NCBI RefSeq assembly: GCF_002101375.1
Contig: NZ_CP015207.1
Coordinates: 1,790,001 to 1,854,000 of the forward strand
Reading direction: 5' to 3'
Length of the DNA stretch: 64,000 bases
From: Sporosarcina ureae
GTDB lineage: Bacteria; Bacillota; Bacilli; Bacillales_A; Planococcaceae
In this document: in pieces, positions 1-64,000 of the stretch
Numbering within the stretch: the first letter of the stretch is position 1
Layout: every line of letters begins with the position of its first letter
The notes under the pieces: model-generated
Told to the model about the DNA's origin: nothing
The model's database searches: none
The model's input: only the letters and a program-made list of their open reading frames with translations
Position numbers and translations under genes: made by a program

Positions 1-101
1 TTTTCCGGAATACCACATAAACCGAAGCCTCCCACAATTAACGTAGCACCATCTTGAATATCTGAAACCGCTTCCATAAATGAATTCATCACTTTACTCA
101 T
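1..101 (-). CDS. scoA: 3-oxoacid CoA-transferase subunit A, N-terminal fragment
   Basis: Only the first 33 codons are inside the window; the gene continues past base 1. The visible protein starts at the ATG read from base 101 behind a GGAGGAGGT ribosome binding site. It contains the glycine-rich stretch [10 protein letters not shown], typical of the alpha subunit of succinyl-CoA:3-ketoacid CoA-transferase and AtoD-type enzymes, which move CoA between succinyl-CoA or acetyl-CoA and acetoacetate. The gene is divergent from a LysR regulator 115 bp away, the usual arrangement of a LysR protein and its target. Family is clear; substrate cannot be set from this fragment. Confidence 0.8.
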
Positions 102-216
102 ACCGTAACCTCCTCCAACTCTTTAGTAATAGTGTACAGATTTCTGACTTATATGTAAAATGAATATAGTGAATGAAACTTATTCTTAATTGGAATAACT
201 GAAAGGTTGGATCGCT

Positions 217-1083
217 ATGGAACTTAAAGACCTTCATGCTTTTATAGAAGTAGCAAATCATCTAAGCTTTACAAAGGCGGCTGAACATTCTTATATATCA
301 CAGCCCACTCTAAGTAAATCAGTGAAAAAACTTGAAGAAAAACTGAATGTTATCCTTTTCAACCGTTCTACTCGTAGCCTCCGTTTGACAGATGCAGGAG
401 TAATTGTATATGAGCAAGGACAACAAATTCTCCAATTGTTCGGCGAGCTCCCTGTCTTACTCGAAGATCTTGCCGAGGGCGTATCAGGAGAAATTAAAAT
501 CGGCATGCCACCTTTGATTGGCACATTGTTCTTTCCGCAGATCGCTAAACGTCTTTCAAAGAATTACCCTCATATTAAAATTGAATTGCATGAACTAGGT
601 GCCAAAGTCGTCGAAGAGCTTGTAGATAAAGGCCAGATTGATGTCGGTATTATCGTGCTACCAACAGATCAAGACGCTTTCCAAGTTCAGCCTTTTATCT
701 CAGATACATTCTTCCTGTTTGTCCATACTGATCATCCTTTTGCAAAACGAGATGCTGTCGCTTTATCTGAGTTAATAAACGAGCAGCTTATCCTATTTTC
801 TAAAAGTTTTACCTTACACCGCTATATCATAGGTGCTTGCAAAGAGGCCGGGTTTAATCCTACTATATCGTATGAAAGCTCCCAGTGGGATTTGATCATT
901 GAACTGGTTGCAGCAAAACTGGGGATCACGCTTCTTCCCCGATCGATATCGACGAAATTTACTAATGAAAACATTAAGATGATTCCCATCGAAGGACCAC
1001 CTTTACTATGGAAGCTCGGCATCGTCACTAAGAAAAACAGTTATCATTCATTTGCATTGAAAAAATTTATGCAGATGTTTTGA
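217..1083 (+). CDS. LysR-family transcriptional regulator
   Basis: A 288-residue protein with the LysR layout: a winged helix-turn-helix at about residues 1-60 (FTKAAEHSYISQPTLSKSVK is the recognition region) and an effector-binding domain from about residue 90 to the end. The length is normal for the family. It starts at ATG behind a weak site. It is transcribed away from the CoA-transferase gene, so control of that gene in response to a metabolite of acyl-CoA or ketone-body metabolism is a reasonable inference. The effector is not visible. A strong terminator follows at 1151-1172. Confidence 0.9.
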   Translation: MELKDLHAFIEVANHLSFTKAAEHSYISQPTLSKSVKKLEEKLNVILFNRSTRSLRLTDAGVIVYEQGQQILQLFGELPVLLEDLAEGVSGEIKIGMPPLIGTLFFPQIAKRLSKNYPHIKIELHELGAKVVEELVDKGQIDVGIIVLPTDQDAFQVQPFISDTFFLFVHTDHPFAKRDAVALSELINEQLILFSKSFTLHRYIIGACKEAGFNPTISYESSQWDLIIELVAAKLGITLLPRSISTKFTNENIKMIPIEGPPLLWKLGIVTKKNSYHSFALKKFMQMF

Positions 1084-1150
1084 AGCACGTGTAATAAAGC
1101 TGTACAAAACATTTCAATTAAACCAAGTATTATAAGTTATTGAAACAAAA

Positions 1151-1177
1151 AACCAACCGTTACCGGTTGGTTTTTGT
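1151..1177. terminator. Bidirectional intrinsic terminator
   Basis: Nine-bp perfect stem (AACCAACCG / CGGTTGGTT) with a TTAC loop, preceded by an A-rich run and followed by a T-rich run. It lies between the convergent LysR and ABC-F genes and can serve both. Confidence 0.85.
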
Positions 1178-1200
1178 TTCACGTGGAACAGGTTAGTTTT

Positions 1201-2757
1201 TTAGAACATCTTCGTAGTCCATGTCTCCCCATTCCAAATAGTAGATACTACATCTTCATAAAAGTCAGGTTCATGTGAAATAAGTAAGATACTTCCTTTA
1301 TACTCTTTTAGAGCACGTTTCAGTTCTTCTTTTGCATCATAATCCAAGTGGTTTGTTGGTTCATCTAAAACTAATAAATTGGTTTCACTATTTACCAGTT
1401 TACAAAGACGCACCTTCGCACGTTCTCCTCCACTTAATACCTTTACCTTACTTTCAATATGTTTCGTCGTTAATCCGACTCGCGCTAAAGCCGCACGTAC
1501 TTCATATTGTGCAAAGTGAGGAAATTCACTCCAAATCTCTTCCAAGCACGTATTGTCCGTGTCTGTTTTCATTTCCTGTTCGAAGTAACCGATTGCTAGA
1601 TGCTCACCTTGCTCCACTTTACCTGAAAGAGCGGTTATTTCCCCGAGAATACTTTTTAACAACGTCGTTTTCCCAATCCCGTTTGCTCCTGCAAGAGCAA
1701 TCTTCTGTCCACGTTCCATTGAAAGATTCAAAGGCTTCGACAGCGGCTCATCGTATCCAATGACTAGATCTGTCGTTTCAAATAAATATTTCCCAGGTGT
1801 TCTTGCCGTTTTAAAATCAAAATGAGGTTTCGGTTTTTCAGAATCCAACTCAATGATGTCCATCTTATCTAGTTTTTTCTGTCGAGACGTTGCCATTCGA
1901 CTCGTTGCCGCATTCGCTTTATTACGCGCTACGAAGTCTTTCAAATGAGAGATTTCTTTCTGTTGCTTTTTATAAGCAGCTTCGACCTGTTGCTGTCTCA
2001 TTTCACGCACACGTAAAAACTCGTCATAGTCACCAGGGTAACGATTGACCTGTTGATTTTCCATATGATAGATCAAGTTAATGACACTGTTCAAGAATGG
2101 AATATCATGCGAGATCAAAATGAATGCCCCTGGATACTCTTGCAAATATGTACGCAACCATTCAATATGCTCGACATCCAAATAGTTCGTTGGCTCATCA
2201 AGCAATAAAATATCAGGCTTTTCAAGCAACAGTTTAGCCAGTAATACTTTAGTGCGCTGGCCTCCACTCAAATCATTCACATCAGTATCCAATCCGAATT
2301 CATCGAGCCCGAGACCGTTTGCGACTTCTTCCACTTTTGCGTCAATCATGTAAAAGTCACTCTGCTCTAGAGATTCTTGAATTTGCCCGGTTTCTTCAAG
2401 CAAACTTTCCAGTTCGTCTGGTTCTACTTCGCCCATCTTCGCAAAAAGACTGTTCATTTCCGTTTCCATATCATACAAATATTGAAACGCTGTGCGCAAT
2501 ACATCACGGATGGACATCCCCTGCTTTAAAGCTGCATGTTGATCTAAATATCCGATACGTACACGCTTTGACCATGTCACTGTTCCTGCATCCGGCTCCA
2601 GCTTATGCGTAATGATATTCATAAATGTAGATTTACCTTCTCCGTTTGCACCTACTAATCCTATATGTTCACCTGCCAATAGACGAAATGATACATCTTC
2701 GAAAATCACACGGTCGCCGAAACCGTGGCTAATATTTTTTACTGTCAATAAACTCAT
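1201..2757 (-). CDS. ABC-F family ATPase (ribosome-associated, YfmM-like)
   Basis: 518 residues with two ABC ATPase domains and no membrane segment, the ABC-F plan. Walker A motifs are GANGEGKST (about residue 39) and GANGIGKTT (about 360); signatures are LSGGQRTKV and LSGGERAKV; Walker B motifs end in LLLDEPTN and LVLDEPTN. A basic linker at about 250-320 is where ABC-F proteins reach the ribosomal E/P site. The start chosen is the ATG at 2757, which has AGGTG six bases upstream, rather than the GTG three codons earlier. It resembles the B. subtilis YfmM type more than antibiotic-resistance ABC-Fs; a role in rescuing or tuning ribosomes is inferred from the family. A TATAAT-like -10 box lies at 2780-2785. 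Confidence 0.88.
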   Translation of the reverse strand: MSLLTVKNISHGFGDRVIFEDVSFRLLAGEHIGLVGANGEGKSTFMNIITHKLEPDAGTVTWSKRVRIGYLDQHAALKQGMSIRDVLRTAFQYLYDMETEMNSLFAKMGEVEPDELESLLEETGQIQESLEQSDFYMIDAKVEEVANGLGLDEFGLDTDVNDLSGGQRTKVLLAKLLLEKPDILLLDEPTNYLDVEHIEWLRTYLQEYPGAFILISHDIPFLNSVINLIYHMENQQVNRYPGDYDEFLRVREMRQQQVEAAYKKQQKEISHLKDFVARNKANAATSRMATSRQKKLDKMDIIELDSEKPKPHFDFKTARTPGKYLFETTDLVIGYDEPLSKPLNLSMERGQKIALAGANGIGKTTLLKSILGEITALSGKVEQGEHLAIGYFEQEMKTDTDNTCLEEIWSEFPHFAQYEVRAALARVGLTTKHIESKVKVLSGGERAKVRLCKLVNSETNLLVLDEPTNHLDYDAKEELKRALKEYKGSILLISHEPDFYEDVVSTIWNGETWTTKMF

Positions 2758-3055
2758 GTTGTACACCTATTCCTTTTCCATTATAGCGATTAAACTTATC
2801 TAAGTTATTTTAACACCCTCCACTTACAATTACTTCAGAAAAGAAAAAACAATAGTATGAGATGTAGCACCTTTTACGTTGCAGATGAACAAAATACCAC
2901 TGATTTGCATACTTCACTGTGTGGCACTATGTTCACTTAAGTTAAGAAAATCTAGCTATATACAATGCTGCCATATAAGTAGTTAACGAATTGACAAGAC
3001 ATCTTGCACTCCAATACGCAATACAACGTACATGAGTTAAAATCTGAATACTATT
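2758..3055. other. Intergenic stretch without a recognisable gene
   Basis: About 300 bases of AT-rich sequence between the ABC-F start and the terminator of the binding protein. A TATAAT read on the minus strand at 2780-2785 is a plausible -10 box for the ABC-F gene. No ORF with a ribosome binding site, RNA gene or repeat was seen. Confidence 0.5.
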
Positions 3056-3089
3056 AGAAGACCCATGCGAATGCTTGCATGGGTCTTCT
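3056..3089 (-). terminator. Terminator-like hairpin after the peptide-binding protein gene
   Basis: Thirteen-bp perfect stem (AGAAGACCCATGC / GCATGGGTCTTCT) with an 8-base loop, about 30 bp after the stop codon. The following T-run is weak, so efficiency is uncertain. Confidence 0.65.
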
Positions 3090-3116
3090 TTAAATGATCT
3101 ATTGTACTTTTTGCAG

Positions 3117-4733
3117 TTACTTATCTAAATATATTGTTGCGTAGTTATCGTTTTCCATTGGATGTGGTTCAAAACCTTTAACGTAATTAGCAAATCCTAG
3201 AGGCGGTGTCGTATGTGCTAGTGGAACCCACGGGGCATCGTTATGAAAAATTACTTGTGCTTGTTTATACAGATTTGCCCGCTCATCTTGATCAAACGTA
3301 ACACGCGCCTGTTCAATCAGTTTCTGGAATTCTTCATTATCGTAAAACGCTTTATTATTAGCAGGAGGCTCCATATTCGTATTACTTAGATTCGGATATA
3401 GGAAGTTGTCGGGGTCTGCCATGACGCCTGTCCAACCGTATAACGCCATTGGATGCTCACCATTTCCTGTCTTCTCTAAATATGTTGCCCACTCATATGT
3501 CACGATTGTTGCTTTGACTCCAATTTCCTTTAAATTCGCTTGAATCGCTTCTGCCGTTTTCATTGGTTGCGGTAAATAGGGTCGCGGATTATTCATTGTC
3601 CAAATCTCCGTCTCAAAACCACCCGAATAGCCTGCATCTGCTAGCAATGCTTTAGCTGCTTCAGAATCAAAAGCATAATCTTCGATGTCTTCGTTATAGC
3701 CCCATAAAGAAGGGGGTATAGGATTCTTTGCCACTTCCCCAAATCCGCTGTAAAATCCATCAACTATAGACTGTTTATCAATAGCCATATTCATGGCTTG
3801 TCTGACCTTTACATCGTCAAATGGTTTCTTCTGCGTGTTCATAACCAAAAAACCCTCATTAAAACTTGGTCGTTTAACGAGTTTGAGATTTTCATTTTTT
3901 TCCACTGTCTTTGCGTCTTCTGGATTCATCCCATCAATGAAATCTGCTTCTCCACTCAAAAGTACATTCAATCGCGTAGAGTTATCTGGTATGACTGTAA
4001 AGATAATCTGATCCAGCATCGGCTGGTTCTCTACATAGTAGTTTTCATTTGCCTTCACGACGATTTTATCGTTGCGAGACCAGCTTTCAAATTTAAATGG
4101 GCCTGTACCAACAGGGTTTTCAAAGAATCGTTCATTATACTTTTCGATAGCTGTCGGACTTGCAATTCCGAACATTGGAATAGCCAAATAGCTAACGAAC
4201 GGGGCAATTTTCTCTTTCAATCTAATCTCCACTGTCTGTTCATCTATCGCAGTAACAGATTCAATTTTATGATTATCTTCTCCTTTAAACCCTCCGTAAA
4301 GAAATGGATAATAAGGGAAATCACCAATATGGTATTCATTATCAGGATCCATCCAACGTTCAAAGTTAAATACTACCGCATCTGCATTGAAGTCTGTTCC
4401 ATCGTGAAACTGTACTCCTGTTTTCAACGCAAGCGTCCACGTTAAACCATCTTCACTAGTTTCATACGACTCAGCCAATTTGGGTTGCAGCTGTAAGTCC
4501 TTATCATATTCAAATAATGTTTCAAAAATTGCATGTGTTACTCGAATCGACTCGCCGTCTGTAATATTGATCGGATCGAGTCCAACCGAATCGGCTCCCC
4601 TTGCATAGATCATTGCGCCACCTTTTTTCGGTCCCTCTTCTTTAGACGCATTCTCTTTGTCACCTGTATTTGAACAAGCGCTAAGGAGGAATAATCCTAC
4701 TAACAGACACATTGCGATTATTAATCGTTTCAT
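3117..4733 (-). CDS. Peptide ABC transporter substrate-binding lipoprotein (SBP_bac_5)
   Basis: 538 residues. It begins with a lipoprotein signal peptide ending in the lipobox LSAC, so it should be anchored outside the membrane at Cys20. The mature part is a family-5 solute-binding protein of the OppA/DppE/GsiB class; the stretch DPINITDGESIRVTHAIFET is the family's typical N-terminal region. The start is the ATG at 4733, with AGGAGG close upstream; a 31-codon upstream extension is rejected because it precedes the signal peptide. It is an orphan: no permease or ATPase gene is adjacent. It is divergent from an M20 amidohydrolase, which might process the imported compound (inference). Confidence 0.88.
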   Translation of the reverse strand: MKRLIIAMCLLVGLFLLSACSNTGDKENASKEEGPKKGGAMIYARGADSVGLDPINITDGESIRVTHAIFETLFEYDKDLQLQPKLAESYETSEDGLTWTLALKTGVQFHDGTDFNADAVVFNFERWMDPDNEYHIGDFPYYPFLYGGFKGEDNHKIESVTAIDEQTVEIRLKEKIAPFVSYLAIPMFGIASPTAIEKYNERFFENPVGTGPFKFESWSRNDKIVVKANENYYVENQPMLDQIIFTVIPDNSTRLNVLLSGEADFIDGMNPEDAKTVEKNENLKLVKRPSFNEGFLVMNTQKKPFDDVKVRQAMNMAIDKQSIVDGFYSGFGEVAKNPIPPSLWGYNEDIEDYAFDSEAAKALLADAGYSGGFETEIWTMNNPRPYLPQPMKTAEAIQANLKEIGVKATIVTYEWATYLEKTGNGEHPMALYGWTGVMADPDNFLYPNLSNTNMEPPANNKAFYDNEEFQKLIEQARVTFDQDERANLYKQAQVIFHNDAPWVPLAHTTPPLGFANYVKGFEPHPMENDNYATIYLDK

Positions 4734-4775
4734 AAAGATCCTCCTATAATTGATAGTTCTAGTTACCACCCTACT

Positions 4776-4804
4776 ATTCTCGTGTAAATGTTTTGAAAAG
4801 TCAA
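4776..4804 (-). promoter_or_regulatory. Candidate sigma-A promoter of the peptide-binding protein gene
   Basis: On the minus strand TTGACT (4804-4799), a 17-base spacer, then GAGAAT (4781-4776), about 43 bp before the start codon. The -35 is strong, the -10 is 4/6. Confidence 0.45.
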
Positions 4805-4899
4805 TTAGTCTATGAAGAGTAATCATGATTTTTGCTGTTTACTAGTCAATATGTTTTACTTTTAACATCATCTACTTCTTGAAATGGAGGCAATTCTTT

Positions 4900-6033
4900 A
4901 TGACTAACCCAATAAACTATATAGAACATCATAAAAAGGAAATTCTACAGACCTATCAAGAACTGCATGCCATCGCTGAGCCTAGCTGGCAAGAACAGCA
5001 GACTTCACGGTATTTACAGGATCAGCTTTCGGCTGCCGGCTTACGCATCACCGGCTTTACTGGTCATCACGGATTCATTGCAGAAATCAAGGGCCATACG
5101 AAGGGCGTCATTGCGTTACGCGCGGATATGGATGCACTGGTACAGGAAGTCGATGGTAAAGTAATGGCTAACCATTCTTGCGGACATGATGCGCACAGTA
5201 CGATGGCACTCTATACCGCACTAGCTTTGAAAAACTGCGAAATGGATTTGCATCATACGATCCGATTTATTTTCCAGCCTGCAGAAGAGGTAGCAGAAGG
5301 CGCGTTACAAATGATGAAAGAAGGCGTGCTCGAAGATGTTCTATTCCTAGGTGGCCTGCACGTGCGCCCGCATACGGAAGTTCCATTCGGTAAATCTGCC
5401 CCCGCAATTTTACACGGCTCGTCTGCGACTATTACAGGTACAATAACAGGGACGCCTGCACACGCAGCGAGACCTGAAGAAGGCAATAACCCAATCGAAG
5501 CAGCAAGTTTCCTAATCCAGTCCCTGCGTCAAATTCGTTTGCAAGGCAATAAAAAGTTTTCCATCAAAATCACCGAATTGCATAGTGGCGAAACGAGCAA
5601 CTCTATCCCAGCCAGTGCACGGTTCACATTGGATGTTCGTGCGGAAACGAATGAAACAATGGATGCTCTGTTAGCAAAAGCCCGCCACATTATCCAACAT
5701 ACTGCAGCGCTGACAGAGACCGAGATTGTATATACTGAAGAAGGCTATTCACCCGCCGCTACGGAAAATGCCACGGCAATTCGACTGGCACAACGAGCGA
5801 TTGGTTCTGTATTAGGAGAAGAAAACGTAGATGTGCCATGTATTTCTCAAGGAGCAGAAGACTTTCATTTTTACACTTGGAAAACACCTGATATTCCAGC
5901 GACGATGATTGGATTGGGTTGTGATTTGAAACCAGGGTTACATCATCCACAAATGTCCTTCAATACCGATGCATTAATTTATGGTGCACAAATTCTGACG
6001 CAACTATTGCTGAATGCGGATCAAGAGTTATGA
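4900..6033 (+). CDS. M20D-family amidohydrolase (N-acyl or IAA-amino acid hydrolase-like)
   Basis: 377-residue zinc hydrolase. Metal-binding signatures seen are HSCGHDAH at about residue 89-96, PAEEVAEGA around 124, GLHVRP around 148, and the closing SQGAEDFHFYT near 314. These match the M20D group, which removes acyl or aminoacyl groups from amino acids (N-acetyl-diaminopimelate deacetylase, hippurate and IAA-amino acid hydrolases). The start is ATG 4900 with GGAGG nine bases upstream; the TTG seven codons earlier overlaps that site. Its last four bases overlap the start of pgeF (ATGA), so the two are translationally coupled. The natural substrate is not evident. Confidence 0.85.
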   Translation: MTNPINYIEHHKKEILQTYQELHAIAEPSWQEQQTSRYLQDQLSAAGLRITGFTGHHGFIAEIKGHTKGVIALRADMDALVQEVDGKVMANHSCGHDAHSTMALYTALALKNCEMDLHHTIRFIFQPAEEVAEGALQMMKEGVLEDVLFLGGLHVRPHTEVPFGKSAPAILHGSSATITGTITGTPAHAARPEEGNNPIEAASFLIQSLRQIRLQGNKKFSIKITELHSGETSNSIPASARFTLDVRAETNETMDALLAKARHIIQHTAALTETEIVYTEEGYSPAATENATAIRLAQRAIGSVLGEENVDVPCISQGAEDFHFYTWKTPDIPATMIGLGCDLKPGLHHPQMSFNTDALIYGAQILTQLLLNADQEL

Positions 6034-6803
6034 AAACCATGATCTATCAAGACCACGACAATATCCTAACGGGGATGACCATGAAAGATTGCAGTGAACC
6101 GGAATGCAATAATATGGCCTTGCATGCATGTGTTTCAGCAGTTGATGTGACGAACAATCGCCGACGATTGGCGAGCTTCTTACAATGTGAGTTGGAAGAT
6201 TTCGTATTTGCCAACCAAACACATAGCGCGAACTTTCATAAAGTGACTGCACAAGACCGTGGTAAAGGAGCATTGCGACAAGAAACGGCAATTGCAGATA
6301 CGGATGCACTGTATACATTTGAAACCGACATGGTACTATGCAGTTTAACAGCGGACTGTGTGCCTGTACTGTTTTACAGTGACGACAGCACATTAATAGG
6401 TGCTATTCATTCAGGATGGCAGGGGACTGTAAAGGAAATTACACTAAAGCTGTTCCGCCACTTACAACATAATGAGCAATGTGATCTGAGCCAAATTCAT
6501 GTTCAAATCGGCGCCGCACTCAGTCAAGAAAAATTTGAAGTGGATGAAGACGTCTATAAGAAATTTCACGAGCTCGGCTATGCAGACCAATGGATCGACT
6601 ATCAAGTCAAAACAAAAAAATATCATATTAATAATCAACTGACCGTGAAAAAACAATGCGAGTTGGCAGGAATACCCGAAGCAAATATTACAATCGACCG
6701 TACTTGTACATTCCTGAGTCCAAACGGCTTTTCATACCGTCAAGACAAGCAGGCAGGACGTCATGTCAGTTTCATCAAGCGAACCACGCAAAAGATGCAG
6801 TGA
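6030..6803 (+). CDS. pgeF: Peptidoglycan editing factor PgeF / YlmD-type laccase-domain protein
   Basis: 257 residues of the YfiH/YlmD (Cu-oxidase_4) family. Signatures are NQTHS, the metal-site cysteine in TADCVP, and HSGWQGT, supplying the His-Cys-His site of the fold. Family members act as purine nucleoside phosphorylase/adenosine deaminase-like enzymes and in E. coli correct peptidoglycan precursors carrying L-Ser. The usual Firmicutes home is next to ylmE-sepF; here it is instead coupled by a 4-base overlap to an M20 amidohydrolase, so it may be a second copy (inference). The stop codon lies inside the stem of the following terminator. Confidence 0.85.
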   Translation: MKTMIYQDHDNILTGMTMKDCSEPECNNMALHACVSAVDVTNNRRRLASFLQCELEDFVFANQTHSANFHKVTAQDRGKGALRQETAIADTDALYTFETDMVLCSLTADCVPVLFYSDDSTLIGAIHSGWQGTVKEITLKLFRHLQHNEQCDLSQIHVQIGAALSQEKFEVDEDVYKKFHELGYADQWIDYQVKTKKYHINNQLTVKKQCELAGIPEANITIDRTCTFLSPNGFSYRQDKQAGRHVSFIKRTTQKMQ

Positions 6804-6833
6804 GGAAAAGATCCCTCACTGCATCTTTATTTT
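6794..6833. terminator. Bidirectional terminator between pgeF and the DUF4179 gene
   Basis: Twelve-bp perfect stem (GATGCAGTGAGG / CCTCACTGCATC) with an 8-base loop and TTTATTTT after it. It overlaps the stop codon of pgeF and serves the convergent gene as well. Confidence 0.88.
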
Positions 6834-8143
6834 AGCTCTATTTTCATGTCGCCTTCTAAGTAATTTGGATAAGCGAATAATTCTAGCCTTAATGGATTCA
6901 CATAATCGGTCCGATCGAAGTTCAAGTTCCAATGTGTCGCTTCTTCATCCCTAAACTTTCCTGTCATAGGGGTTTCCACTTCTTCCCCATTTGCATCAAT
7001 AGCGGAACCAATAAAGAAAAATGGAAATTCCTCATCGCCCGAATTCTTCATGATGAATTCGGCGTGGTGTTTATTGGATTGCAGTAACTGGATTTTTTGG
7101 TCTTTTGGCTGATTGAGCCATTCCCCCGTTTCCGTATTCACTTCCGCAAAGGCCTCTTCCACTTTTAACGCCTGCACTTTATTGATACGCAAATACAATT
7201 TTTCAGGTTGCGAGAAGTAATTACTCTGCAGGAAGAACGTATATTTACCGTCTTCCCCGCCGAACGCCGTCGTACCGTTTCGAATAGATCCCCACACCTC
7301 GCCTTTTTCATCTTCTAACCGCATATCCTCGAATTGTAGAATCTTCATCGTATTGTCGGGGTCAATAGAGATTTTTACACCCACCCGTAATGGGGATATC
7401 ATCACCTTTTCAACCCTAAACTTCTGCCCTTTGATATCAACTTCCTTGTCTATCGCATAGACTTCACTCGGCTTGATTTGTTCAGGCACAGTAAACGGTA
7501 CAGAAAACACTGTCTCTTCGCCTTTTAACTTGATAGCTATCTTCAAATCAAATGACTGGTTTCGCGAAGTATATAGCTCACTAAACTGATAAGTTATACG
7601 ATCTTTATACGTATAATTCTCTCCCTCATCCATCACATTCCCATAAGAAAAGCTGCCTTCAGGAATCCCTTCCGCTTTTAGATTGATATAGTCGACTCGT
7701 AGACCTTTCAATGAATGATTAGATTCAATCGTATAGAAAATATTAATTCCCGACTCATCCAAAATAACACCATCTACTGTCAATGTTTTATCATCAATCG
7801 TTTGAGTCACCCCAATTTCTTGATAATAGTCGTTCTGAATCGCCGCATCGAGCCCTTTATCCATCGCAATCAATTCCACGAACTTCTCTAGACCCGGAAT
7901 AGAAGCTACCGCATGAGCGAATACAGGAGATACGCGGATAGACGTAATGAATGTCAGAAGCAACAATGCCACAACGGCTACACTTCCAAAAATTCTCTTT
8001 TGTCTCTTTCTACTCTCTCGCTTTTCTCGCTGCGCTCTTTCCATACCTTGACGAATCGCTTGATCAGCTTGAGATAAAGGTAGGTGTTGTTGATCCAAAT
8101 GCTCTTTCAACTGCTTCAACCGCTCTTCTTCTTTCTCATACAT
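6827..8143 (-). CDS. DUF4179-type membrane anti-sigma factor
   Basis: 438 residues: a charged cytoplasmic N-terminus of about 45 residues, one membrane helix (FGSVAVVALLLLTFITSI), and a large extracytoplasmic part that looks like DUF4179 followed by a DUF5643-like beta region. This layout belongs to anti-sigma factors encoded with ECF sigma factors; it should hold the sigma of the preceding gene at the membrane until a surface signal arrives. The ATG at 8143 is chosen because GGGGG lies eight bases upstream; the GTG two codons earlier is too close to it. It overlaps the sigma gene by eight bases. The signal is unknown. Confidence 0.8.
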   Translation of the reverse strand: MYEKEEERLKQLKEHLDQQHLPLSQADQAIRQGMERAQREKRESRKRQKRIFGSVAVVALLLLTFITSIRVSPVFAHAVASIPGLEKFVELIAMDKGLDAAIQNDYYQEIGVTQTIDDKTLTVDGVILDESGINIFYTIESNHSLKGLRVDYINLKAEGIPEGSFSYGNVMDEGENYTYKDRITYQFSELYTSRNQSFDLKIAIKLKGEETVFSVPFTVPEQIKPSEVYAIDKEVDIKGQKFRVEKVMISPLRVGVKISIDPDNTMKILQFEDMRLEDEKGEVWGSIRNGTTAFGGEDGKYTFFLQSNYFSQPEKLYLRINKVQALKVEEAFAEVNTETGEWLNQPKDQKIQLLQSNKHHAEFIMKNSGDEEFPFFFIGSAIDANGEEVETPMTGKFRDEEATHWNLNFDRTDYVNPLRLELFAYPNYLEGDMKIELK

Positions 8144-8660
8144 GATCACTACCCCCTATATCTTCAAAGTATGACCTTAGCGTACGCATCGTCTTGTGAA
8201 GCCTCGACTTCACTGTGCCTTCCGGAATATTCTCCGATTGTGCAATATCTTTAATTTTCGATTCCTGAAAGTATTTTAAGTATATTAACCGTTGCTCTTC
8301 ATCAGACAATGTTGCTAGTGCTTCCCTCATCTCAAGATATGAAATATCCTCTGCAGATACAGTCTTCAATGCGCTAGCATCTACAGTGAATCGTTTACGA
8401 AGGTTTAACTGATCTTGGCAGTAATTCATCATGATGCGAATGAGCCACGTCTTGAGATAGCTCGGTTCTTTCACTGTGCGAATCTTTTTATACGCGCGAT
8501 AGGTTACTTCCTGCAGCGCTTCGATCGCATCGTTTTCATTTCGCAGAAAAGCCAAGGCTGTCCGCAGAAGCGATTCCTTATGCAGTTGCATCACTGCCAG
8601 AAACGCGTCGTCATCGCCGACGATTGCCTTTCTATGCAACTCTTTTACATTCATCTCCAT
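8136..8660 (-). CDS. ECF RNA polymerase sigma factor
   Basis: 174 residues, the normal ECF length. Region 2 spans about residues 20-85 (ALAFLRNENDAIEALQEVTY and WLIRIMMNYCQD) and region 4 about 110-165 (LKYFQESKIKDIAQSENIPE, GTVKSRLHK). Start ATG behind AGAGGTGAT. It is co-transcribed with, and overlaps, its DUF4179 anti-sigma partner. A divergent match to an ECF promoter lies upstream, so autoregulation is plausible. It is not closely recognisable as SigW, SigX or SigM from the sequence alone. Confidence 0.9.
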   Translation of the reverse strand: MEMNVKELHRKAIVGDDDAFLAVMQLHKESLLRTALAFLRNENDAIEALQEVTYRAYKKIRTVKEPSYLKTWLIRIMMNYCQDQLNLRKRFTVDASALKTVSAEDISYLEMREALATLSDEEQRLIYLKYFQESKIKDIAQSENIPEGTVKSRLHKTMRTLRSYFEDIGGSDHV

Positions 8661-8694
8661 TGGACTATCACCTCTTCTACCTTCTTATACATTA

Positions 8695-8719
8695 GACTCT
8701 ACAACAGCTAAAAAGTTCA
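8695..8719 (-). promoter_or_regulatory. Possible autoregulatory ECF promoter
   Basis: On the minus strand GTGAAC at 8720-8715 followed 16 bases later by AGTC (8698-8695). The pattern AAC-N16-CGTC is the ECF consensus; this site has one mismatch in the -10 and an imperfect -35. It lies about 35 bp before the sigma start codon. Confidence 0.35.
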
Positions 8720-8741
8720 CATGATTTTTTATTTATTTTAT

Positions 8742-8774
8742 ACAAAAAAGGTGCCTCCTCTTACTAGGCACCTT
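8742..8774 (-). terminator. Intrinsic terminator of the sortase transcript
   Basis: Nine-bp perfect stem (AAGGTGCCT / AGGCACCTT), 9-base loop, then TTTTTTG on the minus strand, just after the sortase stop codon. Confidence 0.9.
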
Positions 8775-8781
8775 GCTATAC

Positions 8782-9417
8782 TTATTCTGTTCCTTCCACT
8801 AATTCAGTATAGACGACCAGACGATCATCATGCGTTTTAGCTTTGCGATCCCACGATCCCGTACATGTAATTAAATTTAATCCACTACCATACGTGAAGC
8901 CAAAGATCGCATCAACCGGCGCATCGGTACGCGGATACGCGATCTTTTTTACCACCGCGAAGCGTATTATCTTCCCGTCTTCACCATGTATGAATACTTC
9001 ATCGCCAATTTCCATCTTATCCAACTCATAAAATACGGCAGGGCCCGTCTTTGAATCTACGTGACCTGCAATTACCGCACTCCCCCTACCACCGGGCTTC
9101 GTCCCCGGTGAAAACCAGCCTGCCTGATCGGGGTCTTGCGGGACGCCCATCTGGCCATTATCAAGACGTCCTACTTCTTCAATTGTAGCCTTGACGTCGA
9201 GCGAAGGAATTTCAATTACTTTCGGTTCGATTCCAACCCGTTTATCTTCTAATGAAAATTCCTCCGCCGTACGTAAGGGAACAATCGGCATATCTTCCAC
9301 CTCAGCTACTTCGGCAGAGGAAGAAGCCTCTACAACTTTTTCTTGCGGCTTTGCATTGGGCTGAGCACAACCAGCCAACATCATTGCCCCAATAAATATT
9401 TGTATATATAGTTTCAT
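8782..9417 (-). CDS. Class F-like sortase, lipoprotein-anchored
   Basis: 211 residues. The N-terminus is a lipoprotein signal with lipobox LAGC, followed by a charged spacer, then a compact sortase domain from about residue 62. Catalytic residues are His119 (IAGHVD), Cys185 (ITCTG) and Arg199 (DDRL). The IAGHVD and LITCTG forms fit class F sortases. Sortases cut LPxTG-type signals and join the protein to peptidoglycan. The next gene upstream in the same orientation encodes a protein ending in MPKTG, a membrane helix and a basic tail, so it is the obvious substrate. Anchoring a sortase by lipidation instead of a membrane helix is less common. Confidence 0.85.
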   Translation of the reverse strand: MKLYIQIFIGAMMLAGCAQPNAKPQEKVVEASSSAEVAEVEDMPIVPLRTAEEFSLEDKRVGIEPKVIEIPSLDVKATIEEVGRLDNGQMGVPQDPDQAGWFSPGTKPGGRGSAVIAGHVDSKTGPAVFYELDKMEIGDEVFIHGEDGKIIRFAVVKKIAYPRTDAPVDAIFGFTYGSGLNLITCTGSWDRKAKTHDDRLVVYTELVEGTE

Positions 9418-9457
9418 CGTCTAAATGGCTCCCTCCTGGACAAAGTAGTGTATTCTT

Positions 9458-10819
9458 TTATTGCTGTTTCGCTGTTTTTCTACGAATCATGACAATGGAT
9501 GTACTTACGATGAAGATCATGCTCAACGTTACCCATAACACCGTATAATCCGTTTCTTGACTCATACCGCCCATTCCCGTTTTTGGCATATCTGCTGGCA
9601 TTGCGGAAGCAAACTGATCTGGGAACTGATCGACAATTGCACCGGATAAAGCTGTTCCTACACCAAACATATGACTGTATGCTTCGTGGATATTGTCATA
9701 TGTTGCCTCGTAGTCCTCGTCTACATAGCTATCGAATGCCATTAATAATTGATCGACGTGCATCTTTAAGCCTTCTTCAAGATCTGCTGCTTTCAATCGA
9801 CCTTCCGTTGCCGTATCCAAAAATGCAGCTTGTGTTACACGATAGGCATCCAAATCTGCCATGGCCTTATCTTGTCCGGCTTTATCCTCTTTCGCTGTTG
9901 CTTGTACATAATCGACAAAGTAGCCAATATGACTGCTCCAGATTTCATTGAACTGTTTTGCCCCTTCAGCTCCGTATACAGATTCAACGGATTTCGTTAG
10001 ATCTTCTGTATTCGTGTTTAAAATAGCTGCCGCTGCGTCAAAGTCTTTCGCGCCGTCAATTCCCTTTTGCATAGCGAGTATTGCCAAAGCTGCGTGCGTA
10101 GAAAATTCATTGTTTAGTGATTCGCGTAAATCTGCAGCTTTCGTGTCTACAGATAGATTGTCGAATTTCTCAGGGAACTGGTCTGTGATCGCCCATGATA
10201 GACCTTTTCCTGTTCCGAACATGTGATGCATAGATTCCTTAAGACTTTCATATGCCTTATCGTAATCTTCTGCTCCATAGTTATCGAATGCCCAGATCAA
10301 CTGATCAACGTGCATTTTCAAGCCTTCTTCTAAATCCGATGCCTTTAGACGATTCTCCGTAGCGACAGCCAAGAAATCTGCTTGCGTGACGCGATATGTG
10401 TCTAGATCTTTAAGCGCTTTCTTTCTGCCTTCTTCATCTTTCTCAGCTGTAGCCGTAACATAGTTGACGAAATAGCCAATATGGCTGCTCCAGATTTCTT
10501 TGAATTGTTCTCCTGCTTTGTCGCCGTAAACAGAACCTACCGCTTTCGACAATTCATCTGTATTTTCTCCAAGTTGTCCGGCAGCTGCTTCAAAGTCTGC
10601 TGCACCATCCAATCCTTTTTGCATCGTCACGACGGCCAAGTAGGCATGCTCTGAAAGGATACTGTCAAGTGTTGCTCGTAAATCTACTGCTTTGTTCGAT
10701 ACAGCTTCAGATACTTTTCCTCCGTGTTCGTGTTCTGCTGCGCTTGTCAGAATCGCTCCTGTTGGAAATAGTAGTGACACGCTCAATGGAATAGCTGCCC
10801 ATGATTTTTTAAATTGCAT
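9458..10819 (-). CDS. Surface protein with two collinear helical repeats and MPKTG sorting signal
   Basis: 453 residues: a signal peptide ending near TSAAEHEHGG, two repeats (residues 43-226 and 227-406) that align with no gap, then MPKTG (411-415), a membrane helix and an RRK tail. Each repeat is predicted all-helical and keeps four His-bearing motifs: (E/T)HA, SSHIGYF, GLKMHVDQL and HMFG. Such a pattern in helical bundles suggests metal or haem binding, but this is inference; no named family is claimed. The ATG at 10819 is chosen for its GGGAG site. The sortase follows 40 bp downstream, and an ECF sigma/RskA pair lies upstream. Confidence 0.85.
   Translation of the reverse strand: MQFKKSWAAIPLSVSLLFPTGAILTSAAEHEHGGKVSEAVSNKAVDLRATLDSILSEHAYLAVVTMQKGLDGAADFEAAAGQLGENTDELSKAVGSVYGDKAGEQFKEIWSSHIGYFVNYVTATAEKDEEGRKKALKDLDTYRVTQADFLAVATENRLKASDLEEGLKMHVDQLIWAFDNYGAEDYDKAYESLKESMHHMFGTGKGLSWAITDQFPEKFDNLSVDTKAADLRESLNNEFSTHAALAILAMQKGIDGAKDFDAAAAILNTNTEDLTKSVESVYGAEGAKQFNEIWSSHIGYFVDYVQATAKEDKAGQDKAMADLDAYRVTQAAFLDTATEGRLKAADLEEGLKMHVDQLLMAFDSYVDEDYEATYDNIHEAYSHMFGVGTALSGAIVDQFPDQFASAMPADMPKTGMGGMSQETDYTVLWVTLSMIFIVSTSIVMIRRKTAKQQ
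9602..10141 (-). repeat. Coding repeat 2 of the surface protein
   Basis: 180 codons encoding residues 227-406, the membrane-proximal copy. It aligns to repeat 1 without insertions; identical blocks include EIWSSHIGYFV and LEEGLKMHVDQL. Confidence 0.9.
10142..10693 (-). repeat. Coding repeat 1 of the surface protein
   Basis: 184 codons encoding residues 43-226, of which the first 180 match repeat 2 position by position and the rest form the linker. Points to an internal gene duplication. Confidence 0.9.
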
Positions 10820-10943
10820 AATCAATCGCTCCCTTATTCGTTTTTGTTATACAGCTAACGCAACGAATATAAAAACGGATCACTTTTCCTTAAAAGTTTT
10901 TTAAAAACTTTTAAAAAACTATACATACAGCGTTGAATACTAT

Positions 10944-10988
10944 ATGAAAAAGCCTGAATCCATCACTTTACATGAGGTTTCAGGCTTT
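10944..10988 (-). terminator. Terminator after the RskA-type anti-sigma gene
   Basis: Ten-bp perfect stem (AAAGCCTGAA / TTCAGGCTTT) around a 20-base loop, with a T-run on the minus strand. It separates the sigma/anti-sigma operon from the surface protein gene, which therefore needs its own promoter between 10820 and 10945. Confidence 0.8.
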
Positions 10989-10999
10989 ACTTTTATCTA

Positions 11000-11713
11000 C
11001 TATATTCCACCGGCCAATATAATCTGACCTTCTGGCGCTGAGAGGTTCGGTTCTTTTTCTATCGTGATCGCAACAGTATCCCATGTTCCGGAAAGATTCG
11101 TGAGTGGGTGGCTCACAGTTCCCGTACCCGTTTCATTAGGTTGGACGATTCCCGCTGGATACGGCTGATCGCCTTCTATCACCCAGACTTGATATAGTTC
11201 ATCTTTAGAGAGTGTTGGTAAATCTGTGGCATCGAGTAGCAATACATTTTGATCGCCATCCGCTATTAACATTGCGACTGCGGATGCACTCGTACCTTCT
11301 TGTGGTGCCAGTATACTTTGGCCAATCAACTGGATCTCACTCTGTGCTATTTCAGGTTCCTTTTGTGTTTCTGAAAACAGGAAAGCATTTGCAACAAGTG
11401 AAGCAAATAACCCTGCAGCCAGTACGGTTGTCACAGGACCCATACGTCGACGACTTTTTTCTTTAGTCGGCATTGTTACAAATTCGGCCTCTGCTGGGAG
11501 GTCAGGAAGTGAAGCAAATATACGCGCTTTTAAATCTGTTGGCACTTCCACAGCTTCTGACTCATACGGTAGGTTTTCCGTTAACATCTCCCACTCCATT
11601 AATTCTTCTTGACAGGATGGGCACTCAATCAAATGATCTTCAAATTGTCTCATCTCGTCTTCAGTCAGGGTACGATTGAAATAGTCAATCAGCATATGAC
11701 ATGATTTATTCAT
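11000..11713 (-). CDS. RskA-family anti-sigma factor with zinc-finger N-terminus
   Basis: 237 residues. The N-terminus has an anti-sigma zinc-finger pattern, HLIECPSC (H-x3-C-x2-C), in a helical domain that clamps ECF sigma factors. A membrane helix follows at about residues 92-112, then an outside domain of the anti-sigma-K (RskA) type with the typical ELYQVWVIEG and GTVSHPL features. RskA proteins release sigma after regulated proteolysis or redox change. Start ATG 11713 sits behind GGAAGGAGGGG and overlaps the sigma gene by eight bases, so production is coupled. Confidence 0.9.
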   Translation of the reverse strand: MNKSCHMLIDYFNRTLTEDEMRQFEDHLIECPSCQEELMEWEMLTENLPYESEAVEVPTDLKARIFASLPDLPAEAEFVTMPTKEKSRRRMGPVTTVLAAGLFASLVANAFLFSETQKEPEIAQSEIQLIGQSILAPQEGTSASAVAMLIADGDQNVLLLDATDLPTLSKDELYQVWVIEGDQPYPAGIVQPNETGTGTVSHPLTNLSGTWDTVAITIEKEPNLSAPEGQIILAGGI

Positions 11714-12269
11714 TCGAAACCCCTCCTTCCTGATCAATAATTCCTTTTAAATGTTTAAGTGCTAGCCGAATCCTACCTTTAACTGTTCCGAGTGGCAACT
11801 TACAGTGTTCGGCAATTTTACTTTGGCTGAAACCTTTAAAGTAAAATAAATCAATGATTTCCCGTTGCTCTGCGCGTAGCTCCGCAATTGCTATACGGAT
11901 CACTTCACGCCGTTCATTCCATTCAGCTGTAACTTCTGTGGATACGGTCTCTTCCGTCAGTGAGTCTTTATCCAATATGGGTTCATACGCATGACGTTTA
12001 GACTTACGAAGCTCGTCTATCGATTTATTTCGTGTTACTGTCAAAAGCCAAGATGAAAACTTTCCTTTTTCTTCAGCATATTGATTTGTCCCATTCCACA
12101 ACTTTAAAAAGACATCTTGTGTCACTTCCTCCGCCATGGTGCGATTATTGGTCATTCGATAGGCAAATGAAAAAACCAATTTTTCATAGCGGTCATATAA
12201 TTGTTCAAATGAATGCCGATTGTGAGCAACTGTTTGATAATAGAGTTGTATGTCATCCGGTTCGGTCAT
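11706..12269 (-). CDS. ECF RNA polymerase sigma factor (SigK/RskA-linked type)
   Basis: 187 residues. Region 2 is visible at about 20-90 (FEQLYDRYEKLVFSFAYRMT, EEVTQDVFLKLW, SSWLLTVTRNKSIDELRK) and region 4 at about 125-175 (IDLFYFKGFSQSKIAEHCKL, GTVKGRIRLALKHLK). Good AAGGAG site before the ATG. It is paired with an RskA-type anti-sigma. The nearby MPKTG surface protein and sortase, in the same orientation, are the most likely regulon members (inference from position). Confidence 0.92.
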   Translation of the reverse strand: MTEPDDIQLYYQTVAHNRHSFEQLYDRYEKLVFSFAYRMTNNRTMAEEVTQDVFLKLWNGTNQYAEEKGKFSSWLLTVTRNKSIDELRKSKRHAYEPILDKDSLTEETVSTEVTAEWNERREVIRIAIAELRAEQREIIDLFYFKGFSQSKIAEHCKLPLGTVKGRIRLALKHLKGIIDQEGGVSNE

Positions 12270-12361
12270 AAAATTCTCCTTTTTACAGGTTTTTTCTTTT
12301 TACCTTACCACAGACAATCGAAGGACATCATTTACTAGACTCCTAACATTTCTAAAAGTAT

Positions 12362-12402
12362 AAAAAAGAGGCGTTCCCGTTATTATGCTACGAGAACGCC
12401 CC
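12362..12402 (-). terminator. Terminator of the DUF378 gene
   Basis: Stem GAGGCGTTCCCGT / ACGAGAACGCCCC (one mismatch) followed on the minus strand by CTCTTTTTTA. Confidence 0.85.
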
Positions 12403-12407
12403 TTTTA

Positions 12408-12755
12408 TTATTCTTTAGGATCTTCAAGCGACCGATCCACTTTTTTACGCTTCCCCTTCAAATCCAGTTCTTCCCCAAATTCGGTGTTATAATTCACATT
12501 CCGAATTCGATCAAACTGCTTATGGGGCTCTACTTTCTCATCCACATCGTCAATAATCTCTTCATTCGATTTAACTAAGAGTCCAATCGTTGCCAATCCG
12601 CTCAGTCCCACAATGGCATAGACAATCTTCGCAAGAATCGTGTTTTGTCCTCCAAATATACTGGCAACCAAATCAAAGTTGAAAAATCCGATCAGTCCCC
12701 AGTTTAGAGCACCAATAATGACTAATGTCAGTGCAATTCGCATAAATACGCTCAT
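12408..12755 (-). CDS. DUF378 (YuzA-like) small membrane protein
   Basis: 115 residues. Two membrane helices at about residues 4-25 and 40-62 with the DUF378 core LNWGLIGFFNFDLVASIFG, then a long charged cytoplasmic tail of about 50 residues, which is longer than in minimal DUF378 proteins. Start ATG 12755 follows GGAGGAGGTG; the longer reading frame upstream has no such site. Function of the family is unknown. It stands alone between two terminated units. Confidence 0.85.
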   Translation of the reverse strand: MSVFMRIALTLVIIGALNWGLIGFFNFDLVASIFGGQNTILAKIVYAIVGLSGLATIGLLVKSNEEIIDDVDEKVEPHKQFDRIRNVNYNTEFGEELDLKGKRKKVDRSLEDPKE

Positions 12756-12925
12756 GTTGCACACCTCCTCCAACAACCTATAATCGAATCCTGTACATGT
12801 TTGTATAGATTCCTTATTATAGTTCACCGAAAGAGAATTTTCATACATTTCCACATAAGTATTGTTCTATTTCTGTTACGGAAACCTTACAGTGATAGAC
12901 CAATAAAAATGAAAGCAGGGATACA

Positions 12926-13843
12926 GTGCGGATAAATGGTGTGTTTTCAGGCGGCGGATTGAAAGGTTTTGCGCTAGTCGGAGCAGTTCAGGAGTTGGAG
13001 AAACAAGGTTATCGTTTTGAAAACGTAGCTGGCACAAGTGCAGGTGCAATTGTTGCAAGCTTCTTAGCAGCCGGCTATACAGCTGATGAAATCGAAGTCA
13101 TGTTGGCTGAAGAAGATTTCCAAGCTTTGCTGGATCCGAGAAAGACCCTATTACCATTTCCCTTTATGAAATGGGTTTCACTTTATTGGAGAATGGGTTT
13201 GTATCAAGGAAAGGCGTTGGAAGAATGGTTTTTTGATAAACTCGCACGAAAAGGTTGTTATGCATTCGGAGATCTTCCGAAAGGCGCGTTAAAATTAGTG
13301 GCATCTGACTTAACAAATGGCAAGATGATGGTATTACCTGACGATTTAGAGAAATATGGATATGATGCTGACCGATTTTCAATTGCGAAAGCACTGCGTA
13401 TGAGTTGTGGTATTCCCTACTTTTTTGAACCCATACGTCTCGATGCACCAAAAGGACCTATTGTAGTAGACGGCGGTGTATTAAGTAATTTTCCGATGTG
13501 GATTTTTGATGAAGATACATCGTCCCATAAACGACCTGTAATCGGGATCAAGCTAAGTCGCAACCAAGATGAAACACCCGGACGCACCATTCGAAATGCC
13601 CTGCAATTATTTGAGGCCTTATTCTCTACAATGAAGAACGCGCATGATGAAAAATATATCTCGAAGCAACATGTGCAAAACATCGTCTTTATTCCCGTAG
13701 AAAATTATAGTGCCACACAATTTGATCTAAACGAAGAGCAAATGGAAGACTTGCTATCAATCGGACGTAGTCGTACCAAGGAATTTCTGCTAACTTGGTC
13801 GCCAGCGCATCCTAAGTTAGTCAGCAACCAAAATGTTATGTAA
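12926..13843 (+). CDS. Patatin-like phospholipase
   Basis: 305 residues. Shows the oxyanion-hole motif SGGGLKG (about residues 8-14), the nucleophile elbow GTSAG with Ser38, and the Asp of the Ser-Asp dyad in VVDGGVLSNFP (about residue 180). This is the full patatin catalytic set, so an acyl hydrolase acting on phospholipids or other lipids is expected. It starts with GTG behind GCAGGG; no in-frame ATG lies nearby. No signal peptide, so it should be cytoplasmic or membrane-peripheral. It is followed 75 bp later by a small co-oriented gene. Confidence 0.88.
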   Translation: MRINGVFSGGGLKGFALVGAVQELEKQGYRFENVAGTSAGAIVASFLAAGYTADEIEVMLAEEDFQALLDPRKTLLPFPFMKWVSLYWRMGLYQGKALEEWFFDKLARKGCYAFGDLPKGALKLVASDLTNGKMMVLPDDLEKYGYDADRFSIAKALRMSCGIPYFFEPIRLDAPKGPIVVDGGVLSNFPMWIFDEDTSSHKRPVIGIKLSRNQDETPGRTIRNALQLFEALFSTMKNAHDEKYISKQHVQNIVFIPVENYSATQFDLNEEQMEDLLSIGRSRTKEFLLTWSPAHPKLVSNQNVM

Positions 13844-13918
13844 ATGAAACATTTGACATAAGGCCAGTTTAAAACGCTGTCGTGGCGGGTAAATTGACTT
13901 ACAAGGAGGGTTGCAATT

Positions 13919-14074
13919 ATGACCAACTACCAAGAAAGTTCTATTTTTATCCGAGAGCTTGAACTACTCAGTGACGAGTACTATACTGCACCCGACGATA
14001 TCAAAACTTATATCTTACAAGATATTGAGTTACTTGAATCTGCGATCTCCCTTTTACAAAGTGACGTACAGTAA
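13919..14074 (+). CDS. Small hypothetical protein, 51 residues
   Basis: A 51-codon ORF with a textbook AAGGAGG site eight bases before its ATG. The product starts MTNYQESSIFIRELELLSDE, is acidic and predicted mostly helical, with no membrane segment. I do not recognise the family. It is co-oriented with the patatin gene 75 bp upstream and converges on another small gene. Coding status rests on the ribosome binding site and the continuous frame; its short length keeps confidence moderate. Confidence 0.6.
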   Translation: MTNYQESSIFIRELELLSDEYYTAPDDIKTYILQDIELLESAISLLQSDVQ

Positions 14075-14101
14075 TTACTCATCATATAAAGTGTATTTCT
14101 C

Positions 14102-14329
14102 TCAAACAAAGAACTGTCGCATCTTACTATTGCGTTCTGCGCGTTCTTCTCCCGTTGCCAAGTCATATTTTTTTAATAGATGAAATACTTCATTCAATGT
14201 TTCCTGACTCAATGGCCCATTCAAAAATACCTTACCACTTTCTATGAGCTTTTCCGGCATTACTGATTGTTGCTCATTGAACATTTTGACAACTTCTTGA
14301 TGCATGTGATCAATCGTACATTTGCTCAT
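14102..14329 (-). CDS. Small hypothetical protein, 75 residues
   Basis: 75 residues, soluble, predicted helical, with the central phrase LIESGKVFLNGPLSQETLNE. A GGAAGTG site lies ten bases before the ATG. It begins MSKCTIDHMHQEVVKMFNEQ, whose Cys and His could bind a metal, but no known family is recognised. It converges on the 51-codon gene and is divergent from ktrB. Confidence 0.65.
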   Translation of the reverse strand: MSKCTIDHMHQEVVKMFNEQQSVMPEKLIESGKVFLNGPLSQETLNEVFHLLKKYDLATGEERAERNSKMRQFFV

Positions 14330-14493
14330 TTACATTCACTTCCTTAACTGATAACATATCACAATATTCGGTAAACGCGAAATAAAGACTTGTTGCCTAT
14401 ATTGAAAGAGCTGCAGGTCTTTTTGTGATTTGTTCATATAGTACCCTTCAATGGAAGTGGTTTTGCATTCAATGTACGGGAGATGAGCAGCAT

Positions 14494-15822
14494 ATGACAA
14501 CTAATTATAAAAAACGAAAAACTATTTCTCCACCTGCACTTATTGCTTTGTCTTTCGCAATTACTATTATGATTGGCACATTACTTCTGAAACTGCCTAT
14601 CGCTACACATGTTTCGATTAGCTGGACGGATGCCTTTTTCACCGCTACTTCCGCCACCACCGTTACGGGTCTGAGTGTATTCGATATTAATACTTCACTG
14701 ACTTTATTTGGTGAAATCGTATTACTTTTGCTGATTCAAATCGGAGGCGTAGGGTTTATGGCATTTGCTGTTGCCTTGCTGATGATTCTTGGGAGAAAAA
14801 TCGGCATGAAAAACCGGATATTTATTCAGGAATCGTTCAGCTATCAGTCCATTGGGGGTACAATCAAATTCTTGCGTGAAATTTTATTGTTCGTTTTCTT
14901 TGCGGAAGGTATAGCATTTATAGCTCTATCATTCTTCTGGGTACCTGAATTTGGATGGAAAGACGGTTTATATTACAGTGTGTTTCATGTAGTATCCGCA
15001 TTTAATAATGCCGGTTTTTCCATATTCTCCGATAACTTAGTGTCTTTTGCAGGAAATCCACCTGTCATCCTCATCTTATCTAGTCTTTTTGTTATTGGTG
15101 GCATTGGTTTTATAGTTGTGATGGACGTATGGCACAAACGTTCTGTACGGCAATGGGCTTTGCACACTAAGATGATGATTTTTGGCACATTGACCTTGAA
15201 TGCGATTGCAACATTGTTTTTGCTTATTCTAGAATTTCACAATGACAAAACCATTGCTGATTTGAGCTTTTTGGATAAAGTATGGACTTCCTACTTTCAG
15301 GCCGTTACACCAAGAACAGCGGGATTTAATATAATGAATGTCGGTGATATGGAAGAATCCTCGTTGCTCCTTACTCTTCTTCTTATGTTTATTGGAGGTG
15401 GAAGTGCTTCTACAGCTTCGGGAATTAAACTAACAACATTTATGGTTATTATATTGGCCACACTTTCTTATTTTAGAGGCATAAAAGAGCCACATATTTT
15501 TAAACGCACAATTAAAGCGGAAATCATTGTACGCTCCATGGCGATCGCCGCAGTGAGCTCCTGTGTGATTTTCACCGCATTGTTTTTATTATCCATCACA
15601 GAAAAGATCCCTTTCTTGCCTGTATTATTTGAAACCATTTCAGCTTTTGGCACAGTTGGATTATCCATGGGAGTTACAGACGATTTTAGTTCTGTAGGTA
15701 AAGTCATACTCTGTATTGTCATGTTCTTAGGACGAATTGGCCCATTGACATTGTTTTTCTTACTGATTCGAACTAAAAAAGAATCGTATCATTTTTCATA
15801 TGACCAAGTGCAGACAGGTTGA
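14494..15822 (+). CDS. ktrB: Potassium transporter KtrB/TrkH family membrane subunit
   Basis: 442 residues, eight or more membrane helices arranged as four M1-P-M2 repeats. The selectivity filter glycines are seen in TTVTGLS, AFNNAGFS, TPRTAGFN and FGTVGLSMG. The length matches KtrB rather than the longer TrkH. It imports K+ with Na+ coupling and needs a cytoplasmic RCK ring (KtrA/KtrC), which is not next to it, as is often the case for KtrD-like orphans. Start ATG 14494 behind GGGAGATGAG; the longer frame upstream is non-membrane sequence. A strong terminator follows. Confidence 0.9.
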   Translation: MTTNYKKRKTISPPALIALSFAITIMIGTLLLKLPIATHVSISWTDAFFTATSATTVTGLSVFDINTSLTLFGEIVLLLLIQIGGVGFMAFAVALLMILGRKIGMKNRIFIQESFSYQSIGGTIKFLREILLFVFFAEGIAFIALSFFWVPEFGWKDGLYYSVFHVVSAFNNAGFSIFSDNLVSFAGNPPVILILSSLFVIGGIGFIVVMDVWHKRSVRQWALHTKMMIFGTLTLNAIATLFLLILEFHNDKTIADLSFLDKVWTSYFQAVTPRTAGFNIMNVGDMEESSLLLTLLLMFIGGGSASTASGIKLTTFMVIILATLSYFRGIKEPHIFKRTIKAEIIVRSMAIAAVSSCVIFTALFLLSITEKIPFLPVLFETISAFGTVGLSMGVTDDFSSVGKVILCIVMFLGRIGPLTLFFLLIRTKKESYHFSYDQVQTG

Positions 15823-15844
15823 TTGATAGTAACTGCTCATATCG

Positions 15845-15880
15845 AAAACCCTCCAGATTTTACTCTGGAGGGTTTTTTAT
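15845..15880 (+). terminator. Intrinsic terminator of ktrB
   Basis: Thirteen-bp perfect stem (AAAACCCTCCAGA / TCTGGAGGGTTTT), 6-base loop, then a T-run. Confidence 0.95.
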
Positions 15881-15882
15881 AG

Positions 15883-15911
15883 TTGACTCAATTGCCACAA
15901 CTGTATATACT
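15883..15911 (+). promoter_or_regulatory. Sigma-A promoter of the gntR/ABC operon
   Basis: TTGACT (15883-15888), 17-base spacer, TATACT (15906-15911). Both boxes match 5 of 6 consensus bases. The -10 box lies inside the palindrome at 15900-15924. Confidence 0.75.
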
Positions 15912-15924
15912 GTTCATATACAGT
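15900..15924 (+). promoter_or_regulatory. GntR (YtrA-type) operator overlapping the -10 box
   Basis: Perfect 9-bp inverted repeat ACTGTATAT-N7-ATATACAGT covering the -10 box. The position predicts autorepression by the GntR protein encoded directly downstream. Confidence 0.7.
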
Positions 15925-15946
15925 ATAAAGGAAAAGGGGTGATGTA

Positions 15947-16318
15947 TTGAATATTGTCATCTCCAATTCGGTGAACCAACCGATTTATCTGCAAATCAAG
16001 AATCAGTTGAAAGAGCAGATTTTATTGGGCGCACTGAAGGAGAAAGAAGCACTACCATCCATACGTAAACTAGCGAAAGACTTGCAGATCAGTGTCATCA
16101 CAACGAAAAAAGCTTATGAAGAACTGGAACGGGATGGACTTATTGAGACTTTTCCAGGCAAAGGATCATTTGTTGCTGCGCAGAATCACGAGCTATTGAA
16201 AGAAGAACAGTTAAAGAAAATTGAAGAACAGCTAATGAATGTTATTGAGGACGGGCGAGCATTTGACATAAAGCTTGAAGAGATCATTCATATGCTGACA
16301 TTGCTATATGAGGAGTGA
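15947..16318 (+). CDS. GntR-family regulator, YtrA subfamily
   Basis: 123 residues: a GntR winged helix at about 8-75 (PIYLQIKNQLKEQILLGAL, LPSIRKLAKDLQISVITTKK) and a short C-terminal helical tail rather than a large effector domain, which defines the YtrA group. It starts with TTG behind GGGGTGATG. YtrA proteins repress ABC transporter operons and respond to cell-wall antibiotics; the two following genes are such a transporter. Five bases separate its stop from the ATPase start. Confidence 0.9.
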   Translation: MNIVISNSVNQPIYLQIKNQLKEQILLGALKEKEALPSIRKLAKDLQISVITTKKAYEELERDGLIETFPGKGSFVAAQNHELLKEEQLKKIEEQLMNVIEDGRAFDIKLEEIIHMLTLLYEE

Positions 16319-16323
16319 AAAGA

Positions 16324-17181
16324 ATGGAAAATATAGTGGAAGTACGGGATCTGACGAAACAGTTTAAGGGCTTTGCACTGAACAATCTCAACTTCGATAT
16401 TAAAAAAGGGTTCATCACCGGATTCATCGGGGCAAATGGTGCTGGAAAAACAACGACAATCCGTTGCTTGATGGATTTAATTCGAAGTGAACAAGGAGAA
16501 ATACGAGTATTTGGCCAATCACATGATAATCATACGGCAGAGATTAAGGAACGCATCGGCTTTGTTTATGACGCGGATTACTATTATGAAGACCTGACTA
16601 TCGAGAAAAACAAACGGATTCTCGCTCCCTTCTACTCGCAGTGGGATGATGAACTATTCTATCACTATCTCAGGAAGTTCCAGCTGAATACTGCTAAACG
16701 TATCAAACACTTGTCTAAAGGAATGCGTATGAAGTTTTCACTTGCGATGGCACTCTCCCACCATCCTGACTTTATCATCATGGACGAACCGACAGCTGGG
16801 TTGGATCCAATTATCCGTCGCGAACTGCTTGATATGATGCAGGATCTCATACAAGACGAGAAAAAAGCTATCTTCTTCTCCACACATATTACAACTGATT
16901 TAGAGAAAATAGCAGATTTCATTGTTTTCATTCACGATGGTCGGATTATCTTTCAAGGCGAGAAAGATGAATTCACTGAACGTTATGTATTAATAAAAGG
17001 TACAACTGACCAGCACATTCTACTTGATGGATTACCTGTGATTGGACTGCGCACTACAGATGTCGGCTTTGAATGTCTGGCGGATACTAGTGAAATTCCT
17101 TTAGACCGTCTGCCGTCATTACTCTTTGAACAACCAACACTTGAAGACATTATGTATTACACAGGAAGGAGAGAGCCCTAA
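16324..17181 (+). CDS. ABC transporter ATP-binding protein
   Basis: 285 residues. Walker A GANGAGKTT, signature LSKGMRMKF, Walker B FIIMDEP, and the switch His in STHITTD are all present; the C-terminal 80 residues are a variable extension. It resembles YtrB/EcsA-type ATPases that work with ABC-2 permeases. The ATG at 16324 is preferred over the GTG at 16315, which sits too close to the GAGGAG site. Its stop overlaps the permease start by one base. Likely exporter or cell-envelope stress transporter; substrate unknown. Confidence 0.9.
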   Translation: MENIVEVRDLTKQFKGFALNNLNFDIKKGFITGFIGANGAGKTTTIRCLMDLIRSEQGEIRVFGQSHDNHTAEIKERIGFVYDADYYYEDLTIEKNKRILAPFYSQWDDELFYHYLRKFQLNTAKRIKHLSKGMRMKFSLAMALSHHPDFIIMDEPTAGLDPIIRRELLDMMQDLIQDEKKAIFFSTHITTDLEKIADFIVFIHDGRIIFQGEKDEFTERYVLIKGTTDQHILLDGLPVIGLRTTDVGFECLADTSEIPLDRLPSLLFEQPTLEDIMYYTGRREP

Positions 17182-17852
17182 TGAATGCTTTGATTCGGAA
17201 AGAGTTATATACGCAAAAGGTAAGTGTCTACTTTTTGGCAGCGCTGTTTTTCATAGCATTTACAAACTTTTTTACAGACGGCCAACCTGTGCGCCATGTC
17301 TTACTTCTGATTTTCGTTGCTTATTTCATAGCCATTTCAACCAGCAACAAAGCTTTTGAGAAAGAATCTGTATTAATCAACAGCCTGCCCGTCACAAGAA
17401 AACAATTTGTCCTGGCTAAGTATGCAGCTGGTTTCATGTGGTTTGGTTTATCAGCGGTAGTCGTGCTTGTCTATATCTTCATGTTCGATACATTTGCTCC
17501 ACTTCCTACACGAATGATGACAGTAGCTGAATTACTCATCGCACTCGGATTCTTTTTCATAATCATTTCCTTATTTTATCCACTGCACTTCAAAGCAGGC
17601 TACGTGCTGGCAACTTCTTTGACGATTATATTGCCCCTACTAAGCATGATGTCGTTTAGAATCATATTGAATATTATGGAAAACCCAAGAATGGTTGCAG
17701 AACAAACATTCTTCCTGCAAACCGCAGACCTCATTACTACGAATCAATGGACAATCGCACTCTCCGTTCTACTAATCAGCGCCTTACTGACATGGTTATC
17801 CATTCTGTTATCGATCCGAATTGTTCACAAAACAGATTTTGATCATGCGTAA
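17181..17852 (+). CDS. ABC-2 type transporter permease
   Basis: 223 residues with six predicted membrane helices and the N-terminal MNALIRKELYTQK and INSLPVTRKQFVLAKY signatures of ABC-2 permeases found with GntR/YtrA operons. It is translationally coupled to the ATPase (TAATG overlap). Together the three genes form a self-regulated transporter unit. What is exported is not visible in the sequence. Confidence 0.88.
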   Translation: MNALIRKELYTQKVSVYFLAALFFIAFTNFFTDGQPVRHVLLLIFVAYFIAISTSNKAFEKESVLINSLPVTRKQFVLAKYAAGFMWFGLSAVVVLVYIFMFDTFAPLPTRMMTVAELLIALGFFFIIISLFYPLHFKAGYVLATSLTIILPLLSMMSFRIILNIMENPRMVAEQTFFLQTADLITTNQWTIALSVLLISALLTWLSILLSIRIVHKTDFDHA

Positions 17853-17921
17853 TTTTTTAAACCAATTAATTTTTGAAAATAAAAATCTCGACTAAGTAAG
17901 TTTTGACCTTACCTCCACAAA

Positions 17922-17970
17922 CATGAGATGCCCCATTGAAGTGTTGTCACTTTCAACAGGGCATCTCATG
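17922..17970 (-). terminator. Long hairpin at the end of selO
   Basis: Twelve-bp perfect outer stem (CATGAGATGCCC / GGGCATCTCATG) with an inner pairing TTGAAGTG / CACTTTCAA. It adjoins the selO stop codon. The T-run is weak in both directions, so its termination strength is uncertain. Confidence 0.6.
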
Positions 17971-19425
17971 TTATGTTCCGCAATACGTTTGAAAAGCAGT
18001 TCCGTCTTCAGGAGGATTCACGTATTCTTCTTGTTCTACTGTATAGGCATATGGATTTTCGAGAACGGCAAGCAATTTTACAAAAGGATGCATATCTCCA
18101 GCCTCTGCCGCCTTCAATGCTTCTTCTACGCTATGATTTCTTGGAATGACGGATGGGTTATGCTGCTTCATCAATGCTTCTACTTCTTGAACGTCTAGCG
18201 TCTGACGTTGTAGTCTCTCTATCCATCGTTCTTTCCACGCTTTAAACTCCCGTCTATTGAACATGTCCTCTTGTTTTCCGAGTGTCAATGAACGGAACGT
18301 GTTTGTATAATCAACCTGATGAGTTTCCATCAGGGCAAGCAAGTCTTTTATCAATGTTTCATCGGCTTCTTCTTCATTGAACAGACCTAGTTTACAGCGC
18401 ATACCACCCAGCCACTCCGTCATGTACAGTCTTGCAAATTCAGCAAGCTTGCTCTCTACCAGCGCTACGGCTTCTGTCTGTTCTTCATGAAGCAATGGCA
18501 CAAGTGTTTCAGCAAAACGAGTCAGATTCCACTCTGCGATACCTGGCTGATTGCGGTACGCGTAACGTCCTTGCACATCAATGGAGCTAAAGACCGTTTG
18601 AGGATTATATGTATCCATGAACGCGCACGGACCGTAGTCAATCGTCTCACCGCTAATTGCCATATTGTCCGTATTCATCACACCATGAATAAAACCGACA
18701 AGTTGCCATTTCGCGATCAAAGATGCTTGTCGGCATATTACTTGTTCAAGCAACGCAAGATATGGCTGGCTATCCGAAGCCGCTTCCGGGAAATGACGTG
18801 CAATCGTGTAGTCCGCAAGTTCACGCAAATCCGCCACTACTTGTCTGGCTGCCGCGTATTGGAATGTCCCAACGCGTAAATGACTCGAAGCCACTCTTGT
18901 CAGCACCGCTCCTGTCAAAGCCGTTTCGCGTAAAACAGGTTCTCCTGTCACCGTGACAGCTAAACTGCGTGTGGTGGGGATATTTAGTCCATGCATTGCT
19001 TCGCTAATTAAATATTCACGTAACATTGGCCCGAGTGCAGCACGTCCGTCTCCACCGCGTGAATAGGGCGTCCTTCCAGATCCTTTTAACTGAATATCTA
19101 CCCGTTGCCCTTCTGGTGTCAATTGCTCTCCCAACAGCATAGCGCGTCCATCACCTAGCATAGTGAAATTACCGAATTGATGACCTGCATAGGCTTGAGC
19201 AATAGGGTCCATTGCTTCAAGTCGTTCATTTCCAGCAAAAATAGCGATCGCTTCTTCCGAATGTAATTGGTTTTCATCGAGTCCCAGCGATACCGCTAGT
19301 TCCTCATTAGTCAGAACCAGTTGCGGTGAGCTGACAGTATTTGGTTCCACTACTGTGTAAAATGTTTCCGGTAATTCACGATAACTACACTCAACATTCC
19401 AACCCATGCTTTGATTATGTCTCAT
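17971..19425 (-). CDS. selO: Protein adenylyltransferase SelO (YdiU family)
   Basis: 484 residues, the usual length. Typical blocks are [20 protein letters not shown] (about residues 85-104), [20 protein letters not shown] (about 116-135), [20 protein letters not shown] and the closing region. SelO is a pseudokinase fold that transfers AMP from ATP to hydroxyl side chains of target proteins and has been tied to redox stress. Start ATG lies 12 bases behind GGGGAAC. It is a single gene, with a hairpin after it and a YitT gene upstream that has its own terminator. Confidence 0.92.
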
Positions 19426-19601
19426 ATGTTCCCCATCCTTCCCGTATGATGCCCTAGTATGATCGTATTGTGCTCTATATTAATTAATTCTCTTCCTCAT
19501 CCAGATGCATGTATTGTATCATTTCGGCGATCGGCCAGCCAAAGCATTCGAATTACTGAAGTCCCTCAAACAGCCGACCACTTTGAACCAGTATAATCAT
19601 A

Positions 19602-19645
19602 AAAAAGCTATCCAAGACATCACTTGATGTCCAGGATAGCTTTTT
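19602..19645 (-). terminator. Terminator of the YitT-family gene
   Basis: Long stem: AAAAAGCTATCC / GGATAGCTTTTT, a 2-base internal loop, then GACATCA / TGATGTC closing on two bases. Abuts the stop codon. Confidence 0.9.
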
Positions 19646-20502
19646 CAATTTGATTTTGCGAGTGAAAATCCTCTACCAAGGATTTCCGAAGCATTTAGAA
19701 AGACCACAAATGCCTGAGGATCTTCTTCTCTTAAAATCTTCTTCAAATAAATTGCTTCCGATTGCTCTACCACACATAAAATCATCGTCTTCTCTTGATT
19801 GGCAAAGCCACCTACCGAACGAACCTTAGTCAAACCACGATCAATTTCTTCTTTAATGATCGTCTGAATACGTTCTTCATTATCCGTAATAATTAATACT
19901 AGTTTCGATTGAGATGTTTGTAACTGCACAAAGTCAATCACTTTACTCGTCACAAAAATGGCCATCATCGCAAATAATGCCAATTCCAGATTAAATACGA
20001 TAGCAGATGCAATCACAACGAGTCCATCTACGAGCAATTGAGCATAACCGCTAGATAGACCCGTAAACTTCTTCACAATCTGCGCAACGGTCGCAAGGCC
20101 CCCAGTCGATCCATTTCCTCGATAGACTATACCAAGTCCTACTCCCAACATAATCCCTCCATAGATTGCTGACAATAAAGGATTGTCAATTGTTGAAGGT
20201 ATTCCAGCAGTCAGCCAAATGGTTAGCGGTACAAAAAATGTACCTACTAATGTTTTCAGACTAAAATCCTTGCCAAGAAGCAGTAAGCCTATAAAAAATA
20301 ATGGGATATTAATGAGCCATTGAATAAAAGCTGGTTCAATTCCATACATTTCATACAGAATGGTACTAATTCCAGATACGCCGCCAGCTGCAAGTCTTGC
20401 TGGTAAGAAAAATATATTAAAAGCTAATCCGACTAATATGGATCCGATCATAATCCAAACGTATTCTATCAGTAGCTTTTTCCTTGGTGAACGGGTTTTC
20501 AT
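19645..20502 (-). CDS. YitT-family membrane protein (DUF161-DUF2179)
   Basis: 285 residues: five or six membrane helices (about 10-175) with the family opening FFLPARLAAGGVSGIS, then a soluble DUF2179 domain (about 215-275, VRSVGGFANQEKTMILCVVE). Members of this family are widespread in Bacillales and poorly understood. The ATG at 20502 is chosen; an ATG four bases upstream is out of frame. GGGAGG lies eight bases before it. Single-gene unit. Confidence 0.9.
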   Translation of the reverse strand: MKTRSPRKKLLIEYVWIMIGSILVGLAFNIFFLPARLAAGGVSGISTILYEMYGIEPAFIQWLINIPLFFIGLLLLGKDFSLKTLVGTFFVPLTIWLTAGIPSTIDNPLLSAIYGGIMLGVGLGIVYRGNGSTGGLATVAQIVKKFTGLSSGYAQLLVDGLVVIASAIVFNLELALFAMMAIFVTSKVIDFVQLQTSQSKLVLIITDNEERIQTIIKEEIDRGLTKVRSVGGFANQEKTMILCVVEQSEAIYLKKILREEDPQAFVVFLNASEILGRGFSLAKSN

Positions 20503-20665
20503 TCATAAAACCTCCCTTTCTTGTTGAGCGAAAAGCACGTTTGCTATTTTACATCAAATTTCACAAGATGAATAGCCTAGCCTATCAGTAGTTTATAAGC
20601 ATAAGTGGTACCTCCCATGCATCTACTAATTCTGATAGTAAATCCACCTGGAAGGAAGAGATGTA

Positions 20666-22453
20666 TTGAAATTAACACCGTTCATTGATCAATTACCTAT
20701 TCCTCAATATCTTACTCCACTTGAGAGACATAAGTGCTTCTCATACTATGAAATTGGAATGAAAGAGTTCTTCCACGAATTCCATTCAGAGTTGACACCT
20801 ACAAAGATTTGGGGATATGAGGGGCAATTCCCTGGTCCACTCGTCAATGTGAACAGTGGCGAGTGTGCGCATATCAAGTGGAAGAATGAACTGCCCGACA
20901 AACATTTCCTACCCATTGATAGAACGCTCCACGGTTCAAGCGAACATATGCCAGATGTTCGTACAGTCGTTCATTTACACGGAGCGGAAGTTGAGCCCGA
21001 AAGTGATGGTCATCCTGAAGCATGGTTTACGAATAACTATCATACAGTGGGCGCATTATTTGACTCCCCTGTTTATAAATATAATAATAATCAGCGTGCC
21101 GCCACACTTTGGTACCATGATCATGCGGTCGGTATTACCCGTTTAAATGTCTATGCTGGTCTCGTCGGAATGTATATTATTCGTGATGAAGAAGAACGCA
21201 AGTTGAATCTCCCTTCTGGGGCATATGAAATTCCACTCATTATCGCTGATCGCGGCTTTAACGAAGACGGTACCTTACTTTATTCAGATACAACCAATGT
21301 GAGGCCAGGACCTGTACAGCCTGGGTTGACATTCCCGCATCCATCCGTCACACCTGGTGAAGCGTTTGAAAACATCACAGTTAACGGTAAAGTATGGCCT
21401 TACTTAGAAGTAGAGCCGAGAAAATATCGATTCCGCATATTGAACGCATCAAATGAACGCTTTTACAAAATGAACTTATCAAATGATCAGAAAATCATAC
21501 AAATCGGTTCAGATGGTGGATTATTGGAAACGCCTGTATATATGGATGAGTTAACAATTGCACCCGCTGAACGTATGGACGTAATTATTGATTTCTCCAA
21601 ACTGACACCCGATGATACGATCGTATTAGAAAATACTGCAGCCACACCGTTTGATTTCCCACCGCCAATAGGCACTCTTCCTGACCCTGAAACCGATGGA
21701 CAGATTATGCAATTTAGAGTGGTTGAATTAACGGCACCAGATACGAGCAATGTCCCGGCTATACTCAGTATTATACCTAAACTACGGGAGTGCGACGCTG
21801 CTCAAATACGTGATATTACATTGGATGCAGACATCGATGAATATGGTCGTTTAAAGTTCTTTTTTAATAATAAAGGTTTCATGGAACGAATCGATTTCAA
21901 ACCTAAACTGAATGATACAGAGATCTGGCGTATCATCAACACGGCTGGCGCAACGCATCCTATACACATCCACTTAGTCCAATTCCAGATTCTCGACCGT
22001 ATCCCATTTGACGCTCAAGGTTTCACAGCGAATGGATTACTCAGTTTTACCGGTCCACCTGTACAACCTGACGTCAATGAACGAGGCTGGAAAGACGTCG
22101 TTCAATCTCCACCTGGATTTGTTACACGAGTCATAATGCGTTTTGCTCCATTCACCGGTCGCTACATGCTTCATTGTCATATTTTAGAGCACGAAGATCA
22201 CGATATGATGCGGCAATTCGAAGTAGTTGAGCGCAAATGTGAATGCAAAAAATCCTGTACATGCAAGAAGCATAAAGTAAAACGTAAATGTGAATGCAAG
22301 AAGAAGTGTACATGTCGCGGCAAGTGTACATGTAAAAAATCCTGTACGTGCAAGAAAAAGAAATCCAATCATCGACCGAAAGAAGAACGTCAGCATAAAA
22401 AGTGCCCTACGTGCCCTCCTTGCTCCGAGACGTATCGTTGCGAATGTGAATGA
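20666..22453 (+). CDS. cotA: CotA-type multicopper oxidase with Cys-rich C-terminal tail
   Basis: 595 residues. Residues 1-522 form a three-domain laccase like the spore-coat protein CotA. Copper ligands are in HLHGAEV, WYHDHAVG, THPIHIHL and HCHILEHEDHDMM, the last carrying the type-1 Cys, His and axial Met. CotA oxidises phenols and bilirubin and makes brown spore pigment. Residues 523-595 are an added tail with 17 Cys, mostly as CxC pairs spaced by Lys and Arg (CTCKK, CECKK units). The tail has no counterpart in B. subtilis CotA (from memory). It starts with TTG behind GGAAGGAAGAG. Monocistronic, followed by a strong terminator. Confidence 0.92.
   Translation: MKLTPFIDQLPIPQYLTPLERHKCFSYYEIGMKEFFHEFHSELTPTKIWGYEGQFPGPLVNVNSGECAHIKWKNELPDKHFLPIDRTLHGSSEHMPDVRTVVHLHGAEVEPESDGHPEAWFTNNYHTVGALFDSPVYKYNNNQRAATLWYHDHAVGITRLNVYAGLVGMYIIRDEEERKLNLPSGAYEIPLIIADRGFNEDGTLLYSDTTNVRPGPVQPGLTFPHPSVTPGEAFENITVNGKVWPYLEVEPRKYRFRILNASNERFYKMNLSNDQKIIQIGSDGGLLETPVYMDELTIAPAERMDVIIDFSKLTPDDTIVLENTAATPFDFPPPIGTLPDPETDGQIMQFRVVELTAPDTSNVPAILSIIPKLRECDAAQIRDITLDADIDEYGRLKFFFNNKGFMERIDFKPKLNDTEIWRIINTAGATHPIHIHLVQFQILDRIPFDAQGFTANGLLSFTGPPVQPDVNERGWKDVVQSPPGFVTRVIMRFAPFTGRYMLHCHILEHEDHDMMRQFEVVERKCECKKSCTCKKHKVKRKCECKKKCTCRGKCTCKKSCTCKKKKSNHRPKEERQHKKCPTCPPCSETYRCECE
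22232..22450 (+). repeat. Degenerate tandem coding repeat: Cys/Lys-rich tail
   Basis: Encodes residues 523-595 of the laccase. The core repeats an 18-base unit resembling AARTGTACATGYAARAAR, giving alternating CxC and Lys/Arg. Six CxC pairs lie in the first 40 residues, then CPTCPPC and CEC at the end. Confidence 0.85.
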
Positions 22454-22464
22454 AGGAAAAAGAA

Positions 22465-22496
22465 CCCCACGAGATTATATCTCTCGTGGGGATTTA
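22465..22496. terminator. Bidirectional terminator between cotA and the helicase gene
   Basis: Ten-bp perfect stem (CCCCACGAGA / TCTCGTGGGG), 7-base loop; T-rich on the minus-strand side and ATTT on the plus side. Confidence 0.85.
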
Positions 22497-25397
22497 AGCT
22501 TCTATCAAATAATCATAGAGTGTATTTTCTACTGGGTGTTCCATCACCATGTTCATATGGACAACAGGCAAACGCTTCCCTTTACCGTCTATCATATAGT
22601 CTTCTACAACACTTCGTTGATCGGGTAGACCTCTACCCAAGTAATAGAAGTCCGTTCCCTCGTCATCATCTTTCTTTACAAATAGATGGATATCAATATC
22701 CTTTTCCTTAGCATGAATAATAGTTTGTACTTCATTCGATCGTAGCGTTCGGTTACTGCGTGTGTACCATTTGAATAATTCAGGACTGATGAATTCATCA
22801 CCGTAATCCACACTAGCTTCTACTTCTCCGTGCTTATGATATGTGACGAATATAGGACAAGTGCCATGTTTCGTTTTATAGCCATACATCGTCGAACTCT
22901 CATCTGCCTGCCAATTCAATAATTTACATACGTCTTTACGCGAATACTTTGCATGTAGCGTTAATTTGTTTGCACAATCATATACTTTCGACTTTTCCTT
23001 GGCGCTACGCAACACATCAGCAATCAGAAAGACTACATACGAATTATCCTTAATACTCTGTTGGATCTTTTCGTTAAATGTGAAGACTTGGTTATGATCC
23101 ATCGTAATAATCGAGTGATTTCCGTATTTCTTTTGGGCCATTTGTGTAAAAAACGATAAGTCATAGATTCGCGTGACGGATTTGATCGTATCAGCATCAA
23201 CTTGACAGCCGGCAGACTCTAGCTCATAGATGAATTCATCCAAACGAACACTTCCTTTAGTGAGCAGCATCTCCGCTAGAACTACTTCATGAATCCGTTT
23301 GCCATTGATCAATTCCAAAGAGAACATCGTTAATACCTGGCTTTCATACGGAGTAATCGTTGGTATATGATCTTCTTTAGACTTAACTTTCATTAGAAAA
23401 TCATAGTAACTATTATGTTTGTTAATGATAACAACCGGATCGATAGAGTACTGCTCGATAAAGTCATATAGATAAGGCACTCTGCCAATTTTATTCCTCA
23501 GATCCTGATATGCATCTTTCAAGATTTTCAATGACGTTAGATTACTGCTATTGATTGCGTTGAAAATACGTTTTTGTGCAACTTCCTCAAAATTGATTGT
23601 AGAGACACCCTTGATATAACTAGTATCTTTCATATTCCGTCGAACATTATCTTTATTCATCGAACGGTCACCAGACAACGCAATTGGTATCAGATAGTTA
23701 TTCGCATAGTTTCCGATAAAATCAATGACCGTAACAAATGGCTTATCTTGATCTTTGCGTAGTCCTCGTCCTAGTTGTTGAATGAAAATGATACTGGACT
23801 GTGTTTGTCTAAGCATGACCACTTGATTGATACTTGGAATATCGATACCTTCATTGAAAATATCCACAGTTAGAATATAATGGAGTTCTCCATTTTCTAG
23901 CCGATCGACACTGCGCATGCGTTCATCATACGAATTATCACCCGTTAATGCTACGGTTCTATAGCCGCGCAAATTCAATTCTCTTGATAATTCATGCGCC
24001 TCTTCTTTCCGGCTACAAAACATCAAACCTCTCACTTGATCACCAGCATGACTGTAATAGGAAATCTTTTCAATGACATGCTCTACACGTTCTTTCGTTA
24101 CCAATTTAGAAAGAACCGTATGGTCACCAATTAGCTCACCATCTATTTCAAAGTCTGTTACGCCAAAGTAATGGAACGGACACAGCATATCTTCTTCGAG
24201 CGCTTCCTGAAGACGGATTTCATACGCAATATTATAATCGAAGAGCTCATATATATTGAAGTCGTCTGTTCGTTCAGGTGTAGCTGTCATACCCATTAGA
24301 AACTGAGGCGTAAAATAATCGATCACACGCAAGTAGCTCGTCGCACCCGCTTTGTGTACTTCATCAATTAAAATATAATCAAAGTCTTCGGGGTTGAATT
24401 CACGAAGGTTTTCAGGCTTGGACAACGTTTGGATACTCGCAAACACATACTTCTTATCGGACTGTCGATTCGCCCCGACATACAATCCAAAATCCTCGTC
24501 GATTCCCCCTAGTACCTGCTTAAAGTCTTGCATAGCTTTCTTCAAGATTTGCTCCCTATGCACAACAAACAGCATACGTTTCGGTGCAAATTTACGAACA
24601 TCAAAAGCGGATAAATACGTCTTTCCTGTACCCGTTGCGGAAATGACCAGTCCTTTATTCTGGCCGTTCGCACGTACCGCGTCAATACTTTTAAGGGCCG
24701 ACTGTTGCATTTTATTCGGCATAATCTCTAACGCCTGCTCAATTGCATTGGTTTGATAAGCAGAAGGATGCTCAAATATTTGAGCCGCGATTGTCCGATC
24801 TGCATTTTCCTGATAAACCTTTTCATAGTCTGCTATCCACTCTTCAGTTAATACATTGGCATCTGACCATACATCCTCAAACTGATCTCTAAAATGATAG
24901 ACAATTTCTCCATCACGATGAGATGTCAGCTTCACATTCCATTCATAATTCACTTGTAGTGCATGTGCCGTCAAGTTGGAACTGCCTACAATTAATGAAT
25001 ATTGATCACTTTGTTGAAAAATATAGCCCTTTGAATGAAAACCTTTCCTTTCAGTAAGTCGTACTTCTACATTCGGAATGTTCAGAAGCTCACGAAATAC
25101 TTTTGGCTGATTGAAGTATAAATAAGTGGACGTAATAATTCGACCATTTACGCCTCGTTTATATAAATCGTAAAATAATGATTTAAGTGTAGCCAATCCA
25201 CTCTCCGTGATAAATGCAACTGAAAACAAGAATTGTTCACAGTGTCGAAGTTCATCCTGAATCGTGGATAGTACCGTTGTATTATTTTTTGAACTATTCA
25301 CCAATAGCTCGGGCTTATAGCTACCACTCTGATTATGTTCTTTATTCACAAACCCCTTGTGCAAAGACGCTTCCAGTTGTCGAATAAAATCCCCCAA
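22494..25397 (-). CDS. PLD-nuclease-like / SF2 helicase / DUF3427 fusion protein
   Basis: 967 residues. N-terminal phospholipase-D-like domain at about 30-195 with the HxK motif in FHSKGYI and GSSNLTAHAL. SF2 helicase at about 215-560: SATGTGKT (motif I), LIDEVHKAG (DEVH, motif II), GMTATPER (motif III), QLGRGLRK (motif VI). The C-terminal third, about 600-967, fits DUF3427. The plan is that of a DNA-processing or restriction-like enzyme. It starts with TTG behind GGGGTG, 24 bp after the stop of a NUDIX gene, so they form an operon. Not a house-keeping helicase I recognise by name; possible defence role (inference). Confidence 0.88.
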   Translation of the reverse strand: MGDFIRQLEASLHKGFVNKEHNQSGSYKPELLVNSSKNNTTVLSTIQDELRHCEQFLFSVAFITESGLATLKSLFYDLYKRGVNGRIITSTYLYFNQPKVFRELLNIPNVEVRLTERKGFHSKGYIFQQSDQYSLIVGSSNLTAHALQVNYEWNVKLTSHRDGEIVYHFRDQFEDVWSDANVLTEEWIADYEKVYQENADRTIAAQIFEHPSAYQTNAIEQALEIMPNKMQQSALKSIDAVRANGQNKGLVISATGTGKTYLSAFDVRKFAPKRMLFVVHREQILKKAMQDFKQVLGGIDEDFGLYVGANRQSDKKYVFASIQTLSKPENLREFNPEDFDYILIDEVHKAGATSYLRVIDYFTPQFLMGMTATPERTDDFNIYELFDYNIAYEIRLQEALEEDMLCPFHYFGVTDFEIDGELIGDHTVLSKLVTKERVEHVIEKISYYSHAGDQVRGLMFCSRKEEAHELSRELNLRGYRTVALTGDNSYDERMRSVDRLENGELHYILTVDIFNEGIDIPSINQVVMLRQTQSSIIFIQQLGRGLRKDQDKPFVTVIDFIGNYANNYLIPIALSGDRSMNKDNVRRNMKDTSYIKGVSTINFEEVAQKRIFNAINSSNLTSLKILKDAYQDLRNKIGRVPYLYDFIEQYSIDPVVIINKHNSYYDFLMKVKSKEDHIPTITPYESQVLTMFSLELINGKRIHEVVLAEMLLTKGSVRLDEFIYELESAGCQVDADTIKSVTRIYDLSFFTQMAQKKYGNHSIITMDHNQVFTFNEKIQQSIKDNSYVVFLIADVLRSAKEKSKVYDCANKLTLHAKYSRKDVCKLLNWQADESSTMYGYKTKHGTCPIFVTYHKHGEVEASVDYGDEFISPELFKWYTRSNRTLRSNEVQTIIHAKEKDIDIHLFVKKDDDEGTDFYYLGRGLPDQRSVVEDYMIDGKGKRLPVVHMNMVMEHPVENTLYDYLIEA

Positions 25398-25421
25398 CTT
25401 ACGGACACCCCTTTCCTCATG

Positions 25422-25814
25422 CTATTGATTTTCCAATTTTTCAATCGCCGGTATATCTGCAGGTGCCCACTCCAGCGTATGTAACTGATCTTTTGCAATC
25501 CAACATAATTCCGCATGTTCTGTCGCTATAGGCTTTCCTTCCACGATCTTCGACATAAACGTTTCCAATCGCACAATTACTTTTTCGTACTCATATGTAG
25601 TATCTTCTACTGCTTCCCCTACAGTAATCGTGCAACCGAGTTCTTCTTGAATCTCTCTACGCAATGCTTCCTGTTGCGTCTCCCCAGTTTCTATTTTGCC
25701 TCCAGGGAACTCCCAGTAATTCGGCAGTGTCATCACAGGACTACGAAGAGCGGCCAACACTTCACCTTTCTCGTTTTCAATCACTGCTCCCACCACATGT
25801 ACTTGTTTCTTCAT
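25422..25814 (-). CDS. NUDIX hydrolase (MutT-like, 8-oxo-dGTP diphosphatase type)
   Basis: 130 residues, a minimal NUDIX fold. The box GGKIETGETQQEALRREIQE followed by ELG fits the GX5EX7REUXEEXGU pattern exactly, and NYWEFPGG precedes it as in MutT. Likely hydrolyses a nucleoside triphosphate such as 8-oxo-dGTP or an oxidised or methylated analogue. It is the first gene of a two-gene operon with the PLD/helicase protein, so the substrate may relate to that protein's DNA or nucleotide signal instead of general sanitation (inference). Confidence 0.88.
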   Translation of the reverse strand: MKKQVHVVGAVIENEKGEVLAALRSPVMTLPNYWEFPGGKIETGETQQEALRREIQEELGCTITVGEAVEDTTYEYEKVIVRLETFMSKIVEGKPIATEHAELCWIAKDQLHTLEWAPADIPAIEKLENQ

Positions 25815-25968
25815 CTATTTCCACCTCTATTTGGCTATCTTTCCATTTGGGATCCATTATACCATCAATCGAAATGAAATGAAGAAAGCTCGCCATGTTT
25901 CACTCCGCAGTAAATCAGGAATACTTAACTATGGACTACACTATAATTAAACAAAGTGGGGTGAGGAA

Positions 25969-26754
25969 ATGAAACAAGAAAAAACATCTGTACTTTTACG
26001 CATAGCTATTGTTATTACTTACTCAATTATGATCCTAGCTAACGCATTGGCCAATATCCTTCCTCTAAATGGACAAACGACAGGCGAACTATCAGATAAA
26101 TACGGGAATTTATTTGCGCCGGCAGGATTTACTTTTTCCATTTGGAGTCTGATCTACTTATTGTTACTGCTTCATGTCTTCTATCAACTTGGCCTTTTCC
26201 AAAAGAAGAAAAATCCAAAACTTCTTAGTCAAGTAGGCGTATGGTTCTGTATCTCCTCAATATTGAATGCAACGTGGATTTTCTTGTGGCATTATGAATA
26301 TCTGTTACTTTCCGTTATAGTCATGTTACTCATGTTACTGACATTAATAAAAATTAATACCGTCACATTTGACGCTTCGTTAACTCGTAGAGAAGTGTTC
26401 TTTATTAAACTTCCATTTAGCGTCTATTTCGGATGGATTACAATCGCTACCATTGCAAACATTACTGCTTTTCTCGTTTCTATTGAATGGGGTGGATTGG
26501 GTTTATCTGACGTCACCTGGACGGTGATCATTTTATTCGTCGGAGCAGCTATCGGGATTTTAACTACTATTCGACGTCAAGATATAGCCTATGCCCTTGT
26601 ATTGATCTGGGCGTATTATGGCATATATTCAAAGCACACTTCAGAAAGTGGTTTTAATGGAGAGTATCCTGCTATTATCTTATCTATCTTAATCTGTTTA
26701 GTGCTCATAACTTTGACCATTGTACTCGTTGCAGTAAAAAAGCTACGCAAATAA
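25969..26754 (+). CDS. TspO/MBR-related tryptophan-rich membrane protein
   Basis: 261 residues with about eight predicted membrane helices. The opening ANILPLNGQTTGELSDKYGN and FAPAGFTFSIWSLIYL match the long TspO/MBR-like group of Firmicutes. TspO proteins bind porphyrins and lipids; this longer branch is not characterised. Start ATG behind GGGGTGAGGAA. Monocistronic and converging on the carotenoid operon. Confidence 0.82.
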   Translation: MKQEKTSVLLRIAIVITYSIMILANALANILPLNGQTTGELSDKYGNLFAPAGFTFSIWSLIYLLLLLHVFYQLGLFQKKKNPKLLSQVGVWFCISSILNATWIFLWHYEYLLLSVIVMLLMLLTLIKINTVTFDASLTRREVFFIKLPFSVYFGWITIATIANITAFLVSIEWGGLGLSDVTWTVIILFVGAAIGILTTIRRQDIAYALVLIWAYYGIYSKHTSESGFNGEYPAIILSILICLVLITLTIVLVAVKKLRK

Positions 26755-26793
26755 AAAAGCGCAAAGGAGTAGGCAATTGCCTCTTCCTTTGCG
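26752..26793 (-). terminator. Terminator of the crt operon
   Basis: Stem CGCAAAGGA / TCCTTTGCG enclosing AGGC-AATT-GCCT; on the minus strand it is followed by GCTTTTTTATTTG. The plus side has almost no T-run, so it mainly serves the carotenoid operon. Confidence 0.8.
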
Positions 26794-26860
26794 TCAAATA
26801 TTCGTGCTATCAGGTCGTGTTATCATACAATACCCAATACTTACATACTACTACAAAAAC

Positions 26861-27343
26861 TTATCGTGATGAATTTAACAGCCTTTCCAATCGGGGACGA
26901 TTAAATCGTTGCACTACGATCAATGGCACGTTAAACAGTACAGCATAGGCAATATTTAGCCAAGCAGCCCAAACAGGATTCCATAAGAAGAAGACAAACC
27001 CCGGTAAGATGGACAGCCAATGCACACACTCTGCACGTCTGGATTCTAACAGAAAGTCATAAAGCGATGAAGCATCGGCCCCGTGTAACTGACTTTTATT
27101 ATAACCGTTCGAAATGAATAACGTGCCATCCGGAATGTACCCCTTCCACTTCTTCACGCGGAATAAACGTTGCCAAATTCGTCCTTCCTGTTCCCAAGGA
27201 AAAGCTTTGAACAAGCGTTTATGCTGCGCAAACCAATCGATAGGAATTCGCTGCGCCGCCATCGATATGGATAGATGAAAGATCACCCATGCTACTGTGT
27301 CTACAATGATGACCCACAGTAACGGTAATTCGATCAGCGGCAT
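26861..27343 (-). CDS. crtO: Glycosyl-4,4'-diaponeurosporenoate acyltransferase CrtO
   Basis: 160 residues with membrane segments at both ends. It keeps the staphylococcal CrtO signatures: RIP followed by a Phe, the AECVHWLSILPG block and NVPLIVVQRFNRPRL. In the staphyloxanthin pathway CrtO esterifies the sugar of the glycosylated C30 carotenoid with a fatty acid. The ATG at 27343 follows GGGGGAGGTG and aligns with the S. aureus start; an ATG at 27385 that overlaps the crtQ stop (ATGA) is a weaker alternative. Last gene of the crt operon. Confidence 0.88.
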   Translation of the reverse strand: MPLIELPLLWVIIVDTVAWVIFHLSISMAAQRIPIDWFAQHKRLFKAFPWEQEGRIWQRLFRVKKWKGYIPDGTLFISNGYNKSQLHGADASSLYDFLLESRRAECVHWLSILPGFVFFLWNPVWAAWLNIAYAVLFNVPLIVVQRFNRPRLERLLNSSR

Positions 27344-27381
27344 CCCATCACCTCCCCCATTGGCTTTTACGACTTTCGATC

Positions 27382-28500
27382 TCATACATTAATATTGCGC
27401 CCTTTCCATTGTACACTGCCTTTGCGTTTTGATAGATAAAGTGAATACATGAATATCAATATGAAGACGACCAATAATAACGGATACAGTGGAAATACCC
27501 ACCAAACAAAACGACCGACACGTCTGGAAGCGATCACTAATTCCACCGCGTACAACGTATATAAACCAATAGACACCCCTAGCCAACCTGTCGAACTAAA
27601 ACCTGAAGCAACCAGCATCATTGGAGTAATGGATGCACCTGCCATCCAAATGTAAATTAGCCCCATAACAAGTGGTAGCGTTGCTGTAGAACCGCTTGCC
27701 ATGCTTTTAGAATAGCCTTGCACCATGTCGGACAAGCCTCCAGGATACATACGTAACCACGCAATTTCTTTACCGCCAAAGCAACGCACAGGCAAATCGT
27801 GTTCTTGAAATGCCTTCCCTAGCGCCAAGTCATCCATTACGGCTCCACGTACGACCGCATGTCCGCCAACCTGTTGATACTGTGCCTTTTCACATAGCAA
27901 ACATGGCCCGAATGACCCCCCCGCTTTTAAACGGTTTCCTGCTATTGTAAAGACGTTCATCCCTACCATTACAATGAGCGGAAAGAGAAATGCTAGTTGC
28001 TCATACCATTTTTCTGCATAATGATCTGGCTGTAATGACAAAATACCACGGCTCCCCATGGATTCAAATGATGCTATATAATTCGACAAACTGTCTGGAT
28101 GCGTAAATACCGTATCTGCATCCATAAATAACAATAGTTTATTTTCCGCTGCCAATGCGCCCGCCCAGCAAGCCGCAGATTTTCCAATCCAGCCGTCTTC
28201 CAACAGCTCATTTGAGATCACGGTTGCTCCGTAAGAACGCGCCAACTCTCTCGTTCTATCTGTAGATCCGTCATCTACCACAATCACTTCATATGTTACA
28301 TATTGCTGACGAACAATTGATTCGAGTAACGGTTTCAGACGAAGTTCTTCATTTCTAGCCGGAATAATAATAGAGACGGAAGACGTTGAATTGCCCTTAT
28401 CTCGTATAATGGGCACTCGCCAAAAGACCAGTACCCCGCACAATAGACCAAGGAGTGCTACGACAAGTGCTATTGACAGTAAAAGTACAAAGATGTCCAT
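27382..28500 (-). CDS. crtQ: 4,4'-Diaponeurosporenoate glycosyltransferase CrtQ
   Basis: 372 residues. N-terminal membrane helix, a GT2 glycosyltransferase domain with SIIIPARNE, VVDDGSTD and LLFMDADT (metal-binding DxD), GGSFGPCLL, and four C-terminal helices. Length and order match CrtQ of S. aureus, which adds glucose to the carboxyl end of the C30 carotenoid. The start is ATG behind GGGAGAGG, 33 bp after crtP. Confidence 0.9.
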   Translation of the reverse strand: MDIFVLLLSIALVVALLGLLCGVLVFWRVPIIRDKGNSTSSVSIIIPARNEELRLKPLLESIVRQQYVTYEVIVVDDGSTDRTRELARSYGATVISNELLEDGWIGKSAACWAGALAAENKLLLFMDADTVFTHPDSLSNYIASFESMGSRGILSLQPDHYAEKWYEQLAFLFPLIVMVGMNVFTIAGNRLKAGGSFGPCLLCEKAQYQQVGGHAVVRGAVMDDLALGKAFQEHDLPVRCFGGKEIAWLRMYPGGLSDMVQGYSKSMASGSTATLPLVMGLIYIWMAGASITPMMLVASGFSSTGWLGVSIGLYTLYAVELVIASRRVGRFVWWVFPLYPLLLVVFILIFMYSLYLSKRKGSVQWKGRNINV

Positions 28501-28533
28501 CGCAAAATCCTCTCCCGCCTCATTTCGTTACGA

Positions 28534-30036
28534 CTATGAACGTTTCTCCAAATCACGTGTCAGAATTTTATCACATACTTGTTGACCGCTTAACGTCACC
28601 ATGGGCATACCACCACCTGGATTAACTGTGCCACCGACAAAGTACAGATTATCAAAGCGTTCACTTTGCTTCTGATGTTTGAACCCTTTGTTCTTCTTTT
28701 TATCCGACACGGTTCCATAAATTGAGCCGCGGTGTGAACCATACGTGCGTTCAATATCATGGGGCGTCCATACATCGCGCGTCACAATATTTTCCCGTAA
28801 ACCTTCAAGTCCCATACACTCTAGCTTTTTCAGTACATTGTTTTCCAACTTCAAATAATCAGCTCGCGTAAACGGGTTATCTTGAATATACGGAATATGC
28901 GGTAAAATTTTCAAGTTTTCATGACCGGGTAACGTCTGTGAAGGATCTGTTTTATTCGTATTGACGAGATAAATCGTAGGATCGTCAGGTAATTGTTTCT
29001 TTATAAATACTTTATCCATTTGCTTTTTTAAGTTTTTGGAGAAAAAGAAGTTGTGATGATTAAGTTGTGGATAGCTCTTCTTGACGCCAATATGAAGAAC
29101 TAAACCTGAACTGGATGGTTCAAATTTCTTCTCAAGTTTTTTCGTGAACTTCGGATCACTATCGATCATCTTCTGATAAAACGGAATTACTTCCATATTG
29201 GAAACAAAGTAGTCTGCTTCTACTATTTCCCCGCTTGCCAGTTCCGCACCAATAACTCGGTCGCCTTCTGCCTTCATTTTCCGAACACCCATCCCTGTAT
29301 GTAGCTTGACGCCTACTTCTTCCGCCAGTTGAACCAGTGCATTGGCTAAATGATGCATTCCACCAGGCACATACCAACAACCTTGAGCATGTTGCATGTA
29401 GACCATCATATTCAAAATAGCGGGTGCATCGTAAGGAGAAGAACCAACATATTTAATAAAATACGATAGCATATCGCGTAGATGGGGGTTACGTACACGC
29501 TCGTCAATTGCCTCATGCACAGTAGAGAACAGGTCAAAGCCTTTAATGGACTTTAGCGCGCCATGATGTTTAATTACTTCATATGTCGAATCTAATCCCT
29601 CTTTGAAGTAACCCGCTTCTGTCATGTCATATAGACCTTTAGAGTAGTGCAGGAACTTCTGATAATCTCTCATATCTCTGCGTGATAAATGAGGATTCAT
29701 CTGTTCCATCTTTTGCAAGTCGCCATATAAATCGAGCACTTTTCCATCTGGGAAGAAAGAACGCCATTCACGTTCCAATCTGTGGATTTTAACGTAATCT
29801 GACATACGCTTCCCACTGTCTGTAAATAGCTTCTCGAAAATATGCGGCATCGTCAATATGGAAGGACCCAAATCGAAACCGAAACCATCTTGCTCTAAGC
29901 GATTTAACTTTCCGCCCAGATGATTGTTTTGTTCATACAAGGATACGGAATAATCACGTTGGGCTAATGATATTGCAGCTGATAGTCCCCCTAAACCTCC
30001 CCCGATTACAACTACGCGTTTTTGATTGTCCAACAT
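28534..30036 (-). CDS. crtP: 4,4'-Diaponeurosporene oxygenase CrtP (CrtNb type)
   Basis: 500 residues. FAD-binding N-terminus [14 protein letters not shown], second signature [12 protein letters not shown], and the C-terminal [18 protein letters not shown] of carotenoid desaturase-like oxidoreductases. Its length and position next to crtM, crtN and crtQ mark it as the oxygenase that turns the terminal methyl into an aldehyde or acid. It is a paralogue of CrtN in the same operon. A 19-bp gap separates it from crtM, with AAAAGGAGAG before the ATG. Confidence 0.9.
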
Positions 30037-30054
30037 AAAGGTCCACTCTCCTTT

Positions 30055-30918
30055 TTACAAGCTTGCACGGGCTACCAGCTTGGTCATTTCGACCGCCGAC
30101 ACGTAATTTTTCTGAGTAAAACAATCATATTCACTTTTCCGTACACTGTTTAAAATTCCTCTGTAGATATACGCTGAAGATAATACAGGAAAACGACTAT
30201 CTTCATCGAATTCTCCAATATGCTGTGTAAAATTGTCATACAGGAACTCCGCACGCTTCGCGAGATATTCCCACATAGTCACAAATCCTTTTGTGACTTG
30301 ACCTTCAGACAATAGCAACTCGTTGTACTCATAACGTTCCATTTCATCTTGTGGTAAATAAATACGACCTATTTCGCGATAATCTTCACCAACATCGCGA
30401 AGAATATTTGTCAACTGCATCGCAATCCCAAGATCTTCCGCCGCGCGATTCAAGTTAGCTTTCGTATTACTTGCGATAATTGGTAACAGCATCTTTCCTA
30501 CAGAACCCGCTACATATTTACAGTACGTTTCCAATGAACTTAGATTCGGTGGCCTCATAAAATGAATATCCATCCGCTGCCCTGTCAGTTGCTCGTAAAA
30601 CGGTTGTATATCCATATCGAAGCGGTTGAATACATCGCGCATAGCCCTCCATAATGGATGATCTACATCCTGACCTTTTGCAAAATGAGTGAGCTCATCC
30701 AGTAACCGATCTAGCGCAATTAGTTGTAATCCACTTTCCCTATTTTCATCCACACTATCATCTGCAATCCGACAAAAAGCGTAGATAGCATATACTGCAC
30801 GCGCTTTGTCTTCGGGCAGATTGGAAAAGGCATAATAAAAGCTCTTTGAATGATACTTAATGATCTTTTCACAATAAGCATAATCTGAAGCAATAGTCGT
30901 TGGCCGATTGGTCAGCAT
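30055..30918 (-). CDS. crtM: Dehydrosqualene (4,4'-diapophytoene) synthase CrtM
   Basis: 287 residues, trans-isoprenyl head-to-head synthase. The two Asp-rich metal sites are DDSVDEN (about residue 48) and DVGEDYREIGR (about 172). It joins two farnesyl diphosphates to the C30 precursor. The start is ATG 30918 with AGGAG eight bases upstream; the long frame extending upstream runs through the end of crtN and is rejected. Thirteen bases separate crtN and crtM. Confidence 0.92.
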   Translation of the reverse strand: MLTNRPTTIASDYAYCEKIIKYHSKSFYYAFSNLPEDKARAVYAIYAFCRIADDSVDENRESGLQLIALDRLLDELTHFAKGQDVDHPLWRAMRDVFNRFDMDIQPFYEQLTGQRMDIHFMRPPNLSSLETYCKYVAGSVGKMLLPIIASNTKANLNRAAEDLGIAMQLTNILRDVGEDYREIGRIYLPQDEMERYEYNELLLSEGQVTKGFVTMWEYLAKRAEFLYDNFTQHIGEFDEDSRFPVLSSAYIYRGILNSVRKSEYDCFTQKNYVSAVEMTKLVARASL

Positions 30919-30931
30919 ATGAATTCTCCTC

Positions 30932-32452
30932 TCAAGTTGCTTGGAATAATATACCTCTGTCGTCATGCATAAGTTCCTCTGTCGCAATTCGCGCCGAAAG
31001 GAGAACAATTGGTACGCCTGCGCCTGGATGCGTACTACTACCAGTAAAGTATAGGTTTTCACAGTGTGTCGCTTTGCTTTGTGGACGTAAGTGATTACTT
31101 TGGCTAAGTGTTGGTTGCAATCCGAATGTTGCACCATTTTGTGCGTTGAAACGTTCTTCAAAGTCTTGTGGTGTCATGAAACTTTCCGATACTATTTCAT
31201 TTTCCACGTTTTCAAAACCTTTTACTTTCTTCAATGCTTCAAGGACATAGTGGCGATAGTGCTGGATTGTTTCTTTATCCCAGTCGTATTGTGAACAAGA
31301 ACGATCCGAAACCGGTACCAGAATATACAAACCGTCTTTACCTTCCGGTGCCAAAGTCGGATCCAATTTAGAGCCAATATAAACATAGAATGATGCTTCT
31401 TCTAATTTCTTTCCGGTGAAAATATCATCCAAGTTTTCTTTTAACTTTTCATTGAAAATAAAGTTGTGAGCTGTCTTTACTTCTTCATATTTCTTATCCA
31501 TTCCTAGGTACATCAAGAAACATGAACATGAGTATTTCATATTATCAATTTTTTTATCTGTGTATTTCCCTTTAGACGGAACATCTTTTACCAAGTTTTT
31601 CATCGCGTAAGGGAAGTCGGCATTACACATTACATAGTCTGATTCAATAAATTCACCAGCTACTTGGATTCCTTTTGCTTCTCTGTTTTCGATAACAATC
31701 TCTTCAACTGACGTGTTGTAATGTACTTTTCCTCCAAGTTCTAAGAATAAGCGCTCGAGCGATGATGCCATCGTATACATTCCGCCTTTAATAAACCATA
31801 CGCCGTAGAGAAATTCGATCATTGGAATCATCGTATATAATGACGGACCACTATACGGAGAAACGCCAATATATAATGTCTGGAAGCTGATCATCTGCTT
31901 CAGACGTTCATCTTTAATGTACTTGCTCATAAATTCATCTGCGGTGTCAAATGTCTTCAGCTTTAAACCTTGTTTAAGTACGGATAAATTGTAGAAATCT
32001 GATGGTTTACGGAATGGTTTCTGCAAGAAATGCTCTTTCGCAACAAGGAAGCGTTTATAGATGACCTGTAGGTATTCAAGGAATCCTGCTGCATCATCTT
32101 CACTTATCCCTTCAAAGACTTCTATTAATTTTGATAATTCCGCGGAAATTTCATAGTGATCTTGCGGTTTATCTCCAAAATATACGCTATACATAGGATC
32201 CAACCGTTCCATTGGAATATAGTCGTCCGGGTCTTTTCCGCATAGGTAAAATATTTCTTTATACAGATCAGGCATCATAACAATTGTCGGCCCTAGATCA
32301 AATTGATAGCCGTCTTGTTCAATACGGTGCATCTTACCTCCAGCCATGGATTCCTTTTCAAAAAGCTCTACTTGATAACCTGCGTGTTGAAGTCGAATAG
32401 CACTGGCTAATCCTGCTACACCTGCCCCAATTACATGTACTTTTTTCTTCAT
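30932..32452 (-). CDS. crtN: Dehydrosqualene desaturase CrtN
   Basis: 506 residues. FAD motif VHVIGAGVAGLASAIRL at the N-terminus, FDLGPTIVMMPD, and C-terminal FTGSSTHPGAGVPIVLLSA, the hallmark of bacterial phytoene/dehydrosqualene desaturases. It introduces the double bonds that give the yellow 4,4'-diaponeurosporene. ATG 32452 is chosen because the GAGGAG site is nine bases before it and abuts the ATG three codons earlier. First gene of the operon, so its promoter controls the whole pigment pathway. Confidence 0.92.
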   Translation of the reverse strand: MKKKVHVIGAGVAGLASAIRLQHAGYQVELFEKESMAGGKMHRIEQDGYQFDLGPTIVMMPDLYKEIFYLCGKDPDDYIPMERLDPMYSVYFGDKPQDHYEISAELSKLIEVFEGISEDDAAGFLEYLQVIYKRFLVAKEHFLQKPFRKPSDFYNLSVLKQGLKLKTFDTADEFMSKYIKDERLKQMISFQTLYIGVSPYSGPSLYTMIPMIEFLYGVWFIKGGMYTMASSLERLFLELGGKVHYNTSVEEIVIENREAKGIQVAGEFIESDYVMCNADFPYAMKNLVKDVPSKGKYTDKKIDNMKYSCSCFLMYLGMDKKYEEVKTAHNFIFNEKLKENLDDIFTGKKLEEASFYVYIGSKLDPTLAPEGKDGLYILVPVSDRSCSQYDWDKETIQHYRHYVLEALKKVKGFENVENEIVSESFMTPQDFEERFNAQNGATFGLQPTLSQSNHLRPQSKATHCENLYFTGSSTHPGAGVPIVLLSARIATEELMHDDRGILFQAT

Positions 32453-32484
32453 TTTCAACATCTCCTCACTTCTATATCGAAACA

Positions 32485-32548
32485 AACCTTATACAAGAGT
32501 ACATATTAAATGGAATAATAGCGTTTTTATATAAATAACCTTATACAA
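32485..32548 (-). repeat. Two direct copies of a 12-mer upstream of crtN
   Basis: AACCTTATACAA occurs at 32485-32496 and again at 32537-32548, 52 bp apart, both between the promoter and the crtN start. They could be binding sites for a regulator or remnants of duplication. Confidence 0.5.
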
Positions 32549-32550
32549 TG

Positions 32551-32579
32551 GTTATACACTATTATTGAAACTTACACAA
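32551..32579 (-). promoter_or_regulatory. Candidate sigma-A promoter of the crt operon
   Basis: On the minus strand TTGTGT (32579-32574), 17-base spacer, TATAAC (32556-32551), about 100 bp before crtN. I saw no sigma-B-type GTTT-N14-GGGTAT element, unlike the S. aureus crt operon. Confidence 0.5.
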
Positions 32580-32843
32580 GCGATAGAATGTGTGTTTTAA
32601 AAGTTACGCGAAAATGCCTCTAATCTTATAAAAGATCAGAGGCATTTCTGTATAATCATAAATGGATTTATATAGGTATAGACTTGTAGGAACTTGCTTG
32701 ATTACGCAGTAAGACGAATATAAGGTTAAGAGAAAGTTAGTGTTTATCGATATTGTAGTGAAATGTTTTCTGCTTTCAAAAGCTACTGCATTTATGAAAG
32801 ACAAAATGGATATTCAGTTAAACATGCACAAATCACTACCCAG
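32580..32843. other. Non-coding gap between the crt operon and the deacetylase gene
   Basis: Part of the roughly 390-base gap 32453-32843. It holds the hairpin at 32612-32647 and otherwise AT-rich sequence. A 66-codon minus frame at 32604-32804 has no ribosome binding site and crosses the hairpin; it is not called. Confidence 0.5.
32612..32647 (-). terminator. Terminator between the deacetylase gene and crtN
   Basis: Ten-bp perfect outer stem (AAATGCCTCT / AGAGGCATTT) plus partial inner pairing, followed on the minus strand by TTTTCGCG. It insulates the crt promoter from the upstream gene. Confidence 0.7.
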
Positions 32844-33554
32844 CTACCGTTTAAGACCATTGACGGGTACGAATTCCACACCTTCCGCCACAGCCTCTTC
32901 CAAGTATATAGATAGCCTGTCCAACATGTAGGCTGGTGCTTCGTCATCTGCTCCTCGGTTGGTACCGTCGTCATGCAATAGTACAATAGAGCCTTCAGCT
33001 GGTGTGTTGCGCAAACCTTCTAGTAATCCTGATTTACAACTCTCTATTTTCCAGTCTTGAAAGACATGTGACCAAAGTATAATTTGATAGGGTTTGGTGA
33101 CGAATAGTGTTGCAGCATTCAGAAGGCCCCATGGCGGTCTGTATAATATTGGCGATTCACCCGTAACATTAACGATGGCACGGTGAGTTTCTTTAATTTC
33201 ATGTGATAGTTGAGATGGTGTTAATAGCCAGCTAGATGTGTGACGATCATGATGAATACCGATTTGATGGCCTTCCTTATGCATACGTTCGACAACGTTA
33301 GGATACTGCCGTACGTTCTGACCTAATACAAAAAATGTTGCTTTGATTTGATAGCGTTTGAGTAAATCAAGCAGTTGCATTGTATACACAGGATGGGGGC
33401 CATCGTCAAACGTTAATGCAATCCCTTTTCGTTCATCTAACTGTTGCGTGATACGATAGCGAGTTTTTCGGATCAACGCAGTTGCTCCCATGCCATAGGC
33501 GAAAGGAAGAAGTGCAATTACTCCTGTGATCCAGGCTAAATTCTGTTTTTTCAT
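32844..33554 (-). CDS. Polysaccharide deacetylase (NodB domain)
   Basis: 236 residues. N-terminal membrane anchor (about 5-28), then a NodB fold: motif 1 TFDDGPH, motif 2 in the form GIHHDRHTSS (metal His pair), motif 3 RPPWG, motif 4 near ILWSHVFQDW, and LLHDDG. All catalytic positions seem present, so a zinc-dependent deacetylase of peptidoglycan or another surface glycan is expected. The start is ATG behind GGAAGTG. It stands alone. Confidence 0.87.
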   Translation of the reverse strand: MKKQNLAWITGVIALLPFAYGMGATALIRKTRYRITQQLDERKGIALTFDDGPHPVYTMQLLDLLKRYQIKATFFVLGQNVRQYPNVVERMHKEGHQIGIHHDRHTSSWLLTPSQLSHEIKETHRAIVNVTGESPILYRPPWGLLNAATLFVTKPYQIILWSHVFQDWKIESCKSGLLEGLRNTPAEGSIVLLHDDGTNRGADDEAPAYMLDRLSIYLEEAVAEGVEFVPVNGLKR

Positions 33555-33729
33555 ACTAGTTCACTTCCTTTTTCTTTAGTATAGAGTGTATGTGTTCATA
33601 ATTCAAAACTATCTCCATGTGTTTATTTATATCTGACCACTTAAATTAATTATAAATTGACTCTTTTTAAAGCATCAGATTGCCTTTATTCTAAATTTAC
33701 TACTTTTATACGTGAGGAAGGTTCAGATC

Positions 33730-34266
33730 ATGCAAAAAACACAGAGCTATCCAGCACAACGAACGAAGACGTTTGATCTAATATTGACGTCCATGCTTGC
33801 ATCACTCGTGTTCGTCGCTACGCTTTTACTTAATATTAAGCTGCCTCTAGGAAACGGTGGATTAATCCATCTCGGTACCGCCATGTTGTTCATTGTCTCC
33901 ATTTTATTTGGACCGAAGAAAGGTATGATAGCAGGAGCTGTCGGAATGGGCTTGTTTGACCTCGTCAGTGGATGGGCATTATGGGCACCTATCACTATCC
34001 TGACACGCGGCTTGCAAGGGTATATCGTAGGTAAAATTGCTTGGTCAAACGGTCGTAAAGGAACAAGCTTTAAGTTCAATCTACTCGCCATGCTAGCGTC
34101 CATACCATTCACTATTGCAGGCTATTATATCGGAGAAAGTATTCTGTATAACAGTTTGATCATCCCGCTCGCTTCCATTCCAGGCGACCTGGTTCAATGT
34201 GCAGTAGGAATCGCCATTGCCGTTCCCGTCTGCGCTATGTTAAAAAAGGTTTCGCTATTCAAATAA
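33730..34266 (+). CDS. ECF transporter S component (vitamin uptake)
   Basis: 178 residues, five or six membrane helices. LIHLGTAMLFIVSILFGPKK and GAVGMGLFDLVSGWALWAPI fit the substrate-binding S component of energy-coupling-factor transporters (DUF1393-like). It would work with the shared EcfAA'T module encoded elsewhere. The vitamin cannot be named: no riboswitch or biosynthetic gene is adjacent. ATG 33730 follows GAGGAAGG; the GTG at 33712 lacks one. Confidence 0.82.
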   Translation: MQKTQSYPAQRTKTFDLILTSMLASLVFVATLLLNIKLPLGNGGLIHLGTAMLFIVSILFGPKKGMIAGAVGMGLFDLVSGWALWAPITILTRGLQGYIVGKIAWSNGRKGTSFKFNLLAMLASIPFTIAGYYIGESILYNSLIIPLASIPGDLVQCAVGIAIAVPVCAMLKKVSLFK

Positions 34267-34393
34267 ATAATATAATCATGATCCGCAGTATTTCACACGC
34301 TACTGTTCATTTTAAATCCCAAAGTTCACTTCATTAGGTGATGATCGTCAAATATTACCAACGTGTATAAATATGAAAACAGCGGTTTAGGAC

Positions 34394-34440
34394 AAAAGAA
34401 ATAACCTGTCTGGAGTGATCCTAGACAGGTTATTTCTTTT
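34394..34440. terminator. Strong bidirectional terminator at the end of the hydroxyproline operon
   Basis: Seventeen-bp perfect stem (AAAAGAAATAACCTGTC / GACAGGTTATTTCTTTT), plus one more pair, with A and T runs on the two sides. Lies between the ECF S component and the aldehyde dehydrogenase. Confidence 0.95.
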
Positions 34441-34451
34441 GCCGCTTTATA

Positions 34452-35942
34452 TTACTGCTTCATATTCACGAATACACTTTTCACTTCCGTGTAATTCGCT
34501 AAACCATATTCTCCGCCCATTTCGCGGCCAATACCCGATTGCTTATAACCACCGAATGGCATAGTCTCCCACTCAAGGCCGAAGTCATTTATCCAGACAG
34601 TACCAGACTGCAACTTGCTTGCGATATAATGTGCTTTTTTGACATTTTCTGTCCACACACTTGCCGCCAAGCCATATTCACTATCATTAGCACGCTGAAT
34701 TGCTTCTTCTACTGTATCAAAGACGAATAGTGATAAAACAGGACCAAAGATTTCTTCACGAGCGATTGTCATATCATCTTTCACATCTGCAAACACGGTG
34801 GGTTGTACGAAGAAACCTTTTTCATGCGCTTTTTCGCCTCCAGCTACTAGACGTGCACCTTCTTCTTTACCTTTTTGGATATATTCCAATACCGTTTTCT
34901 GTTGCTTAGCAGATACGAGCGGGCCCATTTCCGTAGATGGATCCATTCCTGGTCCTACTTTTAACGCTTTCGCTTTAGTAGCTAACGCTTCAACAAATTG
35001 ATCATACAAGCTGCGATGGATATACGCGCGAGTACATGCACTACAGTTTTGTCCATGATTGTACATAGTTCCTGCAAATACACCTTCGATAGCTTCTTCC
35101 ACATCTGCATCTTCCAATACGATAGAAGGTGATTTCCCACCAAGTTCAAGTGTGATGCCTTTCATCTGATCTGCAGCAGACTTCATTACTTGTTTCCCTA
35201 CTGCAGTAGATCCTGTAAATGCTACCTTGTCTACCTTTTCATGTGTGATTAAAGCATTACCTGCTACACTTCCGGCACCTGGTAATACGTTAACAACGCC
35301 GTCCGGGAAGCCGGCTTCTTTAAATAGGCGAGCTGCATAAAGTAACGATAATGGTGTTTCACTTGCTGGTTTGATAACTACTGTACAGCCTACTGCGAGC
35401 GCAGATCCAAGTTTCCATGCCGCCATTGCTAGAGGGAAATTCCAAGGAATTACTTGCCCTACCACACCAACTGGCTCATGCACGATATAGTTAAGGTAGT
35501 CAGGAGATACTTGAACAGTTTGTCCAGTAATCTTTGTTGCCCAGCCTGCATAGTAACGGAAATGCTGTACAGTACCGTCTACGTCGTCAGCCAATGCCAC
35601 TTCGTATGGTTTGCCGTTGTCTAATGCTTCAAGCTGTGCCAGTTCTTCACGATTCTCGTCAAGTAAATCTGCAAACTTGTAGATCAAATGAGAACGTGTT
35701 GCCGCGTCCATCTTTGTCCATTCCCCTTCATCGAATGCTTTACGAGCAGCTTCCACCGCCGTATCGACATCTTCGGGCTGTGCTTCACTTACTTTGGCGA
35801 TGACTTCTTCCGTTGCAGGATCAACTACATCAAAAGTTTTCCCGCTTTTCGCTTCTACATACTCTCCATTAATATAGAGTCCTTTTGTATGTTGTAAAAA
35901 TTCCTTTACTTTAGGTTTTAGATCATAATTTACTTTCAGCAT
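34452..35942 (-). CDS. Aldehyde dehydrogenase, probable alpha-ketoglutarate semialdehyde dehydrogenase
   Basis: 496 residues, a full NAD(P)-dependent ALDH: PWNFPLAMAAWK, cofactor motif FTGSTAVGKQV, glutamate in LELGGKSPS (about 267) and nucleophile Cys in NHGQNCSACTR (about 301). On sequence alone the substrate would be open. Its place as the last gene of the hydroxyproline operon, overlapping the DapA-like deaminase gene by 20 bases, assigns it to oxidation of 2,5-dioxopentanoate to alpha-ketoglutarate (inference). The start is ATG with GGAGG nine bases before it. Confidence 0.88.
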   Translation of the reverse strand: MLKVNYDLKPKVKEFLQHTKGLYINGEYVEAKSGKTFDVVDPATEEVIAKVSEAQPEDVDTAVEAARKAFDEGEWTKMDAATRSHLIYKFADLLDENREELAQLEALDNGKPYEVALADDVDGTVQHFRYYAGWATKITGQTVQVSPDYLNYIVHEPVGVVGQVIPWNFPLAMAAWKLGSALAVGCTVVIKPASETPLSLLYAARLFKEAGFPDGVVNVLPGAGSVAGNALITHEKVDKVAFTGSTAVGKQVMKSAADQMKGITLELGGKSPSIVLEDADVEEAIEGVFAGTMYNHGQNCSACTRAYIHRSLYDQFVEALATKAKALKVGPGMDPSTEMGPLVSAKQQKTVLEYIQKGKEEGARLVAGGEKAHEKGFFVQPTVFADVKDDMTIAREEIFGPVLSLFVFDTVEEAIQRANDSEYGLAASVWTENVKKAHYIASKLQSGTVWINDFGLEWETMPFGGYKQSGIGREMGGEYGLANYTEVKSVFVNMKQ

Positions 35943-36852
35943 TCGTTACTACCTCCAATTCTTTTTTCAGTACGCCTAATCCATCCATCAAATCTTTAAG
36001 TTTTTGGTCTTCTTCTTCATTTAATGGCAGACGTGGCAGACGGCAAGGTCCTCCTGCACAACCTTTAAGCTCCATTGCGCGTTTTGCGATTTGTACATAT
36101 TTACCCGAACCTTCAAGGAACTCACATAGAGGCAATAATTCATCGTATAACTTCCACGCTTCATCCATATTTCCATCCTGCAAGGCATTATACAATTTCA
36201 TCACATGACCCGGTACGATGTTTCCTGAAACGGAAATCCATCCTGTTGCACCAACTAAGAATGATTCAATCGCCAAGTCTTCTGAACCACAGAATACTTT
36301 TAGGAACCCTTCGCCTTGACGTGCAATATCGCGAGCTTTACCGATTCCACCGCTAGACTCTTTGATATGTGTAATATTTTCTACATCGCGACCCACACGC
36401 AAAATCGTTTCTGTGCTGATGTCTACGCCAGATGTGAACGGGTTGTTGTAAATCATAACCGGTATTTTAACGGATTCAGCTACCGCTTTGAAGTGTTCGT
36501 AGATTTCATCCTCTTTTGGATGAGCATAATAAGAGTTAATCAATAATGCTGTGTGTGCACCTGCTTTTTCTGCCTGCTGTGTGTATTCAATTGCATCCGC
36601 TGTTGTTTCAGCCGCTGTACCCACGATCAACGGAACGCGGCCATTGATTTGTTCCACTGCTACTTCTACTGCTTTGAAACGCTCTTCTTTTGTTAAACTT
36701 ACGAATTCTCCTGTACTTCCGTTAATCGCAATTCCATTAACGCCTTCTCCAATAAAATGCTCAATATTATTACGGAACCCGTCCCAATCAATCTCTTTCT
36801 GATTTAACATCGGTGTTACCAATACTGGAAAGATACCTTTTACTTCTGTCAT
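35923..36852 (-). CDS. DapA-family lyase, probable pyrroline-4-hydroxy-2-carboxylate deaminase
   Basis: 309-residue TIM-barrel of the DHDPS/N-acetylneuraminate lyase family. Schiff-base Lys164 in THIKESSG and Tyr135 in IYNNP are present, with INGSTGE near the N-terminus. In hydroxyproline degradation this enzyme deaminates and dehydrates Delta1-pyrroline-4-hydroxy-2-carboxylate to alpha-ketoglutarate semialdehyde; a house-keeping dihydrodipicolinate synthase is less likely given the neighbours. ATG 36852 follows TTGGAGG. A C-terminal KGCAGGPCR Cys pair is unusual. Confidence 0.85.
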   Translation of the reverse strand: MTEVKGIFPVLVTPMLNQKEIDWDGFRNNIEHFIGEGVNGIAINGSTGEFVSLTKEERFKAVEVAVEQINGRVPLIVGTAAETTADAIEYTQQAEKAGAHTALLINSYYAHPKEDEIYEHFKAVAESVKIPVMIYNNPFTSGVDISTETILRVGRDVENITHIKESSGGIGKARDIARQGEGFLKVFCGSEDLAIESFLVGATGWISVSGNIVPGHVMKLYNALQDGNMDEAWKLYDELLPLCEFLEGSGKYVQIAKRAMELKGCAGGPCRLPRLPLNEEEDQKLKDLMDGLGVLKKELEVVTNAESKL

Positions 36853-36875
36853 TTTAAATTCCTCCAATTAGTGTT

Positions 36876-38321
36876 TTAGTTAGTTACATTTCCTATTTCA
36901 CTTACATTACTTACGCTACTAGCTTCGCTTTCAAGCTCTTGCGTGTGCTCGCCAGGCTGGGTCCGCCAAATAAATTTGCCTGTAAACCCGTAAATAAGCG
37001 AGATAATGATGACTAAAAAGTTAAACCATAAGAATGGTAAATAACTCATCGTGGATACTCCGAGTGCTGCGGCCATGAATACGCCGCCATCCGACCAGGG
37101 AACCATAGCCGTAGTGACTGTTCCACCGGCTTCGGAGTTTCTTGACAGCACCCTGCGGTCGATATTCAATTTATCATAATTTTCTCCAGTAATTTTAGTG
37201 GCCGTAATCAATGAAACATAAGCTCCACCAAATGCGTTACCGAGAAGTCCAGCTAACATCGTGGTTACCGTTGCTTTACCGGGATTGTTTGCCCATTTGC
37301 CAAGGTAATTCCCTACTGCACGCAATACACCAATTCGTTCCATTAATCCGCCTACACCTAGAGCAAAAATGATCAATGCGATTACGTCTAGCATAAACAC
37401 AATTCCGCCTCGATTTAATAAATTATCGATAAACGGTACGCCTGATTCAATCGTGTTACCCGCATACATAATATTGAATGCCTCGAGGAACGTCGCGCCT
37501 TGGAACAAAAATGCCCAGATTGTTCCTAAAAATGCACCGAACAAAATAACGGGAATTGAGGGCATTTTGAATACCAATAATAAAATGACAACTCCTGCTG
37601 GAATCAACATAAACCAGCTAATATTGAAATACTCTTCCAAAGAATCCATTGTGTTCAAGGCAGCTGATAGGTCTCCGTTCCCTTTGTAGAAAAGTCCTAC
37701 AATTAAGAACAAGACAGCTGAAATTATCCACGCTGGCAGTGCGACGGTAAACATCGACTTAATATGATCGATAAGATCAACCTTTGACAGTGAGGCTGTC
37801 ATAACCGTTGTGTCAGAAAGCGGTGACATTTTATCCCCTACATAACAACCCGAAATAACAGCACCTGCAACGAGCGGTAATGGGAATCCAAAACTTGCAC
37901 CAATCGCCATCATGGCAATACCAGCTGTACCTGCCGATCCAAATGAAGTTCCTGTAGCAATCGAGGTTACTGTACAAATAATGAAAGCCGCCAATAAGAA
38001 AATACTTGGGTTAATGACTGATAATCCGTAATAGATAATCGAGGGGACAATACCGCCCGCTATCCAGGTACCTATTAACGCACCGACCGAAGTCAGGACG
38101 ATGACAGCTTCCAGACCATCATTTACACCATTCAATAAACCATCCTGCATTTGCTTATAGCTATAACCAATCTTTAATCCTAAGCCTATAATTAGGAACC
38201 AAGTCGTCAATAGAGCCAGATGAATGGAAATGCCGAATACGACAATAAATGTCACCATAATTGCTCCAAATCCGATCAGCACAAACAATACTTCGGCCAA
38301 GCTGGGTAATCTCTTCTCCAT
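36876..38321 (-). CDS. NhaC-family Na+/H+ antiporter-like transporter
   Basis: 481 residues, about 11-12 membrane helices. Carries NhaC features such as GTSFGSAGTAGIAMMAIG and the GDKMSPLSDTTVM signature. NhaC proteins exchange Na+ and H+, and some branches carry organic acids or amino acids. Placed inside the hydroxyproline operon with 23-35 bp gaps on both sides, it probably imports the amino acid or a related compound (inference). The short acidic C-terminal tail is cytoplasmic. Confidence 0.85.
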   Translation of the reverse strand: MEKRLPSLAEVLFVLIGFGAIMVTFIVVFGISIHLALLTTWFLIIGLGLKIGYSYKQMQDGLLNGVNDGLEAVIVLTSVGALIGTWIAGGIVPSIIYYGLSVINPSIFLLAAFIICTVTSIATGTSFGSAGTAGIAMMAIGASFGFPLPLVAGAVISGCYVGDKMSPLSDTTVMTASLSKVDLIDHIKSMFTVALPAWIISAVLFLIVGLFYKGNGDLSAALNTMDSLEEYFNISWFMLIPAGVVILLLVFKMPSIPVILFGAFLGTIWAFLFQGATFLEAFNIMYAGNTIESGVPFIDNLLNRGGIVFMLDVIALIIFALGVGGLMERIGVLRAVGNYLGKWANNPGKATVTTMLAGLLGNAFGGAYVSLITATKITGENYDKLNIDRRVLSRNSEAGGTVTTAMVPWSDGGVFMAAALGVSTMSYLPFLWFNFLVIIISLIYGFTGKFIWRTQPGEHTQELESEASSVSNVSEIGNVTN

Positions 38322-38356
38322 TTTAAAACCCCCTGTGGTTTTACTAGACGTGGCTT

Positions 38357-39262
38357 TTAAGCTAAGATAAATCCTTTTGGTAATGGATCTTCAGGGTCAA
38401 GAATGAATTCATGCGAACCTGTTATGTAAGGCACGCCCTCCACCGAGAATATTCCCCTATCGCCTGGCACAGATTGAACCTCAATCTTGCTTTCGAATAT
38501 ACTCTGGTTGCTCAATGATTTTATAGTGCGCTGCTCTTTCACCGCCAAAGCGATGGTACTTTCTATGCCTGGCGAGCGTAAAATATAGCCGTCCTGTTCA
38601 AATGTAACCGATCGATACTCATGATCTGCAAGTTGCTCCTGTAAGATAATGCCGTCAAAAGCTTTCCGTTGTGACTTCAGCTCTTTTACCTTTACTGCTC
38701 CCCACTCCATAATCTCTGATAGCTGTCCCAATTGAAGAGATTCAATAATAGTAGGCAACGGATACACATAGAACCTGTGACCACTTGGTAGCTCCACATA
38801 AGAAGCCTCTGAATCACTCTCCAGCATTTTTCCTTCTGCTACTTCCATCTTGACAGCGGTTACTTCCTGTTGCTCTACCGACACTTTTACATGCCATATA
38901 CCGTGAACGGTTTCCACCGTATATTGCCCATCGTTCTTCTGTTGCAAATGCCCTATTTCAAGCAATCCCCCAGTAGTGGCAAGAAGTGCTTCGTATTTAA
39001 AGTCGATCGCTTGCTGATGATGAAGAAACAACAACTGATAATCCGCTGCGGCTGAAGGACCTACAATACAACCGTTCATTCCACGGTGTCCGCGGGGTTC
39101 GTTCAATAGTAAATTCTTTTCGGCTTCAAAGTGACTTTCTAACTTCTTTTGATTACTTTGTATATCCAGGCCTTCAAAGTAAAAAGGTGAATGCACTATA
39201 ATACGGTACGCCTCTCCAAATACTTGTGTATCCATCGTACGGAACATCTTTTGTAGAATCAT
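38357..39262 (-). CDS. Proline racemase-family paralogue lacking both catalytic cysteines
   Basis: 301 residues. It aligns along its whole length with the neighbouring epimerase, including the invariant NEPRGH (residues 54-59) and the C-terminal FILDPEDPLPKGFIL region. At the first catalytic site, where the epimerase has MCGH, this protein has FKYE (Lys89 in place of Cys). At the second, RSPCGTGT is RSPGIEST (Gly233). Even trans-3-hydroxyproline dehydratases keep the first Cys, so the usual chemistry seems impossible. The frame is intact and the gene has a place in the operon between epimerase and transporter, arguing for a retained non-racemase role. Confidence 0.85.
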   Translation of the reverse strand: MILQKMFRTMDTQVFGEAYRIIVHSPFYFEGLDIQSNQKKLESHFEAEKNLLLNEPRGHRGMNGCIVGPSAAADYQLLFLHHQQAIDFKYEALLATTGGLLEIGHLQQKNDGQYTVETVHGIWHVKVSVEQQEVTAVKMEVAEGKMLESDSEASYVELPSGHRFYVYPLPTIIESLQLGQLSEIMEWGAVKVKELKSQRKAFDGIILQEQLADHEYRSVTFEQDGYILRSPGIESTIALAVKEQRTIKSLSNQSIFESKIEVQSVPGDRGIFSVEGVPYITGSHEFILDPEDPLPKGFILA

Positions 39263-39277
39263 TCAGTTTTCCCACCT

Positions 39278-40297
39278 TCAATGATCCATTGGCGGAATGA
39301 GAAGGTACCCTTCCCGCAGAGGATCTTTTTCGTTGTAGTAAAAGCGGTGCATTCCCATGATCCATGCAGAGCCGGTTACCTCAGGAATGACTCCAGCAAC
39401 ACCGCCTACTGTTATTTCTTCTAGAATGCGCGCTGTAAATAATGTCCCGACAATACTTTCATAAACAAAACGTTCATCTACTTTCAACTCATTTTTACTA
39501 TGCAATGTCGCGAGTTTAGCAGAAGTTCCTGTACCACACGGTGAACGGTCGATGCCGCCAGGAGGTACAATGACCGTATTTTTTAAATCCGCTTCTGGAT
39601 GAGTAGGATCAGTATAAAATTCGATATGTGTCAACCCATTAATGAAAGGAAACTCCGGATGAATAATTTCCTGTGTTGCATTGATTGCGTTGCGAATCTT
39701 AATTCCTTTACTGATAAGTGATGCCCCATTTTCTTCATTCAGCTGAAGGTCTAGCGTACGGGCGTCAATAATGCCATAGAAGTTACCACCGTAAGCGATT
39801 TCGCAAATGACATGACCTACATCCTCTACGTCCAACTCCACTGTTTTTAATAAGAAAGAAGGAACATTGACGAACGTAACTTCCTTCGCCACGCCTTTTT
39901 CTACTTTTACGGTAACATCCACTAAACCCGCCGGTGTATCTACTTTGATCATGGTATAGGGCTCTTTCACTTCTATCATGCCGGTTTCAATCAACGCGGT
40001 GCAAAAACCAATCGTGTCATGACCACACATTGGCAAGTAGCCCCCCGTTTCAATATAAATGACACCCACATCTGCATCGGGATGACAGGGGTCCGTCATA
40101 ATTGCACCTGACATAACACCATGTCCACGCGGTTCATTCATGAGGAACATTCGTATCCAGTCGTACTCTTTCTGCATGTATAGCATTTTTTCCGACATCG
40201 TATTGCCCTGCAAAGGGGGCATGCCACTAATCAGCGTACGGGTTGGATTGCCTCCGGTGTGCGTATCTAACGTCGTAAACACTCGTTGGTACTTCAT
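39278..40297 (-). CDS. 4-Hydroxyproline 2-epimerase (proline racemase family)
   Basis: 339 residues. Both catalytic cysteines are present: Cys91 in MCGH and Cys254 in DRSPCGTGT. This pair does the 1,1-proton transfer that turns trans-4-hydroxy-L-proline into cis-4-hydroxy-D-proline. The neighbours (D-hydroxyproline dehydrogenase, DapA-like deaminase, ALDH) decide for this activity over proline racemase. The start overlaps the upstream oxidoreductase gene by 71 bases; an adjacent TTG at 40300 is an alternative, as AGGGG is eight bases before it. Confidence 0.9.
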   Translation of the reverse strand: MKYQRVFTTLDTHTGGNPTRTLISGMPPLQGNTMSEKMLYMQKEYDWIRMFLMNEPRGHGVMSGAIMTDPCHPDADVGVIYIETGGYLPMCGHDTIGFCTALIETGMIEVKEPYTMIKVDTPAGLVDVTVKVEKGVAKEVTFVNVPSFLLKTVELDVEDVGHVICEIAYGGNFYGIIDARTLDLQLNEENGASLISKGIKIRNAINATQEIIHPEFPFINGLTHIEFYTDPTHPEADLKNTVIVPPGGIDRSPCGTGTSAKLATLHSKNELKVDERFVYESIVGTLFTARILEEITVGGVAGVIPEVTGSAWIMGMHRFYYNEKDPLREGYLLIPPMDH

Positions 40298-41477
40298 CAA
40301 TGCACAACCCCTGTCGAAAACGAACGAGACTCAACGGTTCAATCGGTATGCACGTTTCCTTATCGTTCAGCATTTCTTCTATTAACTTTCCTGTAACCGC
40401 CGCTAGGCTAATTCCATCACCTTCATGACCCGCCGCAATATAATAGCCAGGGATATGTTCGACTCTTGAGATAATCGGCAAATGGTCTTCTGTCCATGGC
40501 CGTAAGCCTGCATACGTACGAATGACAGTCATATCGGCCATCTGAGGATAAAAGCGCAATGCGCGTTTGGCGATTTGACGAATCACTTTATAGTCTACTT
40601 TTGTATTGAAGCCGACAAATTCACGACTGCTGCCAATCAAAAAGTTCTGCGCTTCCGTCGGTTCAAAGACAAGCGCTACACCATACTTTTCCGTCAGCGG
40701 ATCCACTGAACGTTCACCGCCGAACTTCGAGATTAAATAACCGAACTCCATAACTTTCCGTAATCCCACAGGCTGTTGTCTCGATGCGACAATTAATTGA
40801 CCTTTCCTAGGTACAATTGGGATATCCAGATCTAGCATTTGTCCAATTAACGGTGCCCAAACACCTGCTGCATTCACTACACGCTTGGCAGTGAATTGTC
40901 CGTTTGTCGTCTCTAGTAAGAACTCACCTGAAACATTCCGTGACATATTCGTTACTTCCGTGTTTTTATGAATGATCGCTCCTTGCTTTTCAGCACTGTG
41001 GAACATGGAAAATGTCATCATATAGGGATTAACAGTGGAATCCGTCTTGCATTCCAATCCACCGTATAAATCATCTGCAAAATATTTTGATTCATTTCGT
41101 AAGTCTTGACGATCTAGCATCTTGAAGCTTAAGCCCGCTTCTACTTGCTTTGACACCCATTGATTTGCAGCTTCCATCTCTGCATCATTCTCACAAACTA
41201 AAATACTTCCTGGATTGCGATATTCAAATGAAAGCTCCAAATCTTTATCTAATTGATGAACCAATTCCTGACTTTTCAAAGACATTTGACTGTCGAAACC
41301 GGGATCTTTATCAATCGCCAGTATATTTCCATCACATTTTGAGGAAGTGCCACTCGCTAGTTCGTTCTTTTCAAGCACTGTAATCTCCAAGCCCGCTTTA
41401 GAACCGTAGTACGCAATGGCGGCTCCCATAATTCCCCCACCAATTACAACGATATCGCTATGTTGTATTCCTTTCAC
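40227..41477 (-). CDS. D-hydroxyproline dehydrogenase beta-like FAD subunit (DAO family)
   Basis: 416 residues. FAD motif DIVVIGGGIMGAAIAYYGS at the N-terminus and C-terminal GLRPWTEDHLPIISR and GHEGDGISLAAVTG of the D-amino acid oxidase/sarcosine oxidase beta family. It should oxidise cis-4-hydroxy-D-proline together with the alpha and iron-sulfur subunits encoded across the regulator gene. GTG 41477 is the start: it has GAGGAGG six bases upstream, and the longer frame runs through the sigma-54 promoter at 41517-41533. First gene of the minus-strand operon. Confidence 0.88.
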   Translation of the reverse strand: MKGIQHSDIVVIGGGIMGAAIAYYGSKAGLEITVLEKNELASGTSSKCDGNILAIDKDPGFDSQMSLKSQELVHQLDKDLELSFEYRNPGSILVCENDAEMEAANQWVSKQVEAGLSFKMLDRQDLRNESKYFADDLYGGLECKTDSTVNPYMMTFSMFHSAEKQGAIIHKNTEVTNMSRNVSGEFLLETTNGQFTAKRVVNAAGVWAPLIGQMLDLDIPIVPRKGQLIVASRQQPVGLRKVMEFGYLISKFGGERSVDPLTEKYGVALVFEPTEAQNFLIGSSREFVGFNTKVDYKVIRQIAKRALRFYPQMADMTVIRTYAGLRPWTEDHLPIISRVEHIPGYYIAAGHEGDGISLAAVTGKLIEEMLNDKETCIPIEPLSLVRFRQGLCIDEVPTSVYDVRYAHRRQSNPYAD

Positions 41478-41516
41478 AGGAATCCTCCTCTCGATTGCCT
41501 TTTCACTTTTATATAA

Positions 41517-41533
41517 TGCAAGAACCATGCCAA
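41517..41533 (-). promoter_or_regulatory. Sigma-54 (-24/-12) promoter of the minus-strand hydroxyproline operon
   Basis: On the minus strand TTGGCATGGTTCTTGCA: GG (41531-41530) and GC (41519-41518) separated by exactly ten bases, the sigma-54 rule. It is nearly identical to the promoter at 43460-43476 on the other side of the regulator gene. Confidence 0.85.
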
Positions 41534-41587
41534 CTTTATAATCCAACATTTATGTGACAGTTTATTAACCATAAAAACCCTAATGTA

Positions 41588-41601
41588 TGGTAGCGCTTTC
41601 T
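41588..41601 (-). promoter_or_regulatory. Candidate catabolite-responsive element (cre)
   Basis: Minus strand AGAAAGCGCTACCA, which departs from the CcpA consensus core TGAAANCGNTNNCA only at the first base. It lies between the putative activator site and the sigma-54 promoter. Confidence 0.5.
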
Positions 41602-41681
41602 ATTTGCGGAATCTTCTACTACTAATTTATTTTTGGAAGGTAGTTCACTGCAACTATTGAATTTTCAGGCAATAAGTGTAA

Positions 41682-41708
41682 AGTATTATATACACTGTAT
41701 AAAATACT
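41682..41708. promoter_or_regulatory. Palindrome, candidate activator binding site (UAS)
   Basis: Thirteen-base arms around a central C with a single mismatch; inner core TATACACTGTATA. Its centre is about 170 bp upstream of the minus-strand sigma-54 promoter, a normal enhancer distance, and about 30 bp before the regulator's start codon, which would also allow autoregulation. Confidence 0.6.
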
Positions 41709-41726
41709 GACATTGGAGTGACCAAA

Positions 41727-43448
41727 ATGTTGAAATACATTCACGATTTCATTACAGATATTATGAAAAAAGACTTTCTCATTGTGAACGGAAACACAAG
41801 CGAGGAAATGATTAAACAATATATGACAAACTCTCCATCTACACAGCTGTTTATTAAACAAGCACAATACTACCTACATGTACGCTTGCACAAAAATCAA
41901 CTCCGTTACGAAAATTCACCGATCCTATCTTTAGGTATTCCAATCAGTGAAGTATCCAAGAAGTTTTCCCATGTTGAATTCTTATTATGTCGTGATGCGC
42001 AAGGTGAAATTACAGGTTATATAAAAGCTGAACAATTCATTGATAAGTTGATAGAACAACACGAAAAGACATTGGCGTATTTGCAGACCGTCCTTCATAC
42101 AATCGACGAATCTTGCACCGTGATTGATCAAGATGCCAATGTATTGTACTGGACCAAAGGAGCGGAGTCTTTATTCTCTCTCAAAGAAAAAGACGTAATA
42201 GGTAAACCCATTACAGACTTTTTTGATACGAAGCACTTGGAGATACTACACACGTTACAAAATGGATCCTCAGTGCGTCATTCGCAACATCATGCACGCA
42301 AGGATCTCGTAGTGCTAATCAACTCCAACCCTATTTATCACAGGGATCGTATAATTGGCGCCGTCGTATCAGAAACCGATATAACAAGCCAGATCCGAAT
42401 GAATGATGAGTTGTACGCGACTTCCGAGAAACTGTTCTTGCTTGAAGAAGAGGTACGGAAAAGTGCATCTAACCATAATCCTTTCGATTATATAAAAGGA
42501 AACAGCGATAAACTCAAGCAGACAATCAACATGACTAAAAAGGCGGCTACTACGGATGCCAGCATTTTGCTGTACGGAGAGAGCGGTGTAGGAAAGGAAC
42601 TGTTCGCTAAAGCGATCCATAATTTAAGAGAGTCGCAGAACGCACCATTCGTCGCCATAAACTGTGGAGCAATACCTGAGAGCCTATTTGAAAGTGAAAT
42701 ATTCGGTTATGAAAAGGGAGCTTTTTCAGGCGCTGACCAGCGCGGGAAAAAGGGAAAGATTGAATTAGCCAGAGGTGGTACTCTTCTATTAGATGAAGTA
42801 GGAGAAATGCCACTCGATATGCAAGTGAAATTCCTCCGGGTCCTCCAAGAGCGTAGATACTATTCAGTGGGTGGTACAAAAGAGATTGAGGCTGACTTTC
42901 GCATTGTCGCCGCCACCAACCGCGATTTAAGGGAGCTTGTAAGCGAAGGTTCTTTTAGGGAAGACTTGTATTATCGCCTGAATGTTGTCAACGTGAAAAT
43001 CCCTGCACTGCGCGAACGGGCGGAGGATATCATAGAGCTGACCCATTACTTCCTTTATGAATTCTCCATTAAGTACAACCGGCAGATCAATAGTATTTCG
43101 CAAGTAGTTATGCAAGCGCTTCTCCAACATAACTGGCCGGGGAATATTCGGGAACTCCGTAACGCTATTGAACGCCTAGTCGTATTCTCTGATAAAGGTC
43201 TCGTCAATGTTCAAGACCTCCCCCCTGAAGTCATTGAAAATACCAACTCACTGGCTGTGGCCAATATGACGAAACCTGTTCAAACAGAAAGTGCGCCACT
43301 CACAGAACAGATGCAGAACTTTGAACGCAAGTTGATTGTACAGGAGTTGGAAAAGGCAAACGGAAATAAATTACAGTGTGCAAAAAACCTAGAAATCACC
43401 CGTGCCACTTTGTACAATAAAATGCACAAATTAGACATACCTTTCTAA
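41727..43448 (+). CDS. Sigma-54-dependent transcriptional activator with PAS domain (PrdR/RocR-like)
   Basis: 573 residues. An uncharacterised N-terminal sensor region (1-110), a PAS domain (about 115-225), a sigma-54 AAA+ domain (about 250-480) with Walker A GESGVGKE (about 283), the loop GAFSGA (about 331) that contacts sigma-54, Walker B GGTLLLDEVGE, and a Fis-type HTH at the end (NKLQCAKNLEITRATLYNKM). It lies between the two operons with -24/-12 promoters and should activate both in response to hydroxyproline or a derivative. ATG 41727 follows TTGGAG. Confidence 0.92.
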   Translation: MLKYIHDFITDIMKKDFLIVNGNTSEEMIKQYMTNSPSTQLFIKQAQYYLHVRLHKNQLRYENSPILSLGIPISEVSKKFSHVEFLLCRDAQGEITGYIKAEQFIDKLIEQHEKTLAYLQTVLHTIDESCTVIDQDANVLYWTKGAESLFSLKEKDVIGKPITDFFDTKHLEILHTLQNGSSVRHSQHHARKDLVVLINSNPIYHRDRIIGAVVSETDITSQIRMNDELYATSEKLFLLEEEVRKSASNHNPFDYIKGNSDKLKQTINMTKKAATTDASILLYGESGVGKELFAKAIHNLRESQNAPFVAINCGAIPESLFESEIFGYEKGAFSGADQRGKKGKIELARGGTLLLDEVGEMPLDMQVKFLRVLQERRYYSVGGTKEIEADFRIVAATNRDLRELVSEGSFREDLYYRLNVVNVKIPALRERAEDIIELTHYFLYEFSIKYNRQINSISQVVMQALLQHNWPGNIRELRNAIERLVVFSDKGLVNVQDLPPEVIENTNSLAVANMTKPVQTESAPLTEQMQNFERKLIVQELEKANGNKLQCAKNLEITRATLYNKMHKLDIPF

Positions 43449-43459
43449 AACTTCTTTCA

Positions 43460-43476
43460 TTGGCATGATTCTTGCA
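43460..43476 (+). promoter_or_regulatory. Sigma-54 (-24/-12) promoter of the plus-strand hydroxyproline operon
   Basis: TTGGCATGATTCTTGCA with GG (43462-43463) and GC (43474-43475) ten bases apart. Differs by one base from the minus-strand promoter at 41517-41533. Lies 38 bp before the first gene. Confidence 0.85.
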
Positions 43477-43514
43477 TATTAGTTAAGCAGTAAACTAGCA
43501 AGGAGTGAACATAC

Positions 43515-43784
43515 ATGTCCGAAAAAGATATAATTATTTGCAGATGCGAAGAAGTTACTTACTCCGATTTAAAAGAAACAGCCAAAAGATTTCAATGCAC
43601 ACCGAGAGAACTTAAATTACGTACGCGTGCAGGTATGGGCTATTGCGGAGGAAGAACTTGCCGCAACGCCGTAGACAGCATAGCGCTTGAAAGTACAGAA
43701 CGGGATGAATCACAAATCACATTAAAATATCAACCTCCAATCAGACCCGTAAGTTTCAGCAAATTAGGGGAGGTTTTCGAATGA
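43515..43784 (+). CDS. BFD-like [2Fe-2S] protein of the D-hydroxyproline dehydrogenase
   Basis: 89 residues. Four cysteines in the BFD pattern: CRCEEV at the start and GYCGGRTC later (C-x-C ... C-x4-C), which hold a [2Fe-2S] cluster. In related amino acid dehydrogenases (HcnB, OoxA, sarcosine oxidase alpha) this domain is usually the C-terminal part of the larger FAD subunit; here it is a separate gene. AAGGAG precedes the ATG, and its stop overlaps the next start by four bases. Confidence 0.85.
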   Translation: MSEKDIIICRCEEVTYSDLKETAKRFQCTPRELKLRTRAGMGYCGGRTCRNAVDSIALESTERDESQITLKYQPPIRPVSFSKLGEVFE

Positions 43785-44122
43785 GTCAGCGAATTGTAAA
43801 CCACCCAGTACTCGGAACACTAGACGAATCACAAAGCATCACATTTACATTCGACGATGTAGAATACAAAGCGCTTCATGACGAATCAATTGCCGCTGCC
43901 CTGCTGGCTAACGGTATTAGAACGTTGCGCCATCACGAAGAAAGCGGTTCTCCTAGAGGCATTTACTGCAATATTGGTCACTGCTTTGAATGCCGAGTAA
44001 CCGTAGACGGTGTACAAGGTGAACGAGCATGTCTAACACCGATCAAACAAGGAATGCGGGTCGTAAGCGGTGGTAAATTACTGACAGACGTACGTGATTG
44101 GAGGGCCAATCATGGAAAATAA
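43781..44122 (+). CDS. [2Fe-2S] ferredoxin-like gamma subunit of D-hydroxyproline dehydrogenase
   Basis: 113 residues, Fer2_4 fold. Cluster cysteines lie in GIYCNIGHCFECRV and GERACLTP. This small subunit passes electrons between the FAD sites in HcnA/OoxC-type complexes. It overlaps the preceding gene by four bases (ATGA) and the following one by 11, so the three are co-translated. Stoichiometric production with the two FAD subunits is expected. Confidence 0.88.
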   Translation: MSQRIVNHPVLGTLDESQSITFTFDDVEYKALHDESIAAALLANGIRTLRHHEESGSPRGIYCNIGHCFECRVTVDGVQGERACLTPIKQGMRVVSGGKLLTDVRDWRANHGK

Positions 44123-45329
44123 AACCATAATTATTGGCGCGGGACCAGCCGGATTAACTGCGGCCATCACGATTGCATCACGCGGTCACAGTGTACTAGT
44201 TATCGACGAATATATGAAACCGGGTGGACGATTACTCGGTCAGCTATACGAAGAGCCTAATGGTAACTGGTGGAACGGTATCGTAGAATCCAACAAACTA
44301 CATCAACAGGCTAAGGAACTGGGTGTCGATATTAAGCTACACACACCCGTCTCCAACATCGAGTTGCAGGACGGAATTTGGAGCGTCCATACAGATGTAG
44401 ACATTTATGAAACTACTCATTTATTGCTGGCGACAGGGGCCGCGGAAAGTCCTCTTCCCATTAAAGGTTGGACGCTTCCGGGAGTCATGTCAGTCGGAGC
44501 TGCACAAGTTATGACCAACGTGCATCGCGTAAAACCCGGAGATCGTGGAGTCATTATCGGTGTGAATGTCTTATCATCTGCAATTGCAATGGAACTGAAA
44601 ATGGCAGATATTGACATCGCTTGTATTACATTGCCCGTTTCCAATACCGTAAATGAAAAGTTCGGACAGCCACTAGAAGTTATGAACTCACTTCTGCATG
44701 TTTCACATATGGCTCCTTCTGCATTTATTAAAATGGGAAGTAAACTGATGAAAAATGACTTTTTCAAACAACTTGGTATTACATTCTTTCCTAAAAATGG
44801 TGTGAAAATGTGGGATATACCGATTATGTTACGAAAAGCAGTTACTGAAATCATTGGCGATGAACAAGTCGAAGGTGTGAAAATCTCTACGATTAATGCA
44901 GCCGGTGAAGTGATTCCTGGCACTGAAGAGGTTATTGGAGCGGATTTCGTATGTATAGCGGGTGGTTTGTATCCTCTAGCGGAATTGGCAGCTGTCGCTG
45001 GATGTCCTTTCTATCACATAGAAGAACTTGGTGGATATGTCCCATTGCATAACGAACGCATGGAATCCACCCTTCCCGGGCTTTATGTTGCGGGGAACAT
45101 CACGGGTATTGAAGGAGCTAAAGTTGCCATGAGTCAAGGGCAAACTGCGGGTCTCTCTATTGTCAACAACTTGGAGAATGGCACACTGGAAAATGACTTA
45201 ATTTCCTCGATACAGGATACTGAGCATACGAGAGAGAATGCCTATATTCAATTTCATCCTGAAATCGGTCATGGTAAGAATAAGCTTCAGAAGTATTGGG
45301 ATGAATACCATGCAGCGGTGACAACATAA
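44112..45329 (+). CDS. D-hydroxyproline dehydrogenase alpha-like FAD/NAD(P) subunit
   Basis: 405 residues. Dinucleotide-binding motifs TIIIGAGPAGLTAAI (N-terminus) and GDRGVIIGVNVLSSA (about 150), and the GLYVAGNITGIEGAKVAMSQ near the end typical of the HcnB/OoxA pyridine-nucleotide-disulfide oxidoreductase family. It lacks the C-terminal BFD domain, which is instead encoded by the first gene of this operon. ATG 44112 follows TTGGAGGG. Partner of the beta-like subunit encoded at 40227-41477. Confidence 0.87.
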   Translation: MENKTIIIGAGPAGLTAAITIASRGHSVLVIDEYMKPGGRLLGQLYEEPNGNWWNGIVESNKLHQQAKELGVDIKLHTPVSNIELQDGIWSVHTDVDIYETTHLLLATGAAESPLPIKGWTLPGVMSVGAAQVMTNVHRVKPGDRGVIIGVNVLSSAIAMELKMADIDIACITLPVSNTVNEKFGQPLEVMNSLLHVSHMAPSAFIKMGSKLMKNDFFKQLGITFFPKNGVKMWDIPIMLRKAVTEIIGDEQVEGVKISTINAAGEVIPGTEEVIGADFVCIAGGLYPLAELAAVAGCPFYHIEELGGYVPLHNERMESTLPGLYVAGNITGIEGAKVAMSQGQTAGLSIVNNLENGTLENDLISSIQDTEHTRENAYIQFHPEIGHGKNKLQKYWDEYHAAVTT

Positions 45330-45340
45330 TTTTTCCAAAC

Positions 45341-45377
45341 GAAAAAGCTCTACTGCGAAGTACATCGCAGTAGAGCT
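45341..45377. terminator. Terminator between the hydroxyproline operon and mqo
   Basis: Twelve-bp perfect stem (AGCTCTACTGCG / CGCAGTAGAGCT), 8-base loop. The T-run is good on the minus strand (AGCTTTTTC) and weak on the plus strand. Confidence 0.85.
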
Positions 45378-45394
45378 ATTCAACATCTACACTA

Positions 45395-46906
45395 TTAGCT
45401 ATGAACTGTTTCTTTCTCGAGCTCATTTTCTGTTAGCTTCAATATCTTAGAAGTAGAAGCATGCATGTCCTTCAATAACTCAGGATGTTCTGCTAATGCT
45501 TTACCATATGAAGGAATCATTTCTTTCAATTTTGGCTCCCAATCACTTACTTGTCCCGGGAAGCACTTGTTAATCAGATCCAACATAACTGCTACTGCAG
45601 TGGATGCCCCAGGCGAAGCTCCAAGCAATGCTGCAATGGAACCGTCCTTATCCGTTACAAGTTCTGTACCAAATTGAAGTGTACCTTTGCTATCTGGAGT
45701 ATCCTTGATAACTTGCACACGTTGGCCTGCAGTCCATAAATCCCAGTCTTCACTCTTCGCATCCGGAATAAATTCACGCAGTTCATTGATACGTTGTTCT
45801 TTTGTTTGTACCACTTGTTCTACCAAATACTTAGTCAATGACATATTCTTTGCACCACATGCTAGCATAGTCGTTAAGTTATTGGGTTTCACAGAACCAA
45901 TAAGGTCCATCATGGATCCTTCTTTCAAGAACTTCGGTGTGAATCCTGCGAAAGGACCGAATAGCAAGGACTTCTCACCATCAATATAGCGGGTATCCAA
46001 GTGCGGAACGGACATTGGCGGTGCACCGACTTTTGCTTTTCCGTATACTTTTGCGTGATGTTTTGCAATTACATCTGGATTTTTACAGACCATGAAGACA
46101 CCACTGATTGGGAATCCACCGATATGTTTACTTTCGGGAATACCTGTTTTCTGTAGCAATGGAAGACTTCCGCCTCCGCCACCAATGAAAACAAATTTAG
46201 TTTTATGGAATTCAAGCTTACCATCTTTATTATTCTTTATTTTTAATTCCCATTCGCCATCACTTGTACGTTTGATATCTTCTACTTGATGACCGTAGTT
46301 CACTTCAACGTCCACTGTTTGCATATGCTCAATTAACATACGCGTCAATGCACCGAAGTTTACGTCTGTACCTGTGTCGATTTTTGTTGCAGCAATCGCT
46401 TCATCAACAGTACGGTCTTGCATGATCAACGGAATCCATTCTTTTAGTTTTTCCGGATCATCGGAAAACTCCATTCCTTGGAATAGTGGATTTGCTGTCA
46501 TCGCTTCAAAGCGTTTCTTCAAATACGTCACATTGTCTTCACCTTGTACAAGACTCATGTGTGGCAGTGGCATAATAAATTGCTCAGGGTCTTTAATCAA
46601 CTTTTTTTCTACTAGATGCGACCAAAACTGCATAGATAATTGGAACTGTTCATTTACTTTAACCGCTTTTGTGATATCTACAGTCCCATCCGGCTTTTCG
46701 GAAGTATAGTTCAGTTCACATAAAGCTGCGTGTCCTGTTCCCGCATTATTCATCTCATGCGAGCTCTCTTCACCCGCTTTATCTAATTTCTCGAATAACG
46801 AGATATTCCAGTCAGGCGCTAATTCTTTAAGCATTGTTCCTAGCGTCGCACTCATAATTCCGGCGCCAATTAATATAACATCTGATTTAGTTTGTCTATT
46901 ACTCAT
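45395..46906 (-). CDS. mqo: Malate:quinone oxidoreductase
   Basis: 503 residues, the usual Mqo length. FAD motif [40 protein letters not shown], and [20 protein letters not shown] are family signatures. A peripheral membrane flavoprotein that oxidises L-malate to oxaloacetate and passes electrons to quinone. Start ATG behind AAGGAAGG (AAGG at a slightly long distance). It follows the hydroxyproline island, whose product alpha-ketoglutarate enters the same cycle, but it has its own transcription unit. Confidence 0.95.
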
Positions 46907-47153
46907 TTTGACCTTCCTTATATGTGAAATTTACAGAAACGTAAATGTTCCTAAATAAGGCGTCACAGCATACATGGCGCGTACTAGGAGCACTTTATTC
47001 TGTCTCAGTTTAACCATACATCTACTACCATCTTTTCTATTATACATCAAATATAATTAGGTTTAAAGGGACTTGTTTATTTATCAGGATAAAGCCGGTA
47101 ATATGTCGGAATTTTGAACCACTTTATGGATTCCAATGAATTCATGGTTGTTT

Positions 47154-48347
47154 TCACGTCAATAAGTCTTCTGAGATCACTTTGAACCCTTCAATGATTG
47201 TGTCCTCTTCTACTTCAATCAAAATACATTGCTTGCCATCATAGTTAACTTGTTTGACATATTTCAGGTCTTGTGGACTAATTGAAATGTTTGCTACTTT
47301 GGTTTCGATCTTAATCGATTTCGACGTATAACTTGGTACGATGTGTGTTGCTTTCATTTCATAAGAGGTATCATCCACTACGGTCTGGAAAGCTGTTTCT
47401 ACTGCTTCTGTATTAACGTAGTCAACACCGCTCATTTTCAACACACGCTCTACTTGCTTCGCATCGATTGCTGGTGGCTCTTCCGGTTCTTCCTCTTCTT
47501 CATCCACTACAGTTAATCGGTAGATTGCTTCATATACATTTCCTAGTGTTTCCGTATCTACTTCACCGCCGACTACTTGTTTGACAATCTCCTCGAAAAC
47601 GGCCTTATCGTCGGCAGCGGTCACCACTTCTTCACCATTCAGGACATTCTCTATGAACGCATAATCGGGTTTATTCGCTTTACCCGCCGAATATAGTACA
47701 TGATTGACATCAGCTGAATTGTCCGTGAAGCAAGGGAATAAAAAGCCGCCTATTGGTGACGCAAGATTAATGATGGGATCGAGCATCGTATTCGATTTGA
47801 ATTCACGCTCTTGGAAATCAAATATAATGGAGCGCTTCGGCAAGTCTGTATGATTCATACTGCACAAAATAAACGGTGTGGTAAACACTTCATCGCGCAT
47901 ATCAATTTCAGTTTCCTCACTGTTACGCTTAGTCTTCTTAAAGTAGTTTCCACGAATAAATGTCACGACGAGATCTTTTTCATATTGGACATCTTGCACC
48001 ATCTTCAGTGCTAGATGTTGCATTTCCTCTTTCCATTCATCGGCTTCTTCCGCTTGCAATCCTTCATACAATAGTTTTTGTGCGTGATGATCGTTAGTCT
48101 CTTCTTCTTGACGTTCGAACTTCACTTCAAATAACTTCATACCTAGTTTACCACCAAGCACTTTTTTGAAATTGGTCATAAACAGTTCCTGTTGCTCACG
48201 GTCAAGCAAAGCAAAAGCCTGACTTTCTTCATGGTAAATCTCATTGCTTTCCTGCCTAATATAGACATGGTAAATATCAGTGATCGTCAAAAGATCAGTA
48301 TCTAATTTAAATCGTTTACGAATATCTGCAATATCATTTTTATTCAT
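47154..48347 (-). CDS. DUF4317 family protein
   Basis: 397 residues, soluble, acidic. The opening MNKNDIADIRKRFKLDTDLL and the ICSMNHTDLPKRSIIFDFQE and SPIGGFLFPCFTDNSADVNH blocks match DUF4317 proteins, which are common in Firmicutes and have no known role. An acidic low-complexity patch (EEEEEPEEPP) at about 275-285 separates the N-terminal from the C-terminal part. GGAAGTGGGAA site upstream. It is a single-gene unit. Confidence 0.82.
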   Translation of the reverse strand: MNKNDIADIRKRFKLDTDLLTITDIYHVYIRQESNEIYHEESQAFALLDREQQELFMTNFKKVLGGKLGMKLFEVKFERQEEETNDHHAQKLLYEGLQAEEADEWKEEMQHLALKMVQDVQYEKDLVVTFIRGNYFKKTKRNSEETEIDMRDEVFTTPFILCSMNHTDLPKRSIIFDFQEREFKSNTMLDPIINLASPIGGFLFPCFTDNSADVNHVLYSAGKANKPDYAFIENVLNGEEVVTAADDKAVFEEIVKQVVGGEVDTETLGNVYEAIYRLTVVDEEEEEPEEPPAIDAKQVERVLKMSGVDYVNTEAVETAFQTVVDDTSYEMKATHIVPSYTSKSIKIETKVANISISPQDLKYVKQVNYDGKQCILIEVEEDTIIEGFKVISEDLLT

Positions 48348-48509
48348 TTCGTGTTCCCACTTCCTAACTGATTTAAATAAATTTAATCACTACGTCGGAT
48401 GACGCTTCTATACACGCGCATAAAAAATTAAAGATTTCACACATACTTATCCACTATTCGGGTACACAATGAAGTGAGACTAAAAAATCAGACAAGGGGT
48501 AGTGATTTC

Positions 48510-48932
48510 ATGTCAGAAAAACTATTTACATCCACAGCAACCGCTAACGGAGGAAGAGAAGGCCATGTAGTATCCTCCGATAAAGTAGTAGAATTCGATA
48601 CGGCAATGCCAGGAACAAAAAGAGCAAAAGAATTAGAGAACTCAACCAACCCTGAACAATTATTTGCTGCAGGTTACGCAGCTTGTTTCGATAGCGCACT
48701 TCAACTTGTAGCAAGCAAAGAACGCGTTAAGTTTTCATCAGAAGTCACTGCAAACGTCAGCTTGTGCAAAGATGAAACAGACGGTGGTTTCAAACTAGAA
48801 GTTGAATTACAAGTAACCGGTAGAGACATTGAAAAGACAAAGCTTGAAGAGCTAGTGGAAAAAGCACACCATGTCTGCCCATATTCCAAAGCAACTAGGG
48901 GTAATATTGAAGTGACACTTACTGTACTTTAA
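48510..48932 (+). CDS. ohr: Organic hydroperoxide resistance protein (Ohr/OsmC family)
   Basis: 140 residues, the Ohr length. The redox cysteine pair is Cys59 (AAGYAACFDSAL) and Cys123 (HHVCPYSKATRGN). Ohr reduces organic hydroperoxides with lipoyl-type thiols. ATG 48510 is chosen because AGGGGTAGTG lies upstream; the ORF extends 12 codons further without a site. No ohrR regulator is adjacent and no clear OhrR palindrome was seen. A terminator follows. Confidence 0.92.
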   Translation: MSEKLFTSTATANGGREGHVVSSDKVVEFDTAMPGTKRAKELENSTNPEQLFAAGYAACFDSALQLVASKERVKFSSEVTANVSLCKDETDGGFKLEVELQVTGRDIEKTKLEELVEKAHHVCPYSKATRGNIEVTLTVL

Positions 48933-48956
48933 TTCTGCATCTAAAAATAACAGGAT

Positions 48957-49004
48957 AGGCTGTGCTGGAAATCGTGAATACACGACATCTAGCACAGCCT
49001 TTTA
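48957..49004 (+). terminator. Terminator after ohr
   Basis: Outer stem AGGCTGTGCT / AGCACAGCCT and inner TCGTG-AATA-CACGA, followed by TTTTAATT. It may also stop the convergent hydrolase transcript. Confidence 0.85.
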
Positions 49005-49023
49005 ATTCACCGGAAGATACTTT

Positions 49024-49773
49024 CTATTTTTCCAATCCCTCCATTAATTTCACAATCGCAGCAGAAGTCTGCATAATCTGCTCTTTATTCGATATAGTAG
49101 CTACCCCGTCACCCTTCTGCTCACCGTAATCACCAAAACCTGCGTGATTACCACCTTCTATTTCGATGAACTTCGAATCACTAGGCATACTAGACTTGGC
49201 CGCCTTAATAGCCTTCGCATCCGCCACCTCATCATGACTCGCCCGAATCGACAACACATCCACCGACGTTTCACTCAAATCCGTGTGGCTTCCAGGATAA
49301 GAAGCCAGCAACACGAGCGCAGAAATCTTTTCATGACGGGATGCATAATCCGATGCTGTCACACCGCCTAAAGAGTGACCCCCTATTAACCATGTATCCA
49401 TTTGAGGATGATTACGTATCACCTTATCTGCCCGATCAGGGGAGAAGATTGCCATCTTGAGCGGCAAGTGAGGAATGATTACAGTATAGCCTTGTTTAGC
49501 AATCTCCTTGGCCATCGGTGCGTATGCTTCGGCTTCTACTTTTGCACCTTGATAGAAAATAAAACCTATGTTTCTCTTATTTGAAGTAGGCTCAAACACT
49601 AAGTCTTTACCATTTGTCACGGTTACATCTGAATCTGACTGCAAATTTTCTTCCGCGTAAGACTGCGCTTTATAATAAGAACTAGTAAACAGGAAGAACC
49701 CAACTGCAATCATTAACAGGAAAATACCTAGCCCGATAAATAACTTGAATTTCCATGTCCTCTTTTTTTTCAT
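49024..49773 (-). CDS. Membrane-anchored alpha/beta hydrolase
   Basis: 249 residues. One N-terminal membrane helix (about 8-30) anchors an extracytoplasmic alpha/beta hydrolase. The nucleophile elbow is GGHSLGG (Ser about 133), the Asp probably lies in SIRASHDEVADAK, and the catalytic His in GGNHAGFGDYG. The family (Abhydrolase_5) includes esterases of unknown substrate. The start ATG is preceded by a GGATCAAG site. It is followed by the NUDIX gene upstream in the same direction with 19 bp between them, so probably an operon. Confidence 0.85.
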   Translation of the reverse strand: MKKKRTWKFKLFIGLGIFLLMIAVGFFLFTSSYYKAQSYAEENLQSDSDVTVTNGKDLVFEPTSNKRNIGFIFYQGAKVEAEAYAPMAKEIAKQGYTVIIPHLPLKMAIFSPDRADKVIRNHPQMDTWLIGGHSLGGVTASDYASRHEKISALVLLASYPGSHTDLSETSVDVLSIRASHDEVADAKAIKAAKSSMPSDSKFIEIEGGNHAGFGDYGEQKGDGVATISNKEQIMQTSAAIVKLMEGLEK

Positions 49774-49792
49774 ACTTGATCCTCATTCCAGT

Positions 49793-50413
49793 TTATTTCT
49801 TCACAATATCGATGAAATGTTTTAACACTCTAGCCGTCAATCCCCAAACTGTATAAGTACCATACTCGTAAAACCATTCCTCAAGTGAATGGCTTCGAAA
49901 TTTATACTGATCTCCGTTCATAATCTTCTCAAATGGGAAATTATCCGGCGGAGCTACTTCAATCGATACCAAATGCATATACGGTTCATGTTCCATCAAC
50001 CACTTGAGCGGAATAGTAAATACCTCTTCCACTTCTTCTTTATTATAACTTCGAATGATTTCATGATAATCAATGACCGCTACGAACGGATAGACGACGA
50101 ATGAAGGAGACGCAATATACGGGCTTAACTCTTCTATCATCTGTACCGTCTTCGGATCAATCCCGAGCTCTTCGTGTGTCTCCCGTAAAGCTGCTTCCAT
50201 AGGGGATGCATCCGTTATATCGATTTTGCCGCCAGGAAAACTGATGTCGCCCGGCTGTTTCCTCATCGTGAAGGCACGCACCTCAAATAGCACATGCCAT
50301 TCCCCTTCCGCTTCTACTAACGGAATGATTACAGCGGAACGGAACGCGGTTTCTTCTCCAATGAATAAAGATTTATTTTCATACAACTTATTTTGTAGTT
50401 GATCCAAGTCCAT
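49793..50413 (-). CDS. NUDIX CoA pyrophosphatase (NudL/YeaB-like)
   Basis: 206 residues. A NUDIX box with GGKIDITDASPMEAALRETH followed by EELG is preceded by the RKQPGDISFPGG stretch, the UPF0035 extension that marks coenzyme A pyrophosphatases. Expected to split CoA, its esters or oxidised CoA into phosphopantetheine and ADP. ATG 50413 has GGTGGGGG upstream; the GTG four codons earlier is inside that site. Precedes an anchored hydrolase in the same operon. Confidence 0.88.
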   Translation of the reverse strand: MDLDQLQNKLYENKSLFIGEETAFRSAVIIPLVEAEGEWHVLFEVRAFTMRKQPGDISFPGGKIDITDASPMEAALRETHEELGIDPKTVQMIEELSPYIASPSFVVYPFVAVIDYHEIIRSYNKEEVEEVFTIPLKWLMEHEPYMHLVSIEVAPPDNFPFEKIMNGDQYKFRSHSLEEWFYEYGTYTVWGLTARVLKHFIDIVKK

Positions 50414-50474
50414 GAAGTCCCCCACCTCAGCGTTTTATCCTATCGTATCATTATCAGACGAATCGTTAAAGAAA

Positions 50475-50505
50475 TAAAAGGAGCTACCCTGTTAGAGCAA
50501 CTCCT
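50475..50505 (-). terminator. Terminator of the isd/srtB operon
   Basis: Imperfect stem around AGGAGCT / AACTCCT with a larger loop, followed on the minus strand by TTTTATTTC. Confidence 0.55.
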
Positions 50506-50520
50506 CGTTCTATATATACG

Positions 50521-51294
50521 TTAGCGCTTCACTAATTTCCCCTGCACTACATAGCGTTTATCTTTACTATTCACCGAGTTATTGCAAGTGGACAGTGTCA
50601 CAATTCGATCATCTGCCCCTACTTCAACAGGCATATCAATCAGAGAACGTGATTCCACTTCCTCGAGAAAGTCAGAAAATTGTTCGTCCGTCTGAAAATC
50701 TGTTTCGATATAGTAAAAGTCAATCGTCGTTTCATATGCTGCAAACACTTCAATATCATACCCTTCATACAATGTATCGACATAAATAACGGGATGTTCG
50801 TCTGCATAGTCTTGATCACCAAATTTCTTCAAACTACCGAACATCGTATCATTTCTCATTGCATGACCATAGAGGACCGTGTTGCGGCTCATATCCGTAA
50901 TATCATTCCGATAATCCATAAAGACACTGCCTGCGCGACTATTTTCTCGTGTGAAGTTACGATTTAAATAAAAATCATTGTCTTCAGCCTGCAAGATCGG
51001 GTTATGCAAATTGGTTCCTTCTACTGAAATCCAACCCACGATATCTTGATTCACCTTATTCAATTCTTCAAACTGCGGACGCATCGAATAGTCATTCGAT
51101 GCGTCTTCTTTAACATCTTCTGTTACAGCAACCTGAACCGTGTTTTCCAACGCCTTCTCATACATCTGTTGCGTCTCCTTCAATGAGCTGGCTGATTCCA
51201 CGTATGTATACAAATACTGCACGAGTAAATAGCCTGAGTAGAGAAAGACTGCTAGATAAACGAAAGGCATGAGTTTCGACAGGCGTTTCTTCAT
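50521..51294 (-). CDS. srtB: Sortase B
   Basis: 257 residues. N-terminal membrane anchor, then a class B sortase domain: His144 in LYGHAMRN, Cys237 in TLSTC and Arg247 in DKRYVVQ. Class B sortases in isd loci attach NPQTN-like signals of haem-binding proteins to peptidoglycan; the IsdC homologue at 56711-57355 carries NPQTS. It is the last gene of the operon, 11 bp after the ATPase. A second, unrelated class F-like sortase is encoded at 8782-9417. Confidence 0.92.
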   Translation of the reverse strand: MKKRLSKLMPFVYLAVFLYSGYLLVQYLYTYVESASSLKETQQMYEKALENTVQVAVTEDVKEDASNDYSMRPQFEELNKVNQDIVGWISVEGTNLHNPILQAEDNDFYLNRNFTRENSRAGSVFMDYRNDITDMSRNTVLYGHAMRNDTMFGSLKKFGDQDYADEHPVIYVDTLYEGYDIEVFAAYETTIDFYYIETDFQTDEQFSDFLEEVESRSLIDMPVEVGADDRIVTLSTCNNSVNSKDKRYVVQGKLVKR

Positions 51295-51305
51295 CAGCTT
51301 ACCTC

Positions 51306-52076
51306 CTAAATACCAAGAGACATCATATAAAGACCTAATTCGTCATCTTCCTTAAACACGGCGTTGACTCCATATACTTCTTTGATGACATCCTTTGTAA
51401 TGATCTCACGTGGCGGCCCTTCTGCAATGATTCGACCATTCTTCATCATAATGATCACATCACTGTAACGAATCGCCTGATTGATATCATGCAATACCAT
51501 GACAATCGTCAATCCATAATCTTCATTCAGTGATTTCACGAGCTCTAATAATTCAATTTGATAATAAATATCTAAGTATGTTGTTGGCTCATCCAAGCAG
51601 AGTATTTCTGATTGCTGTGCCAATGCCATCGCAATCCATACACGCTGACGCTCCCCACCCGATAATGCTTCTAAGTCTTTATGGCGTTTGTCGGTCAGGT
51701 TTGTCACGGATAATGCCCAATCTATAGCCTTGTCATCCTCTTCTTGGTTTCGCTGTAAAAACGTTTTATGTGGCAACCGACCGAAGCCGACTAGTTTCTC
51801 AATCGTCAAATCTTTTGGTACTTCATTCTGCTGATAAACAATCGCTAACTTCTTCGCAAACTCTTTCGGCTTAAACATCACTAAATCACGATTTTCTAGT
51901 GAAGCTGTTCCGGAAGTGGGCATATTAATTCGTGAAAGTACACTTAGTAATGTCGATTTCCCACAACCATTTGGTCCAATGATCGTCGTAACTTTCCCTT
52001 TAGAAATAGACGTCGAGACATCATCCAAATGGTTGGTTATATTATCATGCGATACCATAATGCGCTTCATTTCCAT
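51306..52076 (-). CDS. Haem/iron ABC transporter ATP-binding protein
   Basis: 256 residues of the FecE/FhuC/HmuV type. Walker A GPNGCGKST, Q-loop VYQQNEVP, signature LSGGERQRV, Walker B ILCLDEPTTYLD and switch HDINQAIRYSD are present. It powers import through the FecCD permease encoded seven bases upstream. S. aureus IsdDEF lacks a dedicated FecE-type ATPase; the arrangement here is like the Listeria and Bacillus isd loci. Confidence 0.92.
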   Translation of the reverse strand: MEMKRIMVSHDNITNHLDDVSTSISKGKVTTIIGPNGCGKSTLLSVLSRINMPTSGTASLENRDLVMFKPKEFAKKLAIVYQQNEVPKDLTIEKLVGFGRLPHKTFLQRNQEEDDKAIDWALSVTNLTDKRHKDLEALSGGERQRVWIAMALAQQSEILCLDEPTTYLDIYYQIELLELVKSLNEDYGLTIVMVLHDINQAIRYSDVIIMMKNGRIIAEGPPREIITKDVIKEVYGVNAVFKEDDELGLYMMSLGI

Positions 52077-52082
52077 AACGTA

Positions 52083-53048
52083 TCACTCTTTTCGCAGTAA
52101 GAATATTAAGAACGGCCCGCCAATGATCGCCATCAGCGTTGAAGCAGGTATTTCAAGCGGTGCTACGATTGTTCTACCGAGCGTGTCAGCTAACAAGATA
52201 ATCAATGCCCCTAAAAGAGCAGTAAATGGTATAAGCACCTTATGGTCATGGCCAACCAATCTGCGGGCAATATGCGGTACAAGTAAGCCAACAAATGATA
52301 TTACACCCGCCACTACAACCGAAATTGCCGCTAGTAAAACAGCTACTGCCGCAATGATTAAACGGGCGCGCGTGACATGGAAACCAATACTCTTTGCTGT
52401 CTTATCCTGTAGCACTAATAAATTACACCAGCTATACAATGCAAACGCCAGAACCAATCCGATGGTTCCGTATGTCGCGATAGTCGAAACATCGCTCCAC
52501 GTACGCATCGTTAAATTCGAACCGATCACGCTTGAGGCTGAGACGTTCAACGATCCACCAAAGCTGATGAACGCTTCGGTGAGGCCTGTGAACATCGCAT
52601 TGATCGCAATTCCAACTAGAATTAATTTCAACGGGCTGAGACCGGATTTCCACGATAATGCAAAGACGAGAAAACAAGCGAACGCCCCACCCATAAAGGC
52701 AAATAAAGGCGTCATGAAAAAGAGTGCCGGAAAGAACGAAATAATGAATAACTGCATGAATGCTGCACCGGAAGATATCCCGATAATACCCGCATCTGCA
52801 AGTGGATTACGCATAACGGACTGCAACAAGACACCCGAAACCGATAATGCCGCGCCTGCAAATATCGCCACAATCATCCTTGGAAAACGCAAGTCGCGAA
52901 TTGCTTCCATTTGACTGTTGCCTTGTTCAGAGAGCGCACTGAAAAACTCAAAGAAGCCCATTTTAATACTGCCTGTCGTAGCAGAATAAACAATTGTTGC
53001 GGCAAGCAGCAGGAATACGATTACATAACTAGCAATTCTTTTTCTCAT
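52083..53048 (-). CDS. isdF: Haem ABC transporter permease (FecCD family)
   Basis: 321 residues with about nine or ten membrane helices. FecCD signatures: RFPRMIVAIFAGAALSVSG, MRNPLADAGIIGISSGA, and FVGLLVPHIARRLVGHDHK, the last being the cytoplasmic loop that meets the ATPase. Start ATG 53048 behind AAAGGAAG. Lies between IsdE and the ATPase in the operon, so haem or haem-iron is the likely substrate. Confidence 0.92.
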   Translation of the reverse strand: MRKRIASYVIVFLLLAATIVYSATTGSIKMGFFEFFSALSEQGNSQMEAIRDLRFPRMIVAIFAGAALSVSGVLLQSVMRNPLADAGIIGISSGAAFMQLFIISFFPALFFMTPLFAFMGGAFACFLVFALSWKSGLSPLKLILVGIAINAMFTGLTEAFISFGGSLNVSASSVIGSNLTMRTWSDVSTIATYGTIGLVLAFALYSWCNLLVLQDKTAKSIGFHVTRARLIIAAVAVLLAAISVVVAGVISFVGLLVPHIARRLVGHDHKVLIPFTALLGALIILLADTLGRTIVAPLEIPASTLMAIIGGPFLIFLLRKE

Positions 53049-53081
53049 GACGGACTTCCTTTTCAAACGACATTCATCGAG

Positions 53082-53990
53082 TTATCGATAGAATATCTTC
53101 ATTAGCTCACTTAATGCTTCAGGTACTTGCAACGAAGCGGTTGTGCCAAATAACTCTTCTTCCAAATCATAGACTTTACCATTTTTCACAGCATCAAAAT
53201 GTTTCCATATATCATTCGTTTGGAACTCTTCGTTAAACATTTCCACAACTTCATCTGGCATACCATGTGATAAACGCAAAATAATATCTGGATTACTATT
53301 ATGAAGATACTCAGTATTTGACGATAAGTATTCAGGAACTTGACCTTCCATTACATTCGTTCCACCAGCACGTTTCACGAGATCACCCGCGTAGGAGTTT
53401 TCCGTCGCAACTAAGTAACTGCCTGGAATACCTAATAATATTAATACACTTGGACCGTTGCGATTCGCTGCTACTACTTCCGCGGCTTCAATCTTTTTCT
53501 GTAAATTCCCTACTAATTTGTCTGCTTGCGCTTTACGGTCGTAGCGCTCTCCAAGACCTTGGATTTCTTGAATCATTGAATCGACACTTTGGAAGTTTAA
53601 AAATGTCGCCGGAATATTCAATTGTTCGAAACCGGCTTCGAGATCATATTCCAATGTAGAAACGGATAAAAAATCTGTCGGATTCATTGATTTCACAATC
53701 TCCATGTCCGGTGTCATGGCATTACCGATGGTTGGAAGCCCATCAAACCGGCTTGCCATATTTTTTTCCGTTTCAGGAATAGCGATGGCATCTATATCTA
53801 ACTTATCTAGAATATCTGCGATGACTACAGTACCCGCAATAATTCGTTGTTCACTTGTTTCAGCGCTTTCACTTTTCTTAGCCGCGTCTGCCGAAACAGC
53901 TTTCTCTTCTTTATCATTTCCGCACCCTGCGATAATAGTTGCTGTCATGACTGCCAACATCAACCATACATATCTCCACTTTTTCTGCAC
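53082..53990 (-). CDS. isdE: Haem-binding lipoprotein IsdE
   Basis: 302 residues. Lipoprotein signal with lipobox IAGC, then a class III (BtuF/TroA-like) binding protein. The two haem ligands known for IsdE, a Met and a His, can be seen in GNAMTPDME and RLSHGMPDEV. It takes haem from surface NEAT proteins and hands it to the permease. GTG 53990 is taken as the start (GGAGG eight bases before); the upstream GTG at 54005 overlaps that site. Follows the NEAT gene by about 18 bp. Confidence 0.9.
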   Translation of the reverse strand: MQKKWRYVWLMLAVMTATIIAGCGNDKEEKAVSADAAKKSESAETSEQRIIAGTVVIADILDKLDIDAIAIPETEKNMASRFDGLPTIGNAMTPDMEIVKSMNPTDFLSVSTLEYDLEAGFEQLNIPATFLNFQSVDSMIQEIQGLGERYDRKAQADKLVGNLQKKIEAAEVVAANRNGPSVLILLGIPGSYLVATENSYAGDLVKRAGGTNVMEGQVPEYLSSNTEYLHNSNPDIILRLSHGMPDEVVEMFNEEFQTNDIWKHFDAVKNGKVYDLEEELFGTTASLQVPEALSELMKIFYR

Positions 53991-54008
53991 GATGTAATCC
54001 TCCACTCG

Positions 54009-55202
54009 TTATTCATTACTCGTAACGTTATTTTTCTTTACTAGTCGACGTATTAATAAGATGCCCGACAAAATACATAATGTGAACAGTATGCCAATTT
54101 TCATTGTATCGAAGGGAATCGTTTGTTCTTCCTGTACATGAATTGCTAGCTCTTCCGGTTCGCTTGCTACTTGTGTAACGACCTCGGCTGGTTCTTCCTC
54201 CACGTCATCCACCGTACGATCAAATTCCAATTGCGCTTCAGGAAGAAGAGGTGGTATTTCATCCTGTGCTTGTTCTATTTTTTCGGACGGTCTTTCTTTC
54301 TTTTCTTCTTTTTCAATCGTGGTTTGTTTAGTGGGTGTAGGGCTTTCTTTCGGTTGCTCAGTTCGCTTAGTCAAGGAAGAAACTGCTTTGCTGTCTGAAG
54401 GTACTTTGTTCAAAAACTTCGCAATCTGTTGCTGATCGAAAGTAATTTGCAAAAACTCTTCCTGTACATGCGAGTTCTCAGCGTCCTCCACTTTCATCCA
54501 GATACGAGTCCCCTTCTGGAAATCTTCTACTTCAAACTGCACAATACGTGACTTGTTTTGTGAGACCACTTTTGGTTCCACTAAATTACCACCTTGCTCT
54601 ACCGTGAAGCCTTTAACTTTACTCGGTTGAAGAATCTCTAACTGTGCATAGTATCGATTGTCACGTTTACTGACGTGTATTACTTGATTGACATAGTCGT
54701 TCATTACCGATCGTTTACCATCTGACAGCAACTGGTAGTGTACAGTATCATCACTTGGTTGAATCTGGTCAAAGACTGGTAATGATTGCTCCTGGATCAA
54801 CACTTCATATGAAAAAAATTGCTGTGCATGTTCTTTTGGCAAACGATATTTGCCTGTGAGTTCAATCTTTTGATGTATATCCTGTATATCAAACTGAACT
54901 AAGTTTTCTGCTCGATCCAGTCGCGTGCTCGTTTTGTTCCCTTGCTGTACCGCAGTGACGTGCGTTAAGATGTGGTCATTCTTCGCCGAAATGGATAATG
55001 TATAGCGATCTTCCTTAACAGTTAACGTAGCCTGCTTAGTAAATAAAAGATTTATGCTCTCGGCTTCATGTGATAGAAAACTTAGTTCAACTTGATACAC
55101 ATCATGTGTGATTTCTTTCTTTTCGTTTGCATTTACAGAATGAAAAGGAAGCCACGCAGAGATGAGTAGCAAAAGTAGCGGTAATAAAACCATGTTTTTC
55201 AT
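54009..55202 (-). CDS. Double NEAT-domain protein with C-terminal membrane anchor
   Basis: 397 residues. Signal peptide, NEAT 1 (about 33-142), NEAT 2 (about 152-275), a Pro/Glu/Lys-rich stalk (about 285-355) and a C-terminal membrane helix with an RRLVKKN tail. NEAT 2 has the lip helix SVMNDYV. Where haem-binding NEATs carry a YxxxY strand, NEAT 2 reads SHVQEEFLQITFD, with no Tyr, so it may bind haemoproteins rather than haem (inference). No LPxTG or NPQTN motif precedes the anchor, so it seems to be held in the membrane, not sortase-linked. Confidence 0.85.
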   Translation of the reverse strand: MKNMVLLPLLLLLISAWLPFHSVNANEKKEITHDVYQVELSFLSHEAESINLLFTKQATLTVKEDRYTLSISAKNDHILTHVTAVQQGNKTSTRLDRAENLVQFDIQDIHQKIELTGKYRLPKEHAQQFFSYEVLIQEQSLPVFDQIQPSDDTVHYQLLSDGKRSVMNDYVNQVIHVSKRDNRYYAQLEILQPSKVKGFTVEQGGNLVEPKVVSQNKSRIVQFEVEDFQKGTRIWMKVEDAENSHVQEEFLQITFDQQQIAKFLNKVPSDSKAVSSLTKRTEQPKESPTPTKQTTIEKEEKKERPSEKIEQAQDEIPPLLPEAQLEFDRTVDDVEEEPAEVVTQVASEPEELAIHVQEEQTIPFDTMKIGILFTLCILSGILLIRRLVKKNNVTSNE

Positions 55203-55244
55203 TTCGGACGTACACTCCTTTACATATCATGTAAAACGACAGGA

Positions 55245-55278
55245 ACTTCCTTCCGCTTTTGGAAAGGCGAAAGGAAGT
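55245..55278 (-). terminator. Hairpin between the two NEAT genes, possible attenuator
   Basis: Twelve-bp stem with one mismatch (ACTTCCTTCCGC / GCGAAAGGAAGT) just after the SLH-NEAT stop codon. No strong T-run, so it could partly stop or stabilise the transcript and set a higher level of the first two genes. Confidence 0.45.
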
Positions 55279-55292
55279 ATCTGTATTGATTC

Positions 55293-56708
55293 TTATTTTT
55301 CCATGAAGTTTAGTGAACCGTTTAGGATTTTAGCCATTTGTGTGCGTTGTAGTGAATCGCCAGAGTTGATCAAAACTTTACCATTCGGTTGTTTTGCGCC
55401 TGTCATAATTTTTTCTGCATACAACAATGCAAATGCTTGCTTCGCTTCAGGATCTGTAATTGCTTTCCCATCTGCATAGAATGGCAGAGTTGTATCACCT
55501 TTTTTGATTTCATTACCTTCTGCAAATTGAATTGCACGGTATAGCATCAATGCTCCTTGCTGACGAGTCAGTGTATCATTCGGATTGAACTTGGCATTCG
55601 ATTGGACAATACCTGCTTTGGCAAGAGCATTAATTGCGTTGATACGCTCTTTGTCTGTGATTTTGCCTAAATCCTGGAACCCTGCAGAAGGAGCTTCTTC
55701 TAACTTCAACGCACGCGCAACCATCAAGGCGAACTGTGAACGTGTGATGTTGTTACGTGGATTGAACTTGTCCGCACTTTTTACAATACCTTTGTCAAGA
55801 AGTGCGAGAATCGCTTCTTTGTTACCGTCTTTGTCGATGTCTTTGAACGGGTTCACAGTTGGTTTTGCACCGTCAAGAGCAATTTGCACTTTGTGGTTTG
55901 AGTCATATTGTATAGGACCTTCATTCACAATAACGTGAATCTCAGCATTCACTAACTTTGTTAGATCCGCTACATTGAATGTATATGTGCGTACACCTGT
56001 TGATTTATCATCTGTTGCTACAGGTACGTCTTTGCCCGCAACTTTGAAGCCTTGGATATAGCTTCCTTTAGGGAATGTTACTGTTACTTCGTTGCCTTCC
56101 GTTATTTTCTTTACGGATGCAATTGGGGACATATAATCGTTCATGATAGATTCTTCATTCGTCCCATCTTTATATACTTTTACGTTCACATCGCTTATTG
56201 TTTCCGCATCTGTGTCTGCTTTAGCGACTGTTGCACTCATATCAAATTCATACCACTTGTCCATGTTAGCCGCTGGTACTACTACATGAATTCTACCTGG
56301 ATATATTTTATCGGTAACTACCGGGAAAGTATAAGTAGTTGTGCTATCAGTATTTTTAACTTCCGTTGCATCAGCAAATTCTTCTCCTTGTTTCGTTTGA
56401 AGACCTGCAATCATCGGAGCTGATTTAGCCGCAACCGTTACGTTCGCATATGATATTCCGTCTTTTTCAACTAAAGTTCCTTGTGGCACGAGATGGCCAC
56501 TAATTGCCGGCTCAGGTGTCGTTGTTCCAGACTTGTATATATTTAAATCAATCACTTGATCCACTGTTACGGCTTGTTTCAAAGTAGACGTTGCTCGATC
56601 GCTTGTGCTGATCGGATTAGCTGATGCCGCCGTTGGAATAGCGATGGAAGCTGCTAGTAATGAAGCAAGTACTACTTTCGTTACACGAGATGATGTTTTT
56701 TTCGTCAT
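55293..56708 (-). CDS. S-layer-anchored double NEAT haem-binding protein (NEAT-NEAT-3xSLH)
   Basis: 471 residues. Signal peptide ending AASA, NEAT 1 (about 48-160), NEAT 2 (about 172-285, lip helix SIMNDYM and strand IQYDSNHKVQI), then three SLH domains (about 290-471: FKDIDKDGNKEAILALLDKG, FQDLGKITDKERINAINALA, FYADGKAITDPEAKQAFALL). SLH domains bind pyruvylated secondary cell-wall polymer, so this protein displays its haem-binding part on the S-layer, as with BslK of B. anthracis. NEAT 2 has Tyr then His at the YxxxY positions. GGGGG site before ATG. Confidence 0.9.
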   Translation of the reverse strand: MTKKTSSRVTKVVLASLLAASIAIPTAASANPISTSDRATSTLKQAVTVDQVIDLNIYKSGTTTPEPAISGHLVPQGTLVEKDGISYANVTVAAKSAPMIAGLQTKQGEEFADATEVKNTDSTTTYTFPVVTDKIYPGRIHVVVPAANMDKWYEFDMSATVAKADTDAETISDVNVKVYKDGTNEESIMNDYMSPIASVKKITEGNEVTVTFPKGSYIQGFKVAGKDVPVATDDKSTGVRTYTFNVADLTKLVNAEIHVIVNEGPIQYDSNHKVQIALDGAKPTVNPFKDIDKDGNKEAILALLDKGIVKSADKFNPRNNITRSQFALMVARALKLEEAPSAGFQDLGKITDKERINAINALAKAGIVQSNAKFNPNDTLTRQQGALMLYRAIQFAEGNEIKKGDTTLPFYADGKAITDPEAKQAFALLYAEKIMTGAKQPNGKVLINSGDSLQRTQMAKILNGSLNFMEK

Positions 56709-56710
56709 AA

Positions 56711-57355
56711 TTAGTGTTCCCCCTGTTTTCTTTGGAATCTAGTTTTATACAATAAAAATGCAGAACCTGCCAATACGAAGATTAATAGGTACGGCGTTGA
56801 ATCACTGGTTTGTGGATTCTTAACTGGTTCTTGAGTAGTTGGTTTTTTTGTCACTGTACTGGTACTAGTGTTGGTGTTAATACTAGGTGGTCGGTTCGTA
56901 TTAGTTGTTGGTGGTTTTACTGCCGGTGGTGTCACGGCGTTCTTGTCCTCAAACACTAAATCCACTGTATACTCGTGATGGTAATTAATATGCTCTACGT
57001 CGACTTTCATCGGGATCTTTACAGGTTTTGAAATATCACTTACGCTAAACTCTACAACACGCGTATCAGCCTTAAGATCTTCATTGACCACCTCCGCTCC
57101 GCCTGCTGGCTCGAACTTCGTAATCCATGAACTGTTCTTAAGCGTCAGCTGTACGATGGCAGAACCATTCGTTACAGTTACGAGTGCCGGTTTTTGGAAA
57201 TAATCATTTGCAATAGATGCGTTCTTGCTATCTGGCTGATTAACCTGATAATTTAATTGCTGGGTCCCGTCTGCTATTTTAGCAGATGCTTGCGGTAGAC
57301 CTACTGTCAACACGAAAAAACTTACAACTAAAAAGTATAAAAATGCTTTTCTCAC
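56711..57355 (-). CDS. isdC: IsdC-type haem-binding protein with NPQTS sorting signal
   Basis: 214 residues. Signal peptide (LPQASA), one NEAT domain (about 28-140) with lip helix SIANDYF and the haem-ligand strand INYHHEYTVDL, where Tyr125 and Tyr129 form the YxxxY pair, a Thr/Pro/Asn-rich stalk, NPQTS (180-184), membrane helix and RFQRK tail. NPQTS fits the sortase B encoded at the operon's other end. GTG 57355 is chosen (GAGAGGGG upstream); the GTG seven codons earlier overlaps that site. First gene of the isd operon; two bases separate its stop from the next gene's ATG. Confidence 0.9.
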   Translation of the reverse strand: MRKAFLYFLVVSFFVLTVGLPQASAKIADGTQQLNYQVNQPDSKNASIANDYFQKPALVTVTNGSAIVQLTLKNSSWITKFEPAGGAEVVNEDLKADTRVVEFSVSDISKPVKIPMKVDVEHINYHHEYTVDLVFEDKNAVTPPAVKPPTTNTNRPPSINTNTSTSTVTKKPTTQEPVKNPQTSDSTPYLLIFVLAGSAFLLYKTRFQRKQGEH

Positions 57356-57693
57356 TTGGACATAAACCCCTCTCACTTGCTCATTTTCATGCTACATAAA
57401 TCCACCGATTGACTACCATTCACTGGATATATTTCCACTTCTAAATTATCTCATAAATTACCCCATACATGAATCATTGCAACTATATCATCTAATGATC
57501 TATGACAAATCTGTGACATTTGTAACGTATAAATGAGAACAGTTATCATTTAATATATCCTGTTTTTCCAGTAATGTCAACTAGTATTTGGAAAATTATT
57601 TCAATTTAGGCTATAAACTTTTTAACTAGTCACTAAATCTAAAGCTTCGCATAGTCTAGATGGATATGATTTATGGATGAAAGGGGTATTGCA
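57356..57693. other. Divergent control region of isdC and the hypothetical gene
   Basis: About 340 bases without a gene. It holds the Fur-like box at 57534-57548 and AT-rich sequence on both sides where the two divergent promoters must lie; I could not fix either -35/-10 pair with confidence. Confidence 0.6.
57534..57548. promoter_or_regulatory. Fur-box-like operator
   Basis: TGAGAACAGTTATCA matches 11 of the 14 defined bases of the 7-1-7 Fur box TGATAATNATTATCA. It lies about 180 bp before isdC and 146 bp before the divergent hypothetical gene, so iron control of one or both is plausible. Confidence 0.6.
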
Positions 57694-58182
57694 ATGAATA
57701 TTCAGTCCTTCAGTGGTGTCGTAATGGTAATAAATGATTTTTATACGGGGCAAAATAATGACGCTGGTTGCTACTTGTTGATGACAGTCGATAATGGTAG
57801 AGGAAATGTCGTCAACTTTGTAGTAGAGCCGACAACTTATTTCGTCAATCATGTAAAAATTCATGTAGGTGATCGCGTTACAGGATTTTATGATGCCGAT
57901 GCTGCCACGCCTATGATCTATCCTCCACAATTTAGAGCAATTGTTATGTCTAAAGACTCCCCCCGTGAAAACGTCAAAGTTGACTACTTCAATCGTCGCT
58001 TGCAAAGTAGTGACGGAACGCTTCAGCTTAATCTGTCTCCGCAAACTGAAATACTTTTGACAAATGACCAGTATTTCACAGGAAATATAGCAGAGCGAAA
58101 TTTGATAGTTATATATACCACAACGACAAAGAGTATCCCTGCCCAAACTACACCACATAAAATTATAGTAATTTGTTCATGA
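57694..58182 (+). CDS. Conserved-looking hypothetical protein, 162 residues
   Basis: 162 residues, no signal peptide or membrane helix. The sequence looks like a beta-rich single domain: VVMVINDFYTGQNNDAGCYL, VVNFVVEPTTYFVNH, VGDRVTGFYD and ERNLIVIYTTTTKSIPAQ. The VGDRVTGFYD phrase is reminiscent of OB-fold proteins, but I cannot name the family. ATG 57694 follows AAAGGGG. It shares a control region and a Fur-like box with isdC, so a link to iron or to the surface is possible. A strong terminator follows it. Confidence 0.75.
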   Translation: MNIQSFSGVVMVINDFYTGQNNDAGCYLLMTVDNGRGNVVNFVVEPTTYFVNHVKIHVGDRVTGFYDADAATPMIYPPQFRAIVMSKDSPRENVKVDYFNRRLQSSDGTLQLNLSPQTEILLTNDQYFTGNIAERNLIVIYTTTTKSIPAQTTPHKIIVICS

Positions 58183-58196
58183 ATTGTGTACTTAGA

Positions 58197-58238
58197 TAAA
58201 ACAAAGACACGCTCATTGAAGCGTGTCTTTGTTTTATA
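58197..58238. terminator. Bidirectional terminator
   Basis: Twelve-bp perfect stem (ACAAAGACACGC / GCGTGTCTTTGT), 8-base loop, with A and T runs on the two sides, between the hypothetical gene and tatD. Confidence 0.95.
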
Positions 58239-59010
58239 TGCAAAAGAATCGTTGTGTTGTCTTATAGATTTCTCTATATGCTTCATCAACAGTTACACCT
58301 TTAATTTTGGCGATACTGTTAATACTCTCATGCAACATAGAAGGATGCGTTAATTTACCTTTAAAACAATGTTCAAAAGGCCACGGTCCATCTGTTTCTA
58401 CCATTAGCTGAGTGAACGGAACTTGTTTGACTATATGTTGAATCTTTTCTCGATATGTAACTTCTGGCGTCACAGAAATCATATATCCGTTCGAAACTAT
58501 TCTTTGCAATACTCTGTCGTCTCCTTTAAACCAATGAAAGTGTGCTTTCGAGATTGAATACTGTTCCAACATCTCACAAACAATAGTTGCATCTGCATAA
58601 ACGGCATGCAAAGAAATTGGCAAGTTATATTTATCTGCCTTCCGAACAAAACATTCCAACACATTTTTATAAAGTGACACGTCAAAATCAGCCTGCTCTT
58701 GTCGCAAATAATAAGGTAACCCTACTTCTCCAATCGCAGCGAGGCAATTGGCATGTTCATCAATCAATTGCAGTATAGCTGAAAGTTCCACTTCACTCGG
58801 TAACGCTTGTTCTGGATGATAACCTATTGCAGGTTTGATCCGTCTATCTATTTTCGAAAGTTCTAATTGCTTAACGGAAGATGCGAAGTCATTTGAAACC
58901 GCCACTAGTGCAGTCACATCATTCACTTCTAATGCGCGCAAAACTTGAATTCGTTCTTCTTCTTCATACATATCTAAATGAATATGCGCATCGATTACAT
59001 GCCTGCTCAA
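58234..59010 (-). CDS. TatD-family metal-dependent hydrolase
   Basis: 258 residues, amidohydrolase-like TIM barrel. Metal ligands: HIHLD near the N-terminus, Glu in AIGEVGLPYY (about 93), His in ISLHAVYA and HFHWFKG, and Asp in LMVETDGPW (about 207). TatD proteins are 3'-5' exonucleases/DNases or related phosphoesterases; this one is a divergent member, since the typical DxHxH and EIGLDY are altered to DAHIH and EVGLPYY. TTG start behind GAGGGTGAT. Single-gene unit. Confidence 0.85.
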   Translation of the reverse strand: MSRHVIDAHIHLDMYEEEERIQVLRALEVNDVTALVAVSNDFASSVKQLELSKIDRRIKPAIGYHPEQALPSEVELSAILQLIDEHANCLAAIGEVGLPYYLRQEQADFDVSLYKNVLECFVRKADKYNLPISLHAVYADATIVCEMLEQYSISKAHFHWFKGDDRVLQRIVSNGYMISVTPEVTYREKIQHIVKQVPFTQLMVETDGPWPFEHCFKGKLTHPSMLHESINSIAKIKGVTVDEAYREIYKTTQRFFCI

Positions 59011-59131
59011 AACTTATCACCCTCTTTCACTAATATGCTATGTTTCACGTGAAACGTTTCTCCTTGAATGAACCCAAACTATTATCTCAGCGTCATACTA
59101 CTTTCTATTACAAAAAAGTAGGCGGTGACAT

Positions 59132-59920
59132 ATGAACTTGCATGCATTACGTACGAAAACAATGAATACAACACGACAACTCTTTATTTTCGGTTGGCAA
59201 CAAGCTTTGGCTTGCATTTTCCCTATTATTATCTTCAGTTCACTGGCACTTACACAACTCATCCCTTTACCTTTTCTACCACGATACGACTGGCTACTCC
59301 TCATTTTCATAGGAACTCAGTGGTGGATGGTACGATCTGGACTCGAAACACGTGATGAACTGAAAGTGATTACGTTATTTCACATCATCGGCCTAACTTT
59401 AGAAATATTTAAAGTACATATGGGTTCTTGGTCTTATCCTGAGGAAGGATTTTTCAAAGTTTTCGATGTTCCTTTGTACAGCGGCTTCATGTATGCAAGT
59501 GTAGCAAGTTATTTGTGCCAGGCTTGGAGGAGATTGCACGTCCACCTCATTCAGTGGCCTCCGCTCTGGGCAGTTATTCCTCTTGCTATCGCGATATATG
59601 GAAACTTCTTCACACATCATTATTGGTTCGATTTAAGATGGTGGTTGTCCGCATTAGTACTGGTTATTTTTTGGCGTGCCTCGGTTAGTTATTGGATAAA
59701 CGACACACAGTACCGTATGCCCTTATCCCTATCATTCATATGCATTGGCTTTTTCGTTTGGGTAGCTGAAAATATTGCTACTTTCTTCGGTGCTTGGACC
59801 TATCCCAATCAAAGTGAGACATGGCATCTCGTTGGCATAGGTAAATTAAGTTCTTGGTTACTATTAGTGATCGTCAGTTTCCTCATCGTGGCGGTGTTAA
59901 AACAAATTAAAAAGGAATAG
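59132..59920 (+). CDS. DUF817 family membrane protein
   Basis: 262 residues, about eight membrane helices, rich in Trp and His. The blocks THLEIFKV-like (TLEIFKVHMGSWSYPEEGFF), YSGFMYASVASYLCQAWRR and AENIATFFGAWTYPNQ match DUF817. The two similar GSWSYP and GAWTYP motifs suggest internal symmetry. Function unknown. ATG behind AGGCGGTGA; divergent from tatD. Confidence 0.85.
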   Translation: MNLHALRTKTMNTTRQLFIFGWQQALACIFPIIIFSSLALTQLIPLPFLPRYDWLLLIFIGTQWWMVRSGLETRDELKVITLFHIIGLTLEIFKVHMGSWSYPEEGFFKVFDVPLYSGFMYASVASYLCQAWRRLHVHLIQWPPLWAVIPLAIAIYGNFFTHHYWFDLRWWLSALVLVIFWRASVSYWINDTQYRMPLSLSFICIGFFVWVAENIATFFGAWTYPNQSETWHLVGIGKLSSWLLLVIVSFLIVAVLKQIKKE

Positions 59921-60002
59921 ATATGTATATCGTAACAGGTAAGTACTTTACTAAGCCCCCTAAGAAGGGTATATTCCATGGGAAATAAAAACCGGCACTA
60001 TC

Positions 60003-60034
60003 AAAAACGCAGCAGGCTCAATAGCCTACTGCGT
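60003..60034 (-). terminator. Terminator of the cyclophilin gene
   Basis: Twelve-bp stem with one mismatch (ACGCAGCAGGCT / AGCCTACTGCGT), tetraloop CAAT, followed on the minus strand by TTTTTG. Confidence 0.88.
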
Positions 60035-60044
60035 CTTGTAATGA

Positions 60045-60728
60045 TTAATGTGTAACTGGTTTAGGGTAGTCGAAGCCTTTTGTGTCTACTTCAACTGTCT
60101 TCATCTTCTGCTCTTTGATAGGCTTATCCATAGCATCTGTTTCATTAGCTACAATAGCATTCACTGTCTCCATGCCTTCCGTCACTTTACCGAAAGCCGC
60201 ATACTCTCCGTCAAGTGAAGAGTTGTCGTCTGTCATGATAAAGAATTGTGACCCTGCAGAGTTCGGCTCTTGCGTACGTGCAGTCGAAATCACACCGCGC
60301 TCATGTTTCATAGTATTTTCAAAACCGTTTGAAGAGAATTCTCCGTCAATAGCGTATCCCGGTCCGCCTGAGCCATCACCAGATGAATCTCCGCCTTGAA
60401 TCATAAAGCCTGGAATCACACGGTGGAAAATCAAGCCATCGTAATAGCCGTCTTCAATTAAAGAAATGAAATTCGCTACCGTATTCGGTGCAACAGTCGG
60501 CTCTAATTCCAACACAATCTGCTCATCATTTTCCATCGTGATCGTCACGACGGGGTTCTCTTTTACATCCTTCGAGTAATCAACCGCTTCTTCTTTAGGT
60601 TGTTCTGTGGATTCTTCTTTAGGTGTCTCCACTGTTTTTTCTTCAGTCGCTTTGCCACACCCTACTAAAAGAACGGCTAACGCCATCAAACTCATTATGA
60701 AATACCATGCTTTATTACGCTTGAACAT
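60045..60728 (-). CDS. Cyclophilin-type peptidyl-prolyl isomerase, lipoprotein
   Basis: 227 residues. Lipoprotein signal with lipobox LVGC, a Lys/Glu/Pro-rich linker, then a cyclophilin domain (about 60-225) with the catalytic Arg in IFHRVIPGFMIQGGD and the motifs STARTQEPNSAGSQFFI and YAAFGKVTEGME. It should catalyse proline cis-trans isomerisation outside the membrane, helping exported proteins fold. B. subtilis PpiB is cytoplasmic; the extracytoplasmic form here resembles lipoprotein cyclophilins of other Firmicutes. Confidence 0.92.
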   Translation of the reverse strand: MFKRNKAWYFIMSLMALAVLLVGCGKATEEKTVETPKEESTEQPKEEAVDYSKDVKENPVVTITMENDEQIVLELEPTVAPNTVANFISLIEDGYYDGLIFHRVIPGFMIQGGDSSGDGSGGPGYAIDGEFSSNGFENTMKHERGVISTARTQEPNSAGSQFFIMTDDNSSLDGEYAAFGKVTEGMETVNAIVANETDAMDKPIKEQKMKTVEVDTKGFDYPKPVTH

Positions 60729-60786
60729 ATCCGTCTAACACTCCCTATTATTTTATATCTTCTATGACCTACTCCGAGCTATGGTT

Positions 60787-61299
60787 TTACTCTTCACGGT
60801 AACGTAATGCTAATCCCTTTAGGAAGTTTCGAGCGTATCGATCACCACACGGTTTATAGTTTCGATGACCTTCTTTACGAAGAACAGCACTTAACTCGTT
60901 TTTAGAAATCGTAACACCTGCATTTTCTAAAATCTCTAGCATATCTTCACTTGTAAGAGATAATGCGATTTTGACTTTTTTCAGCAAAATATTATTGACA
61001 TTACGATGGCCTTCTTCTGACATTAGAAATGGTTGCGGAGCATTGCCGGTATTTTCTGGTACTCCTCTTTTGGAGCTGATCAAGCCATTTAGAAATGACT
61101 CCAACGTCATGTTGTCGATTTCCTTTGCATATTCATTCATCTGCATTTCATCTGTACTATCTTCATTCGTTTTTGTCAGCATCTCTTTTACTTCCGCTCT
61201 GTTTGTCTGCAGTCCGCCTAACGCAAACATTTCTACAACTGCAGAATCCTTTAGATCCAGCGCATAGCGTAATCTGCTTAAAATATCATTATTATTCAT
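60787..61299 (-). CDS. DUF1456 family protein (YehS-like)
   Basis: 170 residues with two copies of a helical motif: NDILSRLRYALDLKDSAVVE near the N-terminus and NILLKKVKIALSLTSEDMLE at about 103, each followed by a segment with a conserved Leu pattern; the C-terminus reads LRKEGHRNYKPCGDRYARNF. This double DUF1456 structure is that of E. coli YehS, whose role is unknown. Monocistronic. Confidence 0.88.
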   Translation of the reverse strand: MNNNDILSRLRYALDLKDSAVVEMFALGGLQTNRAEVKEMLTKTNEDSTDEMQMNEYAKEIDNMTLESFLNGLISSKRGVPENTGNAPQPFLMSEEGHRNVNNILLKKVKIALSLTSEDMLEILENAGVTISKNELSAVLRKEGHRNYKPCGDRYARNFLKGLALRYREE

Positions 61300-61373
61300 G
61301 TAATCACCTGTACCCTCTATAGTATATAGCTTTGGTTCTTAGTATAGCCTGATTCGTTATAATTTGTCTTCAT

Positions 61374-61736
61374 TCAGTCAATTGACGTTGAATCTGTCTC
61401 TTGTTCAATCGTTTGCATAAACTGATCGCCAAAATCACAAATCGATGTAACGACTGGTTCCAATAATAAACCAATTTCACTTAATTTGTACTCCACTTTT
61501 GGTGGCACGACGGGATAGACATAGCGCGTAATGATTTCATCCTCTTCTAATTCACGTAACTGTCTAATCAACATTCGTTGATTAGCATCTGGAAGTTTTT
61601 TCTGTATTTCGCTTAGTCTTAACGGTGTTTCGTGCAATAAGCACCAGATGATCGCAATTTTCCAACGACCACCTATGACAGACAAAGCTAAATCTTTGCT
61701 CGTAAAGTACTGCTTATCTTTATAATGAATGACCAT
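61374..61736 (-). CDS. HxlR-family transcriptional regulator
   Basis: 120 residues. HxlR winged helix: SVIGGRWKIAIIWCLLHETP, RLSEIQKKLPDANQRMLIRQ, LRELEEDEIITRYVYPVVPP, VEYKLSEIG. The family is named for a formaldehyde-responsive activator, and others sense quinones or aldehydes through cysteine. Two cysteines are present, at about residues 32 and 98. It is divergent from the formaldehyde dehydrogenase operon with 125 bp between, so it most likely controls that operon. Start ATG behind GAAGTGAAGC. Confidence 0.9.
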   Translation of the reverse strand: MVIHYKDKQYFTSKDLALSVIGGRWKIAIIWCLLHETPLRLSEIQKKLPDANQRMLIRQLRELEEDEIITRYVYPVVPPKVEYKLSEIGLLLEPVVTSICDFGDQFMQTIEQETDSTSID

Positions 61737-61843
61737 ATTGCTTCACTTCTTTCTATACTAATCATGTTCATAGTGACAAAAGAGTCAGTATTGCATGGTG
61801 AATTATAATATGTAATGATAGAAAAGTAAACACAATACAGTAA

Positions 61844-62980
<1,137 letters not shown>

Positions 62981-62984
62981 GATC

Positions 62985-63818
62985 ATGAATGTAGAACGCG
63001 TTGAGCAACGTCGCTCTTTTGGTGGGGAACAAAACAAGTACAACCATTATTCAGAAGTTCTCAAGTGTGATATGACATTTAGTGTCTTCTTACCATCTAA
63101 TAAAGAACAAAAAGAAATACCGCTCATTTGGTTTTTATCGGGATTAACATGTACGGATGATAACTTCAGTCAAAAAAGTGGTTTCCAAAGCTTAGCTGAA
63201 AAACATCAGGTAGCTGTAATTATACCCGATACATCACCACGCGGAGAAGATGTAGCGAACGTTGAGGCATTTGACCTTGGACAAGGTGCGAGCTTTTATT
63301 TAAACGCAACTGAAGAGCCATGGGCTAAGCATTATCAAATGTATTCGTATATAACGGAGGAGCTAAGTAAAATTGCCGCTACTCTAGTGCCTAATTTCTC
63401 AGGTAAAGAAAGTATCATGGGTCACTCAATGGGTGGTTATGGTGCATTGATGATTGGAATGAAGAATGCTAATCGTTTCAAAGCGATTTCAGCGTTCTCT
63501 CCAATTTCAAGTCCGAGCGATGTTCCGTGGGGAGTCAAGGCATTTTCTACTTATCTTGGTGAAGACAAAGCGACTTGGAAGCAATGGGATACTACAGAAC
63601 TGGTGAAAGAAGCGGGTCTTCCTCCTATTTTGATCACGCAAGGAATGGCAGACGATTTCTATCCAGAGCAGTTGAATGAGAAGCCGTTCCTAGAAAATGC
63701 GAAGCAGCATAACCAGGCAGTGGAGTATAACCAAGTAGAAGGCTATGACCACAGCTACTTCTTCATCTCCTCATTCTTGGAAGAACACTTTGACTTTCAT
63801 ATGAAGAACTTGGAGTAA
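62985..63818 (+). CDS. fghA: S-formylglutathione hydrolase family esterase
   Basis: 277 residues, esterase D family. Full triad: Ser in GHSMGGYGAL (about 149), Asp in GMADDFYPEQ, His in GYDHSYFF. FLSGLTCTDDNFSQKSGFQ is a family signature. It splits the S-formyl thiol made by the preceding dehydrogenase into formate and free thiol, finishing formaldehyde removal. ATG 62985 follows GGAGAGTGAG; the ATG at 62970 lies inside the dehydrogenase gene and lacks a site. Confidence 0.92.
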   Translation: MNVERVEQRRSFGGEQNKYNHYSEVLKCDMTFSVFLPSNKEQKEIPLIWFLSGLTCTDDNFSQKSGFQSLAEKHQVAVIIPDTSPRGEDVANVEAFDLGQGASFYLNATEEPWAKHYQMYSYITEELSKIAATLVPNFSGKESIMGHSMGGYGALMIGMKNANRFKAISAFSPISSPSDVPWGVKAFSTYLGEDKATWKQWDTTELVKEAGLPPILITQGMADDFYPEQLNEKPFLENAKQHNQAVEYNQVEGYDHSYFFISSFLEEHFDFHMKNLE

Positions 63819-63854
63819 ACTATTTATAAATAGAGTGTCGTAATAGTGTATTGT

Positions 63855-63990
63855 TTGGGATTTGCGCTACAGAGGGGACGCTTTCCTGAGGGCGTGGCTT
63901 GATCCGCTTCCCTCACTTCGTTCAGTCCAGGGTCTCAAGTCACACGCTGATCCTCCAGGAGTCGCCCCTCTTTCGCTCCAATCCTACTCA
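63855..63990. repeat. Long imperfect inverted repeat, possible interspersed element
   Basis: About 135 bases, GC-richer than the surroundings, able to fold on itself: GGATT and AATCC at the ends, then GCG/CGC and AGAGGGG/CCCCTCT, with further pairing of CTTGA/TCAAG inside. No ORF. It resembles the repeated hairpin elements of Bacillales intergenic regions, and it may also end fghA transcription. Confidence 0.5.
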
Positions 63991-64000
63991 AAAAACTGAA

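Follow-up and report, generated by a model that had tools for sequence, protein, structure and literature searches.

A cysteine-less member of the proline racemase superfamily encoded beside the probable 4-hydroxyproline epimerase of Sporosarcina ureae and its relatives

The probable 4-hydroxyproline 2-epimerase gene of Sporosarcina ureae (EPI) is followed by a gene for a second protein of the proline racemase superfamily, here called PARA, in which both catalytic cysteines are replaced. In the genomes of the bacterial family that were searched, the two genes occur together and side by side, and PARA is maintained by purifying selection. The explanation that we place first, at somewhat less than an even chance, is that PARA is a pseudo-racemase retained to serve the epimerase as a dedicated partner.

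The window, that is, the whole stretch of DNA analysed, is 64,000 nucleotides long (contig NZ_CP015207.1, positions 1,790,001 to 1,854,000). The features considered here are the following.

34452..35942, minus strand: aldehyde dehydrogenase, probable 2-oxoglutarate semialdehyde dehydrogenase (ORF, profiles; substrate from pathway knowledge)
35923..36867, minus strand: DHDPS-family protein, probable pyrroline-4-hydroxy-2-carboxylate deaminase (ORF, profiles; function from pathway knowledge)
36876..38321, minus strand: NhaC-type antiporter or transporter (TIGR00931, 486 bits, cut-off 370)
38357..39262, minus strand: PARA, cysteine-less proline-racemase-superfamily protein of 301 aa (ORF, Pfam, pairwise alignment, AlphaFold model, structure searches)
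39278..40297, minus strand: EPI, probable 4-hydroxyproline 2-epimerase with both cysteines, MCGH and DRSPCGTG intact (ORF, Pfam, NCBIfam, sequence)
40227..41549, minus strand: FAD-dependent oxidoreductase, probable cis-4-hydroxy-D-proline dehydrogenase subunit (ORF, profiles; substrate from pathway context); the coordinates are those of the longest ORF, and the real start is probably further downstream
41517..41532, minus strand: -24/-12 (sigma-54) promoter-like element TGGCATGGTTCTTGCA before the operon of PARA (one mismatch)
41718..43448, plus strand: PrdR/SoxR-like sigma-54-dependent activator (best NCBIfam model TF_PrdR, below its cut-off)
43461..43476, plus strand: -24/-12 element TGGCATGATTCTTGCA before the 2Fe-2S and oxidoreductase genes (one mismatch)
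43781..44122, plus strand: 2Fe-2S protein (Fer2_4)
44094..45329, plus strand: FAD/NAD pyridine nucleotide-disulphide oxidoreductase (profile match)

On the minus strand the genes follow in the order FAD oxidoreductase, EPI, PARA, NhaC-type transporter, DHDPS-family protein, aldehyde dehydrogenase, whereas the sigma-54 activator, the 2Fe-2S protein and the FAD/NAD oxidoreductase form a divergent set. The locus has the divergent operons, the -24/-12 elements and the sigma-54 activator of a sox-type locus. Matches to the -24/-12 pattern with at most two mismatches are not above chance in the whole window (31 against 29.1 expected), and therefore the case for both elements is their position and mutual likeness. 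We take the gene layout, from established pathway knowledge, to be that of trans-4-hydroxy-L-proline catabolism. Proteins other than PARA look to cover every known step, from epimerase through dehydrogenase and deaminase to semialdehyde dehydrogenase, and the predicted pathway would be complete without it. The tight placement of PARA between epimerase and transporter, noted in the initial annotation, is seen in gaps of 15 nt and 35 nt, respectively.

The reading frame of PARA is open from ATG to stop, in agreement with the earlier description of a gene without frameshifts or stops. The protein aligns with EPI over the whole length (25% identity in 342 columns, E = 1e-14) and retains NEPRGH, again as first described. 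The Pro_racemase profile PF05544 scores 68.3 bits against a cut-off of 27. With the AlphaFold model (mean pLDDT 89.8, pTM 0.89), Foldseek gave a best E-value of 6e-22, and the closest solved structures are trans-3-hydroxyproline dehydratase, proline racemase and hydroxyproline epimerase. In VIA-align 2 the model is superimposed on the T. cruzi proline racemase 1w62 with Z 28.2 and rmsd 2.8 over 288 residues, and the top 19 rows (Z 26.5-28.2) are all proline racemases, hydroxyproline epimerases or trans-3-hydroxyproline dehydratases. Profile, comparison with its neighbour and modelled fold all place PARA in the proline racemase superfamily (PF05544, DapF-like fold).

PARA is similar to the 4-hydroxyproline 2-epimerases and proline racemases in its fold, the NEPRGH loop and the overall layout, but both catalytic cysteines, the ligands of the prolyl nitrogen and two glycines of the site are replaced, and it is shorter (301 aa against 339 aa in EPI). 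MCGH has become FKYE, with Lys89 at the position of the first catalytic cysteine, and DRSPCGTGT has become LRSPGIEST, with a glycine at the second. Both replacements had been recognised in the initial annotation; the glycine given there as residue 233 is residue 232 in the alignment numbering. Thus, where MCGH of a two-base enzyme carries Cys (or Ser) and DRSPCGxG carries Cys, PARA has Lys89 and Gly232, and Leu228 and Glu91 take the places of the Asp and His ligands of the prolyl nitrogen. The NCBIfam equivalog models score 53 and 28 bits against cut-offs of 540 and 550. Judged from its residues, PARA probably has no racemase activity.

Orthologues were sought in 261 genomes of the family; the order-level search also covered 261 genomes and gave the same 39 carriers. 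All 39 copies (E-value 3.1e-48 or better) are full-length open frames of 286-330 aa, and the signature of decay named in the initial annotation, scattered replacements with frequent truncation, was sought among them and not found. The next match has an E-value of 2.8e-21, and the two such matches that were read (L090, L094) are Cys/Cys proteins. EPI (1e-120 or better) is present in exactly these 39 of the 261 genomes, where it always adjoins PARA in the same order (30 loci read first and nine more after). The distinct EPI sequences examined retain MCGH and SPCGTG; the paralogue without catalytic residues is accompanied by a predicted active enzyme in 39 of 39 cases. With starts picked by script, 19 of 30 loci have a spacing of 0 or -4 nt, compared with 15 nt in the window. 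Copies from the family's other genera are 39-48% identical to PARA of the window. The GTDB contig collection gave one named match, in Sporosarcina sp. P34.

The 39 proteins represent 38 distinct sequences. Lys89 is present in all 38, and the second catalytic position is occupied by Gly (31), Ser (6) or Asn (1) and never by Cys; a first change so constant and a second position always free of Cys mean that the loss of cysteines goes beyond chance. An acidic residue two places past the second position is also present in all 38. Single exceptions elsewhere are Cys for Tyr90 and Ser for Pro231, in one sequence each. As to the question whether the Lys and Gly changes are conserved and always next to a catalytic epimerase, this holds for Lys89 within the family and for the Cys/Cys neighbour, but not for the glycine, nor for Lys89 in the sister clade described below, which has His.

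PARA is under purifying selection that is looser than that on EPI: in 15 close pairs, which share members and thus are not independent, dN/dS is 0.10-0.27 for PARA and 0-0.12 for EPI, and the former exceeds the latter in every pair. Together with the 39 full-length copies and the constant Lys89, this makes the proposed selection for a role other than two-cysteine racemisation well supported. In a tree of 63 rows, the PARA proteins of the family (clade A, 95/99) and a sister clade of four sequences (clade B, 97/92: G270, G408, a P. megaterium plasmid and a B. badius plasmid) are joined (91/91) and lie nearer to a second Cys/Cys branch than to EPI (100/100). For C, E and G148 the tree program issued long-branch warnings. 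Given this placement, PARA is a paralogue in the wide sense and probably not a tandem copy of EPI, an origin that was considered and is unsupported. Distances between PARA proteins correlate with those of the regulator ATPase domain (Spearman 0.857), of EPI (0.820) and of the N-terminal 120 residues of the regulator (0.626), and the ATPase domain correlates with EPI at 0.898. The PARA-EPI correlation was set aside as evidence of contact, as it is not specific to EPI.

When 398 genomes sampled evenly from the class were searched with PARA at 1e-30, 28 had matches, of which seven are PARA proper (five from the family, G270 and G408) and 21 are Cys/Cys proteins of another branch. EPI was found in 35 genomes of this sample, seven with PARA and 28 without it at 1e-30. 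The neighbourhood was examined in 14 of these 28. Six have a second racemase of the Cys/Cys type within the operon or next to it (G440, G591, G481, G342, G373, and G281, where an internal stop interrupts it); in two (G285, G404) EPI is immediately followed by one of the Ser/Gly type; one (G341) has a Glu/Cys copy several genes off, and one (G416) an eroded 248-aa protein between EPI and NhaC; in four (G358, G614, G519, G606) no second racemase was found in the stretch examined. A sample of 378 genomes of the phylum, searched at 1e-45, gave the window's own genome and no further PARA, and no further member was found at 1e-20 in 15 genomes of the order of G270. In viral contigs a primer-derived pattern had no matches, and none of 55 stretches with two short peptide patterns codes for a relative.

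Six plasmid records, five from P. megaterium and one from B. badius, contain PARA at 33-34% identity. On the two plasmids that were read, the regulator, the 2Fe-2S protein, the oxidoreductase, the dehydrogenase, EPI and PARA are all present, and PARA overlaps EPI by 1 and 4 nt. Downstream are NhaC, DHDPS and aldehyde dehydrogenase genes in B. badius and an APC permease in P. megaterium. The plasmid genes are annotated as proline racemase family proteins, and thus genes of this kind are liable to be counted as racemases. PARA adjoins EPI in the four clade B loci read. The clade B proteins have [L,V]HYG instead of FKYE and VRSPGF instead of LRSPGI, and lack His59 and Arg60.

The former active site is the best conserved part of clade A, with mean conservation 0.87 in 48 cleft positions, chosen by us from motifs, against 0.58 in the other 253; Lys89 and Glu91 are invariant in 29 aligned rows. 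Between clades the letters differ. The first cysteine position has Lys in clade A and His in all four clade B proteins; the position of the site histidine has Glu in A or Gly in B; the second cysteine position has Gly, Ser or Asn in A and Gly in B; and the position of the Asp that holds the prolyl nitrogen has Leu in A, Val in B and Thr in G148. Bulkier residues replace two glycines of the catalytic members: at 90 there is Tyr, with Cys in one row, and at 233 Ile, Val, Ala or Phe. The eroded G416 protein has the catalytic-site letters of neither clade. These changes fit a site that no longer serves racemisation. Since in clade B Lys89 is replaced by His and Glu91 by Gly, there is no single new catalytic residue common to the clades; Lys89 was ruled out as a universal one and kept as a candidate for clade A.

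All 41 EPI rows with PARA, and none of the 16 without, have Asn as the residue preceding EPRG; in the tree set this Asn is found in all 20 epimerases with a neighbour from clade A, B or C and in none of the 13 others. PARA itself has Asn at this place in 36 of 38 sequences of clade A, three of four of clade B and the one of clade C. This residue could mark an interface. However, the association comes from one supported independent pair (two on all branches), and is therefore explained equally well by shared ancestry. The epimerase of L168, which adjoins a Ser/Gly paralogue, has Leu at this place, whereas in G440 the Asn sits in the second racemase and the epimerase has Tyr.

The window locus resembles the sox locus of B. 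thuringiensis HD73 in its operon order and sigma-54 control, with PARA at the position of soxF. In PMC4941409, sigma-54 promoters are placed ahead of soxB and soxC, soxF (HD73_3144) is described as hypothetical and has the racemase gene soxE on one side and the DHDPS gene soxG on the other, the functions of soxI, soxH, soxG, soxF and soxE are stated as unknown, and the locus is tied to sarcosine, not hydroxyproline. For the counterpart in B. cereus ATCC 14579, Bc2832-2836, an eLife 2014 paper (PMC4113996) reports that the strain grows on trans-4-hydroxyproline, that the predicted epimerase and proximal enzymes are induced, and that epimerase-cluster proteins were insoluble and not purifiable; the latter were presumably of the Bc2835 kind. 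The primer list of that paper includes Bc2834, the gene in PARA's place. Read by eye, the 20 bases of its reverse primer, reverse-complemented, encode in one frame F-I-V-R-S-P-G, the motif of PARA, and the EPI peptides TDPCHP and DTPAGLV can be read from the Bc2835 primers. Thus PARA agrees with soxF and Bc2834 in position, and the comparison of sequence extends to this one 20-base primer. The same paper also notes clusters without one or both of the cysteines and a 4-hydroxyproline epimerase with a Ser/Cys pair, names Asp232 and His90 as ligands of the prolyl nitrogen (figure legend), and describes trans-3-hydroxyproline dehydratase as a one-base type of member. No paper characterising PARA is among the literature matches listed, whose coverage leaves out most subscription journals. 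Two inactive Cys/Cys proteins of B. anthracis (PMC1964878) were set aside as support: that paper gives them Tyr or His at R1, where EPI has Ser in our alignment, and thus they may not be orthologues of EPI.

If PARA is a dedicated partner of the epimerase, it would have lost two-base racemase chemistry, would be made together with EPI, encoded just upstream, and associate with it, and would stabilise, solubilise or allosterically tune it, by analogy with the dead paralogues of trypanosomatids. For trypanosomatid AdoMet decarboxylase and deoxyhypusine synthase, PMC5201418 and PMC3663545 report complex formation with, and activation by, such paralogues. As there, a paralogue without catalytic residues is kept with an active relative, and a partner role can be proposed for PARA; the trypanosomatid cases concern different enzymes, of eukaryotes, for which the complex is reported.

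Several observations count for the partner explanation. Firstly, PARA and EPI share their 39 genomes and are always adjacent. Secondly, the spacing of 0 or -4 nt in most of the loci measured and the overlaps on plasmids are as in co-translated subunits. Thirdly, the known steps of the pathway are covered without PARA, and four of the 14 related operons show no second racemase in the stretch examined. The differences in catalytic-site letters between clade A, clade B and the eroded protein, the bulky residues in place of the two glycines, and the distribution of the Asn before EPRG (20/20 against 0/13) point the same way, as does the insolubility of the B. cereus epimerase cluster, with Bc2834 in PARA's place (PMC4113996). 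On the other hand, a best-conserved cleft with invariant Lys89 and Glu91 is also expected of a remodelled active site, 28 of 35 genomes of the class sample have EPI without PARA, the Asn association has one supported independent pair and is at odds with L168 and G440, PARA distances follow EPI no more closely than they follow the regulator ATPase domain, and PARA groups with a branch other than EPI.

A more specific proposal, which we hold to be rather unlikely, is that the 4-hydroxyproline epimerase of such Bacilli is a hetero-oligomer in which the cysteine-less partner is needed for solubility or activity. It would account for the insolubility of the B. cereus cluster proteins when produced for assay. 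If a partner role were confirmed, a group of hydroxyproline epimerases would have been assayed minus half the enzyme, and the racemase fold would gain a hetero-oligomer; no description of a prozyme system in the PLP-independent racemase fold was found in the literature searched.

One alternative, in our estimate unlikely, is that PARA is a new one-base enzyme, in which Lys89, or His in clade B, would be the single general base or acid acting on a compound of the hydroxyproline pathway, for instance in tautomerisation or dehydration of a pyrroline intermediate. Both residues can act as a base and each is constant in its clade (38 of 38 distinct sequences, and four of four), Glu91 is invariant in the well-conserved cleft, and the trans-3-hydroxyproline dehydratase (PMC4113996) is a precedent in the superfamily, although it combines Cys or Ser with Thr, whereas here Lys or His is combined with Gly. 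However, no reaction is missing from the operon, the counterparts of Asp232 and His90 are Leu and Glu in clade A and Val and Gly in clade B, and bulky residues stand in for the two conserved glycines; none of these residues is retained in the eroded G416 protein, for which the case for homology is a short match. If this explanation is true, a Lys- or His-based activity is still to be discovered in a well-mapped pathway.

It is less probable still that PARA is a non-catalytic ligand binder, a sensor or sponge for a compound such as hydroxyproline or pyrrole-2-carboxylate, possibly feeding the sigma-54 regulator. The fold and the cleft are retained, and the distances of PARA agree with the regulator ATPase domain slightly better than with EPI. 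However, this correlation is general, since the ATPase domain also tracks EPI, and the N-terminal part of the regulator, which is likely to be its sensor, tracks PARA less well. The clade-specific residues of the pocket and the bulky groups in place of glycines speak against one common ligand.

Continued racemisation or epimerisation of a different substrate by Lys89 and another residue is very improbable: the Ser/Cys pair of one 4-hydroxyproline epimerase (PMC4113996) indicates that the catalytic pair is not rigid, but Gly or Asn at the second position in 32 of 38 distinct sequences provides no second base, and the ligands of the prolyl nitrogen are gone. A decaying duplicate, kept by chance or of recent origin, is hardly credible and was rejected, for although PARA evolves faster than EPI in all 15 close pairs and its second catalytic position is variable (Gly, Ser, Asn), all 39 frames are full-length, identity across other genera of the family is 39-48%, dN/dS is below 0.3, and Lys89 is universal among the distinct sequences.

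Other second racemases were noted in the operons examined. A second Cys/Cys branch with CGHG and RSPCGTG occurs in or near hydroxyproline clusters (L065/L089 of G440, L165, L166, L172, L174, L175, L090, L094, L097, L098), directly after the epimerase in G440; the three members scanned score below the NCBIfam cut-offs. In G285 and G404, Ser and Gly replace the two cysteines in proteins encoded directly after the epimerase (L168, 8197-9237, minus strand; L173, 9847-10890, plus strand), possibly a separate loss of the pair at the same operon position. The racemase-family protein of G341 (L164, 11248-12330, plus strand) reads MEGHD around the first cysteine position, which is Glu, and RSPCSSAI around the second. 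In the eroded G416 protein (L170, 8909-9652, minus strand) the N-terminal strand, NEPRG and the C-terminal motif are recognisable. It has no racemase match in Pfam or NCBIfam, and its homology follows from a 47-residue profile match (probability 87, E = 4e-6), position and motifs; its structure model was set aside (pLDDT 50).

The nearest DHDPS-family gene of the operon in G192 (L097, 12012-12905, plus strand) is 33% identical to the deaminase of the window, and thus a distant relative may have replaced the deaminase there. Much of the hydroxyproline operon is carried by large plasmids of P. megaterium and B. badius (L176, L177); given this location, the operon may move between strains or species.
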